This document shows, one piece after another, positions 1 to 64,000 of a DNA stretch of 64,000 nucleotides. Where the stretch lies: the NCBI GenBank assembly GCA_002280565.1, contig NCEF01000002.1, positions 62,001 to 126,000 of the forward strand. Direction: 5' to 3'. The notes beneath the pieces are model-generated. The model made no database searches and was not told the DNA's origin. It saw only the letters and a program-made list of their open reading frames with translations. Position numbers and translations under genes: made by a program. Numbering within the stretch: the first letter of the stretch is position 1; the number at the start of each line of letters is the position of its first letter. This stretch comes from Sphingomonas sp. 32-66-10. Its GTDB lineage: Bacteria; Pseudomonadota; Alphaproteobacteria; Sphingomonadales; Sphingomonadaceae.

Positions 1-2
1 AT

Positions 3-1124
3 GGCAAGCTGGCATGGCGCGCGCTGCACCCGGTGCTGCCGAGCAAGGACGAGTTCCCCTACACCATTCGCGTTCTGTCGGACATTACCGAGTCGAACGG
101 CTCGTCGTCGATGGCGACGGTGTGCGGCGGTTCGCTGTCGATGATGGACGCGGGCGTTCCGCTCAAGCGTCCGGTGTCGGGCATCGCCATGGGCCTGATC
201 CTGGAAGGCAAGGATTTCGCGATCCTGTCCGACATTCTGGGTGACGAGGATCACCTCGGCGACATGGACTTCAAGGTTGCCGGCACGTCCGAAGGCATCA
301 CCACGATGCAGATGGACATCAAGGTCGCCGGCATCACCGACGAGATCATGCGCGTCGCGCTGGCACAGGCCAAGGAAGGCCGCGCGCACATTCTGGGCGA
401 AATGGCCAAGGCGCTGGGCGAAACCCGCACCGAGCTGTCGGCGCATGCTCCGCGCATCGAGACGATGCAGATCGACAAGTCGAAGATCCGCGACGTCATC
501 GGCACCGGCGGCAAGGTGATCCGCGAGATCGTCGCGACCACCGGCGCCAAGGTCGACATCGACGACGAGGGTGTGATCAAGGTCAGCTCGTCCGACGTCA
601 GCCAGATCGAAGCCGCGATGAACTGGATCAAGGGCATCGTCGAAGAGGCCGAGGTCGGCAAGGTCTATAACGGCAAGGTCGTCAACCTCGTTGATTTCGG
701 GGCGTTCGTGAACTTCATGGGCGGCAAGGACGGTCTCGTCCATGTGTCCGAGATCAAGAACGAGCGCGTCGAGAAGGTCAGCGACGTCCTGAGCGAAGGC
801 CAGGAGGTCAAGGTCAAGGTGCTCGAGATCGACCAGCGCGGCAAGGTGCGCCTGTCGATGCGCGTCGTCGATCAGGAAACCGGCGAAGAGCTGGAAGACA
901 CCCGTCCGGCGCGCGAACCGCGTGAGCGCGGCGAGCGTGGTGAGCGCGAAGGCGGCCGTGGCGGCGATCGTCGTCGCGAGGGTGGCCGTGGTGGCGACCG
1001 CGATCGTGGCCCGCGCCGCGACCGTGGTGACCGCAACGATCGCCCGGCGCGTTCGGAATCGAAGGATGAGGGCGGCGAGAATATCGGCCTCCCCGCTTTC
1101 CTGACCGGCGGCAGCGACGACTGA
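3..1124 (+). CDS. pnp: Polyribonucleotide nucleotidyltransferase, C-terminal part (5' truncated by window)
   Basis: PNPase degrades RNA 3'-to-5' by phosphorolysis and is a degradosome partner. The visible 373 codons cover the end of the second RNase PH domain ([18 protein letters not shown] is typical), a KH domain with [10 protein letters not shown] near 480-600, and an S1 domain with NLVDFGAFV and DGLVHVSEI near 660-860. The tail is Arg/Gly/Asp-rich with repeated ERGER and GGRGGDR blocks, a common RNA- or partner-binding extension in alphaproteobacteria. The start lies upstream of the window. A strong intrinsic terminator follows, so pnp ends its transcript here. Confidence 0.97.
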
Positions 1125-1150
1125 TCGTCTGTCGATCGCAAGAATGAAGA

Positions 1151-1180
1151 GGGCTCCGGGAAACCGGGGCCCTTTTTCTT
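1151..1180 (+). terminator. Rho-independent terminator of pnp
   Basis: A 9-bp stem (GGGCTCCGG with CCGGGGCCC, one G-U pair) closes a GAAA tetraloop and is followed at once by TTTTTCTT. It starts 27 nt after the pnp stop. Confidence 0.9.
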
Positions 1181-1248
1181 GGCGCACCGTTTGCCCGGTC
1201 CGACAACAGGCGATAGCGTAGGGCGTCCCGTTCCTCACGCTCAGGATT

Positions 1249-3081
1249 ATGCCTGTGACCTTGCGTCTTGCCCTTCCGCTCCTGCTCGCTGGCGCCGCCG
1301 CCCCCGCGCTGGTTGCGAATGCCGCGCCACAGGCGGCCACCCTCACCGCCGATACCCGGGCGGAGGACGCCCGGCTCAACGCGTTTCTCGATGCTGCGTT
1401 CGCCGCGAATGTCGCGCTAAGTCCGGAAAGCCAGACCGCGCTGGGCCTCAAAACCAATTACGACAAGCTCGACGACTATACCCGCGCCGATGGCGCCAAA
1501 CGTATGGCGACGGCCGAGGCGACGCTCACGGAAATGCGCGCGAAATTCGATCCGGCGAAGCTCGGACCACAGGCGCGGCTGAGTTATCGCCTGTTCGAAA
1601 CCCAGGTCGAACGGTCGCGCGCAGCCTACAAGTTCCGCGACTATGGCTTTCCGGTGTCGACCAATGGCAGCCCGGCGGGGCAGATCCCGGTATTCCTGAT
1701 CAACAATCACCGCATCGACAGTGTCGCCGATGCCCGCGCCTATATCGCGCGGATCGGGGAGGTCGAGCGCGTGATGCGCGAGGTCGCGGCGACGATGCGC
1801 GATCAGGCGGAGAAGGGTATCGTGCCGCCGAAGATGGTGTTCAAACCTGCGCGTGAGGACGCGCGCAAGGTCATCACCGGCGCGCCGTTCGGTCCCGGCG
1901 CGGACAGCACCTTGCTCGCCGATTTCCGCAAGAAGGTCGGCGCGCTCAACAGTGCCGATGCCGAGAAGGCCGCGCTGATCGCCGATGCAGAGAAAGCGCT
2001 GACCGGCCCGTTCAAGCGCGGCTTCGACACGCTGTTCGCGGTGCTCGACGAGATCGAGCCGAAATCCAAGGGCAATGACGGTGCATGGAGCCTGCCCAAT
2101 GGTGCGGCCTTTTATGCCAACCGGCTGGCGCAGAACACGACGACCGATCTGACCGCCGAGCAGATCCACCAGATCGGCCTAGATCAGGTCGCCGCGATCC
2201 GCCGGGAGATGGAGGCGGTCAAGATGCGGGTCGGCTATACGGGCAGCCTCGAAAGCTTTTTCGATGCGATCCGCACCGACCCCAAGTTCAAATATCCCGA
2301 CACCGATGCCGGCCGCGAGGCCTATCTGACCGAAGCGCGCGCGGTGGTCGCCAGGATGATGGAGGCAGCGCCACGCTGGTTCCACCGCCTGCCCAAGGCC
2401 AAGCTGGAGGTGCGCGCGGTCGAGAAATGGCGCGAGGGGACGGCGTCGGTCGCCTTTTACAACCGCCCTGCGCCCGATGGGTCGCGCCCCGGCATCTACT
2501 ACGTCAACCTCGCCAATATGGACCAGGTGCAGAAGATCCAGCTGGAGGGGATTGCGGTGCACGAAGGCGCGCCGGGGCATCATTTCCAGATCGCGCGCGC
2601 GATGGAGCTGGAGGGGCTGCCCAAGTTCCGCCGGTTCGGCGGGTACAGCGTCTATAGCGAGGGCTGGGGCCTCTATACCGAGCGGCTGGCGAAGGAGATG
2701 GGCGGCTATGCCGATCCCTATTCGGAATTCGGCATGCTCTCGCTCCAGATGTGGCGCGCGATCCGGCTGGTGACCGATACCGGGCTGCACGCGAAAAAGT
2801 GGAGCCGCGAACAGGCGATCGACTATTTCAAGGCGAACTCGTCGATCTCGGCCGCGGATATCGAGCGTGAGGTCAACCGCTACATCAACAATCCTGGGCA
2901 GGCGACGAGCTATATGATCGGCCAGCTCAAGATCGCCGAATTGCGCAAGAAGGCGGAAACCGCGCTGGGCGACCGGTTCGACATCCGCGATTTCCACGAG
3001 GTCGTGCTGGCGAACGGCGCGGTGCCGCTCAATGTGCTGGAGGAAGAGGTCGACCGCTACATCGCGAGCAACAAGGCATGA
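1249..3081 (+). CDS. DUF885 family protein, putative secreted metallohydrolase
   Basis: The 610-residue protein has a Sec-type signal (LRLALPLLLAGAAAPALVANA), so it is probably periplasmic. The DUF885 signature VHEGAPGHHFQ sits near residues 437-447, with H438, E439 and H444/H445 as likely metal ligands or catalytic residues; the family is widely annotated as peptidase-like but its substrates are mostly undefined. The ATG at 1249 is chosen because the signal peptide begins there. The stop overlaps the next gene's start (ATGA), suggesting translational coupling with the serine hydrolase downstream. Membership is clear, the exact reaction is not. Confidence 0.85.
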   Translation: MPVTLRLALPLLLAGAAAPALVANAAPQAATLTADTRAEDARLNAFLDAAFAANVALSPESQTALGLKTNYDKLDDYTRADGAKRMATAEATLTEMRAKFDPAKLGPQARLSYRLFETQVERSRAAYKFRDYGFPVSTNGSPAGQIPVFLINNHRIDSVADARAYIARIGEVERVMREVAATMRDQAEKGIVPPKMVFKPAREDARKVITGAPFGPGADSTLLADFRKKVGALNSADAEKAALIADAEKALTGPFKRGFDTLFAVLDEIEPKSKGNDGAWSLPNGAAFYANRLAQNTTTDLTAEQIHQIGLDQVAAIRREMEAVKMRVGYTGSLESFFDAIRTDPKFKYPDTDAGREAYLTEARAVVARMMEAAPRWFHRLPKAKLEVRAVEKWREGTASVAFYNRPAPDGSRPGIYYVNLANMDQVQKIQLEGIAVHEGAPGHHFQIARAMELEGLPKFRRFGGYSVYSEGWGLYTERLAKEMGGYADPYSEFGMLSLQMWRAIRLVTDTGLHAKKWSREQAIDYFKANSSISAADIEREVNRYINNPGQATSYMIGQLKIAELRKKAETALGDRFDIRDFHEVVLANGAVPLNVLEEEVDRYIASNKA

Positions 3082-4226
3082 GGGCGCCCGCCGTCGCGCT
3101 GGTCGCGGCTGCGACGCTGGCGGGCTGTGCGGCCACCGGCCCGGCCGAGGTGCGGGTCGTGTTCGATGCCAAGGGCGTGACGGCGGCGCGCGCCAGCGGC
3201 TTGGCGGATCGCGCCACCGGCCGTCGCGTCACCGCCGACGATCCCGTGCGAATCGCCAGCATCTCGAAGTTGGTGGTGGCGCTCGGCGTGATGCGCATGG
3301 TCGAGGCGGGGCAGCTCGACCTCGATCGCGACGTGTCGGAGATATTGGGATGGCAGGTGCGTAACCCGGCCTTTCCCGATGCGCCGGTAACGCTGCGCCA
3401 CTTGCTGTCGCACCAGTCGGGATTGATCGATCCGGACGAGTATCGCGTGCCGCTTGGCGCTTCGCTTGCCGATGTGATCGCGCAGCCCGCGCTGTGGGAC
3501 GCGCAGCATCGGCCGGGCAGCCACTTCCGCTATTCCAACGTCGCCTTTCCGGTGATCGCGAGCGTGAAGGAGAAGGCGGGCGGCGAGCGGTTCGACAGGC
3601 TGATGCAGCGCCATGTGCTCGCGCCGCTCAAGCTCGATGCCTGTTTCAACTGGTCGACCTGTTCGGACGCCAAGATCGCGCGGCATGTCGTGCTGTATCG
3701 CGCGAGCGGTGAGGTCGCGCTGGACGACCTCAAGGGCGAGCGGCCCGCTTGCCCGGTGATCGCCAAGCAAGGCTGCGACCTTGCCGGATATCGGCTGGGT
3801 GAGAATGGCGCGCTGTTTTCGCCCCAGGGCGGGCTGCGCGCGTCGATGCGCGACCTGGCGGTGATCGGCGCAATGCTGATCCGCAATGATGGGAGCTTCC
3901 TGACCCCCGCGTCGATCGCCGAGCTGGAGCGCGTTGCGTGGCGCTTTGACGGCGGCAATGGCGATACGAGCGGCGGCTTCTACTGCCAATATGGGCTGGC
4001 GGTGACGACCTTGCCGACCCAGCGGCAGGGTTGCGACGATCGCCTGTTCGACGATGGCCGCACGCGGATCGGCCATGCGGGGGAGGCTTATGGCCTGCGC
4101 TCGGGCCTGTGGATCGACCGCGCGGCGGGGAAGGGCGTCGCCTTTTTCGCCACCGCGACCCCGCCGGTGAGCAAGGGACGCTCGGCATTCAGCGTCGAGG
4201 AAGAGCGCTTGGCGAAGGGGAAATAG
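3078..4226 (+). CDS. Serine hydrolase, beta-lactamase (class C-like) fold lipoprotein
   Basis: A 382-residue protein with lipobox LAGC (lipidated Cys17), hence probably membrane-anchored. The penicillin-binding/class C motifs are present: SISK at 61-64 (nucleophile Ser61 and Lys64), YSN at 152-154, and HAG at 333-335 in the place of KTG. TLRHLLSHQSGL is typical of the esterase/D-aminopeptidase branch. Substrate cannot be read from sequence; peptidoglycan peptides or esters are the usual options. Translation is probably coupled to the upstream DUF885 gene by a 4-nt overlap. Confidence 0.87.
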   Translation: MRAPAVALVAAATLAGCAATGPAEVRVVFDAKGVTAARASGLADRATGRRVTADDPVRIASISKLVVALGVMRMVEAGQLDLDRDVSEILGWQVRNPAFPDAPVTLRHLLSHQSGLIDPDEYRVPLGASLADVIAQPALWDAQHRPGSHFRYSNVAFPVIASVKEKAGGERFDRLMQRHVLAPLKLDACFNWSTCSDAKIARHVVLYRASGEVALDDLKGERPACPVIAKQGCDLAGYRLGENGALFSPQGGLRASMRDLAVIGAMLIRNDGSFLTPASIAELERVAWRFDGGNGDTSGGFYCQYGLAVTTLPTQRQGCDDRLFDDGRTRIGHAGEAYGLRSGLWIDRAAGKGVAFFATATPPVSKGRSAFSVEEERLAKGK

Positions 4227-4227
4227 T

Positions 4228-4255
4228 GGGGGGCTTCTGTTGCCCGGTGCCCCCC
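4228..4255. terminator. GC-rich hairpin between convergent serine hydrolase and ssrA
   Basis: A 7-bp perfect stem, GGGGGGC with GCCCCCC, closes a 14-nt loop. It lies just after the hydrolase stop and beyond the 3' side of ssrA, so it could end both transcripts. No T-run follows on either strand, which lowers confidence. Confidence 0.5.
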
Positions 4256-4288
4256 GTACCGCTGGAATCCGCTTCTGTTGCCCGGTGC
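4233..4288. repeat. 18-bp perfect direct repeat pair at the 3' side of ssrA
   Basis: GCTTCTGTTGCCCGGTGC occurs at 4233-4250 and again at 4271-4288, 38 bp apart start to start. The first copy forms one side and the loop of the adjacent hairpin; the second lies at or near the 3' end of the tmRNA coding piece. Confidence 0.85.
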
Positions 4289-4569
4289 GGTCCAACCGCG
4301 CATTTTAGAGTAATCTTAGGCCGTTAAGCCGTGGGATTACGCCGCAATAGCGAGTGCTTCGTTATCGTTGGCACTTGTGAGTATGGGCCGTCACGGTGGT
4401 CCCATTCCGAACGAAAGAAACGCTTTTCAACACACGTCGATCCTGGTTCGGCCCCGTCAGAAACGGTGTCCAAGAACACCACCTTATGGTGGAGCCGCCG
4501 GGTACTGCCCCCGGGTCCGCTGCGTCTATTGCACGCCACAATTTATCGTCATAGCCGGGCGAACCCGGC
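4270..4569 (-). ncRNA. ssrA: Circularly permuted (two-piece) transfer-messenger RNA
   Basis: tmRNA rescues stalled ribosomes and tags the nascent chain for proteolysis. Reading the minus strand, the acceptor piece comes first and ends in CCACCA (3' end at 4487). A short intervening segment with a small hairpin (4465-4480) follows, then the coding piece begins GGGGCCGAACCAGGATCGAC at 4455. GGGGCCG pairs over seven positions with CGGCTCC of the acceptor end, one pair being G-U. The resume codon and tag reading frame run 4372-4337 and encode ANDNEALAIAA followed by TAA. This order is the known alphaproteobacterial permutation. Both outer ends are estimates: the 5' end from the promoter, the 3' end from structure. 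Small ORFs here are not genes. Confidence 0.93.
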
Positions 4570-4575
4570 CTGACC

Positions 4576-4604
4576 GATATAGGAAGCCGCAATCCGATTG
4601 AAAA
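4576..4604 (-). promoter_or_regulatory. Probable sigma-70 promoter of ssrA
   Basis: On the minus strand TTTTCA (4604-4599) is separated by exactly 17 nt from TATATC (4581-4576). The predicted start, about seven bases on, falls just before the acceptor-piece sequence. Confidence 0.6.
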
Positions 4605-4687
4605 GAGCGGGTTTCGGTGCCGAAATCTAACAAGAACGATGGGATTTGGCCTTCCCATCGCCATAAACCGCGCGCAAAGAACGTGCC

Positions 4688-5119
4688 ATGCTTACTCAGC
4701 GCTCTCGTTATGCCCTGCGCGCCATGTTGTTTCTGGCCAAGCAGCCCCGGGAAGGGGCGCCGACGCCGATGACGCGCATCGCCGCCGAAGCCAATGTACC
4801 GCGCAAGTTCCTCGAACTGATCCTTGCCGACCTGCGCGAAGCCGGGTTCATCCTGTCGACGCGCGGCAAGATGGGCGGCTATCGCCTGGCGCGCGCCAAC
4901 CACCTGATCTCGCTGGGAGAAATCATCCGCGTCATCGAAGGGCCGCTGGCGCTGGTGCCGTGCGTCAGCCGCACCGCATACCGCCCGTGCCTCGATTGCA
5001 AGGACGAGGCGAGCTGCGCCATCCGCCATGCCATGGCGCGCGTGCGGGATGAGACCGCGCGCATCCTCGACGGCACCAGCCTGGCGGATGCCACCGCCGA
5101 GGATTTGGTCGCGGCTTAG
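4688..5119 (+). CDS. Rrf2 family transcriptional regulator, probable Fe-S sensor
   Basis: 143 residues. The N-terminal winged helix is typical of IscR/RirA/NsrR relatives (QRSRYALRAMLFLA at the start; GGYRLAR wing near 63-69). Cysteines C92, C101, C104 and C110, with H114, lie where Rrf2 proteins bind a [2Fe-2S] or [4Fe-4S] cluster, so a redox, iron or Fe-S sensing role is likely. The four-Cys spacing differs from classical IscR (three Cys plus His). It stands alone between ssrA and mscL, and its target genes are not apparent nearby. Confidence 0.88.
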   Translation: MLTQRSRYALRAMLFLAKQPREGAPTPMTRIAAEANVPRKFLELILADLREAGFILSTRGKMGGYRLARANHLISLGEIIRVIEGPLALVPCVSRTAYRPCLDCKDEASCAIRHAMARVRDETARILDGTSLADATAEDLVAA

Positions 5120-5168
5120 TTTGATGGGCGCCTGACGGCGCGCTTCACCGGCCCGCTACCGTCGGCAC

Positions 5169-5627
5169 TTACGCCGCTTCGTTCCGCTTCTTCAGCTCGT
5201 CGCGAATCTCGCGCAGCAGCACCACATCGGCCGGATCGGCCGCAGGTTCGGCGGTGCCCTCGGCCTTTTCCTTTTCCATCCGCGCCAGCAGCTTGTTGAC
5301 CGAGCGGACCAGCAGGAAGACGATGAAGGCCAGGATCAGGAAGTTGATCGCCACGGTGATGAACTGGCCAAAGCCGAACAGCGGCACGCCCGCTTCCTTG
5401 AGCGCGGCATAGTTGGACGGAGAGCCGGTATAGCTCGCGGGGATTTCACCCAGCCGGATGAAGTAGCTCGAGAAATCGAACCCGCCGAAAATCCATCCGA
5501 CCACTGGCATGATGATATCGTCGGTCAGCGATTTGGTGATGGTCCCGAACGCTGCGCCAATGATGACCCCGACGGCGAGGTCGAGCACGTTGCCGCGGGC
5601 GATGAAGGTCCGGAATTCCTTGAGCAT
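5169..5627 (-). CDS. mscL: Large-conductance mechanosensitive channel MscL
   Basis: MscL opens under membrane tension to release solutes during hypo-osmotic shock. The protein begins MLKEFRTFIARGNVLDLAVG, with the conserved first transmembrane helix (AVGVIIGAAFGTITKSL), a second one (FITVAINFLILAFIVFLLV) and a charged C-terminal bundle. Length 152 residues is normal for the family. The start at 5627 is preferred over one nine codons upstream because AGGGAGAG lies at proper spacing before it and the homologous N-terminus begins MLKEF. Confidence 0.95.
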   Translation of the reverse strand: MLKEFRTFIARGNVLDLAVGVIIGAAFGTITKSLTDDIIMPVVGWIFGGFDFSSYFIRLGEIPASYTGSPSNYAALKEAGVPLFGFGQFITVAINFLILAFIVFLLVRSVNKLLARMEKEKAEGTAEPAADPADVVLLREIRDELKKRNEAA

Positions 5628-5769
5628 AAGCTCTCCCTTGTGATTGCCCATCAACGCTATCGAAGGCGGGCACGCGGGGCAAATTTCCGGTTTCCATTGC
5701 GCAGCGGGCAGCCGGTCCCTAGATTTGCGGTGTCGTATGGATGCGACACACTATGAGGGACTCATCGCG

Positions 5770-6354
5770 ATGAAGCTTCGTCTGGTTGCCGCGCTGGTTG
5801 CAGCGGCCATGCTGTCTGCCTGCGGGCTCAACAGCGTTCCGACCGCCGAGGAAAATGCGAAGGCGAAATGGGCGGAGGTGCAGAATCAGTATCAGCGCCG
5901 CGCCGATCTGATTCCCAACCTTGTTCAGACGGTGAAGGCCGCCGGTGCGCAGGAAAAGGCGGTTCTGGTCGAAGTGACGCAGGCGCGTGCCGCCGCGACG
6001 CAGGTGCGCGTCAGCGATGCCGACCTGACCGATCCCGCCAAGCTCGCTGCCTATGACCGCGTCCAGGCGGGCGTGACCTTGTCGCTCCAGCGGCTGCAGG
6101 AGGCCTATCCGGAACTGCGCAGTCAGGCCAATTACGCAACGCTGATGACCCAGCTGGAGGGTACGGAGAACCGCATCGGCATCGCCCGGCGCGATTATAA
6201 CGAGGCGGTGCAGAGCTATAACACCACCATCCGCACCTTCCCCGACGCGATCGGCGCCAAGATCTTCTATGGCGCCAAGCCAATGGCGCCGTTCCAGGCG
6301 ACCACCCCGGGCGCCGACACCGCGCCGAAGGTGGATTTCGGGAACGGCAACTGA
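5770..6354 (+). CDS. lemA: LemA family lipoprotein
   Basis: A 194-residue protein with lipobox LSAC (Cys18-19 region) followed by the all-helical LemA domain: QYQRRADLIPNLVQTVKAAG near 38-57 and IGIARRDYNEAVQSYNTTIR near 137-156. LemA proteins are membrane-anchored helical-bundle proteins of uncertain function that are repeatedly encoded beside TPM-domain proteins, as here. The ATG at 5770 has GAGGGA upstream; the longer upstream reading frame lacks a signal peptide. First gene of a five-gene overlapping operon. Confidence 0.93.
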   Translation: MKLRLVAALVAAAMLSACGLNSVPTAEENAKAKWAEVQNQYQRRADLIPNLVQTVKAAGAQEKAVLVEVTQARAAATQVRVSDADLTDPAKLAAYDRVQAGVTLSLQRLQEAYPELRSQANYATLMTQLEGTENRIGIARRDYNEAVQSYNTTIRTFPDAIGAKIFYGAKPMAPFQATTPGADTAPKVDFGNGN

Positions 6355-6860
6355 TCGCGCTGCGCCTCCTGCCGTTCCTGCTCCTCGCCGGGTGCGGGAC
6401 GGCAGGGACCGGGCCGGCGGCGGAGGCGTCGCCAACCCTGCCCAAACTGACGGGACGGGTGGTCGATAACGCCGATCTGTTACCGCCGGACAAGGAGGCG
6501 CTGCTCGAGCGGGCGCTGCTGAAAACCGAGCAAGCGACGCGGAGTCAGTTCGTCGTTGTCACGCTGCCCTCGCTCAATGGCCGCAAGATCGAGGAGGTCG
6601 GGTTGGAGCTGGGCCGTACGTGGAAGATCGGCCGGTTCGACATTGACGACGGCGTGATGCTGATCGTCGCGCCGACCGAGCGGCAGGTGCGCATCGAAGT
6701 CGGCTACGGTCTGGAAGGCGTGCTGCGCGACGAGGAGGCGAAGGCGATTATCACCGACACCATCATTCCGCGTATCCGTTCGGGGAACATGCCCGGAGCG
6801 ATCTTGGCCGGAAGTGCCGCGATCATCCGTGAAATCAACGTACCGGGAGCAACGCCATGA
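6351..6860 (+). CDS. TPM-domain lipoprotein, probable non-AUG start
   Basis: The frame upstream of the first GTG (6459) encodes LRLLPFLLLAGCG, a lipoprotein signal with lipobox LAGC, then LPKLTGRVVDNADLLPP. The next gene's protein contains the same FPKLTGRVVDSADLL segment after its signal, so homology begins before 6459 and that GTG is too late. No ATG, GTG or TTG fits; the CTG at 6351, which overlaps the lemA stop (CTGA), is the best candidate. TPM domains (YgcG/Psb32 family) are periplasmic or lumenal; proposed roles include phosphatase activity and photosystem II repair. About 169 residues, without the glycine tail of its paralogue. Confidence 0.72.
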   Translation: MIALRLLPFLLLAGCGTAGTGPAAEASPTLPKLTGRVVDNADLLPPDKEALLERALLKTEQATRSQFVVVTLPSLNGRKIEEVGLELGRTWKIGRFDIDDGVMLIVAPTERQVRIEVGYGLEGVLRDEEAKAIITDTIIPRIRSGNMPGAILAGSAAIIREINVPGATP

Positions 6861-7669
6861 GGTTCGTGCATCTGGTTCTGGCGCTGCTGCTTGCCGCGTT
6901 CGCCGGGCAAGCAGCGTCGGCGCAGACTTTTCCTAAGCTCACCGGGCGGGTGGTCGATAGCGCCGACCTGCTGAGCCCAGCGCAGGAGGCGGAGCTGTCC
7001 GCGATGTCGGAGGCGACCGAGAAAGCGACCGGGCGCCAGCTCGTGGTCGCGACTGTGCCGGACCTTCAGGGCTATCCGATCGAGGATTTCGGCTACAAGC
7101 TCGGTCGCGCGTGGCAGATCGGACAGAAGGATGCTGACAACGGCATCATCCTGCTGGTCGCGCCCAATGAGCGCAAGGTGCGGATCGAGGTCGGCTATGG
7201 CCTGGAGCCGATCATGACCGACGCGCTGTCGGGGATGATCATCCGCGACACGATCATCCCGCGCTTCAAGGACAAGGACATGCCCGGCGGGATCATGGCG
7301 GGCGCCGCCGCGATCAACGAACAACTGAAACTCCCGCTTGAAGCGGCCGAGGCGCGGGCCAAGCAACTGCTCGACAGCGGCAAGGCGCGCAAGAAGGACG
7401 GCGCAGGGGTATTCGTGCTGATCTTCTGGATCGTGATCCTGCTGATGGTCGTGTTGCCGATCGTCATCGGCGCGGCACGCGGTAAGAAGTACCGCCGGGG
7501 CAGCGCGCCGGTGGTGATCTGGGGTCCCGGCTGGGGTGGCGGCGGTGGATCGTCCTGGGGCGGCGGTGGCGGCTCCTGGGGTGGAGGCGGTGGCGGCTTT
7601 GGCGGCGGCGGGGGCTTCTCCGGCGGCGGCGGGTCGTTCGGCGGCGGCGGCGCATCGGGGGGATGGTGA
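6857..7669 (+). CDS. TPM-domain membrane protein with glycine-rich tail (YgcG type)
   Basis: A 270-residue protein: Sec signal (LVLALLLAAFAGQAASA), TPM domain about 28-160 with ADNGIILLVAPNERKVRIEVG, one transmembrane helix near 182-205 (VFVLIFWIVILLMVVLPIVIG), then a cytoplasmic tail of about 45 residues that is nearly all Gly, Ser and Trp. This is the classic YgcG architecture. It starts by ATGA overlap with the preceding TPM gene, to which its domain is clearly paralogous. Function is unknown; association with LemA is conserved across bacteria. Confidence 0.9.
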   Translation: MRFVHLVLALLLAAFAGQAASAQTFPKLTGRVVDSADLLSPAQEAELSAMSEATEKATGRQLVVATVPDLQGYPIEDFGYKLGRAWQIGQKDADNGIILLVAPNERKVRIEVGYGLEPIMTDALSGMIIRDTIIPRFKDKDMPGGIMAGAAAINEQLKLPLEAAEARAKQLLDSGKARKKDGAGVFVLIFWIVILLMVVLPIVIGAARGKKYRRGSAPVVIWGPGWGGGGGSSWGGGGGSWGGGGGGFGGGGGFSGGGGSFGGGGASGGW

Positions 7670-8343
7670 TGGCACGGCGATTTACAGCTGAAGAACATGC
7701 CCGCGTCACCGCGGCGGTGGCAGCGGCAGAACGCGGCACCGATGGTGAGATCGTGACGATCGTCACCGACTGGTCGGATCATTATCACGACGTCTCGCTC
7801 TATTATGCCGGCGCGGCGATGCTCGCGGCTTTGGGGCTGTTCGCCTTCTTCCCCGACCTGCTCGACGCCAAGCTGGCGTTGTTCACCGGCGGCTGGGGCG
7901 AGGCGGAGCGGCATCTTCAGCTCGCGCTGCTGGTGGTGGTGCAGGCGGTGACCTTCCTCGCAGTCCGCTTCGGGTTCGAGGCGCTGCCGGGGCGCGGGGT
8001 GCTGATCCCCGGCGCGGTGCGCGGACGGCGGGTGCGGCGGCGCGCGGTGCAGTTCTTCAAGGCGAGCGCCGAGAAACGCACCGCCGAGCGCGTCGGCGTG
8101 CTGCTCTATGTCAGCCTGGCCGAACATCGCGCCGAAATCATCGCCGATGAGGCGATTCTGGCCAAGGTCGAGGACGGCGTGTGGGGCGAGGCGATGGTGG
8201 CGCTGGTCGACAAGGTGCGCGCAGGCGATCCGGCCGGCGGCATGGCAGATGCGGTGACCCGGATCGGTGCGGTGCTGACGACGCACTTCCCCAAGACGGC
8301 TGGCGACGCGAACGAATTGCCCGACCGGCTGATCGAATTGTGA
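7669..8343 (+). CDS. TPM-domain membrane protein (third of the cluster)
   Basis: About 224 residues, without a signal peptide. The N-terminal part (FTAEEHARVTAAVAAAERGTDGEIV) begins a TPM-like domain. Two hydrophobic segments (AGAAMLAALGLFAFF and LALLVVVQAVTFLAVRF) follow near 50-100, then AEKRTAERVGVLLYVSLAEH. The ATG at 7669 is chosen over one at 7663 because the GGGGGG run upstream is better spaced; both overlap the previous stop. It resembles the small membrane TPM protein often found as third partner of lemA-ygcG loci. Its stop overlaps the Nudix start. Confidence 0.82.
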   Translation: MARRFTAEEHARVTAAVAAAERGTDGEIVTIVTDWSDHYHDVSLYYAGAAMLAALGLFAFFPDLLDAKLALFTGGWGEAERHLQLALLVVVQAVTFLAVRFGFEALPGRGVLIPGAVRGRRVRRRAVQFFKASAEKRTAERVGVLLYVSLAEHRAEIIADEAILAKVEDGVWGEAMVALVDKVRAGDPAGGMADAVTRIGAVLTTHFPKTAGDANELPDRLIEL

Positions 8344-8873
8344 GCTTTCCCGACAGCGAAGCGCCGGTGGAGACCGTCTGGCAGGGCAAGTTCATCACCG
8401 CCAAGCGCCAGGGCCGCTGGGAATATGTCGCGCGCGCACGCGGTATCCGTGCGGCGGTGATCGTCGCGGTCGATGACGACGGGCATCTGCTGCTGGTCGA
8501 GCAATATCGCGTGCCGCTTGGCCGCCGCTGTCTTGAGCTGCCCGCCGGCCTGATCGGCGACGGCGGGGACGATGAGGCGGATGAGACCGCCGCCGCGCGC
8601 GAGCTGGAGGAAGAAACCGGCTATCGCGCCGCGCGGATCGAGTCGCTCGGTGAGTTCTTTTCCTCGCCCGGCATGGTCAGCGAGAGCTTCACCCTGGTCC
8701 GTGCGCACGGCCTGACCCGCGTTGGCGAAGGCGGCGGCGTGGAGGGCGAGGACATCGTCGTCCACCGCGTGAAGCTGGCGGATGTCCCGGCCTATGTCGC
8801 GGAATGCCGCGCAGGCGGCATGGCGATCGACGTAAAGCTGTTGCTGGCGTTGGGAAGCAGCCTGCTCGGCTAG
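8340..8873 (+). CDS. Nudix hydrolase, ADP-ribose pyrophosphatase-like
   Basis: A 177-residue protein with a complete Nudix box at 73-95: G73, E79, then RELEEETGY at 87-95, which coordinates Mg2+ for hydrolysis of nucleoside diphosphates linked to another moiety. VEQYRVPLGRRCLELPAG just before it is typical of the ADP-ribose/NudF group. The GTG at 8340 overlaps the preceding stop in a GTGA junction; a longer upstream frame exists but would overlap the TPM gene by 160 bases. Last gene of the lemA operon, whose functional link to Nudix activity is unclear. Confidence 0.88.
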   Translation: MSFPDSEAPVETVWQGKFITAKRQGRWEYVARARGIRAAVIVAVDDDGHLLLVEQYRVPLGRRCLELPAGLIGDGGDDEADETAAARELEEETGYRAARIESLGEFFSSPGMVSESFTLVRAHGLTRVGEGGGVEGEDIVVHRVKLADVPAYVAECRAGGMAIDVKLLLALGSSLLG

Positions 8874-8876
8874 CGC

Positions 8877-9158
8877 TTACCGGAAATTGTCGGCGTAGGC
8901 CTGCAGCTTCAGCGTCTTCACCGGGGCGGGGACGACATGCACGTCGATCCCTTCGCGCGCGGCATAATCCTTGGCCGCTTCCAGCGTCGGGAAGTTCAGC
9001 CGCAGCTGCGCGCGCGTATCGCCCGATCCGGCCCAGCCGGTCAGCGGGTCGGGGCGCTGCTTCTCATTCGATTCGAATTCGAGCACCCAGCGATCGGTGC
9101 GGGCGCGGCCCGACTGCATGGCGTTTTTCGGGCGCTGATAGATGCGTGCGGTGGACAT
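8877..9158 (-). CDS. NDUFS4-like NADH dehydrogenase accessory subunit
   Basis: A 93-residue protein of the ETC complex I conserved-region family, the bacterial counterpart of mitochondrial NDUFS4 (18 kDa subunit). It begins with ARIYQRPKNAMQSG and contains WVLEFE and the core GDTRAQLRLNFPTLEAAKDYA. The subunit stabilises the electron-input module of complex I and is characteristic of alphaproteobacteria and mitochondria. It is convergent with the Nudix gene, three bases away, and is encoded apart from any nuo operon in the window. Confidence 0.93.
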   Translation of the reverse strand: MSTARIYQRPKNAMQSGRARTDRWVLEFESNEKQRPDPLTGWAGSGDTRAQLRLNFPTLEAAKDYAAREGIDVHVVPAPVKTLKLQAYADNFR

Positions 9159-9169
9159 GGCCTGGCTCT

Positions 9170-11620
9170 TTATCCCGATCCGCGCCGCCTTGCATCTGCA
9201 TTTTTCGTGCGGAGCGTCGCATTGGCGGAGGCGGGATCGTCGGGCCAGGGGTGGCGGGGGTAGCGGCCGCGCATTTCCTTGGCGACATCGGCCCAGCTGC
9301 CCTTCCAGAACCCGGGCAGGTCGCGCGTCGTCTGGATCGGCCGACCGGCGGGGGAGGTGAGCGACAGGACGAGCGGCGTGCCATCGCCCAGCATCGGATG
9401 GGTGGCGAGGCCGAATAGCGCCTGCACCCGCACCTCGACGCTCGGGCCACCCTCTGCGGCATAGTCGATCGCGTGGCTCGACCCGGCGGGGGTCTCCAGC
9501 CGCGCCGGGGCAAGGCGGTCGAGCGTCTTCTGCCCGTCCCAGCCGATCCGGTTCTGCAGCGCGTGGGTCAGCCCTTCGCCCGATACCGCATCGAGGCGGC
9601 GCCTGCCTGCGAGCAGCGGAGGCAGCCAGTCGTCGAGATCGGCGATCAGCGCGGCATCCGACAGCGCGTCGAGAGCGGCATAGGCCGCGCGGGAGCGTAG
9701 CGCCTGTGCGGTGTCGGACCAGGGCAGCAGCGCGAGGCCATGCGCGCGCACCCCTTCCAGCAAGGCGGCGGCAATCTCATCCGGATCGGCGGCGCTGTCC
9801 GGACCGGAGGACAGGCGGATCGCGCCCAGCCGCCGCTCGCGCATCGCCTCGACCCGGCCGGTCGCGGGGTCGAAGCGGACATGGCGGCGCGTTTCGATCC
9901 GGTCGGCGAACAGGCTGTCGATCTGTGCGGGATCGAGTGGCGCGGCGGAGAGAATCCGCGCGCCTGCGGCCATCCCCTGGGTCTCGGCGACCGCGAGCCA
10001 TTCGTGGCGGGCGAGCGATGTGGTCGGATCGAGCTTGAACCCGCGTCCTCCCGCCGATGCCCAGGTCTCGCCCGACGCGTCACGGCGGCGCGCGATGCGG
10101 TCGGGGAAGGCGAGGGCAATGCACAGGGCGACCTGTTCGGCGCCGGGCGCAGTGCTGGCGGGCGCTGCCGGAGCGAGCTTCGTCCAGCGCTCGGCCAGCT
10201 TCCACGCCGCCTCGGCGCGCTGGCCGCGTTCGCTCCGCCAGCGGCGCATCCGCGACTCAAGGTCGGCGTCGCTCCCACCCAGCCCGCGCTCGCCAAGCAG
10301 CACGGCGACCTGCGCGGCAATCGTCGCCATGCCCAGCTCGCCCGCGCGGACCAGCATATGGCCGAGCCGGGGCGGGAGCGGGAGCGCAGCGATCGCCTTG
10401 CCATGCGCGGTCGGGCGTCCGTCGGCGTCGAGCGCTTCGAGCACCGTCAACCGCGCCCGCGCCTCGGCCACCGCAGCGGCAGGCGGCGGGTCGAGCCAGC
10501 GCAGATCGCGCGGGTCCGCAACGCCCCATAACGCGCAGTCGAGCATCAGCGCCGACAGGTCGGCCTCGAGAATTTCGGGCGGGTCATAGGGCGGCAGGCC
10601 TGCGGTCGCTGCCGCCTCCCACAGCCGGTACGCGACCCCCGACCCCTGCCGCGCGGCGCGGCCCGCGCGTTGCGTCGCCGACGCCTGGCTCGCGCGTTCG
10701 GTGACGAGCCGCGTCATCCCCGCCGCGCGGTCATAGCGCGGGCGGCGCGCCAGCCCCGAATCCACAACCACCCGGATGCCGTCGAGCGTGAGCGAGGTTT
10801 CGGCGATCGAGGTCGCCAGCACGATCTTGCGCCGTCCGGTCGGGTCGGGGGCAATCGCAGCGCGCTGGGCGGCGGGGTCGAGGCTGCCGTGCAGCTTGTG
10901 GACGATGGCGCCCGGAATGTCGCCGAGCCGTTCGGCGGTTCGTTCGATCTCGGCAACGCCGGGCAGGAAGGCGAGGATGCCGCCCTCCGCCTCGCGCAGC
11001 GCCTGGCGGATCGCGGCGACGACAGGCTCGTCGATCCGCGCTTCGGCGGGGCGGCCGAGATGGCACAGCTCCAGAGGATGGCTACGCCCTTCGCTCTCGA
11101 TCACCGGCACGCCGTCCATGAGCGCAGAAAAGCGCGCGCCGTCGAGCGTCGCCGACATCGCGACGATCCGCAGGTCGGGTCGCAATGCTCCCTGCGCGTC
11201 CAGTGCCAGCGCCAGGCCGAAATCGCTGTCGAGGCTGCGTTCATGCACCTCGTCGAACAGTACCGCGCTGACGCCGGCCAGTTCGGGATCGGTCTGGATG
11301 CGGTTGACGAAAATCCCCTCGGTCACGACCGTCACCCGCGTCGCGGCGGAGCGCCGCGTGTCCATCCGCGTGGCATAGCCGAACATGCCCCCGACCTTTT
11401 CGCCCGCCAGCGCCGCCATGCGCTCGGCCGCAGCGCGCGCGGCGAGGCGGCGGGGGGACAGCAGCAGGATTTCGCCGCTGCACCAGGGCTCGCTTAGCAG
11501 CGCCGGGGCGACCGCCGTCGTCTTGCCCGCGCCGGGCGGGGCGACGAGCACGGCATTGCTGCCATCGCGCAGCGCGGCGAGCAAATCGGGCAGGACGGCA
11601 TGGATCGGCAGGTCGCTCAC
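9170..11620 (-). CDS. hrpB: ATP-dependent helicase HrpB
   Basis: An 816-residue DEAH/RHA-type helicase. Walker A APPGAGKTT at 28-36, DEVHERS at 123-129 (DEVH in place of DEAH), SAT motif in AMSATLDG, and motif VI QRAGRAARQGSG. The C-terminal region matches the HrpB-specific domain with a conserved ending (GRPIQTTRDLPGFWKGSW, RYPRHPWPDD). The cellular role of HrpB is poorly defined; RNA processing is assumed from homology to HrpA. It stands alone, 11 bases upstream of the NDUFS4-like gene on the same strand. Confidence 0.95.
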   Translation of the reverse strand: MSDLPIHAVLPDLLAALRDGSNAVLVAPPGAGKTTAVAPALLSEPWCSGEILLLSPRRLAARAAAERMAALAGEKVGGMFGYATRMDTRRSAATRVTVVTEGIFVNRIQTDPELAGVSAVLFDEVHERSLDSDFGLALALDAQGALRPDLRIVAMSATLDGARFSALMDGVPVIESEGRSHPLELCHLGRPAEARIDEPVVAAIRQALREAEGGILAFLPGVAEIERTAERLGDIPGAIVHKLHGSLDPAAQRAAIAPDPTGRRKIVLATSIAETSLTLDGIRVVVDSGLARRPRYDRAAGMTRLVTERASQASATQRAGRAARQGSGVAYRLWEAAATAGLPPYDPPEILEADLSALMLDCALWGVADPRDLRWLDPPPAAAVAEARARLTVLEALDADGRPTAHGKAIAALPLPPRLGHMLVRAGELGMATIAAQVAVLLGERGLGGSDADLESRMRRWRSERGQRAEAAWKLAERWTKLAPAAPASTAPGAEQVALCIALAFPDRIARRRDASGETWASAGGRGFKLDPTTSLARHEWLAVAETQGMAAGARILSAAPLDPAQIDSLFADRIETRRHVRFDPATGRVEAMRERRLGAIRLSSGPDSAADPDEIAAALLEGVRAHGLALLPWSDTAQALRSRAAYAALDALSDAALIADLDDWLPPLLAGRRRLDAVSGEGLTHALQNRIGWDGQKTLDRLAPARLETPAGSSHAIDYAAEGGPSVEVRVQALFGLATHPMLGDGTPLVLSLTSPAGRPIQTTRDLPGFWKGSWADVAKEMRGRYPRHPWPDDPASANATLRTKNADARRRGSG

Positions 11621-11714
11621 ACCCCCGCCCTACGCAATTCGACGCGATGCTTGAAGCCGCGATGGCACCGGATCGCGCGGCGCGCGTTGCGGCGGATGGA
11701 AAAGGAGACACGGT

Positions 11715-11927
11715 ATGGCACGCACGGTTTCGAGCTTCACGGTCGCGGCGGACGGTAAGGGCGATTATCTGCTCAATTTCGAGGATGAGGATGGCGAGAC
11801 GATCGAGCTGACCGCCAGCTTCGAACAGCTCGACCTGATTGCCGATGCGATCGGCGAAGCGCTGGATACGGACGAAGAAGACGCGCTCGGCGTTGAGGAT
11901 GACGCGGACGAACCGGTGGAGGAGTAA
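11715..11927 (+). CDS. Small acidic hypothetical protein
   Basis: A 70-residue protein with a strong ribosome site (AAAAGGAGA) before its ATG. The N-terminal half looks like short beta strands (FTVAADGKGDYLLNFEDEDG), followed by a helix (EQLDLIADAIGEAL) and a very acidic end (DEEDALGVEDDADEPVEE). The pI must be very low. I do not recognise a family. No signal peptide or membrane segment. Strong translation signals and codon use argue it is a real gene. Confidence 0.72.
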   Translation: MARTVSSFTVAADGKGDYLLNFEDEDGETIELTASFEQLDLIADAIGEALDTDEEDALGVEDDADEPVEE

Positions 11928-11933
11928 TCGTTT

Positions 11934-12010
11934 GGTGCCGGCTCGCTCCGCCACCCGGGCGCCTTAGCGCTGATGCTATGGGTGGCCGCGTGGGGAAGCG
12001 GGCCGGTGCC
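11934..12010. repeat. Degenerate intergenic palindrome (REP-like), copy B
   Basis: The right side (about 11978-12010, CTATGGGTGGCC onward to GGGCCGGTGCC) is nearly identical to the right arm of the perfect palindrome at 54783-54868. The left side keeps only an imperfect complement, so this copy is decayed. It sits between the small acidic gene and the 3' end of ispB. Confidence 0.7.
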
Positions 12011-12040
12011 GAACCTGATCCGGCAAAGCTGGATCAGCGA

Positions 12041-13054
12041 CTAATACGCCCGCGCCACCGCGAACTCGACCGCTTCGATCATCGCTTCCTTGGCGGCGCT
12101 GGCAGGAAAGCTGCCGATCGCGTCGATCGCGCGCTGGCCGTAATGGCGCGCACGGGCGAGCGTGTCGTCGACCGCGCGGCTCGCGCGGACCAGCTCGACC
12201 GCATAGGCGAAATCCGCATCGTCATTGCGGCGACCCAACACCGCTTCCCGCCAGAAGGCGCGTTCGGCGTCGTTGCCGCGCGCATAGGCGAGGATGACGG
12301 GCAACGTCATCTTGCCCTCGCGGAAATCGTCGCCGGCGTCCTTGCCCATCGTCCCCGCGTCGGAAACATAGTCGATCGCATCGTCGACCAGCTGGAATGC
12401 GATGCCGAGATTGCGGCCATAGGCGTCGAGCGCGGCTTCATCCGCCTCGCTGCGTTCGGCGACCACGGCGGCGATGCGACAGGCTGCGGCGAACAGTGCG
12501 GCGGTCTTCGCGCCGATAATGTCGAGATAGCGGCCTTCGTCCAGCTCCACCCGGCGCGCGGCGGTGAGCTGGTTGACCTCACCCTCCGCAATCACTGCGC
12601 TGGCGTTGGACAGGATCTTCAGCACCTTGAGGCTGCCATCCTCGACCATCAGTTCGAAGCTGCGGCTGAACAGGAAGTCGCCGACCAGCACGCTGGCCGG
12701 GTTGCCCCAGATGAGGTTGGCGGTGCGCTTGCCGCGGCGCATATCGCTGCCATCGACGACATCGTCGTGGAGCAGCGTCGCGGTGTGGATGAACTCGACC
12801 GCAGCGGCGAGCCGGTGATGCCGGTTGCCCGGATAGTCGAGCAGCCGCGCGCTCGCCAGCGTCAGCATCGGGCGCATCCGCTTGCCGCCGCCCGCGATCA
12901 GATGGCCGGCGAGTTCGGGAATCAGCGGGATTTGCGACTGCATGCGGTCGAGGATGACCGCATTGACATGGTTCATGTCACCCGCAACCAGCGCGATCAT
13001 CGGCTCGAGCGAGGGGGCAGCACTGCGGCCGATGCGATGGATGGTCGCGCTCAT
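12041..13054 (-). CDS. ispB: Polyprenyl (octaprenyl/decaprenyl) diphosphate synthase
   Basis: A 337-residue trans-isoprenyl diphosphate synthase making the all-trans side chain of ubiquinone. GGGKRMRP at 55-62, first Asp-rich motif DDVVD at 97-101 and second DDAID at 224-228 bind Mg2+-diphosphate. Chain length cannot be read with certainty; sphingomonads usually make Q-10. The start at 13054 is where the homologous N-terminus begins; the open frame continues upstream but would run through the aroQ promoter and gene. Divergent from chorismate mutase, 126 bases away. Confidence 0.93.
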   Translation of the reverse strand: MSATIHRIGRSAAPSLEPMIALVAGDMNHVNAVILDRMQSQIPLIPELAGHLIAGGGKRMRPMLTLASARLLDYPGNRHHRLAAAVEFIHTATLLHDDVVDGSDMRRGKRTANLIWGNPASVLVGDFLFSRSFELMVEDGSLKVLKILSNASAVIAEGEVNQLTAARRVELDEGRYLDIIGAKTAALFAAACRIAAVVAERSEADEAALDAYGRNLGIAFQLVDDAIDYVSDAGTMGKDAGDDFREGKMTLPVILAYARGNDAERAFWREAVLGRRNDDADFAYAVELVRASRAVDDTLARARHYGQRAIDAIGSFPASAAKEAMIEAVEFAVARAY

Positions 13055-13180
13055 GGCGACGCGATGGCGGCAACTTGCCGTAAAGGCAAGGGCCAGCGCG
13101 ACCGGGCGGGGGGTTGCGCGCGGCGGAAAGCGCGGCAACAAGGCGCCGGCGCGACCGATGGCGCACCCGGAGGCAGGATT

Positions 13181-13474
13181 ATGAGCGACGAAACGCTGAA
13201 GCGCTATCGCCAGAGCATCGACCGGATCGACGCGGCGCTCGTGTTCCTGCTGGCCGAACGGTTCCAGATCACCCAGGCGGTCGGACGCTTCAAGGCTGAA
13301 ACCAACCTGCCCCCCGCCGACCCGATGCGCGAGGAGCGCCAGATCGCCCGGTTGCGCGAACTCGCCGCCGAAGCCGATCTCGATCCGGAATTTTCGGAAA
13401 AATTCCTGCGCTTCATCATTGATGAGGTGATCCGCCACCATGCCCGCATGCAAGATATACCGGGAACCGAGTGA
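13181..13474 (+). CDS. Chorismate mutase, AroQ type
   Basis: A 97-residue stand-alone AroQ-fold enzyme converting chorismate to prephenate for Phe and Tyr synthesis. The helical pattern YRQSIDRIDAALVFLLAERF, VGRFKAE and REERQIARLRELA carries the expected Arg/Lys active-site residues. ATG 13181 has GGAGGCAGG upstream. A much longer open frame begins at 11978, but it is the antisense shadow of ispB. The first 47 bases after the stop lead to the GH130 gene. Confidence 0.92.
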   Translation: MSDETLKRYRQSIDRIDAALVFLLAERFQITQAVGRFKAETNLPPADPMREERQIARLRELAAEADLDPEFSEKFLRFIIDEVIRHHARMQDIPGTE

Positions 13475-13520
13475 GGCGCGGCGCGCTTGGCGCTGGGCGG
13501 GGTAGCAAAGGGGCGTAGGC

Positions 13521-14636
13521 ATGATCGACGATGCGCTGATCTTCACGCCGGAGGATGTCGACCTGTCGCGCTCGCCGCTGCGTCGGTCGCTCGACGCGGA
13601 CACCTATGTCCTGGGTGCGTTCAACCCCGGCCTGACCCGGCTGCCGGGCGGCAATCTGCTGCTGATGGTGCGCGTGGCGGAGGCGCTGACGCAGCCGGTG
13701 GTCGATGGCCATGCCCGCGCAATCCGCTGGACGCCCGACGGCTATGTGCTCGATTCCTATCCGCTCGATGGCCTGGAGATGGACGATCCGCGCACCTTTC
13801 GCCTGCGCGGCAGCGTCCCGCCCCTGTCCGGGCTGACCTCGCTATCCTGGTTGTTGCCGGTCGAAATTACGGGCGACGGGCGCAGCGTGGTGAAGGTGCA
13901 TTACGACAAGGCGATCGAGCCGTCGGCGTCGTTCATGGCGCTGGGGGTCGAGGATGCGCGGATCAGCCTGATCGGCGGTGCGTGGTACATGACGGTTTGT
14001 GCGGTGTCGGACGAGCGGCAATGCACCGCGCTCTATCGGTCGGTGAACGGCCTCGACTATCGGTGCGAAGGGATCGTGCTCGATCACCAGAACAAGGACA
14101 TGTGCCTGTTCGAGGGCAAGGTCGGTGGCAAGTTCATGGCGCTGACCCGCCCGCTTGGCGAAGCATGGTTCGCGCCGCCGCCCGACAGCCCCTATGCTGG
14201 CGGACCGGCGATCCAGCTCGCCCAGTCGCCCGATGCGCTGCACTGGAAGCCGCTCGATACGCCCGGCCTGCGCGCGCGGCGCGGCACGAGCACCAACCGG
14301 CGCATGGGTGGGGGGACGCCGCCGGTGCTGACCCCACAAGGATGGCTGATGCTGTATCACGGGGTCGAGCAGCGCGCCGCAATTGGGGCCTATCGCACCT
14401 TCTGGGCGCTGCTGGATCGCGACGATCCCACGGTCGTGCTGCGGCAGGAGGATGGGGTGCCGCTGCTGGAAGAGCGGCCCGCGCTGACCGAGGCGATCGC
14501 TGACCGCCGCTATCTGCCCGCGCCGGTTGTCTTCACCACCGGAATCGTCGATGCGGGCGACGTCTGGATCGTCGCCAGCGGTGAAGCGGACCTGGCCTGT
14601 CGCATTTCGCATATCCCCAAAGCGCGGGTCGAATGA
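13521..14636 (+). CDS. Glycoside hydrolase family 130 phosphorylase-like protein
   Basis: A 371-residue five-bladed propeller protein of GH130, a family of mannoside phosphorylases and hydrolases. Diagnostic segments: LGAFNPGLTRL, GVEDARIS, HQNKDMCLFEGKVGGKF, GGGTPPVLTPQGWLMLYHGV. The family phosphorolyses or hydrolyses beta-mannosidic bonds; the specific linkage is unknown. The ATG at 13521 has AAAGGGG upstream. No other polysaccharide-use genes surround it, so the substrate cannot be inferred from context. Confidence 0.88.
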   Translation: MIDDALIFTPEDVDLSRSPLRRSLDADTYVLGAFNPGLTRLPGGNLLLMVRVAEALTQPVVDGHARAIRWTPDGYVLDSYPLDGLEMDDPRTFRLRGSVPPLSGLTSLSWLLPVEITGDGRSVVKVHYDKAIEPSASFMALGVEDARISLIGGAWYMTVCAVSDERQCTALYRSVNGLDYRCEGIVLDHQNKDMCLFEGKVGGKFMALTRPLGEAWFAPPPDSPYAGGPAIQLAQSPDALHWKPLDTPGLRARRGTSTNRRMGGGTPPVLTPQGWLMLYHGVEQRAAIGAYRTFWALLDRDDPTVVLRQEDGVPLLEERPALTEAIADRRYLPAPVVFTTGIVDAGDVWIVASGEADLACRISHIPKARVE

Positions 14637-14733
14637 TCCCGCCTTCGCAGTGGCACAATTTTGCGACAAAGCGCGGCTAGTGCGCTGCTGCCGGTTGGTG
14701 TCCGGCCGGTATTTTCGGTTTTGGAGTAAGCAG

Positions 14734-17271
14734 ATGCGGCGAGCGGCGTGGATCACGGCAGCGTTGATGACAACGGCTTCGCCCGCAGCGCTGGCCGCAC
14801 CTCAGGTTGGAGCCTCACTCCCCGCGACTGCACCGCAGCAGGCCGAGCCGGAGCCGGAAGCCGGCGCGCCCGGCGGCGCGATGGGCGACGAGGTCGAGGA
14901 AGTGGTCATCACCGGCAGCGCTCCGCGCGGATCGGTGCCGGGCGACGTGAAGCCGGAGCTGGTGCTCAACCCCGCCGATATCCGCGCTTATGGCGTCGGA
15001 TCGCTCGCCGAACTGCTGACCGAGCTGGAGCCGCAGACGCGCAGCGGGCGCGGGCGCGGCGGCGGTGCACCGGTGCTGCTGCTCAGCGGGCGTCGTATCT
15101 CCGGCTTTGGCGAGATCCGCGACATTCCGCCCGAGGCAATCGAGCGGATCGATATTCTGCCCGAAGAGGCTGCGCTCAAGCTGGGCTATCGCGCCGACCA
15201 GCGCGTCGTGAATATCGTGCTGCGCCGCCGCTTCCGCTCCTTCACGGTCGAACTCGATGGCAGCGCCGCGACCGGTGGCGGGACCGCCGGGCAGGATGTC
15301 GAGTTGAGCATGCTTCGCCTCAACCCCAATGGCCGCATCAACCTCGACCTGGAATATGAGCGCGATTCGATCTTGCTGGAGAGCGAGCGCGACATCGTTC
15401 AGGATCCGCAGTTCCCGCGCCAGGATACGCAATTCCGCTCGCTGCGCCCCGAAACGCAGAGTTTGACGCTGAACGCTGTGCTCAGCCGCAACATCGGCAA
15501 GACCGTTGCCACCGCGAATCTGCGGATGGAGCAGAATTGGAGCGATTCGCTGCTGGGCCTCCCGACCGGCGGCACCGATCCGCTTGAGCGGAGCAACGCG
15601 ACCAACACGCTGCAGGGCGGCGTGTCGTTCAATGGGGATATCTCGACCAAATGGCGCTGGTCGCTGACCGGCAACTGGGACCGGATCGAAAGCCGTACGC
15701 TCACCGATCGCGACACTGGCCTGACCGATTGGGCGCAGTCGGTATCGAACGTCGGGTCGATCGACGGGCTGGTCAACGGCCCGATCGCCGATCTGCCCGC
15801 CGGCGCGATCAATACCAGCCTGCGCCTGTCCGGTCGGACCAGCGACCTCGACGCGCAATCGCGGCGTGCCGGGCAATATGTCGCGACCGATATCGGCCGC
15901 ACCAGCGGCAGCGCGCGAGCGAATATCGACCTGCCCATCGCCAGCCGCAACAAGGACGTGCTGAGCCCGATCGGCAACTTCTCGCTCAATGCCAATGCGG
16001 AGGTCGAACAGCTGTCGGACTTCGGCACCCTGTTCACTTATGGCTATGGTGCGAACTGGTCGCCGGTCGACGGGCTGCGCATGCTCGCCTCCTTCACCGA
16101 GGAAGAAGGCGCGCCCTCGGCGCAGCAGCTTGGCAACCCGGTGGTTGCGACGCCCAATGTGCGCGTGTTCGACTTCGTGCGCGGGGAGACGGTCGATATC
16201 ACCCGGCTGGACGGGGGCAATCCGGGCCTGTCGGCGGACAATCGCAGCGTGATGAAGCTGGGGCTGAACTACCAGCCGGTGCAGAAGATCGATCTGAGCT
16301 TCAACGTCGATTATACCAAGAGCATCGTTCGGGACCCGATCGCGTCCTTCCCGACCGCGACGGCGGAGATCGAGGCGGCGTTCCCCGATCGCTTCCTTCG
16401 CGACGGCAGCGGTCGCCTGATCCGGATCGACAATCGTCCGATCAATTTCGCGCGTAGCGAGCGCGAACAGATCCGCTGGGGCATCAACTTTTCCGCGCCG
16501 ATCGCCTCACCGCTCGCGCGCAAGGCCGCCGAGGAGTTCCGTGCCCGGCGCGAGGCGATGATCGCTGCACGCCAACGCCAGCAGCAACAGGGCCAGCCGC
16601 AACAAGGTCAGCCTGGCGAAGCTGCGCCGCAAACGCCGCCCGAGGGTGCACGTCCGCCGCGTGGTGAGGGCGCTCCGGGCGCCGCGCCGGGCGGTGGCGG
16701 CCCGCGCTTTGGCGGTGGCGGCGGGCGTGGCCCGGGCGGCGGTGGCTTTGGCGGCTTTGGTGGTGGTCCTGGAGGACCGGGTGGCGGCGGGCGGCTGCAG
16801 TTCGGCGTGTTCCACACCGTGGCGCTGACCGACCGGATCGAGATCCGCGACGGGATCCCGGCGCTCGACCTGCTCGATGGGTCTGCAACGGGCAGCCGGG
16901 GTGGGTCGCCGCGCCACCAGATCGAGGTGCGCGGCGGGGTGGTGCGCGACGGCATCGGGCTCCGCCTGAACGCCGACTGGCAGAGCGCGACGCGAGTCGA
17001 CGGCGGTACGACCGGGACGGGCCAGCTGCGGTTCGACGATTTCGCGACGGTCGGGTTGCGGCTGTTCGCCAATCTTGGCCCACAGTTCAAATTCGTCCGC
17101 GACAATCGCTGGCTGGCGGGAACGCGGGTGGTGCTGTCGGTCGACAATGTCTTCGACAACCGGCTGAAGGTGACCGACGCGACGGGCGGGACTCCGTACA
17201 GCTATCAGCCGACCTTGCTCGACCCGGTGGGGCGAACGGTGCGGATCAGCGTTCGGAAGCTGTTTTTCTAA
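14734..17271 (+). CDS. TonB-dependent receptor-like outer membrane protein with Gly/Gln-rich insert
   Basis: An 845-residue protein: signal peptide (AAWITAALMTTASPAALAA), TonB-box-like DEVEEVVITGS near 52, plug domain (SLAELLTELEPQTRSGRGRG, IPPEAIERIDILPEEAALKLGYRADQRVVNIVL), then a beta barrel ending in a terminal aromatic (VRKLFF). Residues about 610-690 form a low-complexity insert, first QQQQGQPQQGQ-like, then Pro/Gly-rich. The plug is shorter than in siderophore receptors and the cargo is unknown. ATG 14734 has TTGGAG upstream; the frame continues further up but overlaps the GH130 gene. Confidence 0.87.
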   Translation: MRRAAWITAALMTTASPAALAAPQVGASLPATAPQQAEPEPEAGAPGGAMGDEVEEVVITGSAPRGSVPGDVKPELVLNPADIRAYGVGSLAELLTELEPQTRSGRGRGGGAPVLLLSGRRISGFGEIRDIPPEAIERIDILPEEAALKLGYRADQRVVNIVLRRRFRSFTVELDGSAATGGGTAGQDVELSMLRLNPNGRINLDLEYERDSILLESERDIVQDPQFPRQDTQFRSLRPETQSLTLNAVLSRNIGKTVATANLRMEQNWSDSLLGLPTGGTDPLERSNATNTLQGGVSFNGDISTKWRWSLTGNWDRIESRTLTDRDTGLTDWAQSVSNVGSIDGLVNGPIADLPAGAINTSLRLSGRTSDLDAQSRRAGQYVATDIGRTSGSARANIDLPIASRNKDVLSPIGNFSLNANAEVEQLSDFGTLFTYGYGANWSPVDGLRMLASFTEEEGAPSAQQLGNPVVATPNVRVFDFVRGETVDITRLDGGNPGLSADNRSVMKLGLNYQPVQKIDLSFNVDYTKSIVRDPIASFPTATAEIEAAFPDRFLRDGSGRLIRIDNRPINFARSEREQIRWGINFSAPIASPLARKAAEEFRARREAMIAARQRQQQQGQPQQGQPGEAAPQTPPEGARPPRGEGAPGAAPGGGGPRFGGGGGRGPGGGGFGGFGGGPGGPGGGGRLQFGVFHTVALTDRIEIRDGIPALDLLDGSATGSRGGSPRHQIEVRGGVVRDGIGLRLNADWQSATRVDGGTTGTGQLRFDDFATVGLRLFANLGPQFKFVRDNRWLAGTRVVLSVDNVFDNRLKVTDATGGTPYSYQPTLLDPVGRTVRISVRKLFF

Positions 17272-17292
17272 TCCTCCCCGTTCCGGGGAGGA
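17272..17292. terminator. Hairpin between convergent receptor gene and motB
   Basis: TCCTCCCCG and CGGGGAGGA form a perfect 9-bp stem around TTC, placed exactly between the receptor stop and the motB stop. No T-run follows on either strand, so it may be a transcript-end hairpin rather than a canonical terminator. Confidence 0.5.
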
Positions 17293-17293
17293 A

Positions 17294-18196
17294 TTACTTA
17301 TCCAGTTTGCTCTTGCGATAGAGCAGGGTGATCGCGACGCGGCGGTTGCGGGGGTCGGCGGGGTTGGCGGCGATCATCGGCTCACGGTCGGCGACACCCT
17401 CGATCCGCTCGAAGCGCGACTCCGGCACGCCCGCTGCGACCAGCCGGCGGCGGGTCTCCTCTGACCGCGCGCTCGACAGCATCCAGTTGTTCATATTGGT
17501 CGGGTCGCCATAGCGCAGGCTGTCGGTATGGCCGCGGATCATCAGCGGATTGTCCGAATCCGCGATCGACTGCGCGACCAGCTTCACCAGCTCCGCCGCA
17601 TCCGGCACGAAACTGGTCGTGCCAAGCGCGAACATCGAATAATCGGCGTCGTCCATCAGGTCGATCCGCATCCCCTCGCGCGTCGGCACGAACCGGACCT
17701 GTTTGCCAAGGCGGGTGAGGCCATTGGCCTTCATCTTGCGCTCGATCTCGCTCTTCATCTTGGCAAAGGCCTTGCGGTCGGCGGTGTCCATCGCCTCCTT
17801 GTTCTTGAGGCTGCCCTTCTGGCCCGTGCCGACGCGGTCTCCGCCGGTTGCGCCGGCGGGGATGGTCATCGACCGGGTGCCGGTCTGCTTGCCGTTGGTC
17901 GGGTAATTGTCCTTGCCCTGGATCGCGTCGCCGCCGAACAGGCCGTTGGAACCCGCGCTGTTCTGTTTGAACTCGATCAGTGTCGGGGCGAAATAATCGG
18001 CGAGCGCCTTGCGCTGCTTTTCATTGGTCGCGCCGAGCAGCCACATCAGCAGGAAGAATGCCATCATCGCCGTCACGAAATCGGCATAGGCGACCTTCCA
18101 CGCGCCGCCATGATGACCCCCGCCGCCCTCGACGTAGATCTTTTTGACGATGATCTTGGGCGGCTGTTTTGCCGCGTGGGGCGCCCTTGCGGTCAC
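17294..18196 (-). CDS. motB: Flagellar motor stator protein MotB (OmpA domain)
   Basis: A 300-residue peptidoglycan-anchored half of the ion-driven stator. The plug/transmembrane region VAYADFVTAMMAFFLLMWLLGA carries the ion-binding aspartate D39. The C-terminal OmpA domain includes IRGHTDSLRYGD and LSSARSEETRRRLVAAGV near 220-265, which contact peptidoglycan. It follows motA by three bases. This full-length pair is distinct from the shorter MotA/MotB-like pair at 28121-29346. Confidence 0.96.
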   Translation of the reverse strand: MTARAPHAAKQPPKIIVKKIYVEGGGGHHGGAWKVAYADFVTAMMAFFLLMWLLGATNEKQRKALADYFAPTLIEFKQNSAGSNGLFGGDAIQGKDNYPTNGKQTGTRSMTIPAGATGGDRVGTGQKGSLKNKEAMDTADRKAFAKMKSEIERKMKANGLTRLGKQVRFVPTREGMRIDLMDDADYSMFALGTTSFVPDAAELVKLVAQSIADSDNPLMIRGHTDSLRYGDPTNMNNWMLSSARSEETRRRLVAAGVPESRFERIEGVADREPMIAANPADPRNRRVAITLLYRKSKLDK

Positions 18197-18199
18197 GGG

Positions 18200-19063
18200 T
18201 TACCTGCCGCGCAAGCCGTCGAAGACTTCCGCGAAGCCCGGCTGATTGTGATGCGCAATGCCGCTGCGCGCGGCTTCGATCACCAGCGGCTGTGGATGGC
18301 CGTGGAGCGAGGCGATGATGATCTGCTTGACCGTGTGATAGATCGCGGCGTCGGCGTCGATGATCTGCTTCAGCCGCCCGGCGAGCGGGCCGACCAGACC
18401 ATAGGCCAGCAACACGCCCAGAAACGTGCCGACCAGCGCCGATCCGATCATCCCGCCCAGGATGTTCGGCGGCTTGTCGATCGATCCCATCGTCTTGACC
18501 ACGCCCAGCACCGCCGCGACGATCCCGAGCGCGGGCAGCGCGTCGGCAAGGTTCTGAAGCGCGTGCTGCGGTTCGGCGACCTCATGGTGGTGGGTCTTGA
18601 TCGCGTTATCCATCACCTCTTCAACCGCATGCACGTCGAGCGTGCCGGACGAGACGACGACGAGGCGCAGCGTGTCGGCGATCAGGCTGGTCAGCGCGGG
18701 ATCGGCGAGCAGGCGGGGATATTCGGCGAAGATCGCGGAGGATTTGGGATCCTCGACATGCGGTTCCAGCGCGATCGGGCCATCGATGCGCAACAGCTTC
18801 ATGAGCTTGCTGACCAGGAAGATCGCGTCGAGATAATCCTGCTTCTTGTATTTCGGGCCCTTGAGGACCTTCACGAAACCGCCGCCCAGCGCCTTGAGCT
18901 CGCGCCCCGAATTGCCGATGATCAGCGCGCCGACTGCCGCACCGCCGATGATCAGCATTTCGTGCGGAAGTGCGTGCAGCACAGGCTCGAGCGCGCCGCC
19001 GGTCAGCGCGAAGCCGCCGAACACCATCGCGATCAGGACGACGAAGCCGATTGCTGGAAACAT
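18200..19063 (-). CDS. motA: Flagellar motor stator protein MotA
   Basis: A 287-residue four-helix membrane protein. The N-terminus FPAIGFVVLIAMVFGGFAL, the cytoplasmic region, and the paired helices ALPALGIVAAVLGVVKTMGSI and MIGSALVGTFLGVLLAYGLVGPLA match MotA of the proton-driven group. It forms the ion channel with the downstream MotB. A FliA-type promoter lies 60 bases upstream, so motAB is probably a late-class operon. Confidence 0.96.
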   Translation of the reverse strand: MFPAIGFVVLIAMVFGGFALTGGALEPVLHALPHEMLIIGGAAVGALIIGNSGRELKALGGGFVKVLKGPKYKKQDYLDAIFLVSKLMKLLRIDGPIALEPHVEDPKSSAIFAEYPRLLADPALTSLIADTLRLVVVSSGTLDVHAVEEVMDNAIKTHHHEVAEPQHALQNLADALPALGIVAAVLGVVKTMGSIDKPPNILGGMIGSALVGTFLGVLLAYGLVGPLAGRLKQIIDADAAIYHTVKQIIIASLHGHPQPLVIEAARSGIAHHNQPGFAEVFDGLRGR

Positions 19064-19123
19064 GAGCGCGATCTTCCCCCGAAGTCACCGGAGCCGCCGG
19101 ACGGGCGGCCTATTCAATGATGT

Positions 19124-19150
19124 CTAACGACCGATTCACCCTGAACTTGA
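19124..19150 (-). promoter_or_regulatory. Probable FliA (sigma-28) promoter of motAB
   Basis: On the minus strand TCAAGTTC is followed after 11 nt by GTCGTTAG; the enteric consensus is TAAAGTTT-N11-GCCGATAA (6/8 and 5/8 matches). The predicted start leaves a leader of about 50 nt to motA. Confidence 0.5.
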
Positions 19151-19155
19151 GCGGT

Positions 19156-20064
19156 TCAGCGCAGATAATCGAACAACGACAGGCTGGTGAGCTTCGTGAA
19201 GCTCGCCTGCGTCGCTTGGAGAATGGTCAGCGTCTTTTGCAGCTGCGCGATCGAATCCGCCGTGTCGGCATCCTCGATTCCCGTGCGCGCCGCCTCACGC
19301 GTGATCTCGGCCTCGCCCAGCCGCTCGGCCTCAAGGTCGAGCCGAAAGGCGCGCGCGCCGACCGAGGCGCGAGTCGCGCCGAGCTGATCGAGGGCGGCGT
19401 CGAGGTCGCGCATCGCGGTCCCGACGCCGCCCTCCGCTCCGTCCGGTTCGAGCGCCGCGGCGAAGGCGGAAAGAATCTGGAACATGTCGGTGGTGCCACC
19501 GGACCCGGCGATACCGCCGAACGCGCGCGCGCCGCTGGTGGTGGCGGCGATCGATTCACCGTCGCCGATCGGAATCGCTGCCGGTTCGCCACCGCCGGTC
19601 CACATGACGCTGCCGTCATCCTGCACGGCGAAGGCTACATCGCCCGACGTTCCCCCGAACAAGGGCTGGCCGCGCGTGTCCGTGCTGTTGGCGACGCCGA
19701 TCAGGTCGTCGAGGATCGCCTCGATCTCGACCTTGATCGCCGCGCGTCCCTCGGCATTGACCGTATCGCTGTTCGCCTGCACCGCGAGCGCGCGGGCGCG
19801 CTGCAGCTGGGTTTCGACCTGGTCGAGCGCGGTATCGGTCGCGGCGAGCAGCGCCTGGGCCGACTTGATATTGGCGCCATAAGCGCTGTCGTCCGCCCCG
19901 GCGCGCTTGAGGCCCGATAGCTGCTGCCACCCCGACGCGCTGTCCGACGGGGCGAGGATCTTCTTGCCGGTCGCCACCTGAGTCTGCAGCCGGTCGGCCT
20001 GACTGCTCAGGCTTGCCATCAACAGCGAGGGCCGATCGAAGCTCTGGCTGGTCGTCACGCGCAT
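19156..20064 (-). CDS. flgL: Flagellar hook-filament junction protein FlgL (HAP3)
   Basis: A 302-residue flagellin-like protein joining hook and filament. MRVTTSQSFDRPSLLMASL and ATGKKILAPSDSASG are typical of the flagellin N-terminal coiled domain; the C-terminal helix DTADSIAQLQKTLTILQATQASFTKLTSLSLFDYL mirrors it. The ATG at 20064 aligns with FlgL N-termini and has GGTGA upstream; a GTG at 20073 overlapping the flgK stop is the alternative. Last gene of the flg run. Confidence 0.94.
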   Translation of the reverse strand: MRVTTSQSFDRPSLLMASLSSQADRLQTQVATGKKILAPSDSASGWQQLSGLKRAGADDSAYGANIKSAQALLAATDTALDQVETQLQRARALAVQANSDTVNAEGRAAIKVEIEAILDDLIGVANSTDTRGQPLFGGTSGDVAFAVQDDGSVMWTGGGEPAAIPIGDGESIAATTSGARAFGGIAGSGGTTDMFQILSAFAAALEPDGAEGGVGTAMRDLDAALDQLGATRASVGARAFRLDLEAERLGEAEITREAARTGIEDADTADSIAQLQKTLTILQATQASFTKLTSLSLFDYLR

Positions 20065-20069
20065 GGGGA

Positions 20070-21401
20070 TCACCGGATGTCGAAGAGGGTCTGGAGCGTC
20101 TCGCGGGCGACCTGGATCACCCGGCTCGACGCCTGATAGGCTTGCTGGAAGCGGATCAGATCGACCGCTTCCTCGTCCACGTTGACGCTGGTCACGGAGT
20201 CGCGTGCGGCGACGGCGTTGCCGCGGATCGTCGACTGGACGTCGGCGATCGCGCGGCGACCGGCCAGCGCGCTGGCATTGCCGGTGGTCAGCGTGGTCAC
20301 CTGGCCTTCAAAGCCTTCGTCGCGGCGTAGGTTCGACAGCGCGGCCAGATTGGCATTGTCGCGCTCGCCCCCGCCCGGTGCCGCCGCAGCAATGCCGCGC
20401 GGATCGGTCAGGACGAGGCGGAAATCGCGCGCGCTGGTCGCGGCGAACATCGCTCCACCATTGACGCCATTGAGATCCTCACCGCCTGCCTGAACCGCGT
20501 TCACACCCTCGGCAAAATCGGTGGCGAGCGTGTCGAGCGCAGCCTTGGCATCGCCAAGGCGGGCCGCACCCTCGGCGACCCCCGCCAGTGCGCCGCCGCC
20601 GGGTGCCAGCGCCTGCGAACCCTCGATGCCATAGACGGCGAAGGAAACGGCGCCTTCGCTGCGCGCATAGGTGGCGATGGCCGCCTGGTCGGCCTGCACC
20701 ATCAACGGCCCGCCGCCACCGGCGCGTACCGTGGCGCGGCCGGCCGCGTCGAAGCTGGCGGAGACATCGGTCAGCGCCGCCATCGAATCGAGCATCCGGT
20801 CGCGCTCGTCGAGCAACGCGGCCTGGGCGCTGCTCCCCTGCGCGGTGCGGCCGAGCGACGCATTCACCTTGGCCAGGCCCGCGCTGAGCGCATTGAGATC
20901 GGCGACTGCCGCCTCGGCGGTGCCGTCGAGATCGGCGGTCGCGCCGTCGATCGCGGATGCGGTCGCGGTAAAGCTGTGCGCCAGCGTCGCTGCGGCCTGA
21001 AGGAAGGTCGCGCGCGGCGCGCTGGCCGATGGATCGGCGGCGAGTGCGGTCGCTGCGTTGAAAAACGCCGTCATCCGCTCGTCGAGCTTGTTGCCGGTCA
21101 GCGCGCTCTCGATCCGGTCGAGCCAGACGATGCCCGCCTCGCTGCGCGCCAGGTCGGACCCGGCGGCGCGCACCTCGGCGTTGCGCAGGTCGCTGCCGGT
21201 GCGGGTCACGCCGCTGACCGTCACGCCAAGGCCGTTGAGCGTGCGGCCCGATGCATCGCCCGGTGCCGCCACCTCGCGCGTCGATGCGACGCGGCGCGAA
21301 TAACCGGCGGTCCCGGCGTTCGCGATATTCTCCGACGTCGTGGTCAGCGCGGTCTGGTAGGCGCGCACCCCGCTCGCGCCGATCGAGAGCATGTCGGTCA
21401 T
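20070..21401 (-). CDS. flgK: Flagellar hook-associated protein FlgK (HAP1)
   Basis: A 443-residue hook-filament junction protein, short for FlgK (about 550 in enterics), so the central variable domain is reduced. The N-terminus MLSIGASGVRAYQTALTTTSENIANAGTAGYSRR is the rod/hook-family motif; the C-terminus VDEEAVDLIRFQQAYQASSRVIQVARETLQTLFDIR is characteristic of FlgK. It starts with an ATGA overlap with flgJ and ends overlapping the flgL region. Confidence 0.95.
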   Translation of the reverse strand: MTDMLSIGASGVRAYQTALTTTSENIANAGTAGYSRRVASTREVAAPGDASGRTLNGLGVTVSGVTRTGSDLRNAEVRAAGSDLARSEAGIVWLDRIESALTGNKLDERMTAFFNAATALAADPSASAPRATFLQAAATLAHSFTATASAIDGATADLDGTAEAAVADLNALSAGLAKVNASLGRTAQGSSAQAALLDERDRMLDSMAALTDVSASFDAAGRATVRAGGGGPLMVQADQAAIATYARSEGAVSFAVYGIEGSQALAPGGGALAGVAEGAARLGDAKAALDTLATDFAEGVNAVQAGGEDLNGVNGGAMFAATSARDFRLVLTDPRGIAAAAPGGGERDNANLAALSNLRRDEGFEGQVTTLTTGNASALAGRRAIADVQSTIRGNAVAARDSVTSVNVDEEAVDLIRFQQAYQASSRVIQVARETLQTLFDIR

Positions 21402-21757
21402 GGCGTGCTGCCCCTGTCGATTCCGGCCTTGTCTCTGTCAGCGACCGGGGTCCCGGTAACGCTGCCCGCTTTCGCCAGGAATTCGGTCATCGCCTTGCCG
21501 ATCCCCATGGGCGTGTGCGCGGCCATATTCTCGGCGAGCTTCTGGTCCTGCATGTCGCGGAACTGGTCGAGCGCCTGGCTTTCGAACAGGCTGTCGGCCA
21601 GCTTCGCCTTGCGCATCGCGCCCAGCATCATCTTGGTGAAGATCGCCTCGAACTTCTCGCCCGCCTGGTCGAGATTGTCGCGCGTTCCTAGACGTGCGGT
21701 GTCCGTCGAGACACTGCCCGTGAGCTTCAGCGATGCAGGGGCGACCGGCTGGGTCAC
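21398..21757 (-). CDS. flgJ: Rod-binding protein FlgJ, muramidase domain absent
   Basis: A 119-residue protein corresponding only to the FlgJ N-terminal rod-binding domain: KFEAIFTKMMLGAMRKAKLADSLFESQALDQFRDM. The C-terminal glucosaminidase of enteric FlgJ is missing, as in many alphaproteobacteria, where a separate transglycosylase opens the wall for the rod. The transglycosylase at 30646 is the obvious candidate. It overlaps flgI by 4 bases. Confidence 0.92.
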   Translation of the reverse strand: MTQPVAPASLKLTGSVSTDTARLGTRDNLDQAGEKFEAIFTKMMLGAMRKAKLADSLFESQALDQFRDMQDQKLAENMAAHTPMGIGKAMTEFLAKAGSVTGTPVADRDKAGIDRGSTP

Positions 21758-22848
21758 AGGACGATCAGCTCCGCCTTCAGCGCGCCGGCCTGCTTCAGTG
21801 CCTCGAGGATCGCGACCAGATCGGCCGGCGACGCGCCGATCGCATTCACCGCCTTGACCACATCGGCCAGCTTGGGACCCGGGTCCATCAGGAACATCGG
21901 TCGCTTCTCCTCCTCGACGCCGACGCCGCTCTGCTGCTCGACCCGGGTCTCGCCCTGGCTGAACGGCAGCGGCTGTACGACGCGCTGGGATTCATCAATA
22001 CGAACGGTAAGTTTACCATGGGTTACCGCGGCGGGGCTGACCCGCACGGCCGAATTGATGACCACGGTGCCGGTGCGTGCGTTAACGATCACCTTGGCCG
22101 CGGCCTCGGCGGATTCGACGTTGAGATTCTCGATCTCGCTCATGATCTGCGCGCGGACATCGGCGCCCTGCGGCGCGGTGACGGCGACCGACACGGCGTC
22201 GATCGCGCGCGCCGTGCCAAAACCATAACGCCCGTTGATTGCATCCGCGACGCGCTGTGCCGTGGTGAAATCGGCTCGCGCGAGGTTGTAGGTCAGCGTC
22301 GGCGCGGTGGCGAAGCCGGTCTCGACCGCGCGCTCGACCGTCGCGCCCTCCGGGATGCGGCCCGACGAGGGGATGTTGACGACGATCTTCGACCCATCCG
22401 CGCCTTCTGCGCCCAGCCCGCCGACGGCGAGATTGCCCTGCGCCATCGCATAAATCTGTCCGTCCGCACCCAGCATCGGGGTCAGCACCAGCGTCCCGCC
22501 GCGCAAGGACTTGGCCTTGCCCATCGACGAAACGGTGATGTCGAGCTTCTGCCCCGGCTTGGCAAAGGCGGGCAGTTCGGCGGTGACCAGCACCACGGCG
22601 GCATTCTTGAGCGCCGGATTGACGCCGGGCGGAAGCGAGAGGCCAAAGCGGGCGGTGACGCCCTTCATCGACTGGACGGTATATTCCAGATTGTCGTCGC
22701 CCGTGCCCGGCAAACCGACGACGATGCCGTATCCGGTCAGCTGGTTGGTGCGGATACCCTGAAAATTGCCAAGATCCTTGATCCGCTCCGCCGCGACGGG
22801 CTGGGCGAGGATCAGGGTGGCGAGCAGGGCGATGAGGAAGCGGATCAT
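21754..22848 (-). CDS. flgI: Flagellar P-ring protein FlgI
   Basis: A 364-residue protein with a Sec signal (FLIALLATLILAQPVAA). It assembles the periplasmic P-ring around the rod in the peptidoglycan layer with the help of FlgA. Diagnostic segments: LGNFQGIRTNQLTGYGIVVGL, GTGDDNLEYTVQSMKG, ALKNAAVVLVTAELPAFAKPG, and the conserved end LVAILEALKQAGALKAELIVL. Length is normal for the family. Confidence 0.97.
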   Translation of the reverse strand: MIRFLIALLATLILAQPVAAERIKDLGNFQGIRTNQLTGYGIVVGLPGTGDDNLEYTVQSMKGVTARFGLSLPPGVNPALKNAAVVLVTAELPAFAKPGQKLDITVSSMGKAKSLRGGTLVLTPMLGADGQIYAMAQGNLAVGGLGAEGADGSKIVVNIPSSGRIPEGATVERAVETGFATAPTLTYNLARADFTTAQRVADAINGRYGFGTARAIDAVSVAVTAPQGADVRAQIMSEIENLNVESAEAAAKVIVNARTGTVVINSAVRVSPAAVTHGKLTVRIDESQRVVQPLPFSQGETRVEQQSGVGVEEEKRPMFLMDPGPKLADVVKAVNAIGASPADLVAILEALKQAGALKAELIVL

Positions 22849-22859
22849 GGTCTAATTCC

Positions 22860-23540
22860 TCAGAACGGGCTGATCGACTGGAAGAAGCGGCTGAGCCACC
22901 CCTGCCGGGCGGCGCGGGCGACATCGCCCTTGCCGGTATAGGCGATGCGGGCATCGGCGACGCGGGTCGACGCGATGCGGTTGTTCGCATCGATGTCGGT
23001 CGGGCGGATGATGCCCTTGATCTGCACGAACTCGTCGCCGCGGTTGAGCGTCACGCGCTTTTGCCCCTGCACCAGCATCGTGCCGTTGGGCAGCACGGCG
23101 GCGACGGTGACGCTGATCTCACCCGATAGCGCGTTGGACTGGTCGGCGGCCCCGGTGCCCTTGAACCCGCGCTTGCCGCTGATGCTGGCATCGCTCTGGC
23201 TGAACAGGCTGAGCGCACCGGTGGTCGGCGGCGTCAGCGAAAAGCCGCCGCCGCTGTCGAGGTCGGTGCTGGCCGATTTGGACGCGCTGGTGCGCTCGAC
23301 CAGCACGATCGTCACCGGATCGCCGACCCGGCGCGCGCGCGTGCCTTCGTGCAGCGCGGCATAGCCTTCGCTCACCTGAAAGATCGACCCATTGGCCGCG
23401 GGCGGTGCGGGCGTCGGCGTCGGCAGGGTGACGGTGAAATCCTCCGCCGGCTTCTTCTTGCCGAACAGCTTTGCCTCGACCGGTTGCGCGACGAACGCGC
23501 AGGCGGTGAGAGCGGCGAGGGCGGACAAAGTGCGCATCAT
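22860..23540 (-). CDS. flgH: Flagellar L-ring protein FlgH
   Basis: About 226 residues, forming the outer-membrane L-ring. The signal MMRTLSALAALTACAFVAQPVEA contains LTAC, so lipidation at that Cys is possible, as for most FlgH. Core motifs: GDPVTIVLVERTSASKSA, SGEISVTVAAVLPNGTMLVQGQKRV, IKGIIRPTDIDANNRIASTRVADARIAYTG. The start at 23540 (MMRT) is favoured by GAGGG four to seven bases upstream; an ATG at 23555 within the end of flgG is less likely. Confidence 0.95.
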   Translation of the reverse strand: MMRTLSALAALTACAFVAQPVEAKLFGKKKPAEDFTVTLPTPTPAPPAANGSIFQVSEGYAALHEGTRARRVGDPVTIVLVERTSASKSASTDLDSGGGFSLTPPTTGALSLFSQSDASISGKRGFKGTGAADQSNALSGEISVTVAAVLPNGTMLVQGQKRVTLNRGDEFVQIKGIIRPTDIDANNRIASTRVADARIAYTGKGDVARAARQGWLSRFFQSISPF

Positions 23541-23547
23541 ATGGCCC

Positions 23548-24336
23548 TCAGACATTCTGGTTGATGTACTGGAGCATCTCGTCGCTCGCCGAGATCATCT
23601 TGGAATTGACCTCGTACGCACGCTGGGTCTCGATCATGTCGACCAGTTCCTCGACGACATTGACGTTCGATCCTTCGAGCATGCCCTGACGGATGTTGCC
23701 GCGCCCATCCTGCCCGGCGATGCCCAAGTTGACTGCGCCACTCGCAGCGGTTTCGACGAGGTAATTGTCGCCGATCGCCTGCAGCCCCGCGCTGTTGGGG
23801 AAGGCCGCGATCTGGATCTGGCCGATCTGGCTCGCCTCGGTCTGGCCCGAAATGGTCGCGCTGACCGTGCCGTCGCTGCCGACGGTGATCGAGGTTGCGC
23901 CATCGGGAACCGTGATGCCGGGCATCACCTGATAGCCCTCGCTGGTGACCAGCATGCCTTCGGGCGAGCGTGCGAAATTGCCGGCGCGGGTATAGCCGAG
24001 CTGGCCGCCGGGCATCTGCACCTGGAAATAGCCATTGCCGTCGAGCGCCATGTCGAGCGCGTTGCCGGTGGTCTGCATCGCACCCTGGGTGTCGATCCGG
24101 GCCGTCCCCTGGATGCGCACGCCGGTGCCGAGATTGGTGCCGGTGGCATAGCGCGTTTCGGCGGTGCTCGCGGCACCCGGCGCGGTCACGACCTGATAGG
24201 CCAGGGCCTCGAAACTCGCCCGATCGCGCTTGTACCCGGTGGTGTTCACGTTTGCGAGGTTGTTCGAGATCACCCGCATGCGCATGTCCTGAGCGTCAAG
24301 CCCGGTGCGCGCGATGTGCATTGCTGCTGAACCCAT
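23548..24336 (-). CDS. flgG: Flagellar distal rod protein FlgG
   Basis: A 262-residue rod protein, the canonical FlgG length. The N-terminus (AMHIARTGLDAQDMRMRVISNNLANVNTTGYKRDRASFE) and C-terminus (GSNVNVVEELVDMIETQRAYEVNSKMISASDEMLQYINQ) are the hallmark of axial rod/hook proteins. FlgG polymerises into the distal rod that crosses the P and L rings. Operon position between flgF and flgH is standard. Confidence 0.97.
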   Translation of the reverse strand: MGSAAMHIARTGLDAQDMRMRVISNNLANVNTTGYKRDRASFEALAYQVVTAPGAASTAETRYATGTNLGTGVRIQGTARIDTQGAMQTTGNALDMALDGNGYFQVQMPGGQLGYTRAGNFARSPEGMLVTSEGYQVMPGITVPDGATSITVGSDGTVSATISGQTEASQIGQIQIAAFPNSAGLQAIGDNYLVETAASGAVNLGIAGQDGRGNIRQGMLEGSNVNVVEELVDMIETQRAYEVNSKMISASDEMLQYINQNV

Positions 24337-24359
24337 GGTCCCGTTCCTTCTCTAAATTC

Positions 24360-25103
24360 TTAGCTGACGCGCATGAGCGAGGCAGAACTCTCGTCCATGG
24401 CCTTGGCGTCGCGGAGCAGATTGGCCTGCACCTCGTAGCTGCGCTGGTTTTCGATCATGTCGACCAGCGCTTGCGTGAGGTTGACGTTCGATCCTTCAAG
24501 CGCGCCGGACATCACCGTCGCGTCCAGATCCTGTGGCAGCGCGCCGCCGCCGCGGACATGGAGCAGATTGTCCAGTCCCTTGACGGTGGTGCTTCCGGCA
24601 TCGCTGACCAGCTTGATCTGGTCGATCACCTGCGGCGGCTGTGTCGGATCGGCGCCCGGAGGCACGATCGACAGCGAGCCATCGGCAGCGATCATGATCT
24701 TGTCGTGTGGCGGCACGGTGATGGGGCCCCCCGACCCCATCACCGGGAAACCGTCGCCGGTTTCCAAGACGCCACTCGGCGCAACGCGCAAATCGCCGCG
24801 CCGTGTGTAAGCTTCGCTGCCATCGGCGGCCTGCACCGCGAGCCAGGCTTCGCCGGTGATCGCGATGTCCAGCCCGCGCCCGGTCTGGGTGATCGCGCCC
24901 GCGCGCCGGTCCATATCGACCACCGTTTCGACGCTGGGTTGGCGGCTGTCATGGCCGTCGCCCTGCACCAACAGGCGCTCGAAATTGACCCGGTCGGCGC
25001 GGTAGCCGATGGTCGAGGCGTTCGCGATATTGTTCGCGATCGTCGCCTGCGCCTGCATCTGGCCCTTAAGGCCAGACAGGGCGGTGTAGACGAGTCTATC
25101 CAT
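24360..25103 (-). CDS. flgF: Flagellar proximal rod protein FlgF
   Basis: A 247-residue axial protein starting MDRLVYTALSGLKGQMQAQATIANNIANASTIGYRADR and ending with GSNVNLTQALVDMIENQRSYEVQANLLRDAKAMDE, typical of FlgF. AGGAGG stands just upstream of the start. It forms part of the proximal rod with FlgB and FlgC. Confidence 0.96.
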   Translation of the reverse strand: MDRLVYTALSGLKGQMQAQATIANNIANASTIGYRADRVNFERLLVQGDGHDSRQPSVETVVDMDRRAGAITQTGRGLDIAITGEAWLAVQAADGSEAYTRRGDLRVAPSGVLETGDGFPVMGSGGPITVPPHDKIMIAADGSLSIVPPGADPTQPPQVIDQIKLVSDAGSTTVKGLDNLLHVRGGGALPQDLDATVMSGALEGSNVNLTQALVDMIENQRSYEVQANLLRDAKAMDESSASLMRVS

Positions 25104-25129
25104 CGCGAATGCCTCCTAAATCGCTGAAA

Positions 25130-26419
25130 TCAGCTGCGGATGTTGAAAATGGTCTGCGAGATCTGGCTCGCGGTATCGAGCGCCTTGGCATTTGCCTGGA
25201 AGTTGCGCTGTGCCGCGATCAGGCCGACCAGTTCCTCGGTAATGTCGACGTTCGACCGCTCGATCGCGCCCGACATCAGGCCGCCAAAGCCGTTGACGCC
25301 CGGCTCGCCCAGCCGTGGCTCGCCCGACAGGCCGGTGGCGGCCCAGGTCGAATTGCCAAGCTGGCGCAGGCCCGAAGGGTTGGAGAAGTTGGCGAGCGCC
25401 ACCTTGCCCAGCGCCAGGCTGTCGCCGTTGGAGAAGCTGGCGCGGACGATGCCGTCCTCACCCACCGTCACGCCGTCGAGCTGACCGACTGCCTTGCCGT
25501 CCTGGCTGCGGCTATTGACGCTGAACGGTGCGCCGAGTTGCGTGGTCGCGCCGCCGAAGTCGAGCGCGATGCTCTGCTCGGTCGTGCTCGATCCGACGGT
25601 GAACGGCGCGAACTGGGTCGGCGCGCTCGGGCTGGTGAGCGCACCGTTGGCGTCGAAACTCAGCGTCACCGGCTGCGGATTGGCCGCATCGGTGCCCAGC
25701 TGCTTGTCGCCGACAAAGGTATAGACCGACCAGGTCGACGGCGCTTCGGTCGTCTCGCGCACGAAATAGCTGGTCATCGTCAGCGGATTGCCGCTGGCGT
25801 CGTAGATCGTGGTCTGGGTCGAGTTGTTATAGGTGCCCGGATCGAAGCGATCGAACGCATAGGGCGTATCCTCGCTGAACCGTGACGCTTCCGACGGGAC
25901 CGACGAATAGGCCGACAGGTTGAGCGACAGCGCGACATTCTCGGTCGCTTCGGGCACACCGCTGGTCTGCGGCAGGCGCAGGTTCACGGTCGAACCCAGG
26001 CCGGTGGCGACCACCGCGCCCGATCCGTCGACCGGATAGACCTGAAGATAGCCGCCCTGCGAATCGGTGACATAGCGGTTGCTGTCGACCAGGAAGCTGC
26101 CGTTGCGGGTGAAATTGACGCCCGCCGCATCCAGGCTCGGCTTGACCGCGAAGAAGCCGTCGCCGGCGACCGCGATGTCGAGGCTGGAGGCCGATTGCTG
26201 CATCCCGCCCTGGCCGAATTGCTGGCGGATCGCCTTTACCACCGTGCCCGACCCGATCATCTGGTTGGGGTTGAGCGACACGCTCGACGCGATCACGTCG
26301 GCGAATTCGGTGCGGCTCTTCTTGAACCCGTTGGTCGAGACGTTCGACAGGTTGTGGCTGATGGTCGACATATCGGTCTGCGCCGCCTGAAGACCCGAGA
26401 GCGAGGTGTAGAAGGACAT
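25130..26419 (-). CDS. flgE: Flagellar hook protein FlgE
   Basis: A 429-residue hook subunit. N-terminus MSFYTSLSGLQAAQTDMSTISHNLSNVSTNGFKKSRTEF; a central variable region with GTYNNSTQTTIYDASGNPLTMTSYFVR (FlgE D2 signature); C-terminus RSNVDITEELVGLIAAQRNFQANAKALDTASQISQTIFNIR. The hook is a flexible universal joint; its length is controlled by FliK, encoded at 44679. Confidence 0.97.
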   Translation of the reverse strand: MSFYTSLSGLQAAQTDMSTISHNLSNVSTNGFKKSRTEFADVIASSVSLNPNQMIGSGTVVKAIRQQFGQGGMQQSASSLDIAVAGDGFFAVKPSLDAAGVNFTRNGSFLVDSNRYVTDSQGGYLQVYPVDGSGAVVATGLGSTVNLRLPQTSGVPEATENVALSLNLSAYSSVPSEASRFSEDTPYAFDRFDPGTYNNSTQTTIYDASGNPLTMTSYFVRETTEAPSTWSVYTFVGDKQLGTDAANPQPVTLSFDANGALTSPSAPTQFAPFTVGSSTTEQSIALDFGGATTQLGAPFSVNSRSQDGKAVGQLDGVTVGEDGIVRASFSNGDSLALGKVALANFSNPSGLRQLGNSTWAATGLSGEPRLGEPGVNGFGGLMSGAIERSNVDITEELVGLIAAQRNFQANAKALDTASQISQTIFNIRS

Positions 26420-26440
26420 CGATTAGGCTCCTGTGTGGAC

Positions 26441-27127
26441 TCAGCCGATCTGGCGGATCGCGGTGGTGGACACCTGGCCGATGCCAGGCAGGGTGAGGAT
26501 GGGGTTGCCGTCGCTGCCCATCGCGACCGAGGTCACGGGGGCCCAGACGAGCGGTTGGGCGGCCACTGCAGCGCCATTGGCATCGCGCGCGGCGACACGG
26601 ATGGTGAAGGGACCATCGCCGGCCGGTTCGCCGGTGTCGGTGGTGCCGTCCCATTCGAATTCGGTGCGGCCAGCCGGGGCGGAGCCGAGCGATACGCTCT
26701 TGAGGATCTCGCCGTTCGGCCCCTCGATCACGACATTGACCTCGGCCGCTTCCGCACCCAGTTCGATCATCCCGCCAAGCGAGCCGTCGGTGCGCGGATA
26801 GGCGACATCGCCCTGCGTCAGCACGGTACGGCCGACCCATGCGACCATATCGGTGGTGCTGGTCCCGCCGAGCTTGGCGGCGATCGCCTGCAGCGTCGTG
26901 TTCATCTCGCTGATTCCGGCCAGCGACGAGAATTGCGCCATTTGCGCAACCATCTGGGTGTTGTCGACCGGATCGAACGGGTCCTGGTTCTTCATCTGCG
27001 CGGTCATCAGCGTCAGAAAGTCGGCCTGGTCCATTTCCGACGAACCCAGCGAATTGGTGCTCGCCTGATTGGTCGTGCCGGTACGGGCGATGCCAAGGTT
27101 GCTCAGCGTCGTGTCGAAAGCGGTCAT
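26441..27127 (-). CDS. flgD: Flagellar hook assembly scaffold FlgD
   Basis: A 228-residue hook-cap protein needed for hook polymerisation. The conserved N-terminal part EMDQADFLTLMTAQMKNQDPFDPVDNTQMVAQMAQFSSLAGI (about 30-72) is diagnostic; the FlgD Ig-like and Tudor-like domains follow (GRTEFEWDGTTDTGEPAGDGPF). The ATG shares one base with the flgC stop. Confidence 0.96.
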   Translation of the reverse strand: MTAFDTTLSNLGIARTGTTNQASTNSLGSSEMDQADFLTLMTAQMKNQDPFDPVDNTQMVAQMAQFSSLAGISEMNTTLQAIAAKLGGTSTTDMVAWVGRTVLTQGDVAYPRTDGSLGGMIELGAEAAEVNVVIEGPNGEILKSVSLGSAPAGRTEFEWDGTTDTGEPAGDGPFTIRVAARDANGAAVAAQPLVWAPVTSVAMGSDGNPILTLPGIGQVSTTAIRQIG

Positions 27128-27540
27128 CAGCTGCGTCCCAGGTTGAGCGTCTGGGTGATCAGCGTCTTGGCCGTCTGCATCACTTCGACATTGTTTTGAT
27201 AGGTGCGGGCGGTCTCCATCATGTCGACCAGCTCGCGCGTTTCATCGACCGCGCTTTCCCAGACATTGCCTTCGGCATCGGCCATCGGGTTGCCGGGGTC
27301 GTAGCGCTTGGTCGGCGCTTCGCCCGCGACGACGACATTCTCGACATCGACCGTCGCCATGCCGCTCGCCGCATCGAAATGCGTGCGGAAGACGGGCTTC
27401 ATCGAGCGATAGGCCTCGCCCGGATTGGACGCGACCTGGCCGACATTGGCGAGGTTCGAGGCGGTGGTGTTCATCCGCACGAGCTGCGCCGACATGGCGC
27501 GACCCGCGACCTGGAAGATGGAAAGCGGCTGGTCGGACAT
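27127..27540 (-). CDS. flgC: Flagellar proximal rod protein FlgC
   Basis: A 137-residue rod subunit with the FlgC N-terminal segment FQVAGRAMSAQLVRMNTTASNLANVGQVASNPGEAYRSMKPVF and C-terminal ESAVDETRELVDMMETARTYQNNVEVMQTAKTLITQTLNLG. Length and motifs are standard. Placed three bases after flgB. Confidence 0.96.
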   Translation of the reverse strand: MSDQPLSIFQVAGRAMSAQLVRMNTTASNLANVGQVASNPGEAYRSMKPVFRTHFDAASGMATVDVENVVVAGEAPTKRYDPGNPMADAEGNVWESAVDETRELVDMMETARTYQNNVEVMQTAKTLITQTLNLGRS

Positions 27541-27543
27541 GGG

Positions 27544-27897
27544 TTATTCTCCCTTCAGCGCGCGCTTGAGCGTGTCGATGCGGCCGTTGAGAAAGGCGAG
27601 CGTCGTCTGATAGGCGACGGCATTCTCGGCAAAGGCGGTCTGTTCCGTCGCGAGCTCGACCGTGTTGCCATCGAGGCTGGACTGCAGCGGCACGCGATAC
27701 TTGGTCGCACCGCCGATCGGATCGGTGCCCGCCATACCGGGCGTTTCGATCGCATTCAGCGCTTCGCGAAAGTCGATGTCCTTCGCCTTGAAGCCCGGGG
27801 TCGAGGCGTTCGCGATGTTCGACGCGAGCACGCCCATGCGCTGCGACCGCACCTGAAGCGCCGCGCCGTGCACCCCGAAGAGACTGTTGCTGCCCAT
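27544..27897 (-). CDS. flgB: Flagellar proximal rod protein FlgB
   Basis: A 117-residue rod subunit, first of the eleven-gene flgBCDEFGHIJKL run. LFGVHGAALQVRSQRMGVLASNIANASTPGFKAKDIDF and the C-terminal ELATEQTAFAENAVAYQTTLAFLNGRIDTLKRALKGE are typical. The start at 27897 has AGGA at correct spacing and lies about 27 nt inside the transcript predicted from the sigma-54 promoter; the longer open frame upstream would cross that promoter. Confidence 0.94.
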   Translation of the reverse strand: MGSNSLFGVHGAALQVRSQRMGVLASNIANASTPGFKAKDIDFREALNAIETPGMAGTDPIGGATKYRVPLQSSLDGNTVELATEQTAFAENAVAYQTTLAFLNGRIDTLKRALKGE

Positions 27898-27933
27898 ATG
27901 AACGGTCCTCATGCCAATGTTCGGACGGTTACT

Positions 27934-27949
27934 AGCAATGGGCGTGCCA
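27934..27949 (-). promoter_or_regulatory. Sigma-54 promoter of the flgB operon
   Basis: TGGCACGCCCATTGCT on the minus strand matches the sigma-54 consensus TGGCACG-N4-TTGCW at every defined position, with GG and GC ten bases apart. The predicted start is near 27924, just upstream of the flgB ribosome site. Confidence 0.9.
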
Positions 27950-27980
27950 ATTTCCGGGGAGCTGGCCGGAATCGTCGCAT

Positions 27981-28068
27981 TTGCCGCTTTGCCGGCTAGG
28001 GACGGCAAGGATTTGCCGGTCGGCGGCGGCCGATTTGCCGCTTTTGCCGGTCGTGTGTGCCCTTGCCG
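27981..28068. promoter_or_regulatory. Enhancer cluster of TTGCCG half-sites between divergent sigma-54 promoters
   Basis: Seven copies of TTGCCG or its complement CGGCAA lie in 88 bp: 27981, 27989, 28003 (reverse), 28013, 28035, 28044 and 28063. The cluster lies between the flgB promoter and the promoter of the second stator pair. The motif resembles Caulobacter FlbD (ftr) half-sites; binding by the activator at 37919 is inferred. Confidence 0.7.
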
Positions 28069-28092
28069 GGGTTTCCTTCCCAGCGAGTGAAT

Positions 28093-28108
28093 TGGCCCGG
28101 CGCTTGCA
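28093..28108 (+). promoter_or_regulatory. Sigma-54 promoter of the motA-like/flgA/flgM unit
   Basis: TGGCCCGGCGCTTGCA differs from the consensus TGGCACG-N4-TTGCW at one position and keeps the GG-N10-GC core. The predicted start (about 28119) is only two bases before the first ATG, so the message may be leaderless or the true start codon may lie further in. Confidence 0.75.
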
Positions 28109-28120
28109 GAGCCCTCGCGC

Positions 28121-28807
28121 ATGAATAGTGCCGCATCCGCCGACCTCGCCGCGATCGCCCCGCTCGACGCGTCCGTGCTGCTCGATCCGCTGGCGCTCGC
28201 CATCGTGCTGGGCGGGACGGCGGTCAGCGTGGTGCTGCGTCATCGGCTGGCCGATGTCGGGCGCGGTCTGATTGCGCTCAAGACGCTCGCCCGCCGCCCG
28301 TTCGACGCCGCGCCGCTGATCGCGCAGGCCGGGTCGCTCGAGAAGATTGCGCGGCGCCATGGGCTGATCGCGCTCGACCGGTCGGTGATCGACGATCCCG
28401 ACATGGCAGCTGCGGTCGCCGCCGCCGTCGATGGCGCGAGCCCGTCGGAGATCGAGGGGATCGTCCGCGACCGCGCCGCAATGCGTGCCGAGCGGCACCG
28501 TGCGGTGATCGAACTGTGGAGCGGGGTGGCGGAGGCTGCCCCCGCCATGGGCCTGATCGGCACGATCCTGGGCCTGGTCCGCATGTTCGCGGCGATGGAC
28601 AATCCCGACCGGATCGGCGCGGCGATGGCGGTGGCACTACTCGCCACCCTCTATGGCGCGCTGCTCGCCAATCTGGTGGCCATGCCGATCGTCGCGCGCT
28701 TGAAGCGCCTCGCGCGGGTCGAGGCCACCGAACGGCTGCGGCTCGCAGCGCCACTGGCACGCCTCGCCACGCTCGAACGTGCGCGCAAACGCGAGATGGC
28801 GGCATGA
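28121..28807 (+). CDS. MotA/TolQ/ExbB-family stator-like protein (second set)
   Basis: A 228-residue membrane protein, shorter than the MotA at 18200. Hydrophobic segments: LLDPLALAIVLGGTAVSVVL near 20-40, AAPAMGLIGTILGLVRMFAAM near 140-160 and GAAMAVALLATLYGALLANLVAMPIVARL near 168-196. The last two match the channel-forming helices of the MotA/TolQ/ExbB superfamily. Its stop overlaps the start of a MotB-like gene, so the two likely form an ion-driven complex. Placement beside flgA suggests a flagellar role, but a TolQR/ExbBD-like role is possible. No ribosome site is visible at the ATG. Confidence 0.82.
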   Translation: MNSAASADLAAIAPLDASVLLDPLALAIVLGGTAVSVVLRHRLADVGRGLIALKTLARRPFDAAPLIAQAGSLEKIARRHGLIALDRSVIDDPDMAAAVAAAVDGASPSEIEGIVRDRAAMRAERHRAVIELWSGVAEAAPAMGLIGTILGLVRMFAAMDNPDRIGAAMAVALLATLYGALLANLVAMPIVARLKRLARVEATERLRLAAPLARLATLERARKREMAA

Positions 28808-29346
28808 CCGGCGCGCTTGCTTCCGACAGCTGGGATGAGATCGCGCCGGCGCGGTCGGTATGGCTCATCACGCTTGCCGATCTGGCGCTGTTGCTGATCG
28901 GCTTTTTCGTCCTGCTCCAGGCGCATCGCGAGGCGGACCGCAGCAAGCTGCTCGCGGGGTTGCGCAGCGGCTTTGGCACCGAAGCCCCGGCACCCGTCGA
29001 TCCGATGGCGGTCGCGCGGGCGCGGGTCGACGGCTACGCGCCCGGCAGCGCTGAAGCTGACCTGAGCGCGACCATCGCCTGGGCCCGCGATGTCGCCCGC
29101 GATGGCCGAACGGTCATCACCATCACCGGATCGACCGCGCACACCGGCGATGTCGATCCCCGCACCGGCAGCGCCGCCATCCTCGCCGCCGACCGCTCCC
29201 GCGCCGTTGCCGCGGCGTTGGTCGCGCAGGGCGCCGTGTCGCCCGATCGCCTGATCCTTCGTGTCGCGCCCGGCCAGCGCCGCGCCGTGACCCTGTCCGT
29301 CGGCTTTGCCGGCGATCCCCCATCAGCAGCTGGAGATTCCCAATGA
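28804..29346 (+). CDS. MotB-like stator partner with shortened OmpA-type domain
   Basis: A 180-residue protein with one N-terminal membrane helix, VWLITLADLALLLIGFFVLLQA, whose Asp26 matches the ion-binding Asp of MotB. The C-terminal 90 residues resemble a trimmed OmpA domain: AILAADRSRAVAAALVAQGAVSPDRLILRV fits, but the GHTD motif appears as GSTAHTGDVD. It overlaps the MotA-like gene (ATGA) and the next gene, flgA. Peptidoglycan binding may be altered. Length is about 60 percent of the full MotB at 17294. Confidence 0.78.
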   Translation: MTGALASDSWDEIAPARSVWLITLADLALLLIGFFVLLQAHREADRSKLLAGLRSGFGTEAPAPVDPMAVARARVDGYAPGSAEADLSATIAWARDVARDGRTVITITGSTAHTGDVDPRTGSAAILAADRSRAVAAALVAQGAVSPDRLILRVAPGQRRAVTLSVGFAGDPPSAAGDSQ

Positions 29347-29849
29347 TCGCACTCCTGATCGCCCTGTCCGGCCCGATCGCCGCATTCCAGTCGACCGAGG
29401 CGCTCGACCAGCTGGTCGAACGCTTCGCCGGCGCGCCGATCGGCGCAGAGGGCGGCGCGCGCGCTGCGGTGGACAAGCGCCTCAAGCTCGCCGCGTGCGA
29501 TTCGCCGCAACTCAGCTGGCGCTCGCCGGCCGAGGATGCGGTGGTGATCCGGTGCCAGGGGCCGCAGCAATGGCGCGTGTTCGTCGCCATCAACGCGCTG
29601 CCCAAGGCGGCCCCGACTGCGGCGGCCCCGGCCCTGGTCGCGGCAAAGCCCGAACTGATCATCCGCCGCGGCGATCCGGTGATGCTGGAGGCGGGTGCCG
29701 CCGGCTTCTCGATCACGCGCGAAGGGCTGGCGATGGGCGATGCTGCTGTCGGTGGGCGCGTGCTGGTCAAGACCGACGAAAAACGCCCGCCGGTCGCGGC
29801 CATAGCGCTTGCTCCCGGGCGCGCGAAGCTCCCCGGCTTCGGCGATTGA
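29343..29849 (+). CDS. flgA: P-ring assembly chaperone FlgA
   Basis: A 168-residue periplasmic protein that helps assemble FlgI into the P-ring. It has a short signal-like start (IALLIALSGPIAAF) and the C-terminal SAF domain pattern: ELIIRRGDPVMLEAGAAGFSITREGLAMGDAAVGGRVLVK. The closing SGK(V/I)-type element of FlgA is replaced by AIALAPGRAKLPGF. The N-terminal domain has Cys52 and Cys70, likely a disulfide. Translation is coupled to the MotB-like gene. Confidence 0.82.
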   Translation: MIALLIALSGPIAAFQSTEALDQLVERFAGAPIGAEGGARAAVDKRLKLAACDSPQLSWRSPAEDAVVIRCQGPQQWRVFVAINALPKAAPTAAAPALVAAKPELIIRRGDPVMLEAGAAGFSITREGLAMGDAAVGGRVLVKTDEKRPPVAAIALAPGRAKLPGFGD

Positions 29850-29891
29850 CTGACGGGCGGCCGAAAAATTCGCTGCCCGCGCATTTTTTCC

Positions 29892-29918
29892 TAAAGCTCC
29901 CGGTCAAAGCGTCGTTTT
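29892..29918 (+). promoter_or_regulatory. Possible FliA promoter of flgM
   Basis: TAAA followed after 15 nt by GTCGTTTT. The enteric consensus is TAAA-N15-GCCGATAA; the -10 matches in about half its positions. It is placed about 30 bases before flgM, which in many bacteria has such a promoter. Confidence 0.4.
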
Positions 29919-29949
29919 TGCGTATGTCCGCAGAAAAAGGGTCGCAGAC

Positions 29950-30234
29950 ATGGTGGATCCAGTCGGCTTCAAGCCTGCATCACTCGCCCCCCGGCTCACG
30001 CCGGTGGCTGCCGCCGTGCCCGTGCGGTCGGTGGAGGGTGCAACGCAGGCCGCCAATAGCAGCGCCGCCGCATCGCTGACCCAATCAGCTGCGGCCAGCG
30101 CTCCGGTCGATGCCGAGCGCGTCGCGCGGATCAAAAAGGCGATTGCCGACGGCAATTTCCCGCTGGTCCCCTCGACGATCGCCGACCGGCTGCTCGCGCT
30201 CAAGCTGCAGTGGAACCCGCATGACCAGGCATGA
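29950..30234 (+). CDS. flgM: Anti-sigma-28 factor FlgM
   Basis: A 94-residue protein whose C-terminal half carries the FliA-binding pattern DAERVARIKKAIADGNFPLVPSTIADRLLAL; the N-terminal half is Ala/Ser-rich and probably disordered. FlgM holds FliA (33615) inactive until the hook is complete, then is exported. The ATG follows a GGGTCGCAGAC leader. The stop overlaps the flgN start. Confidence 0.93.
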   Translation: MVDPVGFKPASLAPRLTPVAAAVPVRSVEGATQAANSSAAASLTQSAAASAPVDAERVARIKKAIADGNFPLVPSTIADRLLALKLQWNPHDQA

Positions 30235-30541
30235 CGCCCTGATCCGCGTGATCGAGGCGCTGCACGCCGAGATCGCCGCGCTCAAGGCGAATGATGTCGC
30301 CGCGCTCGAACGGGCGACGCGCGACAAATTGATCGGGATCGAGGCGGTGGGGGCCGCCAATGACGACGATCCCGCGCTGTCGGGCGAGCTCAAGGCGCTC
30401 GCCGAAGAAGCGCACCGGCTCAACGAAAGCTGCCGCATCTATGTCAACCTGATGGCCGCCAATGTGCGGCGGCGGCTGACGGCACTGACCGGCAATGACT
30501 TGCCGTCCTACCGGCCGGCAATTGCCGGTGGATATGGTTGA
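30221..30541 (+). CDS. flgN: FlgN family flagellar export chaperone
   Basis: A 106-residue helical protein: DALIRVIEALHAEIAALKANDVAALERATRDKLIGIEAV and EAHRLNESCRIYVNLMAANVRRRLTAL. These match FlgN, the chaperone for the junction proteins FlgK and FlgL. The ATG at 30221 overlaps the end of flgM. The 3' end encodes TTGCCG/CGGCAA enhancer half-sites for the next promoter, so coding and regulatory sequence overlap here. Confidence 0.83.
   Translation: MTRHDALIRVIEALHAEIAALKANDVAALERATRDKLIGIEAVGAANDDDPALSGELKALAEEAHRLNESCRIYVNLMAANVRRRLTALTGNDLPSYRPAIAGGYG
30490..30527. promoter_or_regulatory. Enhancer half-sites upstream of the transglycosylase-flhA promoter
   Basis: CGGCAA at 30490, TTGCCG at 30500 and the perfect palindrome CGGCAATTGCCG at 30516-30527, 66-103 bp before the sigma-54 promoter at 30593. 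Same motif as in the 27981-28068 cluster. Confidence 0.7.
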
Positions 30542-30592
30542 TTAGGCGTCGCTGACGCGATGCGCGGCACCGGCCGCATCCCAAGCAAAAAA

Positions 30593-30608
30593 TGGCACGG
30601 CTCTTGCT
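30593..30608 (+). promoter_or_regulatory. Sigma-54 promoter of the transglycosylase-flhA-fliA operon
   Basis: TGGCACGGCTCTTGCT matches TGGCACG-N4-TTGCW fully. The predicted start is near 30619, 27 bases before the transglycosylase ATG, and would carry flhA and fliA downstream. Confidence 0.9.
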
Positions 30609-30645
30609 GATCTACCCGAACCCAAGGGGATGAGAAGCAAGGCCT

Positions 30646-31521
30646 ATGACCGTACCTTCGATCGGAGCCAGAACGCACGTCACCACGGCGATCGCGACGG
30701 CGAGCCAGAAGACCGGCATCGACTTCAACTATCTGCTCGGCCAGGCGCAGGTCGAAAGCGGCATGCGTGCCGATGCGCGCGCGCACACCTCCAGCGCCAC
30801 CGGCCTCTATCAGTTCATCGAACAAAGCTGGCTCGGCGTGGTCAAGGATCATGGCGAGAAGCATGGCCTGGGCTGGGCGGCGGACAGCATCCGCCAGACC
30901 GCCAATGGCCGCTTCACCGTGTCCGATCCCGCAACGCGTCAGGCGATCCTGGCGCTGCGCAACGATCCGCAGGCCGCGTCGCTGATGGCCGCCGAACATG
31001 CAAGCGACAACAAGGATGCGCTGGAAGCTTCGCTGGGGCGTGAGGCGACCGGCACCGACCTGTACATGGCGCATTTCCTGGGCCTTGGCGGCGCGCGCAA
31101 ATTCCTGCGCGCAATGGACGCTGATCCGACCCGCGGCGCAGCGACCCTGTTTCCCGCCGCCGCGCGCGCCAACCGCAACATCTTCTACGCCCCGGATGGA
31201 TCGCAGCGCTCGCTCGGCCAAATCTATGAGCGCTTTGCCGGCAAGCTCGATCGCGGTGCCGCCGCGGTCGGCGCGACCGGCGCCGCATCGGGCAGCCTCG
31301 ACGCCCGTTTCCAGACGCTCGTCGCTGCGCTCGGTGAGGATGTCGAAGTGGTGCTGGGCAATGAAGCGGTCGGGCAGGATCGCGGCTGGCTGACCACGCT
31401 CGACCGGCTGCAGAGCGCCGGGCGGCTCAAGGCATCGACGGTGCCGAGCGTCAACCCGCTGCGCCCGACGCCGGAAACGGCGCGCCTGGCCTATCTCATG
31501 CTCGCGCAGATGGGGGCCTGA
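30646..31521 (+). CDS. Lytic transglycosylase (SLT domain), probably flagellar
   Basis: A 291-residue protein with an SLT domain in the first 150 residues: FNYLLGQAQVESGMRADARA (catalytic Glu37), SSATGLYQFIEQSWL, and GRFTVSDPATRQAILALRNDPQ. It cleaves peptidoglycan glycan strands. There is no signal peptide, and an in-frame TGA 12 bases before the ATG rules out an upstream one, so secretion must use another route or the protein is cytoplasmic. Its place before flhA and the domain-less FlgJ suggest it opens the wall for the rod. The C-terminal 130 residues are unrecognised. Confidence 0.88.
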   Translation: MTVPSIGARTHVTTAIATASQKTGIDFNYLLGQAQVESGMRADARAHTSSATGLYQFIEQSWLGVVKDHGEKHGLGWAADSIRQTANGRFTVSDPATRQAILALRNDPQAASLMAAEHASDNKDALEASLGREATGTDLYMAHFLGLGGARKFLRAMDADPTRGAATLFPAAARANRNIFYAPDGSQRSLGQIYERFAGKLDRGAAAVGATGAASGSLDARFQTLVAALGEDVEVVLGNEAVGQDRGWLTTLDRLQSAGRLKASTVPSVNPLRPTPETARLAYLMLAQMGA

Positions 31522-31527
31522 TCCGCG

Positions 31528-33618
31528 ATGAACGCACTGACCCTCAAGGGCAACTTCCTCCCCGGCTTGCGCAGCTTTGCGCTGCCCGTCGCCATCCTGG
31601 TGCTCGTGGGCATGATGGTCGTGCCGGTGCCGACCTTCCTGCTCGACGTCTTTTTCATCATGAACATCATCATCAGCCTTGCCGTGCTGATGGTGGCGCT
31701 GAACGCGCAAAAGCCGCTCGATTTTTCCGCTTTCCCGACCGTGCTGCTCTTCGCGACGCTGTTTCGGCTCGGCCTCAACGTCGCTTCGACCCGCGTCGTG
31801 CTCGGCCATGGGCATGAGGGCGAGGCGGCGGCCGGCCATGTGATCGAGGCGTTCGGGACGTTCATGATCGGCGGCGATTATGTCGTCGGCCTGTTCGTGT
31901 TCGCGATCCTGATCATCATCAACATGATCGTGGTGACCAAGGGTGCGGGTCGCGTGTCGGAAGTGTCGGCGCGCTTCACCCTCGACGCCTTGCCCGGCAA
32001 GCAGATGGCGATCGACGCCGACTTGAACGCCGGACTGATCACCCCCGACGAAGCCAAGGCACGCCGGATCGAGGTATCGACCGAAGCCGATTTCTACGGC
32101 GCGATGGACGGTTCGTCCAAGTTCGTGAAGGGCGACGCCGTCGCCGGCCTCTTGATTCTGTTCATCAACATCATCGGCGGCCTGATCCTGGGTCCGGTCA
32201 GCCATGGCCTGACACTGGGTGAGGCGGCGCAGACCTATGTGCTGCTCGCGATCGGCGACGCGTTGGTCGCGCAGATCCCCGCGCTGCTGCTCTCGATCGC
32301 CGCCGCCGCGATCGTGACGCGCGTGTCGGCGAACAAGGATCAGGACCTGACCGGTCAGATCGGTAGCCAGTTTGCCAGCCACCGCACCTGGACCCCGGTC
32401 GCGGTGATCACCGGCCTGCTCGCCTTCCTCCCCGGCATGCCCGCCTTCATCATCATCCCCGCTGCCGCAGGGTCAGGCTATATGGCGTGGAAGATGTGGC
32501 GTACGAGCAAGCTGCCGCCGCCCCCCGCCATCGTCGAGGCGGCCGAGCCGGTCGACCCTTCACGGATCGGCTGGGACGAGGTCACCGACAATATGCAGGT
32601 GATGATCGACATCGGCTATGGCCTGGTCCCGCTGGTCGACGAACGGCGCGGCGGCGCGCTGATGGGCCGGATCACTGGCGTGCGGCGTCAGCTGTCGAAG
32701 GAGCTCGGCTTCGTCGTGCCACAGGTGCGGGTGCGCGACGACATCAACATGGCGCCCTATGCCTATCGCATCGTCGTCGGCGGCGTGGTGATCGGGGAAG
32801 ACAGCGTCTCGCCCGACGAGATGCTGGCGCTCGACACTGGCCAGGCGGTCGGCACCCTGCCGGGCAAGCGCGCCAAGGACCCGACCTTCGGCCTCGATGC
32901 GATGTGGATTTCGCCCGCCGACGCCGATGCCGCGACGGGTCAGGGCTGGCTGGTCGTCGATCCCGGCACGGTGATGGCGACACACCTCAATCAGGCGCTG
33001 ATCCAGAATGCCGCCGACCTGCTCGGCCCGGACGAGGTTCAGGCGCTGCTCGACGGCTTGCGCGAACGCGCGGCGCAGCTGGTCGCGTCGCTCTCGCCCA
33101 ATCCGCTGTCGATCACGACGCTGACGCAGGTGCTGCGCGGACTGCTGGCGGAGAATATCCCGCTCAAGGAATTCCGCCGCATCGCCGCCGCGATCGCGCT
33201 CGCTGCCCAGCGCTCCGCCGACGCCGACGAGATTATCGAGCTGATCCGCCCCGAACTCGGCCCGCTGATCATCCAGCGGCTGTGCGGGGTGCGCGAACCG
33301 CTGCGCGTGATGACGCTGGAGGGGCAGCTCGAGGCGCTGCTGGGTCAGGCGATCCGGTCCGATCCGGCCAAGCGCCACACGATCGAACCCGACCTTGGCC
33401 GCCGCATTGTCGACGCGCTGCAGCGCGCCGCCCAGCCGCTCGTCGCCGAGGCCAAGCCGTTCGCCTTGGTCGTCCAGCCGACGATCCGCATCGCAATCCG
33501 CAAACTCGTCCGCACCGTCCTGCCCGACACCCCGGTGATGAGCTTCTTTGAAGTGCCCGAGGACAAGTCGGTCGAGGTCGTCGCCGTGATCGGCGCACCG
33601 GAGGCACTTGCCGCATGA
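31528..33618 (+). CDS. flhA: Flagellar type III export gate protein FlhA
   Basis: A 696-residue export gate component, full length. Eight N-terminal membrane helices (FALPVAILVLVGMMVVPVPTFLLDVFFIMNIIISLAVLMVAL onward), the FHIPEP-family linker VSEVSARFTLDALPGKQMAIDADLNAGLI, and a large cytosolic domain from about 350 that docks chaperone-cargo complexes. The stop overlaps the fliA start (ATGA). No flhF or flhG lies beside it, unlike in many polar flagellates. Confidence 0.98.
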   Translation: MNALTLKGNFLPGLRSFALPVAILVLVGMMVVPVPTFLLDVFFIMNIIISLAVLMVALNAQKPLDFSAFPTVLLFATLFRLGLNVASTRVVLGHGHEGEAAAGHVIEAFGTFMIGGDYVVGLFVFAILIIINMIVVTKGAGRVSEVSARFTLDALPGKQMAIDADLNAGLITPDEAKARRIEVSTEADFYGAMDGSSKFVKGDAVAGLLILFINIIGGLILGPVSHGLTLGEAAQTYVLLAIGDALVAQIPALLLSIAAAAIVTRVSANKDQDLTGQIGSQFASHRTWTPVAVITGLLAFLPGMPAFIIIPAAAGSGYMAWKMWRTSKLPPPPAIVEAAEPVDPSRIGWDEVTDNMQVMIDIGYGLVPLVDERRGGALMGRITGVRRQLSKELGFVVPQVRVRDDINMAPYAYRIVVGGVVIGEDSVSPDEMLALDTGQAVGTLPGKRAKDPTFGLDAMWISPADADAATGQGWLVVDPGTVMATHLNQALIQNAADLLGPDEVQALLDGLRERAAQLVASLSPNPLSITTLTQVLRGLLAENIPLKEFRRIAAAIALAAQRSADADEIIELIRPELGPLIIQRLCGVREPLRVMTLEGQLEALLGQAIRSDPAKRHTIEPDLGRRIVDALQRAAQPLVAEAKPFALVVQPTIRIAIRKLVRTVLPDTPVMSFFEVPEDKSVEVVAVIGAPEALAA

Positions 33619-34370
33619 CCTATCAGCCAAGCCCCAATGAATTTGGCCCGAACGAATTCGCGCTGACCTATGATCGCCGTGGCGACACGAAGCGCGACAT
33701 GGACGCGCTGGTGCGCAAGCATATGCCGCTGGTCCGCCGGCTTGCCTGGCATGTCCATGGATCGATGAGCACGCTGATCGATGTCGAGGATCTGGTCCAG
33801 ATCGGGCTGGTCGCCCTGGTCGAGGCAGCGGGCAGTTTCGAGGATCGTGGCCTCGTCAGCTTCGACCAGTATCTCCACACCCGCGTGCGCGGTGCGATGA
33901 TCGACGAACTGCGGCGCCAGGCGACGATCACGCGTGGCGCGATGAAACGCCGCCGCGCCTATCAGGATGCGGTCACCGCACTGGCGGCGGACGGCACGCG
34001 GCCCGACGAGGCGGCGGTCGCGTCGAAGCTGGGCATCACGGTGGAGAAGCTGCGCAGCGACTATGCCAGCGCCGAAGCGGTGCGGTTCGACCCAATCGAC
34101 GATGTCTATTCGGACGAAGGCCCGTGGTTCATGTCCGACGAACCCGACGCGTTCGACCAGCTCGCCGATGCCGACCAGCGCGAGGCGCTGATCGAAGCGA
34201 TTTCGGAGCTGCCCGAAAAGGAGCAGCTGGTGATCCAACTCTATTATGTCGAGGAATTGAACCTCGAGGAGATCGGCCAGGTGCTCGGGGTCGGCGCGGC
34301 GCGCATTTGCCAGATCAAGAAGAGCGCGCACGATCGGCTGAAAAAGGGCCTGATGCGGCGATTGGGGTAG
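33615..34370 (+). CDS. fliA: Flagellar sigma factor FliA (sigma-28)
   Basis: A 251-residue sigma factor for late flagellar genes. Region 2 (HMPLVRRLAWHVHGSMSTLIDVEDLVQIGLVALVEAAGSFE), the typical VRGAMIDELRRQ, region 3 and region 4 (ALIEAISELPEKEQLVIQLYYVEELNLEEIGQVLGVGAARICQI) are all present. It is kept inactive by FlgM (29950). Candidate targets in the window are fliC, fliDS, motAB and flgM. Translation is coupled to flhA. Confidence 0.96.
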   Translation: MTYQPSPNEFGPNEFALTYDRRGDTKRDMDALVRKHMPLVRRLAWHVHGSMSTLIDVEDLVQIGLVALVEAAGSFEDRGLVSFDQYLHTRVRGAMIDELRRQATITRGAMKRRRAYQDAVTALAADGTRPDEAAVASKLGITVEKLRSDYASAEAVRFDPIDDVYSDEGPWFMSDEPDAFDQLADADQREALIEAISELPEKEQLVIQLYYVEELNLEEIGQVLGVGAARICQIKKSAHDRLKKGLMRRLG

Positions 34371-34416
34371 TTCGCTTTTTGCGAGACAGTCGCGACTGGC
34401 GTGCTACGCAAGCGGG

Positions 34417-34770
34417 GTGCGTCGTCATCTCTATCTGATCGCCGGGTTCCTGTGCCTTGGCCTCGCGGTGATCGGGGCGGTGCTGCCGGTGATGCCGACG
34501 ACCGTGTTCGTGATCATGGCCGCCTATTGCTTCGCGCGCAGCTCGCCCGCGCTCGAACGCCGCTTGCTCGAACATCCGCGCTTTGGCCCGCACATCGCGC
34601 GCTGGCGCGTGAACGGCGCGGTCAGCCGTAGCGGGAAGATTGCCGCGACCATCGCCTTCGCCATCAGCATCGCGCTGACTCTCGCATTCACCGCCATGCC
34701 CTGGCCGCTGATTCCGATCGGCGCGGCGGTCGTGATTGGCGGCTGGCTGTGGACCCGGCCCGAAGCCTGA
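34417..34770 (+). CDS. YbaN family (DUF454) inner membrane protein
   Basis: A 117-residue membrane protein with about three hydrophobic segments. The pattern GFLCLGLAVIGAVLPVMPTTVFVIMAAYCFARSSP followed by RWRVNGAVSRSGK is diagnostic of DUF454. Function unknown. The start is a GTG at 34417 without a clear ribosome site. It sits between fliA and fliC but has no known flagellar link. Confidence 0.87.
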   Translation: MRRHLYLIAGFLCLGLAVIGAVLPVMPTTVFVIMAAYCFARSSPALERRLLEHPRFGPHIARWRVNGAVSRSGKIAATIAFAISIALTLAFTAMPWPLIPIGAAVVIGGWLWTRPEA

Positions 34771-34828
34771 CGCCTTGCCCCGCGCGCAGTCCCCGTTAGG
34801 GTCGCGCAGGTCCAATCAGGGGGTTTCC

Positions 34829-36108
34829 ATGAAGCGTATCTTCGCCGCCGCATTGCTCTGCACCGCGCTTGCCGCGCCGGCCTTTGCCCAGACCGCCGCC
34901 CCCGCGCCGGTCACCAGCGCCGCGCCAGCGACCGACTGGACGGTGAAGCCTGAATGGATTTCGGCGCATGTCCGCTTCCTCGCCGGGCCTGAATTGCAGG
35001 GGCGCGGTAGCGCGACGCGCGACGAGGCGATTGCTGCCGCCTATGTCGCGGCACGCTTTCAGGGCTATGGGCTGCAACCCGCGCCGGGCGCGGACTCATA
35101 TGTGCAGAAGGTGAAGGTCATCCGTCCGCGTCTCGACGGGGAACCGACGGTCATGGTCGCGGGCAAGGCGGTGAAGGGGGCCACGCTGATCCTGGGGGGC
35201 GCGGATCGCGCGGCGGGCAATGTGGCGGTCTATGCCGGCGACGATCCAGCGGCGATCCCGGCCGGCGAGGTGCTGTTCATGGCCAGCGCGAACATCTCCC
35301 CCTCGGCGGCGATCCGCGCGACGCGCGGCAAGGGGACCAAGCTGCTCGTGCTGCGCGCGAGCGAGGCGACGGCGAAATTGTCCTGATCAGCCCGGGTGAA
35401 CCGGTCGAGATGAAGCTGAACCTGATCCGCGAGGAGGTCGAGACGACCAACGCGATCGGCTATCTGCCCGGCACCGATCCCAAGGCCGGAGTGATCCTGC
35501 TTGCCGCGCATGTCGATCATCTCGGCGTCCAGTCCGACGGGACGGTGATGTATGGCGCGAATGACGATGCGTCGGGCGTCGCCGCCGTGCTCGAACTCGC
35601 CCATGCGTTGAGCAGCGGCAAACGGCACAAGCGCGGCATCCTGTTTGCCGCGTTCGGGGCGGAGGAGATGGGCGGGTTCGGATCGCGCGCCTTTGCCGCC
35701 GCGCCGCCGGTGCCGCTTGGCGACATCGTCGCCAACCTCGCCTTCGAAATGATCGGCGCGCAGGATCCCAAGCTGCCCGCGGGCACGATGATGATGACCG
35801 GGTTCGAACGCTCGACGCTCGGCCCGGCGCTGGTCGAACGCGGCGCACTGGTGGCGAAGGACCCCTATCCCGAGCAGAACTTCTTCGCGCGATCCGACAA
35901 CTACCAGCTCGCGCTGCGCGGCGTGGTGGCGCACACGATTTCAGGTTGGGCGGTAACTCCGACCTATCACTCGCCGCAGGATACGATCGCCAATCTCGAC
36001 ATCCCGTTCATGGCCCGCGCGGTCCAGTCGCTGATCGGCCCGGTGCGCTGGCTCGCCGATGGCGACTATCGCCCCGACTGGACCCCCGGCGGCAAACCGG
36101 GCGAGTAA
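34829..36108 (+). pseudogene. M28 family (Zn aminopeptidase-like) secreted peptidase, interrupted by a frameshift
   Basis: Two frames give one protein. The first (34829-35386) has a signal peptide (IFAAALLCTALAAPAFA), LAGPELQGRGSATRDEA and a PA-like domain up to VLRASEAT. The second, readable from about 35362 as DGEIVLISPGEPVEMKL to the stop at 36108, has the M28 metal site: HVDHLG, NDDASGVAAV, GAEEMGGFGSRAF and the late TPTYHSPQDT. The junction at about 35355-35375 behaves as a one-base deletion; the first frame stops at 35386. No classical slippery heptamer is visible. It is either an inactivated gene or a sequence error. Confidence 0.85.
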
Positions 36109-36151
36109 GGTTTACGCCGGTGCCGCCCCGCGCAACGCGCGGCAAGCAAAC

Positions 36152-36186
36152 AAAGAAAAACCCCGGCGGCCTTTCGACCACCGGGG
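36152..36186 (-). terminator. Rho-independent terminator of fliC
   Basis: On the minus strand CCCCGGTGG pairs with CCGCCGGGG (one bulge) and is followed by TTTTTCTTT. It lies about 85 bases beyond the fliC stop. Confidence 0.85.
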
Positions 36187-36268
36187 CTTCCTCGCATGCC
36201 CTTCCAACAGGGAAGGGTGACCGGCCGTGGCGCCTGTCAGGGGGGGTGACGCCCCGACCGGCACACGC

Positions 36269-37672
36269 TTAGCGAAGCAGCGAAAGAACGTTCTGCTGCG
36301 ACTGGTTGGCCTGGGCCAGCATCGCGGTCGATGCCTGGCTCAGGATCTGCGCCTTGGCGAGCGCCGTCGTTTCGGCCGAGAAATCGGCGTCTTCGATACG
36401 GCTGCGCGCTTCGGTCAGGTTGGTGACGTTGCTGGTCAGGTTGTTGACGACCGATTCCAGACGGCTCTGGCTGGCGCCAAGGCCGGCGCGGACCGTATTC
36501 ACCGTGGTGAGCAGCGCGTCGATCGTGGCGAGCGAGCTGTTCGCGGCCGCGGAGGTCGCAACCGACAGGCCGGTCGTCTCGATATCGTCGCCGACCGAGA
36601 CCACGATGTCGTCGCCAACTTCAGCCGCGATCTCGTCGCCCACTTCGGCGGCGATCAGGTCGCCTTCCGCAGCTGCAATCTGGTCGCCGACCGAGACGGT
36701 GATGTCGTCCCCTTCGCTCACGACGATGTCGTCGCCTTCCGCAGCGAGAACTTCGTCGCCGACCACAACCGCGATATCGTCACCGATATTGCCGCCAAAG
36801 CCGCCGTCGATATCGTCCTGGGTCGCAGGGCGCATCAAGCTGGCGTCGACGTCAGCCTGAGTGGCCACGCGGGTTGCACCGGCGGTAACATCGTCGGCGG
36901 TCGCAGCGCGGGTCACGCCCGCGGTCACGTCGGCGGCGGTCGCCGCACGGGTCGTGCCCGCATCGACATCGTCCTGCGTCGCGGCGCGGGTTGCCCCTGC
37001 CGTCACGTCATCCGCCGTCGCGGCGCGGGTTGCTCCCGCGGTCACGTCTGCAGCAGTCGCGGCGCGGGTTGCACCGGCGGTGACGTCATCGGCGGTCGCC
37101 TCGCGGGTCGTGCCCGCATCGACATCCGCCTGGGTCGCGGCACGGGTGCCGGCCGACATGCTGCTGAGGTCGATATTGCCGATGTTGATCGCGACCGATT
37201 CACCCGAATTATAACCGGTCTGGATCGTCGTCGTGGTGCCCGCACCGCCCGAGCTGGTGGTGAAGAGCGAAACGCCGTTGAAGTTGGTGGTCGTCAGCGC
37301 CGACGAGATCTGCGTGGTCAGCGCGGTCACTTCCGACTGAAGGTTGGTGCGGTCGCTGTCCGAATAGGTGCCGGACGCCGACTGGACCGACAGCTCGCGG
37401 ATGCGCTGCAGCATGTTGGTGACTTCGCTCAGCGCGCCTTCTGCGGTCTGGGCAAGGCTGACGCCGTCATTGGCGTTGCGGATCGCCTGGCTCATGCCGC
37501 GGATCGACGAGGTCATCGTCGATGCGATGGCGAGGCCGGCGGCGTCGTCCTTCGAAGTATTGATGCGCTTGCCAGTCGACAGACGCTCCATGGCGGTCTG
37601 CAGCGAGGCCGACGCCATCTTCGAAGCATTCGCGGCACGCATGCTCGCGATGTTCGTTCCGATAACAGTCAT
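36269..37672 (-). CDS. fliC: Flagellin FliC with a tandem-repeat central domain
   Basis: A 467-residue filament protein. Conserved D0/D1 ends: [20 protein letters not shown] to about residue 165 and [39 protein letters not shown] onward to the QNVLSLLR terminus. Between them the variable region is made of nine 13-residue repeats (174-289) and nine 8-residue repeats (296-367), rich in Asp and lacking aromatic residues. The start at 37672 has GGAGACAAG upstream; the open frame upstream is not coding. It is the only flagellin in the window. A FliA-type promoter precedes it and a terminator follows. No flaF or flbT is adjacent. Confidence 0.96.
36572..36787 (-). repeat. Nine 24-bp tandem repeats in fliC (8-residue units)
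   Basis: Units follow x-G-D-x-I/V-x-x-x: [64 protein letters not shown] and [10 protein letters not shown] is invariant and position 5 is Ile in eight of nine. Confidence 0.95.
36806..37153 (-). repeat. Nine 39-bp tandem repeats in fliC (13-residue units)
   Basis: Consensus A-G-A/T-T-R-A-A-T-A/Q-A/D-D-V-T/D, for example [13 protein letters not shown] and [13 protein letters not shown]. The first unit lacks one residue and the last ([13 protein letters not shown]) is diverged. TAADVT and QDDVD variants alternate through the array. Confidence 0.95.
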
Positions 37673-37743
37673 GTCTTGTCTCCGTTCAATCCGGCGTCTC
37701 CCGTTCCCCCCTGAATGCGAGAGAGCCCGAGCCGCCAATGGGG

Positions 37744-37770
37744 TGAACGGCAGGGTGGGCGGCGGATTAA
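37744..37770 (-). promoter_or_regulatory. FliA (sigma-28) promoter of fliC
   Basis: On the minus strand TTAA, 15 nt, then GCCGTTCA (consensus TAAA-N15-GCCGATAA; 6 of 8 at the -10). The same TTAA-N15-GCCGTTYA arrangement precedes fliD. The predicted leader is about 60 nt. Confidence 0.7.
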
Positions 37771-37918
37771 GCAGTTTTCTGCGCCGTTTTTCGCGCTCCT
37801 CGCGCGCGCGTAGAGGCACGCGCGGCGAACTGGAGCCGAAAAATACTGTTTTTTTGAATTGGTTTACTCGGCGTTTACCACCAATCCCGCATTCCCCCGT
37901 TCAACAGGGGGTTCTCGA

Positions 37919-39169
37919 ATGCAGACCATCTTTCCGTCGGCCGCAGTCCTTCGCCAGCATTACGCGCTGGTTTCGGCGCTGCGCTCGCAAGGGTTCACGA
38001 TCGGTGCCGCCGACAAGGTGAAGCCGACGTCCGGCGACCTGTTCATGATCGTCGAGGGCGAAGCGCCCCCGGTCTCCGCCCGCACCCTGGTGCTGGCCGA
38101 GGGGCCGGTCGCGGCGATCCCGTTCCATGACGGCAATCCCGCACGCCTGTCGTTCGGTGCCGATGACACTGCCGTCGCAACCGGCTTTGCCAGCGCGATG
38201 TTGCGTGGCGCGCATGCTCCCGTCGCCGCCGATCCCGAAAGCCTGGCACTCTATGCGCTCGCCGAACGCGTCGCGGTTGCCGACATCACCGTCCTGATCA
38301 ACGGCCCGACCGGCACCGGCAAGGAAGTGCTGGCCAAGGCGATTCACAACGGCTCCACCCGCCGCGACGGCCCGTTCATCGCGGTCAATTGCGCGGCGCT
38401 GCCCGAAACCATGCTCGAAGCCTTGCTGTTCGGCCACCAGAAGGGCGCGTTCACCGGCGCGAATGCGGCGGGCGAAGGCTTTTTCCGGGCGGCCAATGGC
38501 GGCACGCTGCTGCTCGACGAAGTCGCCGAAATGCCGCTCGCGCTTCAGGCCAAGCTGCTGCGTGCACTGCAGGAGCGCGAAGTGGTGCCGATCGGTGCCA
38601 CTGCCGCTGAAAAGATCGACGTGCGCGTCATCGCCTGTGCCAACCGCGACCTTCAGACCGAGGTGATGGAAGGCCGCTTCCGCGCCGACCTTTACTACCG
38701 CCTGTCGGTGTTCCCGCTGTCGACCAAGCAGCTGGCGGCGCGTCCCGGCGATGTCGCTGCGCTCGCCGCCGCGATGGTGCTGCGCCATGCCGGTCCGCGC
38801 AGGCAGCTGCCCTGGGTGACGCGTGAGGCGCTCGCCGTGCTGCAGGCGCATGACTGGCCCGGCAATGTCCGCGAGCTTGAGAATGTCATCCAGCGCGCGC
38901 TGCTGCTGTGCATGGGCGATGCGATCACGCCGGATCACCTGATATTCGATCGCCCGGCAATGCCGGCACCCGTTACGGCCGAACCCGGCCAGCTCAGCAA
39001 CATCGTCCAGCTCAGCGAATTCGCGGCGATCCGCGAGACGCTGGCGGCATGCGGCGGCAGCCGGATCGAAACGGCCAAGCGGCTCGGCATTTCGGAACGC
39101 ACGCTGCGCTACCGCCTCGCCAAGGCGCGCGAGCAGGGCGAAGACCTTGTCCGGAGGATTAGCGCATGA
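37919..39169 (+). CDS. Sigma-54-dependent flagellar activator, FlbD/FleQ-like
   Basis: A 416-residue enhancer-binding protein. The AAA+ domain has Walker A GPTGTGKE (129-136), the sigma-54 loop GAFTGA (176-181), Walker B GGTLLLDE (194-201), and WPGNVRELENVIQRA near 332. A Fis-type helix-turn-helix follows at the C-terminus (SRIETAKRLGISERTLRYRLAKAR). The first 110 residues lack the usual receiver aspartate pocket, so control is probably not by phosphorylation. Position beside fliEF and fliC, and sigma-54 promoters with TTGCCG sites in the locus, make it the likely master activator. AGGGGG precedes the ATG. Confidence 0.93.
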   Translation: MQTIFPSAAVLRQHYALVSALRSQGFTIGAADKVKPTSGDLFMIVEGEAPPVSARTLVLAEGPVAAIPFHDGNPARLSFGADDTAVATGFASAMLRGAHAPVAADPESLALYALAERVAVADITVLINGPTGTGKEVLAKAIHNGSTRRDGPFIAVNCAALPETMLEALLFGHQKGAFTGANAAGEGFFRAANGGTLLLDEVAEMPLALQAKLLRALQEREVVPIGATAAEKIDVRVIACANRDLQTEVMEGRFRADLYYRLSVFPLSTKQLAARPGDVAALAAAMVLRHAGPRRQLPWVTREALAVLQAHDWPGNVRELENVIQRALLLCMGDAITPDHLIFDRPAMPAPVTAEPGQLSNIVQLSEFAAIRETLAACGGSRIETAKRLGISERTLRYRLAKAREQGEDLVRRISA

Positions 39170-39534
39170 GCGTGAGCGGAATTGGCGGCGCAGGTGGCGT
39201 CGACCGGGTGATGCAGCTGCGCGCCCAGATCCTCGAGCGCAACGAGGCGCTGCAGCGCGCGACCAGCGGCGCTTCCGTTTCGGGTGGCGCGCCGCTCGGC
39301 CAGCCCGCCGGCCCGTCCAGCTTCATCGACACGATGGAGCAGGCGGTCGGCAAGGTGAATGGCGCACAGGCCCGCGCCAGCGAACTCTCCGCCGCCTATG
39401 AGCGCGGCGAAACGGTCGACATCGCCAAGGTGATGCTCGCCCGTCAGGAGGCGTCGGTCGGCTTCGAAGCGACGCTTCAGGTCAGGAACAAGCTGCTGAC
39501 CGCCTATCGTGACATCATGAGCATGCCGGTCTGA
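39166..39534 (+). CDS. fliE: Flagellar hook-basal body complex protein FliE
   Basis: A 122-residue protein linking the MS ring to the rod. The C-terminal FliE signature is clear: SSFIDTMEQAVGKVNGAQARASELSAAYERGETVDIAKVMLARQEASVGFEATLQVRNKLLTAYRDIMSMPV. The start overlaps the activator stop (ATGA), so fliE and downstream genes are translated with it. It opens the fliEFGHIJ run. Confidence 0.95.
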   Translation: MSVSGIGGAGGVDRVMQLRAQILERNEALQRATSGASVSGGAPLGQPAGPSSFIDTMEQAVGKVNGAQARASELSAAYERGETVDIAKVMLARQEASVGFEATLQVRNKLLTAYRDIMSMPV

Positions 39535-39536
39535 TC

Positions 39537-41186
39537 ATGAGCAACGCCATCGCCACCACCGACGCCCCCGCCCCCGCCACCAGTGGCGGGACGGCCAACC
39601 CCCTCAAGCAGATGGGCGACCTGTTCGCGCTGCCCGCGGTCAAGCGCAGCCTGCCGCTGATCTTCATGCTCGGCCTGATCGCCGCCGCGGCGCTCGCCTG
39701 GATGGCGCTGTCGACCCCGCCGCAGCGGGTGTTGTTCGCGAACCTGCCCGAAAGCGACAAGGCGGCGGTCGCGCAGGCGCTCGACGCTGCCAGCATCGCC
39801 AATGGCATCGACGGATCGGGATCGATCACCGTCGGCGAAGACGATTATCACAAGGCGCGGATGCTGCTCGCCGGGCAGGACCTGCCCAAGGCGGCACCGG
39901 GCGGCTATGCGCTGCTCGACACGATGCCGATGGGCGCGAGCCGCGCGGTCGAGGGTGAACGGTTGCGCCAGGCGCGCGAAACCGAACTCGCCCGCTCGAT
40001 CGGTGCGATCGATACGGTGGCCGAGGCGCGGGTGCACCTTGCCACCCCCGAAGCCAGTGTGTTCGTGCGCGACAAGGCCGAGCCGAGCGCATCGGTGATC
40101 GTGAAACTTCAGCCCGGCCGCAGCCTGTCCGAAGCGCAGGTCCGCTCGATCGTCAACTTGGTCGCCTCGTCGGTGCCGGGGATGAAGCCCGATGCAGTCA
40201 CCATCGTCGACCAGATGGGCGCGCTGCTGAGCAAATCGGGGCAGGAGACCAGCGCTGGCGACGCACGCATCGATATCCAGAACCGGGTCGAGGCCAAGGT
40301 GCGGCAGCAGCTCGTCACCCTGCTCACCCCGTTGCTCGGCGCCGGCAATTTCAGCGCCGAGGTACAGGCCGAGGTCGATCTGGACGAGAGCCAGGCGACC
40401 CGCGAAAGCTATGACAAGGACGGCACGGTGGTGCGCGCCGAACAGGGCAACTGGACCGGCGCCCCGCGCGACGCTGCGGGTGCGCCCGGCGGTATTCCCG
40501 GCGCGCTGTCCAACGTGCCGCCGCCGCCCAGCACGGTCGCGACGCCGACACCCGGTGCTCCGGCTGAGGCTGGCCAGCCCGCGCCCCCTGCCGCCGCGCC
40601 GGGCATGAAGCAGAGCGACAGCTTCACCCGCAGCTACAGCAATGGCCGCGAAGTCTCGGTGACCCGCAACATGCCGGGCAATATCAAGCGGCTGTCGGTC
40701 GCAGTGCTGCTGCGCGAAGAGCCGGGCAAGCCGCGCGGCCAGGTCGAAATTCGCCAGATCGACGAGTTGGTCAAGGCAACCGTCGGCTACAAGGCCGAGC
40801 GTCAGGATCAGATCACCGTGGTCAGCCGCAAGTTCAGCACCAACGCTGCTGCCGAGGCCGACGGCATCCCCTTTTACGAAACGCCATGGTTCGCGATGGT
40901 CGCGCGCAACGTCACCGCTCTGGTGATCGCTTTGCTGGTCCTGCTGCTTGGCGTGCGGCCGCTCGCCCGTGCGCTGATGCGCCGCCGCGACGATGCGCGT
41001 CCGGCCGGCGCGCCGATGGGCGCCTCCGACGGCGTGCAGCTGCCAACGCCGGTCAGCCCCGCGATGCTCGCCGGTTCGGGCCTGTCGCTCGGCGACCGGG
41101 TCGGATTGGTGCGCGACTTCACGCGCGAAAATCCGGCGCGCGCCGCGCTCGCGGTACGCGACATGATCCGTACGGAGGGTCAGTGA
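39537..41186 (+). CDS. fliF: Flagellar MS-ring protein FliF
   Basis: A 549-residue inner-membrane ring protein. First membrane helix SLPLIFMLGLIAAAALAWMAL near 38-58, ring-building motifs (RVLFANLPESDKAAVAQALDAASI, GSRAVEGERLRQARETELARSIGAIDTVAEARVHLATPE), a Pro/Ala-rich stretch near 320-355, second helix NVTALVIALLVLLLGVRPLARALM near 460, and a short C-terminal FliG-binding tail. Length is normal. Confidence 0.96.
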   Translation: MSNAIATTDAPAPATSGGTANPLKQMGDLFALPAVKRSLPLIFMLGLIAAAALAWMALSTPPQRVLFANLPESDKAAVAQALDAASIANGIDGSGSITVGEDDYHKARMLLAGQDLPKAAPGGYALLDTMPMGASRAVEGERLRQARETELARSIGAIDTVAEARVHLATPEASVFVRDKAEPSASVIVKLQPGRSLSEAQVRSIVNLVASSVPGMKPDAVTIVDQMGALLSKSGQETSAGDARIDIQNRVEAKVRQQLVTLLTPLLGAGNFSAEVQAEVDLDESQATRESYDKDGTVVRAEQGNWTGAPRDAAGAPGGIPGALSNVPPPPSTVATPTPGAPAEAGQPAPPAAAPGMKQSDSFTRSYSNGREVSVTRNMPGNIKRLSVAVLLREEPGKPRGQVEIRQIDELVKATVGYKAERQDQITVVSRKFSTNAAAEADGIPFYETPWFAMVARNVTALVIALLVLLLGVRPLARALMRRRDDARPAGAPMGASDGVQLPTPVSPAMLAGSGLSLGDRVGLVRDFTRENPARAALAVRDMIRTEGQ

Positions 41187-41187
41187 G

Positions 41188-42198
41188 ATGAACGCGCCGC
41201 GTCACTTTACCGGGGTCGAACGCGCCGCCGTGCTGATGATGGTCGTTGGCGATGAAGAGGCCGCCGCGATCCTGCAAAAGCTCGATCCCGATGAAGTGCG
41301 TCAGCTCGGCGCCGCAATGATGGCCGTCGCTGACGTCAGCGAATGGGAAATGGCGCAGGTCCTCGACGATTTCACCGGCCGCGCGCAGGAGCGCAGCGCG
41401 ATCCAGTTCGATCCGCGGCCCAAGCTGGAAACGGTGGTTACCCGCGCTTTGGGGCCGGAGCGGGCAGGCGCAGTGCTCGCCAGCATCCTGCCGCCCGAGC
41501 CCGCCGAATCGATCGCCGCGCTCGCCTGGATGGATGCGACCGAAATTGCCGGCATGCTCGAGGATGAGCATCCGCAGATTGCCGCTGTGCTGCTGGCGCA
41601 TCTCGACCCCGCCGTCGCGGCGCAAGTGCTGGAAATGCTGCCCGAGGCGAACCAGCCGCAGGTGCTGCGCCGCGTCGCGCGCTTGGGGCCGGTCACCCCG
41701 GATGCGATCGCGACGCTGACCCAGGTGCTCGAACGTCATGCCGGCCAGCCCAAGCGTGTCGCGGGCGTCCAGATGGGCGGCGCGCGCGAAGCGGCGAAGA
41801 TCATGTCCTCCGCGCGCAAGATCACCGAACAGAAGGTGATGCCAAAGCTTGCCAAGATCGACCGCGAGATCGCCCGCGCGATCGAGGAGGCGATGTTCGT
41901 CTTCGACAATTTGCTCGAACTCGACGACAAGAATATGGGCACCCTGCTCCGCAACATCGACAGCGACGTGCTGGTCCGCAGCCTCAAGGGCGTGGACGAA
42001 GCGGCGCGCACCCGCTTCCTGGCGTGCATGTCGAGCCGCGCGGCCGACACGATCCGCGACGAACTCGAAGCGCGCGGCCCGATGAAGATGGCCGAGGTGC
42101 TCGACGCGCAAAAGGCGATGATCGCGATCGCACGCCAGCTGGTGAAGGACGGCACGATCACCATGCCGGGCGGCGGCGGAGACGACGACTATGTCTAA
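41188..42198 (+). CDS. fliG: Flagellar motor switch protein FliG
   Basis: A 336-residue rotor protein. The N-terminal domain (VERAAVLMMVVGDEEAAAILQKLDPDEVRQL) binds FliF; the middle domain has EDEHPQIAAVLLAHLDPAVAAQVLEMLP with the EHPQ motif that contacts FliM; the C-terminal domain (IEEAMFVFDNLLELDDKNMGTLLRNIDSDVLVRSLKG) holds the torque helix meeting MotA. Full length. Confidence 0.97.
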   Translation: MNAPRHFTGVERAAVLMMVVGDEEAAAILQKLDPDEVRQLGAAMMAVADVSEWEMAQVLDDFTGRAQERSAIQFDPRPKLETVVTRALGPERAGAVLASILPPEPAESIAALAWMDATEIAGMLEDEHPQIAAVLLAHLDPAVAAQVLEMLPEANQPQVLRRVARLGPVTPDAIATLTQVLERHAGQPKRVAGVQMGGAREAAKIMSSARKITEQKVMPKLAKIDREIARAIEEAMFVFDNLLELDDKNMGTLLRNIDSDVLVRSLKGVDEAARTRFLACMSSRAADTIRDELEARGPMKMAEVLDAQKAMIAIARQLVKDGTITMPGGGGDDDYV

Positions 42199-42895
42199 TT
42201 TCGTCCCCGGCCTCGCCGCGCGCAGCGACGGGATCGCCGAAGCGCTCAAGCGCGCCTTTGCCCCGCCCGACGCCTTTGCCGCGCGCGCCATCGCGCCGCG
42301 CCCGTCCGCAACCCCGCGCCACTTCGCGCCCGAGGCACCGGGGCATAAGCCGACCCAGGGCTGGGACATGTTCGAGGCGGACAAGGCGGCCGAGCCAGCA
42401 CCCTTCGTCGATCCGGTCGCCGCCGCGCGCGCCGCCGGCTATGCCGAGGGGCTCGCCGATGGGCGCGCCGAGGCCGATGCGTCTGCTGCGCAACAGGCTG
42501 CCTTGCTGGCGCAGGTCAGCGAAGCGCTGGCCCGCGGCGCACAGTTCGATCGCGCCCGCATGGCCGGACATCTGCGCCAGACCGTGCTGCATCTCGTCAC
42601 GCAAATGATCGGTGAAGCCGGGGTTGCGCCCGACATCCTCGCCGCCCGGATCGAGGCGGCGACCGACCTGCTCGCCGACAGCGCCGAATCTGCGATCCTG
42701 CGGCTCCATCCCGACGATGTCGCCCTGGTGCAGGGTCATCTGCCCAAGACCGTCTTCCCCGTGGGCGACCCCCAGCTCAAGCGCGGCGCCTTCGTCATCG
42801 AAAGCGCCTCGACCATCGTCGAGGATGGGCCGGACCTGTGGCTCGACCAGCTGGCGCAGGCGATCGACCGCGTGCCGATTCCTCCCGCGATCTGA
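42191..42895 (+). CDS. fliH: Flagellar assembly protein FliH
   Basis: A 234-residue regulator of the export ATPase FliI. Ala-rich N-terminal region, then YAEGLADGRAEADASAAQQAALLAQVSEAL with the GxxxG-like repeats typical of FliH, and a C-terminal part (VLHLVTQMIGEAGVAPDILAARIEAATDLL, LHPDDVALVQGHL) resembling V-ATPase subunit E. The start overlaps the fliG stop. Identity rests on both sequence and position between fliG and fliI. Confidence 0.88.
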   Translation: MSNFVPGLAARSDGIAEALKRAFAPPDAFAARAIAPRPSATPRHFAPEAPGHKPTQGWDMFEADKAAEPAPFVDPVAAARAAGYAEGLADGRAEADASAAQQAALLAQVSEALARGAQFDRARMAGHLRQTVLHLVTQMIGEAGVAPDILAARIEAATDLLADSAESAILRLHPDDVALVQGHLPKTVFPVGDPQLKRGAFVIESASTIVEDGPDLWLDQLAQAIDRVPIPPAI

Positions 42896-42901
42896 GGGCG
42901 C

Positions 42902-44230
42902 ATGTTCAACGATTTCAGCGTCGCCTATCTCGACGGCCTTGCTGGGGGTGGATTCCGGCCACAGCCCAAGGTGTCGGGCCGCCTGTCCTCCTATGACGGA
43001 CTGTTGATGGAGGCGATCGGTCTCTCGCTGCCCGTGGGCACGGTCTGCGCGATCGGGACCGACGAGCATCGCGTCGAAGCCGAAGTGATCGGCTTTCGCG
43101 GCGGCAAGACCTTGCTGATGAACCTCGGCGGTCCCGCCGCCTTGCTGCCCAACGCCCCGGTGCGTCCCGTTGGCCCGCCGGGCGAGGCGGAGGTCGGTGC
43201 GGCGATGCTCGGTCGCGTCGTCGATGGCGCGGGCAAGCCGATCGACGGGCTCGGCCCGATTCGTGGCGCCGGCAAATGGCCGCTCGCGGGCAAGATCCAG
43301 TCGCCGCTCGACCGCGGGCGCGTGCTTCAACCGATGGATGTCGGGGTGCGCGCGATCAACGGGTTGCTGACGATCGGTCAGGGCCAGCGCGTCGGCATCA
43401 TGGCCGGATCGGGCGTCGGCAAGTCGGTGTTGCTCGGCATGATGGTCCGCGCGGCCAAGGCCGACGTCATCGTCATCGGCCTGATCGGCGAGCGTTCGCG
43501 CGAAGTGTCCGACTTTCTCGAGACCAAGGTGGCGGGCGCGGCGCGCGGGCGATCGGTGGTCGTCGCGGTCCCCGCCAACCACTCGCCAGTGCTGCGCATC
43601 CGCGGCGCATTGCGCGCCACCGCCATCGCCGAAGCCTTTCGTAACGAGGGCAAGAAGGTGCTGCTGATCATGGATTCGCTCACCCGCGTCGCGCATGCCG
43701 GGCGTGAGATCGGCCTGGCGCTCGGCGAACCTGCGAGCGCGCGCGGCTATCCGCCGAGCGCCATCGCGATGCTGCCCAGCCTGATCGAGCGCGCCGGGAC
43801 CGACGTCCATACCGGCGGGTCGATCACCGCAATCTACACCGTGCTCGCCGATGGCGATGACGGCAACGATCCGGTCGTCGACAGCGCCCGATCGATCCTC
43901 GATGGGCATATCGTGCTCAGCCGCGCGCTGGCCGAACGCGGCGTCTATCCCGCGATCGACCTTGGCCCATCGGTCAGCCGCGTGATGACCGATATCGCCG
44001 ACAAGAAGCACGTCGCCGCCGCGCGCGTGCTGCGCCGTCACCTCGCGACCTATGAGGAGAATCGCGATCTCGTGCTGATGGGCGCCTATCGCGCGGGCGC
44101 GGATGCGCAGATCGACGCGGCGATCGCCTGCCACGACACCGTGCTCGACTATATCCGCCAGCCCTATGACGAGACGGTCAGCCTCGACGAGGCGGTAACC
44201 GAACTGGTTGGCGTGTTCGGGGATGGATAA
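42902..44230 (+). CDS. fliI: Flagellum-specific ATPase FliI
   Basis: A 442-residue F1-beta-like ATPase of the export apparatus. Walker A GSGVGKS at 169-175, ERSREV near 196-201, Walker B KVLLIMDSLTRVAHAGREIGLALGEP, and GGSITAIYTVLADGDDGNDPVVDSARSILDGHIVLSR. All catalytic motifs are intact. ATG at 42902 follows the fliH stop by six bases. The stop overlaps fliJ. Confidence 0.98.
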   Translation: MFNDFSVAYLDGLAGGGFRPQPKVSGRLSSYDGLLMEAIGLSLPVGTVCAIGTDEHRVEAEVIGFRGGKTLLMNLGGPAALLPNAPVRPVGPPGEAEVGAAMLGRVVDGAGKPIDGLGPIRGAGKWPLAGKIQSPLDRGRVLQPMDVGVRAINGLLTIGQGQRVGIMAGSGVGKSVLLGMMVRAAKADVIVIGLIGERSREVSDFLETKVAGAARGRSVVVAVPANHSPVLRIRGALRATAIAEAFRNEGKKVLLIMDSLTRVAHAGREIGLALGEPASARGYPPSAIAMLPSLIERAGTDVHTGGSITAIYTVLADGDDGNDPVVDSARSILDGHIVLSRALAERGVYPAIDLGPSVSRVMTDIADKKHVAAARVLRRHLATYEENRDLVLMGAYRAGADAQIDAAIACHDTVLDYIRQPYDETVSLDEAVTELVGVFGDG

Positions 44231-44651
44231 ACACGCCCAGAAGCTAAACCGGCTGCACCGCGTCCGCACGCTCCAGCTCGACATGGTGCGCGCGAGCGAG
44301 GCCGCGGCGCGCGAGAAGGTTGCCGCCGAACAGGCGTTGCGTGCCCGCATCGAATCGCTGGCACAAGGGGTTGCGCCGTCGCCCGCGCCGCTTCCCGGCA
44401 GCGCCACCAGCCTGATCGCCGCCGCGCATTACCGCGAACGACTCCACCAGTCCGCCTTCGCCGCCGAACGCCGCGTCGCCGATGCGCAGCGCGGGCTCGA
44501 CCATGCCCGCAGCGCGACGCAGGAAGCCAAGCGCGACCAGAGCGCGATCGAGAAGCTGATCGAACGCGCCGAAGCCAATGCCGCCCGCCGCGCAATGCGC
44601 GCGCTCGAGGATATGCCGGCGAGTGCACGAAAACGGCACGATCCTTGCTGA
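44223..44651 (+). CDS. fliJ: Flagellar export protein FliJ
   Basis: A 142-residue coiled-coil protein acting as the stalk of the FliI hexamer. KLNRLHRVRTLQLDMVRASEAAAREKVAAEQALRARIESL and RERLHQSAFAAERRVADAQRGLDHARSATQEAKRDQSAIEKL show heptads typical of FliJ. The ATG at 44223 (MDKHAQKL) fits better than one five codons earlier inside fliI. The last codons contain the sigma-54 promoter for fliK. Confidence 0.87.
   Translation: MDKHAQKLNRLHRVRTLQLDMVRASEAAAREKVAAEQALRARIESLAQGVAPSPAPLPGSATSLIAAAHYRERLHQSAFAAERRVADAQRGLDHARSATQEAKRDQSAIEKLIERAEANAARRAMRALEDMPASARKRHDPC
44634..44649 (+). promoter_or_regulatory. Sigma-54 promoter inside the fliJ 3' end, driving fliK
   Basis: CGGCACGATCCTTGCT matches TGGCACG-N4-TTGCW except the first base and keeps GG-N10-GC. 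The predicted start near 44660 precedes AAGGAG (44662) and the fliK GTG. Confidence 0.75.
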
Positions 44652-44678
44652 TTGCCGGGCGAAGGAGTTTCGCCCGAC

Positions 44679-45872
44679 GTGACCGACCTGCTCGCCTCGA
44701 CCGCACTTACGCTGTCCCCGCCAGGATTTGCGCTGCGCGCTGCGCCTGCCGCCGGGGTCGCGGGCTTCGATCTCAAGCTCGCGCTCGACTGCGTCATGCC
44801 CGGCATCGCGCCCATGACCGGCAAGCCGGTTGCCGGCGGCGGCAAGGATTTGCCGGTCCCCGGCAATGGCGTGGCGGAAGGCGGCACGGACGAGGATGAA
44901 GCGCTGCTGGCATGGATGCCTGAGGGCATGGTGCTGTTGCCGCTCGAAACTCCGCTGCCCGCGCGCGTCGCGGTTGGCACGCCCAGCGCGCATATCGACG
45001 GACCGATTGCCGATCCGGTCGAAGCCGCCGCGCTGCCCATCGAGCTGGGCGAGACCGCGCCGCTGCCAAGTGATGCCGCAGACGGCGATGCGTTTGCCGC
45101 GTCGCTCGCGTCCGCCCCGGCCGCTCCGGCGGCAACCCCAGTTTCCACCCCGCTTCGCACCTGGCGCGATCCGGTTCCGGCCCAGGCCGAGCCGGGCGTC
45201 GGGGGCGGGGTCGTCGCGGCGGAGGTGCGGCTCGACCGCGCCACCGCCGCGGCGCCCGAGATCCGCAAGACCGCCGCCCCCATACCAGCCGCTCCGGTGC
45301 CGCCGCCGGTCGTGCAAGCCGCACCCGCCGCACAGGTCTTCGCCGCCGCGCTCGCCGCGCCGCTGGCCGCGCCGCTCGACACCGCCGCGCCGGCCGATCC
45401 CGCCAGCCCGGAGATCCAGCTGCTGCGGTCGCTCGACGTCCAGCGGACGACCGTGCAGGCGACCGCGCAAGCCGATCAGGCCCCGCTCGACCTCAGCCGC
45501 GACGACTGGACCGGCAAGATGATCGAACGGATCGCCGCGCTACGCGATGGCGTCGAGGCTGCGGACACCCGCATCCGCCTCGCGCCCGAGAATCTCGGCG
45601 CCGTCGATATCTCGATCCGCCGCGACGGCGATCGGCTTCAGGTGCACTTCACGGCCGAGAACCCCGCGACCCGCCAGCTGCTGACCGACGCCGCGCCGCG
45701 CCTTGCCGAACTCGCCGAAGCGCGCGGGCTGAAGCTTGGCCAGTCGAGCGTCGATGGCGGCGGGACCGACGCGCGCGGTCAGCCGCACCAGCAGCAACAA
45801 CAATCGACACCCGCCCGCCCGGCATCGGCGCGTGCGGACACCGGCACCGCGTCCGACGCGCGCGTTGCCTGA
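44679..45872 (+). CDS. fliK: Flagellar hook-length control protein FliK
   Basis: A 397-residue exported ruler protein that sets hook length and switches export specificity. Most of it is Ala/Pro-rich and of low complexity; the conserved C-terminal domain (about 270-345) reads ADTRIRLAPENLGAVDISIRRDGDRLQVHFTAENPATRQLL. Gln-rich end. The GTG at 44679 has AAGGAG 11 bases upstream; a TTG at 44652 overlaps fliJ and lies within the predicted promoter start region. Confidence 0.9.
   Translation: MTDLLASTALTLSPPGFALRAAPAAGVAGFDLKLALDCVMPGIAPMTGKPVAGGGKDLPVPGNGVAEGGTDEDEALLAWMPEGMVLLPLETPLPARVAVGTPSAHIDGPIADPVEAAALPIELGETAPLPSDAADGDAFAASLASAPAAPAATPVSTPLRTWRDPVPAQAEPGVGGGVVAAEVRLDRATAAAPEIRKTAAPIPAAPVPPPVVQAAPAAQVFAAALAAPLAAPLDTAAPADPASPEIQLLRSLDVQRTTVQATAQADQAPLDLSRDDWTGKMIERIAALRDGVEAADTRIRLAPENLGAVDISIRRDGDRLQVHFTAENPATRQLLTDAAPRLAELAEARGLKLGQSSVDGGGTDARGQPHQQQQQSTPARPASARADTGTASDARVA
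44819..44866. promoter_or_regulatory. Intragenic enhancer half-site cluster in fliK
   Basis: CGGCAA at 44819, TTGCCG at 44830, CGGCAA at 44840, TTGCCG at 44850 and CGGCAA at 44861 in 48 bp, about 170-230 bp downstream of the sigma-54 promoter at 44634. The motif is the same as in the flgB and flhA enhancers. Confidence 0.6.
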
Positions 45873-45894
45873 ACCATCCTGAGGGGGATTTGAG

Positions 45895-46506
45895 ATGAGC
45901 GATACCCAAGCAACCGCCGCACCCGCCAAGAAAAAGGGCGGGATGATGAAATGGCTGATGATCGGCACCGGCCTGGTCGTGCTGATCGGCGGCGGGGTCG
46001 GGGGCGGGCTCTATGCCGCCAATTCCGGCCTGCTCGGCGGCGGCGGCGCGCAGGGCGAGAGCGCCGATGCCGACACCCCGCGCCTCGTCCCCAAGAGCGA
46101 AGAGGCGCGTGCGTCGGCTGGCAAGGAGGGCGAAGCGGGCAGCGAGAACAAGGGCAAGCCGACGCCAAAGGGCGAGGGCGGGGACAAATATGCCTCGACC
46201 TATTACCAGATGGAGAAGGAATTCACCTCCAATTTGCGCGAAAGCGTCCATTTCGTTCAGGTCGGCATCGCCGTCTCGACCCCCTATGACAATCGCGTGG
46301 TCGAGAATCTGAAGACCCACGAACTCGCGGTCCGTTCGGCGATCCTGCTCGCGCTCGGCGAAACCAATGAGGACGATGTCTTCACCGCCGACGGCAAAAC
46401 CCGCCTGCAAAAGCGCCTCGCCGCCGCAATCAACGGCGTTCTGAAGGAAAAAGAGGGATTTGGCGGGATTGCTAACGTCTATTTTACCAATTTCATCGTT
46501 CAGTGA
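45895..46506 (+). CDS. fliL: Flagellar basal body protein FliL
   Basis: A 203-residue single-span membrane protein associated with the stator. Short cytosolic Lys-rich start (APAKKKGGMMKW), one helix LMIGTGLVVLIGGGVGGGLYAA near 20-41, a charged linker, and the periplasmic FliL domain (YQMEKEFTSNLRESVHFVQVGIAVSTPYDNRVVENLKTHELAVRSAILLALG). GAGGGGGAT precedes the ATG. Confidence 0.94.
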   Translation: MSDTQATAAPAKKKGGMMKWLMIGTGLVVLIGGGVGGGLYAANSGLLGGGGAQGESADADTPRLVPKSEEARASAGKEGEAGSENKGKPTPKGEGGDKYASTYYQMEKEFTSNLRESVHFVQVGIAVSTPYDNRVVENLKTHELAVRSAILLALGETNEDDVFTADGKTRLQKRLAAAINGVLKEKEGFGGIANVYFTNFIVQ

Positions 46507-46512
46507 ACGGGC

Positions 46513-47475
46513 ATGGTTAACGGCCCTTCAGACATGACCCTTCAGGGAAGCGCGCCCGAACGGCGCGAGCGTTCGCGCGCCGGTGCCGAACACGCGCCGG
46601 CGCTGGGGGCCGCGAACCTCAACCCGTTCGGCGATCTGCACGGCGTCCAGCATCTGACTGCGCGCCTCGCCAAGTCGCTCAAGCCCGTGTTCGAACCGCT
46701 GCTCGGCGAAGGGCTGCGCGTCTGGGCCGAGCCGCTGGCGGTGCAGCGCCACGCCGATTACCGCGCGGAGCGGCCCAATGGCCTCACTGCCTGGCTGCCG
46801 CTGGCGATGACGCCGGGGCGGGGTTGCGCCTTCATCCTGATCGACGGCAAGCTCGCTTATGAAATGCTCGACCGCTTTTTCGGCGGCGATGGCGAAGCGC
46901 CCCAGCCGATGCCCGCCGACTTCACGGGCTCTGCCGAAACCCTGCTCCGCCGCATCGCCGACAGCCTCGCCGCGCAGCTGCGTCCGGCATGGGAGCTGCT
47001 CGCCGATATCGACTTCGCATTCGTCCCCGCACCGACGCCCTTGTCGGTCGCGCCAGAGATTGACGGCGGCGACGCGATGGTCGTGACCCGCATCGGCATC
47101 GCCCAAGGCGGGGGAAAGCCGCACTGGATCGACATCCTCTACCCCGTCAGCGCGCTCAAGCCATGGAGCCCCGCGCTCACCGCCAAGGTGATCGGTGGCG
47201 AGCCCGAGGTCGAGCCGCACTGGCGCAACTGCCTGACCCGCGCTGCGCTCGGCGTGCGCTTGCCGGTCCGTTCGGTCCTGGCCGAGCCGATCGTACCCGC
47301 TTCGACGCTGATGGCGCTCAAGCCCGGCGACGTCATTCCGATCAGCTTCGGCCCCGACGTGCCGGTGATGGTCGGCCCGCGCCGCATCGGATGCGGCACC
47401 GTCGGCACCGCCAATGGCCGCGCCGCCATCCGCCTGACTCGTTTCGACACCCCTGAGCTCGAGGACGCACGATGA
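46513..47475 (+). CDS. fliM: Flagellar motor switch protein FliM
   Basis: A 320-residue C-ring protein. The middle domain (LTARLAKSLKPVFEPLLG, FILIDGKLAYEMLDRFFGGDGE) and C-terminal SpoA-like domain (VRSVLAEPIVPASTLMALKPGDVIPISFGPDVPVMVG) are clear. The N-terminal CheY-binding EN-type motif is not obvious, which may reflect divergence. The start may be 46513 or the ATG at 46534. The stop overlaps the fliN start. Confidence 0.92.
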   Translation: MVNGPSDMTLQGSAPERRERSRAGAEHAPALGAANLNPFGDLHGVQHLTARLAKSLKPVFEPLLGEGLRVWAEPLAVQRHADYRAERPNGLTAWLPLAMTPGRGCAFILIDGKLAYEMLDRFFGGDGEAPQPMPADFTGSAETLLRRIADSLAAQLRPAWELLADIDFAFVPAPTPLSVAPEIDGGDAMVVTRIGIAQGGGKPHWIDILYPVSALKPWSPALTAKVIGGEPEVEPHWRNCLTRAALGVRLPVRSVLAEPIVPASTLMALKPGDVIPISFGPDVPVMVGPRRIGCGTVGTANGRAAIRLTRFDTPELEDAR

Positions 47476-47762
47476 ACGACATGACCGGCAGCTTCGCCGC
47501 CGAGACCGCGGCCGCCGCCAATTTCCACCTGCTCCAGGATGTAGGGGTCAAGCTGACCGTCGAGATCGGATCGACCACGCTGACGCTGCGCGAACTGCTC
47601 GCGCTCGCCGAAACCAGCGTGATCGAACTCGACCGCGAGGCCGACGAGCTGCTCGACGTGTTCGTCAACGGCACGCTGATCGGGCGGGGCGAGGTGGTCA
47701 CCGTTGGCGACAAGTTCGGCGTGCGCATGACCGAGCTGGTCGCGCCAGAAAAGCGGGGCTGA
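47472..47762 (+). CDS. fliN: Flagellar motor switch protein FliN
   Basis: A 96-residue C-ring protein made almost entirely of the SpoA domain: FHLLQDVGVKLTVEIGSTTLTLRELLALAETSVIELDREADELLDVFVNGTLIGRGEVVTVGDKFGVRMTEL. All conserved FliN turns (VxGxLIxxGE-type) are present. It overlaps fliM by four bases. Confidence 0.97.
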   Translation: MNDMTGSFAAETAAAANFHLLQDVGVKLTVEIGSTTLTLRELLALAETSVIELDREADELLDVFVNGTLIGRGEVVTVGDKFGVRMTELVAPEKRG

Positions 47763-47768
47763 TCGACC

Positions 47769-48023
47769 ATGATGTGGTCCTACATCCTCAAGCTGGTCGT
47801 GCTGCTGCCGCTCGTCTGCGGCCTGCTGATCGGCTGCCTCTATCTCTGGCGCAAGCTCGAGGCGCGGCTGCCCGGCAATCAGGGCGACCGGATGCTCAAG
47901 GTGCGGGAGACGATGATGGTCTCGACCGGCACCCGAATCGCGGTGCTGGAGGTCGAGGGCAAGCGGCTGCTCGTTTCGGTCAGCCGCAACGGCGTCACCC
48001 TGATCGACCGGATCGACGGATGA
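47769..48023 (+). CDS. fliO: Flagellar biosynthesis protein FliO
   Basis: An 84-residue protein with one N-terminal membrane helix (ILKLVVLLPLVCGLLIGCLYLW) and a short cytosolic domain GDRMLKVRETMMVSTGTRIAVLEVEGKRLLVSVSRNGVTLIDRI, as in FliO, which helps FliP oligomerise. Small but well placed between fliN and fliP. The stop overlaps the fliP ATG. Confidence 0.88.
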   Translation: MMWSYILKLVVLLPLVCGLLIGCLYLWRKLEARLPGNQGDRMLKVRETMMVSTGTRIAVLEVEGKRLLVSVSRNGVTLIDRIDG

Positions 48024-48838
48024 GCCCGATGCTGCGCCACCTCGCGCTGCTGCTCGGCGCGCTCGCGCTCGCGCTGTTCGCAGTCGCTCCGGCGTTCGCG
48101 CAGGAAGCGGCAGCCGCCGCGCCCGTCGCCGCGCCGACGGCAGCCGCGACTCCAGGAGCGGGCGACGCAATCGACCGTGCGCTCGGCGATCTGGGCGGCG
48201 GCGACGCGCCACTCAGCCTGTCGCTGCAAGTGCTCATCATCATGGGCCTGCTCACGGTGCTGCCGGGCATCCTGCTGATGATGACCAGCTTCACCCGGAT
48301 CATCATCGTGCTGGCGATCCTGCGTCAGGCATTGGGGCTGCAACAGACCCCGCCCAATCAGGTGCTGGTCGGCCTGTCGCTGTTCCTGTCCTTCTTCATC
48401 ATGGCGCCGACGATCGAACAGATGAACCGCACCGCGATCCAGCCCTATGCCGAAGGGCGCATCGGCGCGACGCAGATGATCGAGGAAGCGGGCAAGCCGC
48501 TCCACGCCTTCATGCTCAAGCAGACGCGGGTGAAGGACATCAGCATGTTCGCCGGCATCGCCAAGGCCGGGCCGATCGCCAATCCGCAGGACACGCCCTT
48601 TTCGATCCTGCTGCCCGCGTTCGTCACCAGCGAACTCAAGACCGCGTTCCAGATCGGCTTCCTGATCTTCCTGCCGTTCATCGTCATCGACCTGATCGTC
48701 GCCACCGTGCTGATGAGCCTGGGCATGATGATGATGTCGCCGACGATTATCTCGATGCCGTTCAAACTGCTGCTGTTCGTGCTGGTCGATGGCTGGGCGC
48801 TGACGATGGGCAGTCTTGCTTCAAGCTTCTCAGGATAG
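48020..48838 (+). CDS. fliP: Flagellar type III export protein FliP
   Basis: A 272-residue core export-gate protein with a cleavable signal (LALLLGALALALFAVAPAFA), an Ala/Pro-rich spacer, then SLQVLIIMGLLTVLPGILLMMTSFTRIIIVLAILRQALGLQQTPPNQVLVGLSLFLSFFIMAP and the C-terminal AFQIGFLIFLPFIVIDLIVATVLMSLGMMMMSP, nearly invariant in FliP. The ATG at 48020 overlaps the fliO stop. Confidence 0.97.
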   Translation: MSPMLRHLALLLGALALALFAVAPAFAQEAAAAAPVAAPTAAATPGAGDAIDRALGDLGGGDAPLSLSLQVLIIMGLLTVLPGILLMMTSFTRIIIVLAILRQALGLQQTPPNQVLVGLSLFLSFFIMAPTIEQMNRTAIQPYAEGRIGATQMIEEAGKPLHAFMLKQTRVKDISMFAGIAKAGPIANPQDTPFSILLPAFVTSELKTAFQIGFLIFLPFIVIDLIVATVLMSLGMMMMSPTIISMPFKLLLFVLVDGWALTMGSLASSFSG

Positions 48839-48843
48839 CGACC

Positions 48844-49113
48844 ATGGACGCAGACTATTTCCTCTCCGTGGCGCGCGAAGCGATGTGGATCCTCGCGCTC
48901 GCCTCGGCCCCGATCCTGATCCCGGCGCTCCTGTCGGGCCTGATCCTCGGCATGATTCAGGCGGCGACGTCGATCCAGGAACAGACGCTGACCTTCGTGC
49001 CAAAGCTCGCGATCGTCGGGGTCAGCCTGGTGATCTTCGGCGGCATGATCATGACCCTGCTCGGCGATTTCACCACGGCGATCTTCGAACGCATTCCGGA
49101 CCTGGTGAAATGA
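48844..49113 (+). CDS. fliQ: Flagellar type III export protein FliQ
   Basis: An 89-residue two-helix protein of the export gate: ADYFLSVAREAMWILALASAPILIPALLSGLILGMIQAATSIQEQTLTFVPKLAIVGVSLVIFGGMIMTLLGDFT. The QAATSIQEQTLTFVPK segment is diagnostic. Its TGA is shared with the ATGA start of the small ORF that follows. Confidence 0.97.
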   Translation: MDADYFLSVAREAMWILALASAPILIPALLSGLILGMIQAATSIQEQTLTFVPKLAIVGVSLVIFGGMIMTLLGDFTTAIFERIPDLVK

Positions 49114-49238
49114 CCTTCGCGCCGGTCCCCGCTGCCCCGCCACAGCTGCCGCCGCGCCCGATCGTGCACGTGCCGCACGCACCGCGCGGTGACGCACGGC
49201 GCACGCGCTGGGCTCCGACTTCGGTCAGCATCCACTGA
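49110..49238 (+). CDS. Small Pro-rich ORF (42 residues) between fliQ and fliR
   Basis: ATG at 49110 overlaps the fliQ stop in an ATGA junction; TGA at 49236-49238 is followed by G and then the fliR ATG. The protein starts MTFAPVPAAPPQLPPRPIV and ends in a basic stretch (PRGDARRTRWAPTSVSIH). No signal peptide or membrane segment. The other junctions in this operon show the same tight coupling, which argues that it is translated, or at least carries ribosomes to fliR. I recognise no family. It could also be spacer whose translation only couples fliQ to fliR. Confidence 0.55.
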   Translation: MTFAPVPAAPPQLPPRPIVHVPHAPRGDARRTRWAPTSVSIH

Positions 49239-49239
49239 G

Positions 49240-50022
49240 ATGCTCGGCTTCGGCCTCGCGATCGAGCCGCAGCTGTGGGCGCTGCTGTTCACGATGGTGC
49301 GTGTCGGCGCGGCGTTCATGGCCGCGCCGGTGTTCGGCGCCGTCGCGGTGCCGCTCAACGTCCGCATCCTGCTGACCGCCGCCGTCTCGATCCTGTCGAT
49401 GCAGGCCGCGCCGATCGCGGTGCCGGGCGAGGTGTTCGTGCTGACCACGATCCTCGCCGTCGCGGCTGAGGCGTTGGTCGGCCTCGCACTCGGCTTCATC
49501 CTTCAGATCGCCTTTGCCGCGCCCCTGGTGGCGAGCGAGGTGATCGGCGTGTCGATGGGCCTCAGCTTCGCCACCGCGATCAACCCCCAGACCGGCCAGT
49601 CGACCCCCGCGCTCGGCCAGTTCCTGACCGTCCTGCTTACCTTGCTGTTCCTCGCGGTCGACGGCCATCTCGTGCTGGTCGAACTGATCGTGCGCTCCTA
49701 CGAGCTGCTGCCCCCCGGCGGTGCCTGGCTCGCCCCGGGCAAGCTGATGAACATCGTGCTGTTCGGCGGCTATGCCTTCCTCGCCGGGCTGCTGCTTGCG
49801 CTTCCGGTCGGCTTCCTGCTGCTGTGCCTCAACATCGTGGTCGGCATGCTCTCGCGCTCCGCCCCTGCGCTCAACCTGTTCGCGATCGGCATTCCCGCGA
49901 GCCTCGCCATGGGCGTCCTCGCCCTGCTCGCCGGTATGCCAGCGATGGGCGATTACATGCTCGTCATCGTGCGTGAGGCGCTCGACGCCGCGCAGACGCT
50001 GGTGCTGGGAGGGCTCGGCTGA
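49240..50022 (+). CDS. fliR: Flagellar type III export protein FliR
   Basis: A 260-residue multi-span export-gate protein: MLGFGLAIEPQLWALLFTMVRVGAAFMAAPVFGAVAVPLNVRILLTAAVS, then GLALGFILQIAFAAPLVASEVIGVSMGLSFATAINPQTGQSTPALGQFL, both diagnostic of FliR. The ATG at 49240 is one base after the small ORF stop; the open frame upstream of it is not FliR-like. The stop overlaps the flhB start. Confidence 0.96.
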   Translation: MLGFGLAIEPQLWALLFTMVRVGAAFMAAPVFGAVAVPLNVRILLTAAVSILSMQAAPIAVPGEVFVLTTILAVAAEALVGLALGFILQIAFAAPLVASEVIGVSMGLSFATAINPQTGQSTPALGQFLTVLLTLLFLAVDGHLVLVELIVRSYELLPPGGAWLAPGKLMNIVLFGGYAFLAGLLLALPVGFLLLCLNIVVGMLSRSAPALNLFAIGIPASLAMGVLALLAGMPAMGDYMLVIVREALDAAQTLVLGGLG

Positions 50023-51161
50023 TGGCGGAGACGGCTGGCGAAAAGACACAAGCACCAACACCCAAGCGCAAGCAAAAAGCGCTCGACGATGGCGACCTGC
50101 TCAAATCGCGCGAGTTCGGCGCGGCGCTGATCATGCTGCTCGGCTGTGGCTGGATGATCCTGATGGGGCCGCAATTGCTCTCCGCGATCCGCGAAGTGAT
50201 GGCGGCCAGCTTCAGCTTCGGTCGCGCCGATATCGAGAGCTTTCAGCCCTGGAAGCCGCTCGCCACCGCCGGGTGGAAGCTCGCGCCATCGCTCGGCGCG
50301 CTGCTCGCCATCACGCTGGGCGGCGCGGTGCTGAGTCAGGCGGCGCTGGGATCGCTCCGCTTCAACGGCAAGCTGATGGCGCCCAAGGGCAACCGCATCA
50401 ATCCCGGCTCCGGCCTCAAGCGCATCTTCGGCCCGACCGGCTGGATCGAACTCGGCAAGTCGCTGCTCAAGGTGGTGCTGCTCGGCGGCATGGGCGCGTG
50501 GCTGCTCTGGGGGTCGGCGGGGATGACCATCGGACTGGTCTCGTCCGACCTCGGCACGGCGGTGAAATCGCTCGGTGATACCTTCGCGACGCTCGTCATC
50601 GTCATGGCGGGAGGATTGCTGCTGATCGCGGGCGTGGACCTGCCGATCCAGATTTTCCGTCACATGCAGCGGCTCAAGATGAGCGTTCAGGAAGTGAAGG
50701 ACGAGTATAAAGAGACCGAAGGCTCGCCCGAGGCCAAGAGCCATCGCCGCCAGCGCCAGCGCGAGATTGCCAAGGGCGGGCTGCGCAAGAGCATCGCCAC
50801 CGCGCATGTCGTGCTCACCAACCCGACGCACTTCTCGGTCGCGTTGCGCTACGATCAGGGCAAGGATCAGGTGCCGGTGGTGGTCGCCAAGGGGCGCGGC
50901 GAAATCGCGCTGGCGATCCGCGAGCTGGCCGACGAATTGGCGGTGCCGCGCATCGAACTGCCGCCGCTCGCCCGCGCGCTCTACTTCACCAGCCGCGAGA
51001 ATCAGGAGATTCGCGACGACCTCTATCTCGCGGTCGCGACGGTGCTGGCGTTCGTGTTCGGCCTCGACAAACGCGCCGGCGCGGCGATGCCGACGATCAA
51101 GGTGCCGGCGAGCGCTCTGTTCGATGAGGAAGGCCGTCAAACCGGCCTTAAGCCCGCATGA
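50022..51161 (+). CDS. flhB: Flagellar type III export switch protein FlhB
   Basis: A 379-residue protein. Lys-rich N-terminus (AGEKTQAPTPKRKQKALDDGDLLKSREF), four membrane helices, and a cytosolic domain with the autocleavage NPTH motif (VVLTNPTHFSVALRYDQG, near 265-282) that switches export from hook to filament substrates in concert with FliK. Linker EVKDEYKETEGSPEAKSHRRQRQREIAKG is typical. The last codons contain the fliD promoter. Confidence 0.97.
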   Translation: MAETAGEKTQAPTPKRKQKALDDGDLLKSREFGAALIMLLGCGWMILMGPQLLSAIREVMAASFSFGRADIESFQPWKPLATAGWKLAPSLGALLAITLGGAVLSQAALGSLRFNGKLMAPKGNRINPGSGLKRIFGPTGWIELGKSLLKVVLLGGMGAWLLWGSAGMTIGLVSSDLGTAVKSLGDTFATLVIVMAGGLLLIAGVDLPIQIFRHMQRLKMSVQEVKDEYKETEGSPEAKSHRRQRQREIAKGGLRKSIATAHVVLTNPTHFSVALRYDQGKDQVPVVVAKGRGEIALAIRELADELAVPRIELPPLARALYFTSRENQEIRDDLYLAVATVLAFVFGLDKRAGAAMPTIKVPASALFDEEGRQTGLKPA

Positions 51162-51174
51162 TGATAGCCGTTTA
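51148..51174 (+). promoter_or_regulatory. FliA (sigma-28) promoter of fliDS
   Basis: TTAA, 15 nt, then GCCGTTTA (consensus TAAA-N15-GCCGATAA), nearly the same as the fliC promoter. It overlaps the flhB stop; the predicted start lies about 17 bases before the fliD GTG. Confidence 0.7.
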
Positions 51175-51197
51175 TCGAGGCATGGGGGATCACGACC

Positions 51198-52634
51198 GTG
51201 GAAATTGAATCGATTGCCAAAACAATCGGCACCGGGTCGGGCATCGACACGACCGCGCTCGTCCAGGGCCTGGTCGACGCGCAGTTCGAGCTGAAGAACG
51301 CCGCGCTCACCAAACGCGAAGAGACGCTGACCGCGCAGATTACCGCTGCGGCGACCCACAAGAGCAACATCACCGGCTTTGCGTCCGCGCTCGCCAGCCT
51401 GACGCGCGGCGGAACGCTGGCGACCCAACCGACCAGCTCGCACCCCGGCATCCTCGGCGTCACCCGCCTCGCCGGCGCCAATCTCGCGACGCTCAATACC
51501 AAAATCGAGGTGCGCCAGCTCGCCGCGCCACAGAGCGCCGCCAGCGCGCCCGTCACCGACCGCACCGCCGCGATCGGGCAGGGGACGCTGACGCTGACCT
51601 TCGGCACCGCCACGGTGACGGACGGCGCGATGACCGGCTTCACCCCCGGCACCGCTGCCCCGGTCGCCATCACCATCGGCCCGGACAACAGCAGCCTCGA
51701 CGGCATCGCCGCTGCGATCAACGCGGCCGAGGCGGGCGTCACCGCCTCGGTCGTTACCGACAGCGGCGGCGCGCGGCTGGTGGTCAAGGGCGCGAGCGGC
51801 GAAGCGCGCGCCTTCACCCTCACCGCGACCGAAACCCCCGGACATACCGGCCTTTCAGCGCTCAATGTCGGTATCGGCGCGAGCGGCACGACGATCGGCA
51901 GCGCCGCCGCCGACGCGATTGTCGCGGTCGATGGCATCGCACTGCGCCGCGACGGCAACAGCATTTCCGATCTGGTCCCCGGCGTGCGGCTCGACCTGTC
52001 CTCGGCCCAGCCCGGCACGATCGTGACGATCGGCAAGAGCGCGCCGACCGCCGCACTGCTCCAGGCGGCGCAGGACTTCGTCGCGACCTATAACGAGGTC
52101 TTTTCGGCGCTGAACCGCGATCTCGACCCGATTGGCGGCGCGCTGCGCGGCGATGCGGCGGCGAAGGCGGTGAAGCGCGAGCTGCAGCAGATCACGATCG
52201 CACAGATCGCAACCGGCGCAGCGGGTGAACCGACCACGCTGGCGCAGATCGGCATCCGCACCGAACGCAACGGCACGCTCAGCGTCGATACCTCCGCGCT
52301 CAGCCGGGCGCTGATCGACTACCCCGAAGCGGTGGAGCGGCTGTTCGCCGAACCGGTCGGCACCAGTGCCAACGGCAATGGCGTCGCCGGCGCGCTCAAC
52401 GCCATCGCCACGGCGGCGGCCAGCACCACGCGCGGGCTGGGGGCGAGCGAGGCGGGCTATACCCGCGCCAAGGCCGATCTCGACGACGACAAGGCCGACA
52501 TTCTGACCAAGATCGAGGACACGCGCACCCGCATGACCCGCCAGTTCGCCAGCATGGACGCCAAGGTCGCGGTCTATAAGTCGACGATGAGCTTCCTCGA
52601 ATCGCAGGTCGAAGCCTGGAACAAGCAGGATTGA
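51198..52634 (+). CDS. fliD: Flagellar filament cap protein FliD (HAP2)
   Basis: A 478-residue cap on which flagellin polymerises. N-terminus KTIGTGSGIDTTALVQGLVDAQFELKNAALTKREETLTAQI and C-terminus YTRAKADLDDDKADILTKIEDTRTRMTRQFASMDAKVAVYKSTMSFLESQVEAW are characteristic. The start is GTG with GGGGGAT upstream; no in-frame ATG fits. Expected to be a late gene with fliS. Confidence 0.95.
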   Translation: MEIESIAKTIGTGSGIDTTALVQGLVDAQFELKNAALTKREETLTAQITAAATHKSNITGFASALASLTRGGTLATQPTSSHPGILGVTRLAGANLATLNTKIEVRQLAAPQSAASAPVTDRTAAIGQGTLTLTFGTATVTDGAMTGFTPGTAAPVAITIGPDNSSLDGIAAAINAAEAGVTASVVTDSGGARLVVKGASGEARAFTLTATETPGHTGLSALNVGIGASGTTIGSAAADAIVAVDGIALRRDGNSISDLVPGVRLDLSSAQPGTIVTIGKSAPTAALLQAAQDFVATYNEVFSALNRDLDPIGGALRGDAAAKAVKRELQQITIAQIATGAAGEPTTLAQIGIRTERNGTLSVDTSALSRALIDYPEAVERLFAEPVGTSANGNGVAGALNAIATAAASTTRGLGASEAGYTRAKADLDDDKADILTKIEDTRTRMTRQFASMDAKVAVYKSTMSFLESQVEAWNKQD

Positions 52635-52638
52635 TGCG

Positions 52639-53037
52639 ATGACCCGCCCGATCCGCCTCACCACCGACGCCGCCGCCACCTATCGCAATATCGACGCGGT
52701 CGGACGGACTGCGGCCGCCGATCCGCACCAGCTGATCGCGCTGATGTACAAGGAGTGCATCGCCGCGCTCCGCTCCGCCGCCTTTGCGACCGAGAAGCGG
52801 CAGTTCCCGGTCAAGAGCGAACGGATCGCCCGCGCCACCGCCATTCTGTTCGCGCTGGAAGGGGGCCTCGATTTCGAGCGTGGCGGCGATGTGTCGCGCA
52901 CGCTGGCCACGCTCTATCATGGTTTGCGCACCCAGATCGTTCAGGCGAGCATCGGCACCGACCCCGCGCCGTTCCGCGCGGTCGCCGACGACCTTGAGGA
53001 AATCGCCGGCGCCTGGAGCGCCGCGCGCGCGGCGTGA
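52639..53037 (+). CDS. fliS: Flagellin export chaperone FliS
   Basis: A 132-residue helical chaperone that keeps flagellin unpolymerised before export. YRNIDAVGRTAAADPHQLIALMYKECIAALRSAAFA and SERIARATAILFALEGGLDFERGGDVSRTLATLYHGLRTQIVQAS match FliS. Four bases after fliD, as usual. Last gene of the flagellar island. Confidence 0.93.
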   Translation: MTRPIRLTTDAAATYRNIDAVGRTAAADPHQLIALMYKECIAALRSAAFATEKRQFPVKSERIARATAILFALEGGLDFERGGDVSRTLATLYHGLRTQIVQASIGTDPAPFRAVADDLEEIAGAWSAARAA

Positions 53038-53090
53038 TCCTCTTTATCCCCTCTCTGAAAGGCAGCGGTTAGGCGAGGGGAGCGATGGTC

Positions 53091-54161
53091 TCAATCCACC
53101 CACCGCCCCAGCATCTCGCCCACGCTCGTCACTACCGCCGGTCCCACCGGCGCGGCGCGCGGGGTGAATTGCGGTGCGGTCGGCCCGCCCGCCGGGCCAC
53201 TCGCCAACGGACGGCGGGCGAGCGCATGCGGATGTCGCGCGGCCTCGCTCAGGCTCAGCACCGGGGTGACGCACGCCGCGCCGTCGGGGAAGCGCGCGAT
53301 CCAATCGTCGCGCGTCCGGCTGGCAAAGCGGCGGGCGAATTCGCGCGCCATGTGCGGCCAGCCGGCACGGTCGAATTGCGGGATCTTCGACGCTTCCAGT
53401 CCCAGTACCGCACATAGATCGGCAAAGGCCGACGGCTCGATCGCGCCGACCGCGACATGCCGCTCATCGGCGCAGCGATAGGTGCGGTAGAATGGCGCGC
53501 CGCCATCGACCAGATTGGCCTCGCGCCGGTCGAGCCAGCGCCCGCTGCTCGCCAGACTTTGGGTCAGCGCCATCAGCGTGCCCACCCCGTCGACCGCCGC
53601 CGCATCGACGATCCGCCCCTCGCCGCTCGCCTGTGCGCCCAGAATCGCGCTCACCATGCCCAGCGCCAGAAACAGGCCGCACCCGGCATGGTCGCCCAGC
53701 AGGGTCAGCGGCACCACCGGCTGGTCGGGCGTGCCGATCGCGTGCAGCGCGCCGGTCAGTGCCAGCACATTGATATCACTGCCCGGACGTTCGGCCATCG
53801 GCCCGTCCTGCCCCCAGATGCTCGCCCGGCCATAGACCAGGCGCGGGTTGCGCATCCGGCACGCGTCCGGCCCGATCCCAAGCGCTTCGATCGAGCGCGG
53901 CGGCATCCCCTCGATCAAGCCATCGGCGCGGTCGATCAGGTCGCGCAGCTCGTTGATCGACGCCGGGTGCCGGAAATCCAGCTCCAGCTCGCGCCGCCCG
54001 CGATACAGGCTGGGGACGACATGGCTGGCGCTCGCATCGGGCTGGACGATGCGGACCACCTCCGCCCCCAGATCGGCGAGCAGCATCGCGGCGAACGGGA
54101 CCGGCCCGATCGCGTCGATCTCGACGATGCGCACGCCCGCCAGCGGTCCCTTGGTCTGCAC
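53091..54161 (-). CDS. CaiB/BaiF (class III) CoA-transferase family protein
   Basis: A 356-residue protein of the family that includes alpha-methylacyl-CoA racemase: GVRIVEIDAIGPVPFAAMLLADLGAEVVRI, SDINVLALTGALHAIG, GDHAGCGLFLALGMVSAILGAQ and DAAAVDGVGTL. The catalytic Asp157 is kept, but the racemase GHDIN motif reads GSDIN here (Ser128 for His), so racemase activity is doubtful. Substrate unknown. Divergent from the FMN reductase. Confidence 0.88.
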   Translation of the reverse strand: MQTKGPLAGVRIVEIDAIGPVPFAAMLLADLGAEVVRIVQPDASASHVVPSLYRGRRELELDFRHPASINELRDLIDRADGLIEGMPPRSIEALGIGPDACRMRNPRLVYGRASIWGQDGPMAERPGSDINVLALTGALHAIGTPDQPVVPLTLLGDHAGCGLFLALGMVSAILGAQASGEGRIVDAAAVDGVGTLMALTQSLASSGRWLDRREANLVDGGAPFYRTYRCADERHVAVGAIEPSAFADLCAVLGLEASKIPQFDRAGWPHMAREFARRFASRTRDDWIARFPDGAACVTPVLSLSEAARHPHALARRPLASGPAGGPTAPQFTPRAAPVGPAVVTSVGEMLGRWVD

Positions 54162-54229
54162 CCCGTCCTCCTGTTCCGTCCCGCGCGTTCAGGGTGGCTC
54201 ATCCCACCGGTTTCCGCTAGCCCCGCGCC

Positions 54230-54766
54230 ATGAGCAAGCCGCATATCGTCGCCCTGGGCGGAACCTCGCGCCCCGAATCGAGCACCGGGCGCGTGCTGGC
54301 GCGATGCCTGGCGATTGCCGAAGACGCCGGCGCGCGCACCACCTTGCTGACGGGTGAGGCGATCAACTTCCCCCCCTATGAGCTGTGCGATCCGGTGCCG
54401 GACGGCAAAATTGCCGATTTCGTCGCGGTGCTGCGCAGTGCCGACGCACTGGTGATCGGCTCGCCGGGCTATCACGGCACGTTGTCGGGGCTGGTCAAGA
54501 ATGCGCTCGACCATGTCGAGCTGCTGCGCGGTGACGACCGCGTTTATTTCGACCGGATGCCGGTCGGTATGGTCGCGACGGCCGGCGGGTGGCAGGCGGC
54601 GGTATCGACCATGTCGGCGCTGCGTACCGTGGTCCACGCGTTGCGCGGCTGGCCGACCCCGCTCGGCGTCGCGATCAACATGGGCGCGCCCGGCGACCCG
54701 CTCGGCGATGCCGACGCGCAGCTGCGCATGATGGTCGACCAGATCATGTGGTTTCTGCGCCGCTGA
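54230..54766 (+). CDS. NAD(P)H-dependent FMN reductase family flavoprotein
   Basis: A 178-residue flavodoxin-like protein. ALGGTSRPESSTGRVLARCLA forms the FMN phosphate loop, and SADALVIGSPGYHGTLSGLVKNALDHVELL is the diagnostic second motif of the NADPH-dependent FMN reductase (SsuE/ArsH-like) family. It reduces FMN, or a quinone or azo substrate, with NAD(P)H; the physiological partner is unknown. The ATG at 54230 is 68 bases from the divergent CoA-transferase. Confidence 0.9.
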   Translation: MSKPHIVALGGTSRPESSTGRVLARCLAIAEDAGARTTLLTGEAINFPPYELCDPVPDGKIADFVAVLRSADALVIGSPGYHGTLSGLVKNALDHVELLRGDDRVYFDRMPVGMVATAGGWQAAVSTMSALRTVVHALRGWPTPLGVAINMGAPGDPLGDADAQLRMMVDQIMWFLRR

Positions 54767-54782
54767 GGCGTTTTTTTGGTTT

Positions 54783-54868
54783 GGCGGCACCGGCCCGCTC
54801 CCCCACCCGGCCACCCAACGTCAGGGTATTCTATGGGTGGCCGGGTGGGGGAGCGGGCCGGTGCCGCC
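54783..54868. repeat. Perfect 35-bp palindrome (REP-like), copy A
   Basis: Arms 54783-54817 and 54834-54868 are perfectly complementary over 35 bases around a 16-base spacer (ACGTCAGGGTATTCTA). A T-run (GTTTTTTTGG) lies just before the left arm. A decayed copy is at 11934-12010. It may also stop transcription from either side. Confidence 0.92.
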
Positions 54869-54942
54869 GCACAGCGCAGCGGCAAAAAGCGCCCGGGCGC
54901 AACGTTAACAGGATCGTGACGCTCGCGGGATAAGACGGGGCC

Positions 54943-55521
54943 ATGGTGAATAGCGCCACCCCGACCGGCGAATCACGCCGACGCGCCACGCGCACAATCC
55001 TGGTCGTCGATGACAGCCGGACCAGTCTGCATGTCATTGGCGGGCGGCTCGGCGCGATGGGCTATATGGTCGTGCTGGCGCAAAGCGGGCGTGAGGCGCT
55101 GGACCTGCTGTCCGGGCGCGGTTTCGACCTGGTCCTGCTCGACATGGTGATGCCGGGCATGTCGGGGCTGGAAGCGCTCACCGAAATTCGCACCGCTCCC
55201 GACACTGCCGACCTGCCGGTGATCATGATCACTGCGCTCAACGATACGCACGGCGCGGTCGAAGCGTTGGCGGCGGGAGCCGACGATCATCTCGCCAAGC
55301 CCTTTGAATTCGGTGTGCTTCAGGCGCGGATCGAACGCACACTGGAGCGCGCAGGGCGGATCGCCGAGCTCAAGCGCACCGTCGCCTCGCTCGACGCGCG
55401 GATCGCCGCGCGCGCCATCGAACTGGGCGAGACGCGTTGCGAACTCGCCCTTACCCGTGCCGATTATGCGCGGCTGCAAGGATCGATCGACGCACCGGGC
55501 GGCCGCGTCATCCCGATTTAG
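54943..55521 (+). CDS. Response regulator, receiver domain with coiled-coil tail
   Basis: A 192-residue protein. The receiver domain (about 18-140) has VVDDSRTS acidic pocket, LVLLDMVMPGMSG with the phospho-acceptor Asp, MITALND (Thr/Ala switch) and DDHLAKPFE (Lys). The C-terminal 50 residues (ERAGRIAELKRTVASLDARIAARAIELGETRCELALTRADYARL) form a helix with heptads and no DNA-binding or enzymatic domain. It could act on a partner kinase or adaptor. No histidine kinase is adjacent. Confidence 0.9.
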   Translation: MVNSATPTGESRRRATRTILVVDDSRTSLHVIGGRLGAMGYMVVLAQSGREALDLLSGRGFDLVLLDMVMPGMSGLEALTEIRTAPDTADLPVIMITALNDTHGAVEALAAGADDHLAKPFEFGVLQARIERTLERAGRIAELKRTVASLDARIAARAIELGETRCELALTRADYARLQGSIDAPGGRVIPI

Positions 55522-55588
55522 CGCTTGTTTCAGCAACGCTTAAACGGCTGCGGGCCGGTGCCGCGATACAGCGCAGCCGTATCCAGCT

Positions 55589-56539
55589 CTATCGGAACCA
55601 GTGCCGCCTGACGAAATACAGTGCGACCCCGGCCGCGACCGCCAGGCTGAAGCCGGTAATCACCCAGAATGATTCGGGATGCCGGGCATAGGGAATCCCA
55701 TCGACATTCATCCCGAACAGCCCGGTGATGAAGGTCAGCGGCAGAAAGATCATCGCCGCCACCGCGATCAGCAGCGAGCGCTGGTCGATCACTTCGGCCC
55801 GCAGATCGGTCAGCGCTTCATGGATCAGCGCCGCGCGCTCGCGGATGCTCTCCAGCTCCTCGGCCATCCGCGCCGCACGGTCGGCGGCGGCGTTGATGTG
55901 CAGCCGATCCTCGTCGCTCAGCCAGGTCACCGCCAATCCGGCGAGTTTCTCGAGCGCGGTGCGCTGCGGATAGAGGAAGCGGCGATAGCCGATCGCCTGC
56001 CGCCGCACGCGGCTAACCGTGCGGCGGAGGTCGAACGCGGCGCGCGGATCGAGCTGCTCCTCGCAATCGTCGAGCGAATCGCCCAGCTGCGCGACCTGCG
56101 GATCGAGCTGCTCTGTGATCGCCGTCGCCAGCGTCGCGATCAGATCGCCCGCATCCCGGATCTGCCCGGATTCCATTGCCTTGCGCGCCGCATCGAGCGC
56201 GTCGAGCGGCAGGCGCGTGACCGAGATGACCCGCTTGCCATCGGCGCGCAGCCGGATCGAGGCGAGCGGATCGCTGCTGGCCATCGCTTCATGCGTCATT
56301 CCGCGCATATTGAGCACGGCAGCACCATTGATCTGCTCGCACCGCGGGCGCGTCTCCAGCGCGGTCAGCGCGTCGATGGTGAAATGGTCGAGCGCCGCAT
56401 GATCGCGCAGCCACGCCTGCACCTCTTCATCGCGTGAGGTGAGGTGGATCCACACGAACTCCGCCGCACATGCCAAGGCGTCGCGCGGGGCAATCTCCTC
56501 CACGGCCTGCGCCGTCACCCGATAGGCAAATCCACTCAT
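55589..56539 (-). CDS. CorA/ZntB family divalent cation transporter
   Basis: A 316-residue protein with the large cytosolic domain and two C-terminal helices of the family: LLIAVAAMIFLPLTFITGLFGMNVDGIP with the GMN selectivity motif, and SFWVITGFSLAVAAGVALYFVRRHWFR. The sequence after GMN (VDGIPY) and the overall length point to the ZntB zinc-transport branch. It overlaps the upstream precorrin-2 dehydrogenase-like gene by four bases. Confidence 0.9.
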   Translation of the reverse strand: MSGFAYRVTAQAVEEIAPRDALACAAEFVWIHLTSRDEEVQAWLRDHAALDHFTIDALTALETRPRCEQINGAAVLNMRGMTHEAMASSDPLASIRLRADGKRVISVTRLPLDALDAARKAMESGQIRDAGDLIATLATAITEQLDPQVAQLGDSLDDCEEQLDPRAAFDLRRTVSRVRRQAIGYRRFLYPQRTALEKLAGLAVTWLSDEDRLHINAAADRAARMAEELESIRERAALIHEALTDLRAEVIDQRSLLIAVAAMIFLPLTFITGLFGMNVDGIPYARHPESFWVITGFSLAVAAGVALYFVRRHWFR

Positions 56540-57300
56540 CGTGCGCTTGAAACATCGACGGTCAGCCCGGGCAAGCCCTCAGGCGGCGCATCGCATAGCA
56601 TGCGGTCGGCATCGGCGCGCGCGCGGTCGAGGATTGCGGCCGGCACATCGGCGCGATGCGTCACCCGATCCGCCTGCGCCAGCCAGCGCGCCTGACGCAG
56701 CGTCAGGTCGTCGGGATCGGCGGAGGTGAGTACGATCGCCTCGATCCGGTCGCCGGGTGCCGCCGAACCGGCAATCCAGCGCGTCACCGCGTCTTCATCC
56801 TGCGCCCGTAACGGATCGAGCGGCCCGCTCAACGCAGCACCCAGCGCCCGCCGCCGCTCGCCCCCATCGGGCCAGCGCGCGCGCATCGCCCCCCGTGCCG
56901 CCGCCAGCGCATCGGCGAACGCGCCCAGGCCAGCCGGAATCAGCGGCTCGATCCGCTGCCGCAACGCTGCGGCGAGGCCCGCCGACGCGCCACCGGTGCC
57001 GATCGCGATCGTCACCGGATCGCGCTCGACGATCGCGGGCAAGGTGAAGTCGCACAGATCGGGCCGGTCGGCGACATTGACCAGCAATCCGCGCGCCTTC
57101 AATCGCGCCACAACCGGCTCGGGATCCTCGCACGCGACCAAAGCGATATGCGCAGGCGCATCCTCGCCGACGATCACCGCGCCCGCGCGTTCCAGCAAGC
57201 GGCGCTTGGCCTCCGCCATTGCGCCGTCGCCCTCCAATATCGCCGGCCGCCCGTCCAACCGCACAAAGACGGGCAGGCCGGAGCGTTTCACCGCACCCAC
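56536..57300 (-). CDS. Precorrin-2 dehydrogenase/sirohydrochlorin ferrochelatase-like (CysG N-terminal) protein
   Basis: A 254-residue protein of the siroheme synthase N-terminal family: LPVFVRLDGRPAILEGDGAMAEAKRRLL (degenerate NAD-binding loop, GDGAMA instead of GGGxVA), LLVNVADRPDLCDFTLPAIVERDPVTIAIGTGGASAGLAAALRQRIE. It would oxidise precorrin-2 and possibly insert iron to make siroheme. The methyltransferase half of CysG is absent. The start overlaps the lysA stop by 13 bases. Confidence 0.85.
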   Translation of the reverse strand: MGAVKRSGLPVFVRLDGRPAILEGDGAMAEAKRRLLERAGAVIVGEDAPAHIALVACEDPEPVVARLKARGLLVNVADRPDLCDFTLPAIVERDPVTIAIGTGGASAGLAAALRQRIEPLIPAGLGAFADALAAARGAMRARWPDGGERRRALGAALSGPLDPLRAQDEDAVTRWIAGSAAPGDRIEAIVLTSADPDDLTLRQARWLAQADRVTHRADVPAAILDRARADADRMLCDAPPEGLPGLTVDVSSAR

Positions 57301-58547
57301 TCGGGGACGCGCTCGGCCCCCATGATCGACTCGGGCTGGATGCGGTCCGCGACGATCGCGAACTTGTCGCCCGACACCAGCACCTCGGGCACCAGCGCGC
57401 GGCTGTTATAGGTCGACGCCATCGTCGCGCCGTACGCACCCGCAGTGCGGAACACGCCCAGGTCGCCTGACTTCACCAGATCAATCTCACGCCCCATCGC
57501 GAACGTATCGCCGGTCTCGCATACCGGGCCTGCAATGTTCGCGACGAACTTCTCGCCGGTCGGTTCGACCGCCTCGAAGGCATGATAGGCGTCGTAGAGC
57601 GCCGGGCGGGCCAGGTCGTTCATCGCCGCATCGACGATGACATAGGGATTGATGCTCGCCGGCTTGACCCAGATCACCTCGGTGACGAGCAGCCCGGCAT
57701 TGCCGCAGATGAAGCGGCCCGGTTCGAACATCAGCGCCACGTCCCAATCGGCGGTGACGCGCTTGACCATCGCGCCGAATTCCTCGGCCGACGACACCTT
57801 GTCATCGGGCTCATAGGGTACGCCCAAGCCCCCGCCGAGGTCGACATGGGTAATCGTATGCCCCGCAGCGCGCAGCTGCGCGACCAGCTCGCCGACGCGC
57901 GTGTAGGCAGCCTCGAGCGGGGCGAGCGTCTTCAACTGGCTGCCGATATGGATCGCCACGCCGCGCAGGTTCATGCCGGGCCGCTTGGCCAGCCGGTCGA
58001 AGATCGCGGGCGCGCGGTCGATCGCGACGCCAAACTTGTTCTCCGCCTTGCCGGTCGAAATCTTGGCGTGCGTGCCGGCATCGACATCGGGGTTCACCCG
58101 CAGCACCGCAGGCGCGGTCCTGCCCTGTGCGTGCGCGAGGTCGGCGAGCACCTCGCCCTCCTCCTCCAGCTCCAGGTTGAACTGGCCGATCCCCTCGTCC
58201 AGCCCCAGCTGCAGCTCGGCGCGGGTCTTGCCGACGCCCGAAAACACGATGTCTTCCGGCTTCATCCCCGCCGCCAGCGCGCGCTTCAGCTCGCCGCCCG
58301 ACACCACGTCCGCGCCATAGCCTTGCCTGGCCAGCACGCCGAGCACGGCCAGGTTCGGATTCGCCTTGATCGCAAAGGCGATGTGCACGCGCGGCAGATC
58401 GGCGAGCGCGGCCTTCAGCACCTGCGCATGCCGCTCCAGCGTCGCGGTCGAATAGACGTAAAAGGGCGTGCCCACTTCCGCCGCGATGGCGGGAATGGCG
58501 ACGTCCTCGGCGTGCAGCACGCCGTTCTTGCGGTTAAAATGGTCCAT
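57288..58547 (-). CDS. lysA: Diaminopimelate decarboxylase
   Basis: A 419-residue PLP enzyme making L-lysine from meso-diaminopimelate. The PLP lysine is K61 in HIAFAIKANPN; HIGSQLKTLAPLEAA and DLGGGLGVPYEPDD bind cofactor and substrate; MFEPGRFICGNAGLLVTEV and CETGDTFAMGREI complete the site. Third gene of an argH-lptM-lysA operon, an order seen in many proteobacteria. Confidence 0.97.
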   Translation of the reverse strand: MDHFNRKNGVLHAEDVAIPAIAAEVGTPFYVYSTATLERHAQVLKAALADLPRVHIAFAIKANPNLAVLGVLARQGYGADVVSGGELKRALAAGMKPEDIVFSGVGKTRAELQLGLDEGIGQFNLELEEEGEVLADLAHAQGRTAPAVLRVNPDVDAGTHAKISTGKAENKFGVAIDRAPAIFDRLAKRPGMNLRGVAIHIGSQLKTLAPLEAAYTRVGELVAQLRAAGHTITHVDLGGGLGVPYEPDDKVSSAEEFGAMVKRVTADWDVALMFEPGRFICGNAGLLVTEVIWVKPASINPYVIVDAAMNDLARPALYDAYHAFEAVEPTGEKFVANIAGPVCETGDTFAMGREIDLVKSGDLGVFRTAGAYGATMASTYNSRALVPEVLVSGDKFAIVADRIQPESIMGAERVPEWVR

Positions 58548-58557
58548 GATGATCTTC

Positions 58558-58797
58558 TTACTGCGGCGGCAGGTCGAATTCGTCGCTGCGCCGTTCTTCT
58601 GAGCTGCGCAGCACTTCGTCGCTGCGCGTCGGTCGCGTCTGGGGCGGCGCCTTCGTCAGGTCTGCCGGTGCCGGCGTGGCCACCGCCCCAAAGGGTTTGG
58701 GCGGCAGCGACTCCCCGGCAGCCGGTTTCAGGTCGCCCCGATTGCCGCATGCGGCCAGCAGAAGCGCCGTGAAGACCACGAGGGTTCGCATCGTCAT
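58558..58797 (-). CDS. lptM: LptM (YifL-like) small lipoprotein
   Basis: A 79-residue lipoprotein: signal [24 protein letters not shown], with lipidated Cys and the CGxxGxLxxP motif of LptM, which helps mature the LptDE lipopolysaccharide translocon. The rest is Pro-rich and probably disordered. Its ATG overlaps the argH stop (ATGA). Position between argH and lysA supports the call. Confidence 0.85.
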
Positions 58798-60164
58798 TCT
58801 CCTCTTGCGGCACGCGCCGCCGCAATCGCCGCACGCACCCGCGCCGGGGCCGTGCCACCAAAACTCATCCGGCTCGCGACCGAAGCATCGGCCGTCAATA
58901 CGTCAAACACGCGCGCGTCGATACGCCCGTCAATCGCCCGCAGTTCCGCCAGTTCCAGCTGGTCGAGCCGCACGCCCTTCGCCTCCGCCGCTGCGACCGC
59001 GCGGCCGGTGATGTGATGCGCCTCGCGGAACGGGATGCCACCTTCGCGCACCAGCCAGTCGGCAAGGTCGGTGGCGGTGGCAAAGCCGCTTTCGGCGAGG
59101 GCGCGCATCCGGTCCGTCCGGAATTCGGCGCTCTCGACCATCCCGGTCATCGCCGCGATGGACAGCGCGAGCAAGTCGTGCGCCTCGAACACCGGCGGCT
59201 TGTCGTCCTGCATGTCCTTGGAATAGGCGAGCGGCAGGCCCTTCATCGTGATCATCAGCGCGGTCAGGCACCCGACAATGCGGCCTGAATGCCCCCGCAC
59301 CAACTCGGCGGCATCGGGATTGCGCTTCTGCGGCATGATCGAGCTGCCGGTCGACCATTGGTCGCTCAGCTTGACGAAGCCGAAGGGCTGGCTCGCCCAG
59401 ATCACGAATTCCTCGGCCAGGCGGCTGAGGTGTAGCGAACATTGCGCCGCCGCCATCAGGTAATCGAGGGCGAAGTCGCGGTCGCTCACCGCATCGAGCG
59501 AGTTGCGCGTCGGCCCGTCAAAGCCCAGCGCGCTCGCTGTCATCTCGCGATCCAGCGGAAACCCCGTCCCCGCCAGCGCCGCCGATCCCAGCGGGCACAG
59601 ATTCCCGCGCGCGCGATTGTCACTGAAGCGGCTCAGATCGCGCGCGATCATCTCGAAATAGGCCATCAGATGATGCCCCAACGTCACCGGCTGCGCGCTC
59701 TGCAGATGGGTGAAGCCCGGCATCACGCTGTCGGCATGTTCCTCCGCCCGCGTCAGCAGCGCGCCCTGCAGCGCGTCGAGCGCGGCGAGCACCTGATCGG
59801 TCGCGTCGCGCACCCACAGGCGGAAATCGGTCGCGACCTGATCGTTGCGGCTGCGCGCGGTGTGCAGCCGCCCGGCAACCGGCCCGATCTTCTCGGCCAG
59901 CCGCGCTTCGGTCAGCATATGAATGTCTTCGAGCGCCAGATCCTCCGGCACCCCGTCGCGTGCATAGTTTTCGGCGACCGCGTCCAGCCCGGCGGAGATC
60001 GTCGCGGCATCCTCCGCCGACACGATCCCCTGCTGCCCCAGCATCGCGACATGCGCTTTCGATCCGGCAATGTCCTGGCGCCACATTCGCTTGTCGAACG
60101 GGATGGATGCGTTAATCTCACGCATCACCGATGACGGGCCTTCGGCGAAGCGCCCGCCCCACAT
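58794..60164 (-). CDS. argH: Argininosuccinate lyase
   Basis: A 456-residue fumarase-superfamily enzyme splitting argininosuccinate into arginine and fumarate. Start [14 protein letters not shown], then [20 protein letters not shown], and the signature [19 protein letters not shown] with the catalytic Ser loop. All family motifs are present. The start at 60164 is the normal N-terminus; the open frame extends upstream but is antisense to the TlpA-like gene. Its ATG overlaps that gene's possible ATG on the other strand. Confidence 0.96.
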
Positions 60165-60768
60165 GGAATTGGAGCTTCCCTTGCGCTCGACGATCGCGCT
60201 TCTCCTTACTCTGGGCCTTGGAATTGCCGGCTGCGATAGTGGCAAGCAACCCGACCCGCAAGCAACCGCAACTGTCGCCGCCGAAAGCCCGGCTGCGCCC
60301 GACAATGCGCCCGACGAACCCGAACGCGTCGGCACAGTCGACCGCAGCAAGAAGGGCGAGGCCGCCCCCGACCATGGCTTTCTCGACCCCGCAGGCAAGC
60401 CGGTGACGCTGGCGGCGTTCCGCGGCAAGCCGCTGCTGGTCAACCTCTGGGCCACCTGGTGCGCGCCCTGCGTGCGCGAAATGCCGACGCTCGACCGGCT
60501 CGCGGTGCGCGAAAAGGACAAGCTCCAGGTGCTGGTGATCAGCCAGGACCTCGACGGCGCGGCCAAGGTCACGCCCTTCTTCGAAAAGGCCAAGTTCGCC
60601 GCGCTCCAGCCCTATCTCGACCCCGACGTCAAATTCTCGACCGGCTATGGCGTCAACCTGCCAACCACGATCCTCTACGACGCACAGGGCAAGGAAGTGT
60701 GGCGCGTCTCGGGCGACATGGACTGGGACGGCGAGACCGCTGCGAAGTGGATCGCGGAGGCTGGGTGA
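60163..60768 (+). CDS. TlpA-like thioredoxin-fold lipoprotein
   Basis: A 201-residue thiol-disulfide protein. Signal [17 protein letters not shown] with lipobox IAGC, an acidic linker, then a thioredoxin fold with the WCAPC active site in [24 protein letters not shown] and [16 protein letters not shown] (cis-Pro). It likely reduces periplasmic disulfides, for example in cytochrome c maturation. Start: ATG 60163 has no ribosome site; TTG 60181 has GGAG at six bases and gives a neater signal peptide, so it may be the true start. Confidence 0.88.
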
Positions 60769-60772
60769 GGCG

Positions 60773-61585
60773 CTAGCCAGCCGTTCGAGGATAGGTTGAT
60801 AGCATCGCTTCTATGCTCTCACGATCTGAGATACCCTGATCGACGGCAATGAATGCAACCAGCGTGATCTCACTTCCCGTCCGTGCTGCAGCGGCGATCT
60901 TGTGGTGACCATCAAGGAGATAGTGGGCCAAGCACCAATGATCAGCGCCGTCATACGGTCCCTTGATGTCCAGAACCGATACGGCCACGGCGGTTGGGCT
61001 TTGTCCCCCGGCGATGGCAGCTTCATAAAATTGAACGCGCTCTTCACTCAAAGCCGTTCTAGGTGTCATCGGGATTATGAAATCGAAGCCGGCGGTATCG
61101 GCTCCAGTATGTGGGAGGGCGACGGCGGACCGTCCCTCTAGCCGATAGTAATCTGTTTTGGTGTCATGCGGCGGCTCATCGCCCCAATAGTTGGGACCGA
61201 CCTGCTCGATCTGCTCGACGGCGAAATAGTCCTCACTTCCGTTCGGCCGGACGAGCTCTGGCCGCACCCGTAATAGCGCGATAATATACTCAGCACTGGG
61301 CATGAGCTGAGTGAGTGACTCGACGATACCCGCGTCAAGCGTAACCAGCCCGTCGTAAAGCGAAGCGGTTAGCGCCCCGACATCGACGGCCGCGTCAGCG
61401 CCCTCCATGCGTTCGAAAAAGAAGGCGCAAGTCCCACAGATATTGCCGATGTGATAGGCGTGCACGCCGTCGATCGTCAGAAAGCGGTCCCAGACTTTCC
61501 AGTGTTCACCACCTGTGGTGGCAAAGCCGACCGGCGATCGGGACGCAGTGACAGTTCGTGCGGCGCGGTCGAGTAATTCAGCCAT
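60773..61585 (-). CDS. Hypothetical protein with ParB-like DGHHK segment
   Basis: A 270-residue protein I do not recognise. Visible elements: TGGEHWKVWDRFL, IGNICGTCAFFFERM (a CxxC pair that could bind metal), and near the end HWCLAHYLLDGHHKIAAAARTGSEITLVAFIAVDQG, which resembles the DGHHR loop of ParB-like/Srx nucleotide-binding folds. No signal peptide or membrane helix. Base composition is visibly lower in GC than the neighbours (ATT, AAT and TAT-rich codons), so recent acquisition is possible. Three bases from the convergent TlpA-like gene. Confidence 0.75.
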   Translation of the reverse strand: MAELLDRAARTVTASRSPVGFATTGGEHWKVWDRFLTIDGVHAYHIGNICGTCAFFFERMEGADAAVDVGALTASLYDGLVTLDAGIVESLTQLMPSAEYIIALLRVRPELVRPNGSEDYFAVEQIEQVGPNYWGDEPPHDTKTDYYRLEGRSAVALPHTGADTAGFDFIIPMTPRTALSEERVQFYEAAIAGGQSPTAVAVSVLDIKGPYDGADHWCLAHYLLDGHHKIAAAARTGSEITLVAFIAVDQGISDRESIEAMLSTYPRTAG

Positions 61586-61594
61586 CGGCCATGA

Positions 61595-62251
61595 CTACCG
61601 AACCCCCAATCCCCGCGCCAGCATCTCTGCCACCGTATCCGCGACCTCTGCCGCCTCGGCATCCTCGCTCCACACGCCGTAGCGCAGGCCGAGGAACACG
61701 TTCATCCCCATGATCGCCCAGGCGTGAACCTCGGACACGTCGGCGCGCACTTCGCCGCGTTCCGCCGCTGCCTTTAGCCGCTTTTCGATGCGCTCGGCGG
61801 TGGTCTGGTAATGCAGCCGGAAGCTCTCGGGATCGACGAACTCGGCCTCGTCGATGATGCGGTAGATTTCCTTGTGCTTGCGCACAAAGCCGATGAAGGT
61901 TTCAAGGCCCGCGCGTTCGGCGGCGATCTGCTCCGGCGCGGCGCGAATCGCGGGGGCGACATGTTCGCGCACCTGATCGCTCATGTCGCGGACCAGCGCA
62001 CGGAACACCGCGTCCTTCGAATCGAAATAGGTGTAGAAACTGCCCAGCGCCACGCCCGCGCGCCGCGTGATGCCGCTCACCGACCCGTCATGGAATCCCT
62101 TCTCGCCAAACTCCGCAGCGGCGGCGTCGAGGATCGTGCGCAGCGTACGGCGGCCGCGGGCGGTGCGCGGTTCCTTGCCCTCGCTCGCCGCGCTGTCGCC
62201 CAGGTGCAAGGCAGGGGGCAGTGTGGCGGACTTGCCACGTTCTTGCGTCAT
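61595..62251 (-). CDS. TetR family transcriptional regulator
   Basis: A 218-residue protein with a long N-terminal extension, then the TetR helix-turn-helix TILDAAAAEFGEKGFHDGSVSGITRRAGVALGSFYTYFDSKDAVFRALV and a ligand domain. It is divergent from the TonB-dependent receptor, with a palindrome (62277-62297) between them, so it probably controls that receptor and itself. Ligand unknown. Confidence 0.93.
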   Translation of the reverse strand: MTQERGKSATLPPALHLGDSAASEGKEPRTARGRRTLRTILDAAAAEFGEKGFHDGSVSGITRRAGVALGSFYTYFDSKDAVFRALVRDMSDQVREHVAPAIRAAPEQIAAERAGLETFIGFVRKHKEIYRIIDEAEFVDPESFRLHYQTTAERIEKRLKAAAERGEVRADVSEVHAWAIMGMNVFLGLRYGVWSEDAEAAEVADTVAEMLARGLGVR

Positions 62252-62275
62252 TTCGTCCCCTCCTTCATCCGGAAG

Positions 62276-62304
62276 TTGAAACCCGGTTCAGGTTTCACTA
62301 TAGC
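62276..62304 (+). promoter_or_regulatory. Probable promoter of the TonB-dependent receptor
   Basis: TTGAAA (62276-62281), 17 nt, TATAGC (62299-62304). The predicted start near 62311 leaves a 50-nt leader with GGAGGAAAGC before the ATG. Confidence 0.55.
62277..62297. promoter_or_regulatory. Candidate TetR operator
   Basis: TGAAACC and GGTTTCA are perfect inverted 7-bp arms around CGGTTCA. The site lies between the -35 and -10 of the receptor promoter and 26 bases from the TetR start, where repression of both would be effective. Confidence 0.6.
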
Positions 62305-62360
62305 GATGTTCAACCACTGACAAGGCCGGGGGTCACCAGGCCGATTTTGGGGAGGAAAGC

Positions 62361-64000
62361 ATGAAGCGTCTCTATCCGTCTGTCCGCACGATTCTGACCG
62401 CCAGCGCCGCGTTGAGCGCGCTCGCTTCCGTTCCCGCCATGGCACAGGAAGCGCCCGCCGAAGAAACCGCCGCAACCCAGGACAGCGGCGAAATCGTCGT
62501 GACCGCGCGGCGTCGCGAAGAAAGCCTGATCGACGTGCCGATCTCGATGTCGGTCGTCTCGGGCGATTCGCTGGTCAAGAGCGGCGCGGCGGACATCACC
62601 GCGCTGCAGGACAAGACCCCGAACCTGACGCTGCAGATCGCGCGCGGTTCGAACTCGACCCTGATCGCGTTCAGCCGCGGCGTGGGTCAACAGGATCCGC
62701 TATGGGGCTTCGAACCCGGCGTCGCGCTGTATATCGACGATGTCTATGTCGCCCGGCCCCAGGGCGCGGTGCTCGACATTTTCGACGTCGAGCGGGTCGA
62801 AGTGCTGCGCGGGCCGCAGGGCACGCTCTATGGCCGCAACACCATCGGCGGCGCGGTGAAGTATGTCACCCGGCGTCTGGGCGATGACTTCAAGGCGTCG
62901 TTCCGCGGCAGCTACGGGTCGTACAACCAGATCGATCTGGTCGGCCAGGTCGTGGTGCCGGTCGGCGACACGCTGTCGCTGGGCGCGGCGGTCGCGCAAT
63001 ATTGGCGCGACGGCTTCGGCACCAACCTGACCACCGGGGCCGAGCATTATAACAAGGACGTGTTCGCCACGCGCCTGTCGGCCGAATTCACCCCGACCGA
63101 CACCATCTTCGTCCGCGTCGCGGGTGACCGCGTGCTCGACCGGTCGAACCCGCGCCACGGCACCCGTCTGCAGCCCAATGGCACCGACCCGATTTATGCG
63201 CCGACCGCCAGCGTCTATGATACCCGCGCTGGCATCGGCGACGACAACCGTGTGAAAACGCGTGGCCTTTCGGTCACCGGCGAAATCGGCCTGTCGGATG
63301 CGCTGACGTTCAAGACGATCACCGCGTGGCGCGACGGCAACACCGACACGGTGATCGACTTCGACAACACCAGCCTGCCGACGCTCGACATCCCGGCGGA
63401 ATATTCGGATCGCCAGTTCACCCAGGAACTTCAGCTGCTGTATGAAGGCGATCGTCTGCAGGGTGTGTTCGGCCTCTATTACCTCAACGGCCGCGCCAGC
63501 GGCGCGTTCGATACCGTGCTGGGCGGCCTCAACACCACCACGCTGACTGCGGGTGAGGTGTTCACCAAAAGCTATGCCGCGTTCGGCGACTTCAGCTTCG
63601 ACCTGACCGATACGTTCAAGATCTCGGCGGGCCTGCGCTACACCCGCGATGAAAAGACCGGCACGGTGTTCCGCCGCAACTATACCGGCATCCGCTCGCC
63701 CCGCTTCGGCAACGCCGCCGCGGTCCCCGGCCTGATCCGCTCGGACTATACCAACAGCCGCGATTTCGAAAAGCTGACCCCGCGCATCAGCCTCAGCTAT
63801 CAGCCCAACGCCGACCTCAACCTCTATGCCAGCTACGGCAAGGGCTATAAGTCGGGCGGGTTCGATATGCGCGGCGACGCGATCCTGACGCCGACCACCG
63901 TCAACGGCTATGAGCCCGAGACGATCGACAGCTACGAACTGGGCCTGAAGGGCGCGTTCCTCGACCGCACCCTGTTCATCAACGCCGCCGGCTTCTTCTC
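62361..64000 (+). CDS. TonB-dependent receptor (3' truncated by window)
   Basis: At least 546 codons of an outer-membrane receptor. Signal peptide ending ASVPAMAQ, TonB box GEIVVTARRREE, complete plug domain (GVALYIDDVYVARPQGAVLDIFDVERVEVLRGPQGTLYGRNTIGGAVKYVTR), and barrel strands up to the window end. This plug type is common in sphingomonad receptors for plant-derived or aromatic compounds and siderophores; the cargo is unknown. GGAGG precedes the ATG. Probably controlled by the divergent TetR protein. Confidence 0.95.
   Translation, partial: MKRLYPSVRTILTASAALSALASVPAMAQEAPAEETAATQDSGEIVVTARRREESLIDVPISMSVVSGDSLVKSGAADITALQDKTPNLTLQIARGSNSTLIAFSRGVGQQDPLWGFEPGVALYIDDVYVARPQGAVLDIFDVERVEVLRGPQGTLYGRNTIGGAVKYVTRRLGDDFKASFRGSYGSYNQIDLVGQVVVPVGDTLSLGAAVAQYWRDGFGTNLTTGAEHYNKDVFATRLSAEFTPTDTIFVRVAGDRVLDRSNPRHGTRLQPNGTDPIYAPTASVYDTRAGIGDDNRVKTRGLSVTGEIGLSDALTFKTITAWRDGNTDTVIDFDNTSLPTLDIPAEYSDRQFTQELQLLYEGDRLQGVFGLYYLNGRASGAFDTVLGGLNTTTLTAGEVFTKSYAAFGDFSFDLTDTFKISAGLRYTRDEKTGTVFRRNYTGIRSPRFGNAAAVPGLIRSDYTNSRDFEKLTPRISLSYQPNADLNLYASYGKGYKSGGFDMRGDAILTPTTVNGYEPETIDSYELGLKGAFLDRTLFINAAGFF

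Follow-up and report, generated by a model that had tools for sequence, protein, structure and literature searches.

The outer domains of flagellins are highly variable, and their origins are poorly traced. How such a domain may come to consist of short tandem units, and what those units then become, is the question raised by the fliC gene in the window, a 64,000-nucleotide stretch of DNA from Sphingomonas sp. 32-66-10. The gene (36269..37672, minus strand) is an intact open reading frame of 467 aa that contains both flagellin domains, each above its Pfam cut-off (Flagellin_N, 6.8e-39; Flagellin_C, 1e-24). The N-terminal filament-core part, which we take to be D0/D1, comprises residues 1-165 (37178..37672, minus strand; Flagellin_N at residues 4-139), and the C-terminal filament-core part comprises residues 369-467 and the stop codon (36269..36568, minus strand; Flagellin_C at residues 382-466). 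Between them, in the position of the outer domain (D2), lie two arrays. The first consists of nine 13-residue units with the consensus G-A-T-R-A-A-T-A/Q-x-D-V-T/D-A (residues 174-290; 36803..37153, minus strand), the second of nine 8-residue units with the consensus V-G-D-D-I-x-x-x (residues 296-367; 36572..36787, minus strand); in the translation they are joined by five residues (291-295; 36788..36802, minus strand). Pfam lists no credible domain between Flagellin_N and Flagellin_C, and no known D2/D3 family is matched.

The gene adjoins flagellar genes and is, besides FlgL, the only flagellin with a PF00669 match in the genome (83% complete). The best explanation of the locus, to which we give an even chance as a whole, is that fliC encodes an ordinary filament-forming flagellin, predicted to assemble, whose outer domain is folded and of fixed size. 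The gene is followed by a stem-loop with a T tail (36156..36191, minus strand, 16-pair stem), which is a hint of a terminator, as the scan expects 1.3 such structures per region. Downstream of fliA, a peptidase gene (34736-36108, plus strand) is split into two ORFs in different frames by either a frameshift or an assembly error; the two halves share one open frame in loci L041, L042 and L043 (464, 478 and 465 codons, respectively). A 495-codon ORF running antisense through fliC (36227-37714, plus strand) is a high-GC frame effect, and nothing points to a gene.

The layout given in the preliminary description, nine 13-residue and nine 8-residue units with their coordinates, is correct. Self-match amounts to 0.70 for the 13-residue period and 0.52 for the 8-residue period, and none of 10,000 shuffles per array, scored by the best value over periods 4-24, reaches the observed value (maximum 0.35). 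The 39- and 24-bp DNA units are likewise recovered, both periods being reported by TRF, and the G-D pair of the 8-mers, described as invariant from the window alone, is so in all 45 units of the five species that carry the arrays (G2 and D3). Position 4 of the 8-mer varies (D, E, Q, L, M, T and others). The 13-mers of the same five species share four invariant residues, namely R4, A6, T7 and D10 (45 of 45 units), and Thr also occupies position 3 in 40 and position 12 in 26 of the 45 units. The ninth 13-mer is the most diverged unit of its array. Across the five species the 8-mer array contains 20-22 acidic residues and no basic ones; aromatic residues, Cys and Lys are absent from both arrays.

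The arrays are rare, as had been supposed. A search with the central region (E <= 0.001) covered 295 genomes of the genus as well as samples from the family (397 genomes) and the class (385 genomes), and returned matches in 14, 5 and 3 genomes, respectively. The arrays themselves are present in five of the 295 genus genomes (the window's own, G068, G256, G025 and G232; E of 1e-97 or better), and no array flagellin was seen in the family and class samples. Nine other genus genomes match weakly (4e-5 to 1e-3), and the family and class samples add four and two further weakly matching genomes. Those weak matches that were opened are not flagellins: three of nine in the genus (L028, L035, L036), three of four in the family (L037, L038, L040) and one of three in the class (L050). 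The last (genome G753; 58-3198, minus strand) is a 1046-codon ORF with tandem 8-residue NGYGDQVA units of its own and an end that, read by eye, is FtsQ-like. In a set of 44 flagellins taken from the retrieved loci, which is biased because it was picked by similarity and length, self-match exceeds 0.8 in the five array proteins only, the next value being 0.42. The named records that share the arrays all belong to Sphingomonas (MAG bin06, MAG BWSM_12 and strain R647). A full-text literature search, mostly at the level of titles and abstracts, yielded no description of such a flagellin.

A possible source of the arrays is found in other sphingomonad flagellins. At the same place in the protein, these carry a module of about 50 residues, unnamed in Pfam, of the form GD-x-x-I-G-x-x-Y-T-V-T-x-x-D-V-x-x-G-A ... 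G-x-x-V-x-L-x-x-G-D-x-I-Y/W (L011, L013, L044-L048, L060, L094, L096, L101, L104 and L110-L113). A search with the module of L011 matches 15 of the 295 genus genomes, five of which are the array genomes, matched partly through the shared flank; a search with a larger double module matches 5 of the 295. In the family, the module profile matches 4 of 199 genomes, each time in a flagellin, and it finds no match in the window's own genome. In L045, L046 and L048 (538, 544 and 531 aa) the double module recurs as a whole and near-exactly, at a distance of about 116-121 residues, a recent large-scale duplication as read from these sequences, and L047 (426 aa) has one set. In L096, L013 and L094 the module is flanked on both sides by runs such as AVDAVDAVDAV or EAVEAQEAVEAV, which suggests that this lineage also expands three-residue repeats.

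The 13-mer occupies the same place as the first half of the module, Y/R-T-V-T-x-x-D-V-x-x-G-A, and resembles it. When 47 non-array flagellins are ranked by a matrix built from 21 array units, the top 13 are module carriers matched at the module motif, three more carriers (L096, L046, L101) following lower down, and the first two score above every one of 4,700 shuffles. First in the ranking is L112 (GATRTVTAEDVAYGAT), in which the Arg of the array is retained. L110-L112, which belong to another genus of the family and keep this Arg, have a single-copy module, and no other single-copy sequence comes closer to the 13-mer. In the reverse test, run on five sequences, the first half of the module fits the 13-mer better than random reorderings of the same residues, of which only 1, 2, 0, 4 and 8 of 5,000 are as good. 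Other results weigh against this kinship: a 13-mer HMM in local mode beat 550 shuffles but was outscored by 1 of 4,700 (12.8 vs 10.9) and so lost its significance, hhalign of the module against the arrays reaches a weak probability of 18% (P 0.0013), the module profile has no match in the window's own genome, and the array scores of the module matrix drop to 3.8-10.7 if the sister clade is left out. For the second half of the module, V-x-L-x-x-G-D-x-I, against the 8-mer, 418, 735, 736, 201 and 346 of 5,000 reorderings are as good; the 8-mer HMM is outscored by shuffles, the 8-mer matrix is likewise not significant, and G-D-x6-G-D pairs, the spacing of the 8-mer, occur in 5 of 43 non-array flagellins. 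In a midpoint-rooted tree built from the concatenated core ends of 44 flagellins, the array clade (support 100/98) joins L013 (97/84) and then L011 (100/97), each with a single copy of the module. Owing to shared ancestry, the related motifs do not count as independent observations. Taken together, these comparisons show the 13-mer to be akin to the first half of the module, whereas the resemblance of the 8-mer to the second half is not significant. The module of the sister flagellins thus appears to be a traceable source for the first array at least.

The preliminary description had further proposed that the 39- and 24-bp units change copy number by slippage and so vary the filament surface. 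Tandem units are indeed present, and the sister flagellins L045, L046 and L048 have undergone whole-module duplication on a larger scale (L047 retaining one set). Nevertheless, a contingency locus of this kind is scarcely credible here. All five array species have 9+9 units in a protein of 467 aa; four of the proteins align over 467 columns with zero gaps, and the fifth matches them in its length and its units. The identical copy numbers that had been named as evidence against slippage are therefore what is observed, in a comparison between species: the proteins come from different species, and the three aligned to the window protein are 88-94% identical to it. Rather than being near-identical, the 24-bp copies agree with the reference copy at 63-83% of positions. 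The rate at which identical residues of different units share the same codon is 0.47-0.61 for the 13-mers and 0.56-0.66 for the 8-mers, and codon usage alone predicts 0.47-0.58 (six neighbouring genes) or 0.51-0.70 (fliC ends). In raw comparisons, the observed rate lies below the fliC-end expectation in 7 of 10 cases, above the neighbouring-gene expectation in 9 of 10 and above both in 3 of 10; it is clearly high in L043 (0.605, with 0.47-0.51 expected). A fair reading is that synonymous sites between units are near saturation, any exchange being limited and confined to certain lineages. Because the rate is approximately that predicted from codon usage, the unit duplications are old, the units having nevertheless remained similar at the protein level. 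By these comparisons, recent slippage did not shape the arrays, and the proposal of slippage-driven variation is not supported. Over ten species pairs, dN/dS is 0.03-0.13 in the 13-mer and 0.09-0.30 in the 8-mer array, as compared to 0.12-0.24 in the N core and 0.04-0.20 in the C core; the low value of the 13-mer array speaks for a domain under selection and against a free linker. The arrays (36572-37153) look like an old, strictly kept surface domain and not like a repeat that changes its length. We note that dS for the same pairs is higher in the arrays (13-mers 0.52-0.89, 8-mers 0.37-0.86) than in the flagellin ends (N core 0.17-0.32, C core 0.12-0.42), by a factor of about two to three.

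Whether this domain is folded is addressed by a coupling within the 13-mer and by structure prediction. Among 20 distinct motifs from 16 non-array flagellins, Gln-8 and Asp-12 are both present in 9, both absent in 11 and never split, and the 16 distinct array units have either Q/D (11) or A/T (5) at these positions. The Fisher value of 6e-6 for this coupling is a guide only, since it is inflated by shared descent. The i,i+4 coupling, together with the Thr cap and an Asp three positions further along, points to a short helix in the 13-mer. The full-length AlphaFold2 model, built from four sequences, has a helix that starts one residue past T7 in all nine units, at an array pLDDT below 50; predicted alone, residues 168-372 reach 41.6, with helices out of the register of the full-length model. 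The very low confidence overall (pLDDT about 31-60 on the arrays, mostly below 50) would fit a flexible, mostly disordered acidic spacer whose repeats are kept for composition and charge only, as would the lack of aromatic residues, Cys and Lys and the purely acidic charges of the 8-mers. We consider such a spacer possible, if unlikely: an input of four sequences is by itself enough to explain the low confidence, a charge-hydropathy plot places both arrays just within the folded region, and the exact positions that are invariant, the fixed copy number and the low dN/dS argue against a selection for composition alone. An improbable reading is that the two or three Thr per unit make the 13-mer array a scaffold for O-glycans, arranged as a regular glycan lattice. 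It would account for the conservation of Thr at positions 7, 3 and 12, and flagellin O-glycosylation has been described in Caulobacter (PMC7591256, as far as its available text goes); helix capping explains T7 equally well, however, and module flagellins retain T7 in a different sequence context. That the 8-mer array is a beta-roll-like solenoid binding calcium or another cation seems very improbable. Nine invariant G-D pairs among 20-22 acidic and no basic residues are what such a solenoid would offer, but D3 alone is invariant among the acidic positions, position 4 being variable. The RTX beta-roll, with its short, acidic Gly-Asp repeats, has a period of 9. The 8-mer array is similar in its short acidic Gly-Asp repeats and differs in its period of 8; it does not follow the nonapeptide GGxGxDxUx, and a Pfam scan at E up to 10 lists no PF00353.

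Comparisons with phage proteins and with the PDB gave no credible relative. The kinship of the first array with phage tail fibres, suggested in the preliminary description, is not borne out: a tblastn search of phage records and comparisons with PHROGs and viral contigs gave nothing credible, with the reservation that the low-complexity filter of BLAST may hide matches. One PDB chain, a putative tail fibre that matches the 8-mer array at E 0.027, gives the sole weak hint. By sequence, the PDB holds no credible relative (best 13-mer match E 3.4; module profile E 0.64). Tako8, a PDB entry matched by the 8-mers at E 2.8e-5, was rejected, as no single stretch passes and the match was taken to reflect repeat and composition.

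The explanation that we favour, with even chances of being right, is thus a folded repeat domain of fixed size that arose by old, separate amplification of one or more motifs of the module. One motif, probably two, would have been amplified separately long ago from a module that is elsewhere present once or a few times. In each 13-mer, T-R-A-A may form a short strand that leads into a short helix with T7 and D10 as its caps, and each 8-mer may be a strand that closes in a G-D turn. A flagellin chain must leave the filament core and come back; here it may leave along the first array and return along the second, giving a rod of matched length with nine strand-plus-helix units out and nine strand-plus-turn units back, in which the invariant Arg of the 13-mer and the invariant Asp of the 8-mer could face each other. 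The resulting filament surface would be regular and acidic and might act in filament-filament, surface or fluid contacts. The stricter version, in which the arrays are two lanes of one rod with layers paired by this Arg and this Asp, 9:9 is a rule of length matching and both halves of the module were amplified in step, is improbable. If true, it would mean a new repeat fold on the flagellar filament and a natural rod of tunable length, present in very many copies on each filament. In either version, a small module of sister flagellins apparently became an 18-unit repeat domain and then froze in number, and the array flagellin would be a dated, testable case of domain birth through motif amplification.

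Among known systems, FliC (PF00669 / PF00700) is like the window protein in its conserved N and C cores, which have the usual length and place, and differs in the outer domain, which here consists of two arrays of short units. The giant flagellins of Oceanospirillales, as far as the available text describes them, have duplicated DE regions in proteins of over 1000 aa (or over 800 aa) (PMC6248924). They share with the window flagellin an outer part that grew through internal duplication, inheritance by vertical descent and the problem of a chain that runs out and back, but their duplicated domains are large, whereas the window protein has nine short units per array and, at 467 aa, falls short of the giant size (> about 1000 aa). 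In sheathed, screw-like and ridged filaments, outer domains are reported to be able to pair up as dimers that build sheaths or screws, and to help cells swim through viscous media (PMC8931119, PMC10256154). The idea that outer domains order the filament surface is shared, although those domains are globular with solved structures and the window flagellin is known from sequence alone. In plant-associated Sphingomonas, two flagellins split swimming and attachment (PMC13015449); the words 'repeat' and 'hypervariable' do not occur in its text. Given these sheaths, the swimming in viscous media and the division of labour between Sphingomonas flagellins, contacts with fluid, other filaments or surfaces would be natural candidates for the role of the arrays. 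A further counterpart is the sphingomonad module, which has the same place in the flagellin and the same first motif with its Gln-8/Asp-12 coupling, present in one to four copies where the window flagellin has nine 13-mers and nine 8-mers.
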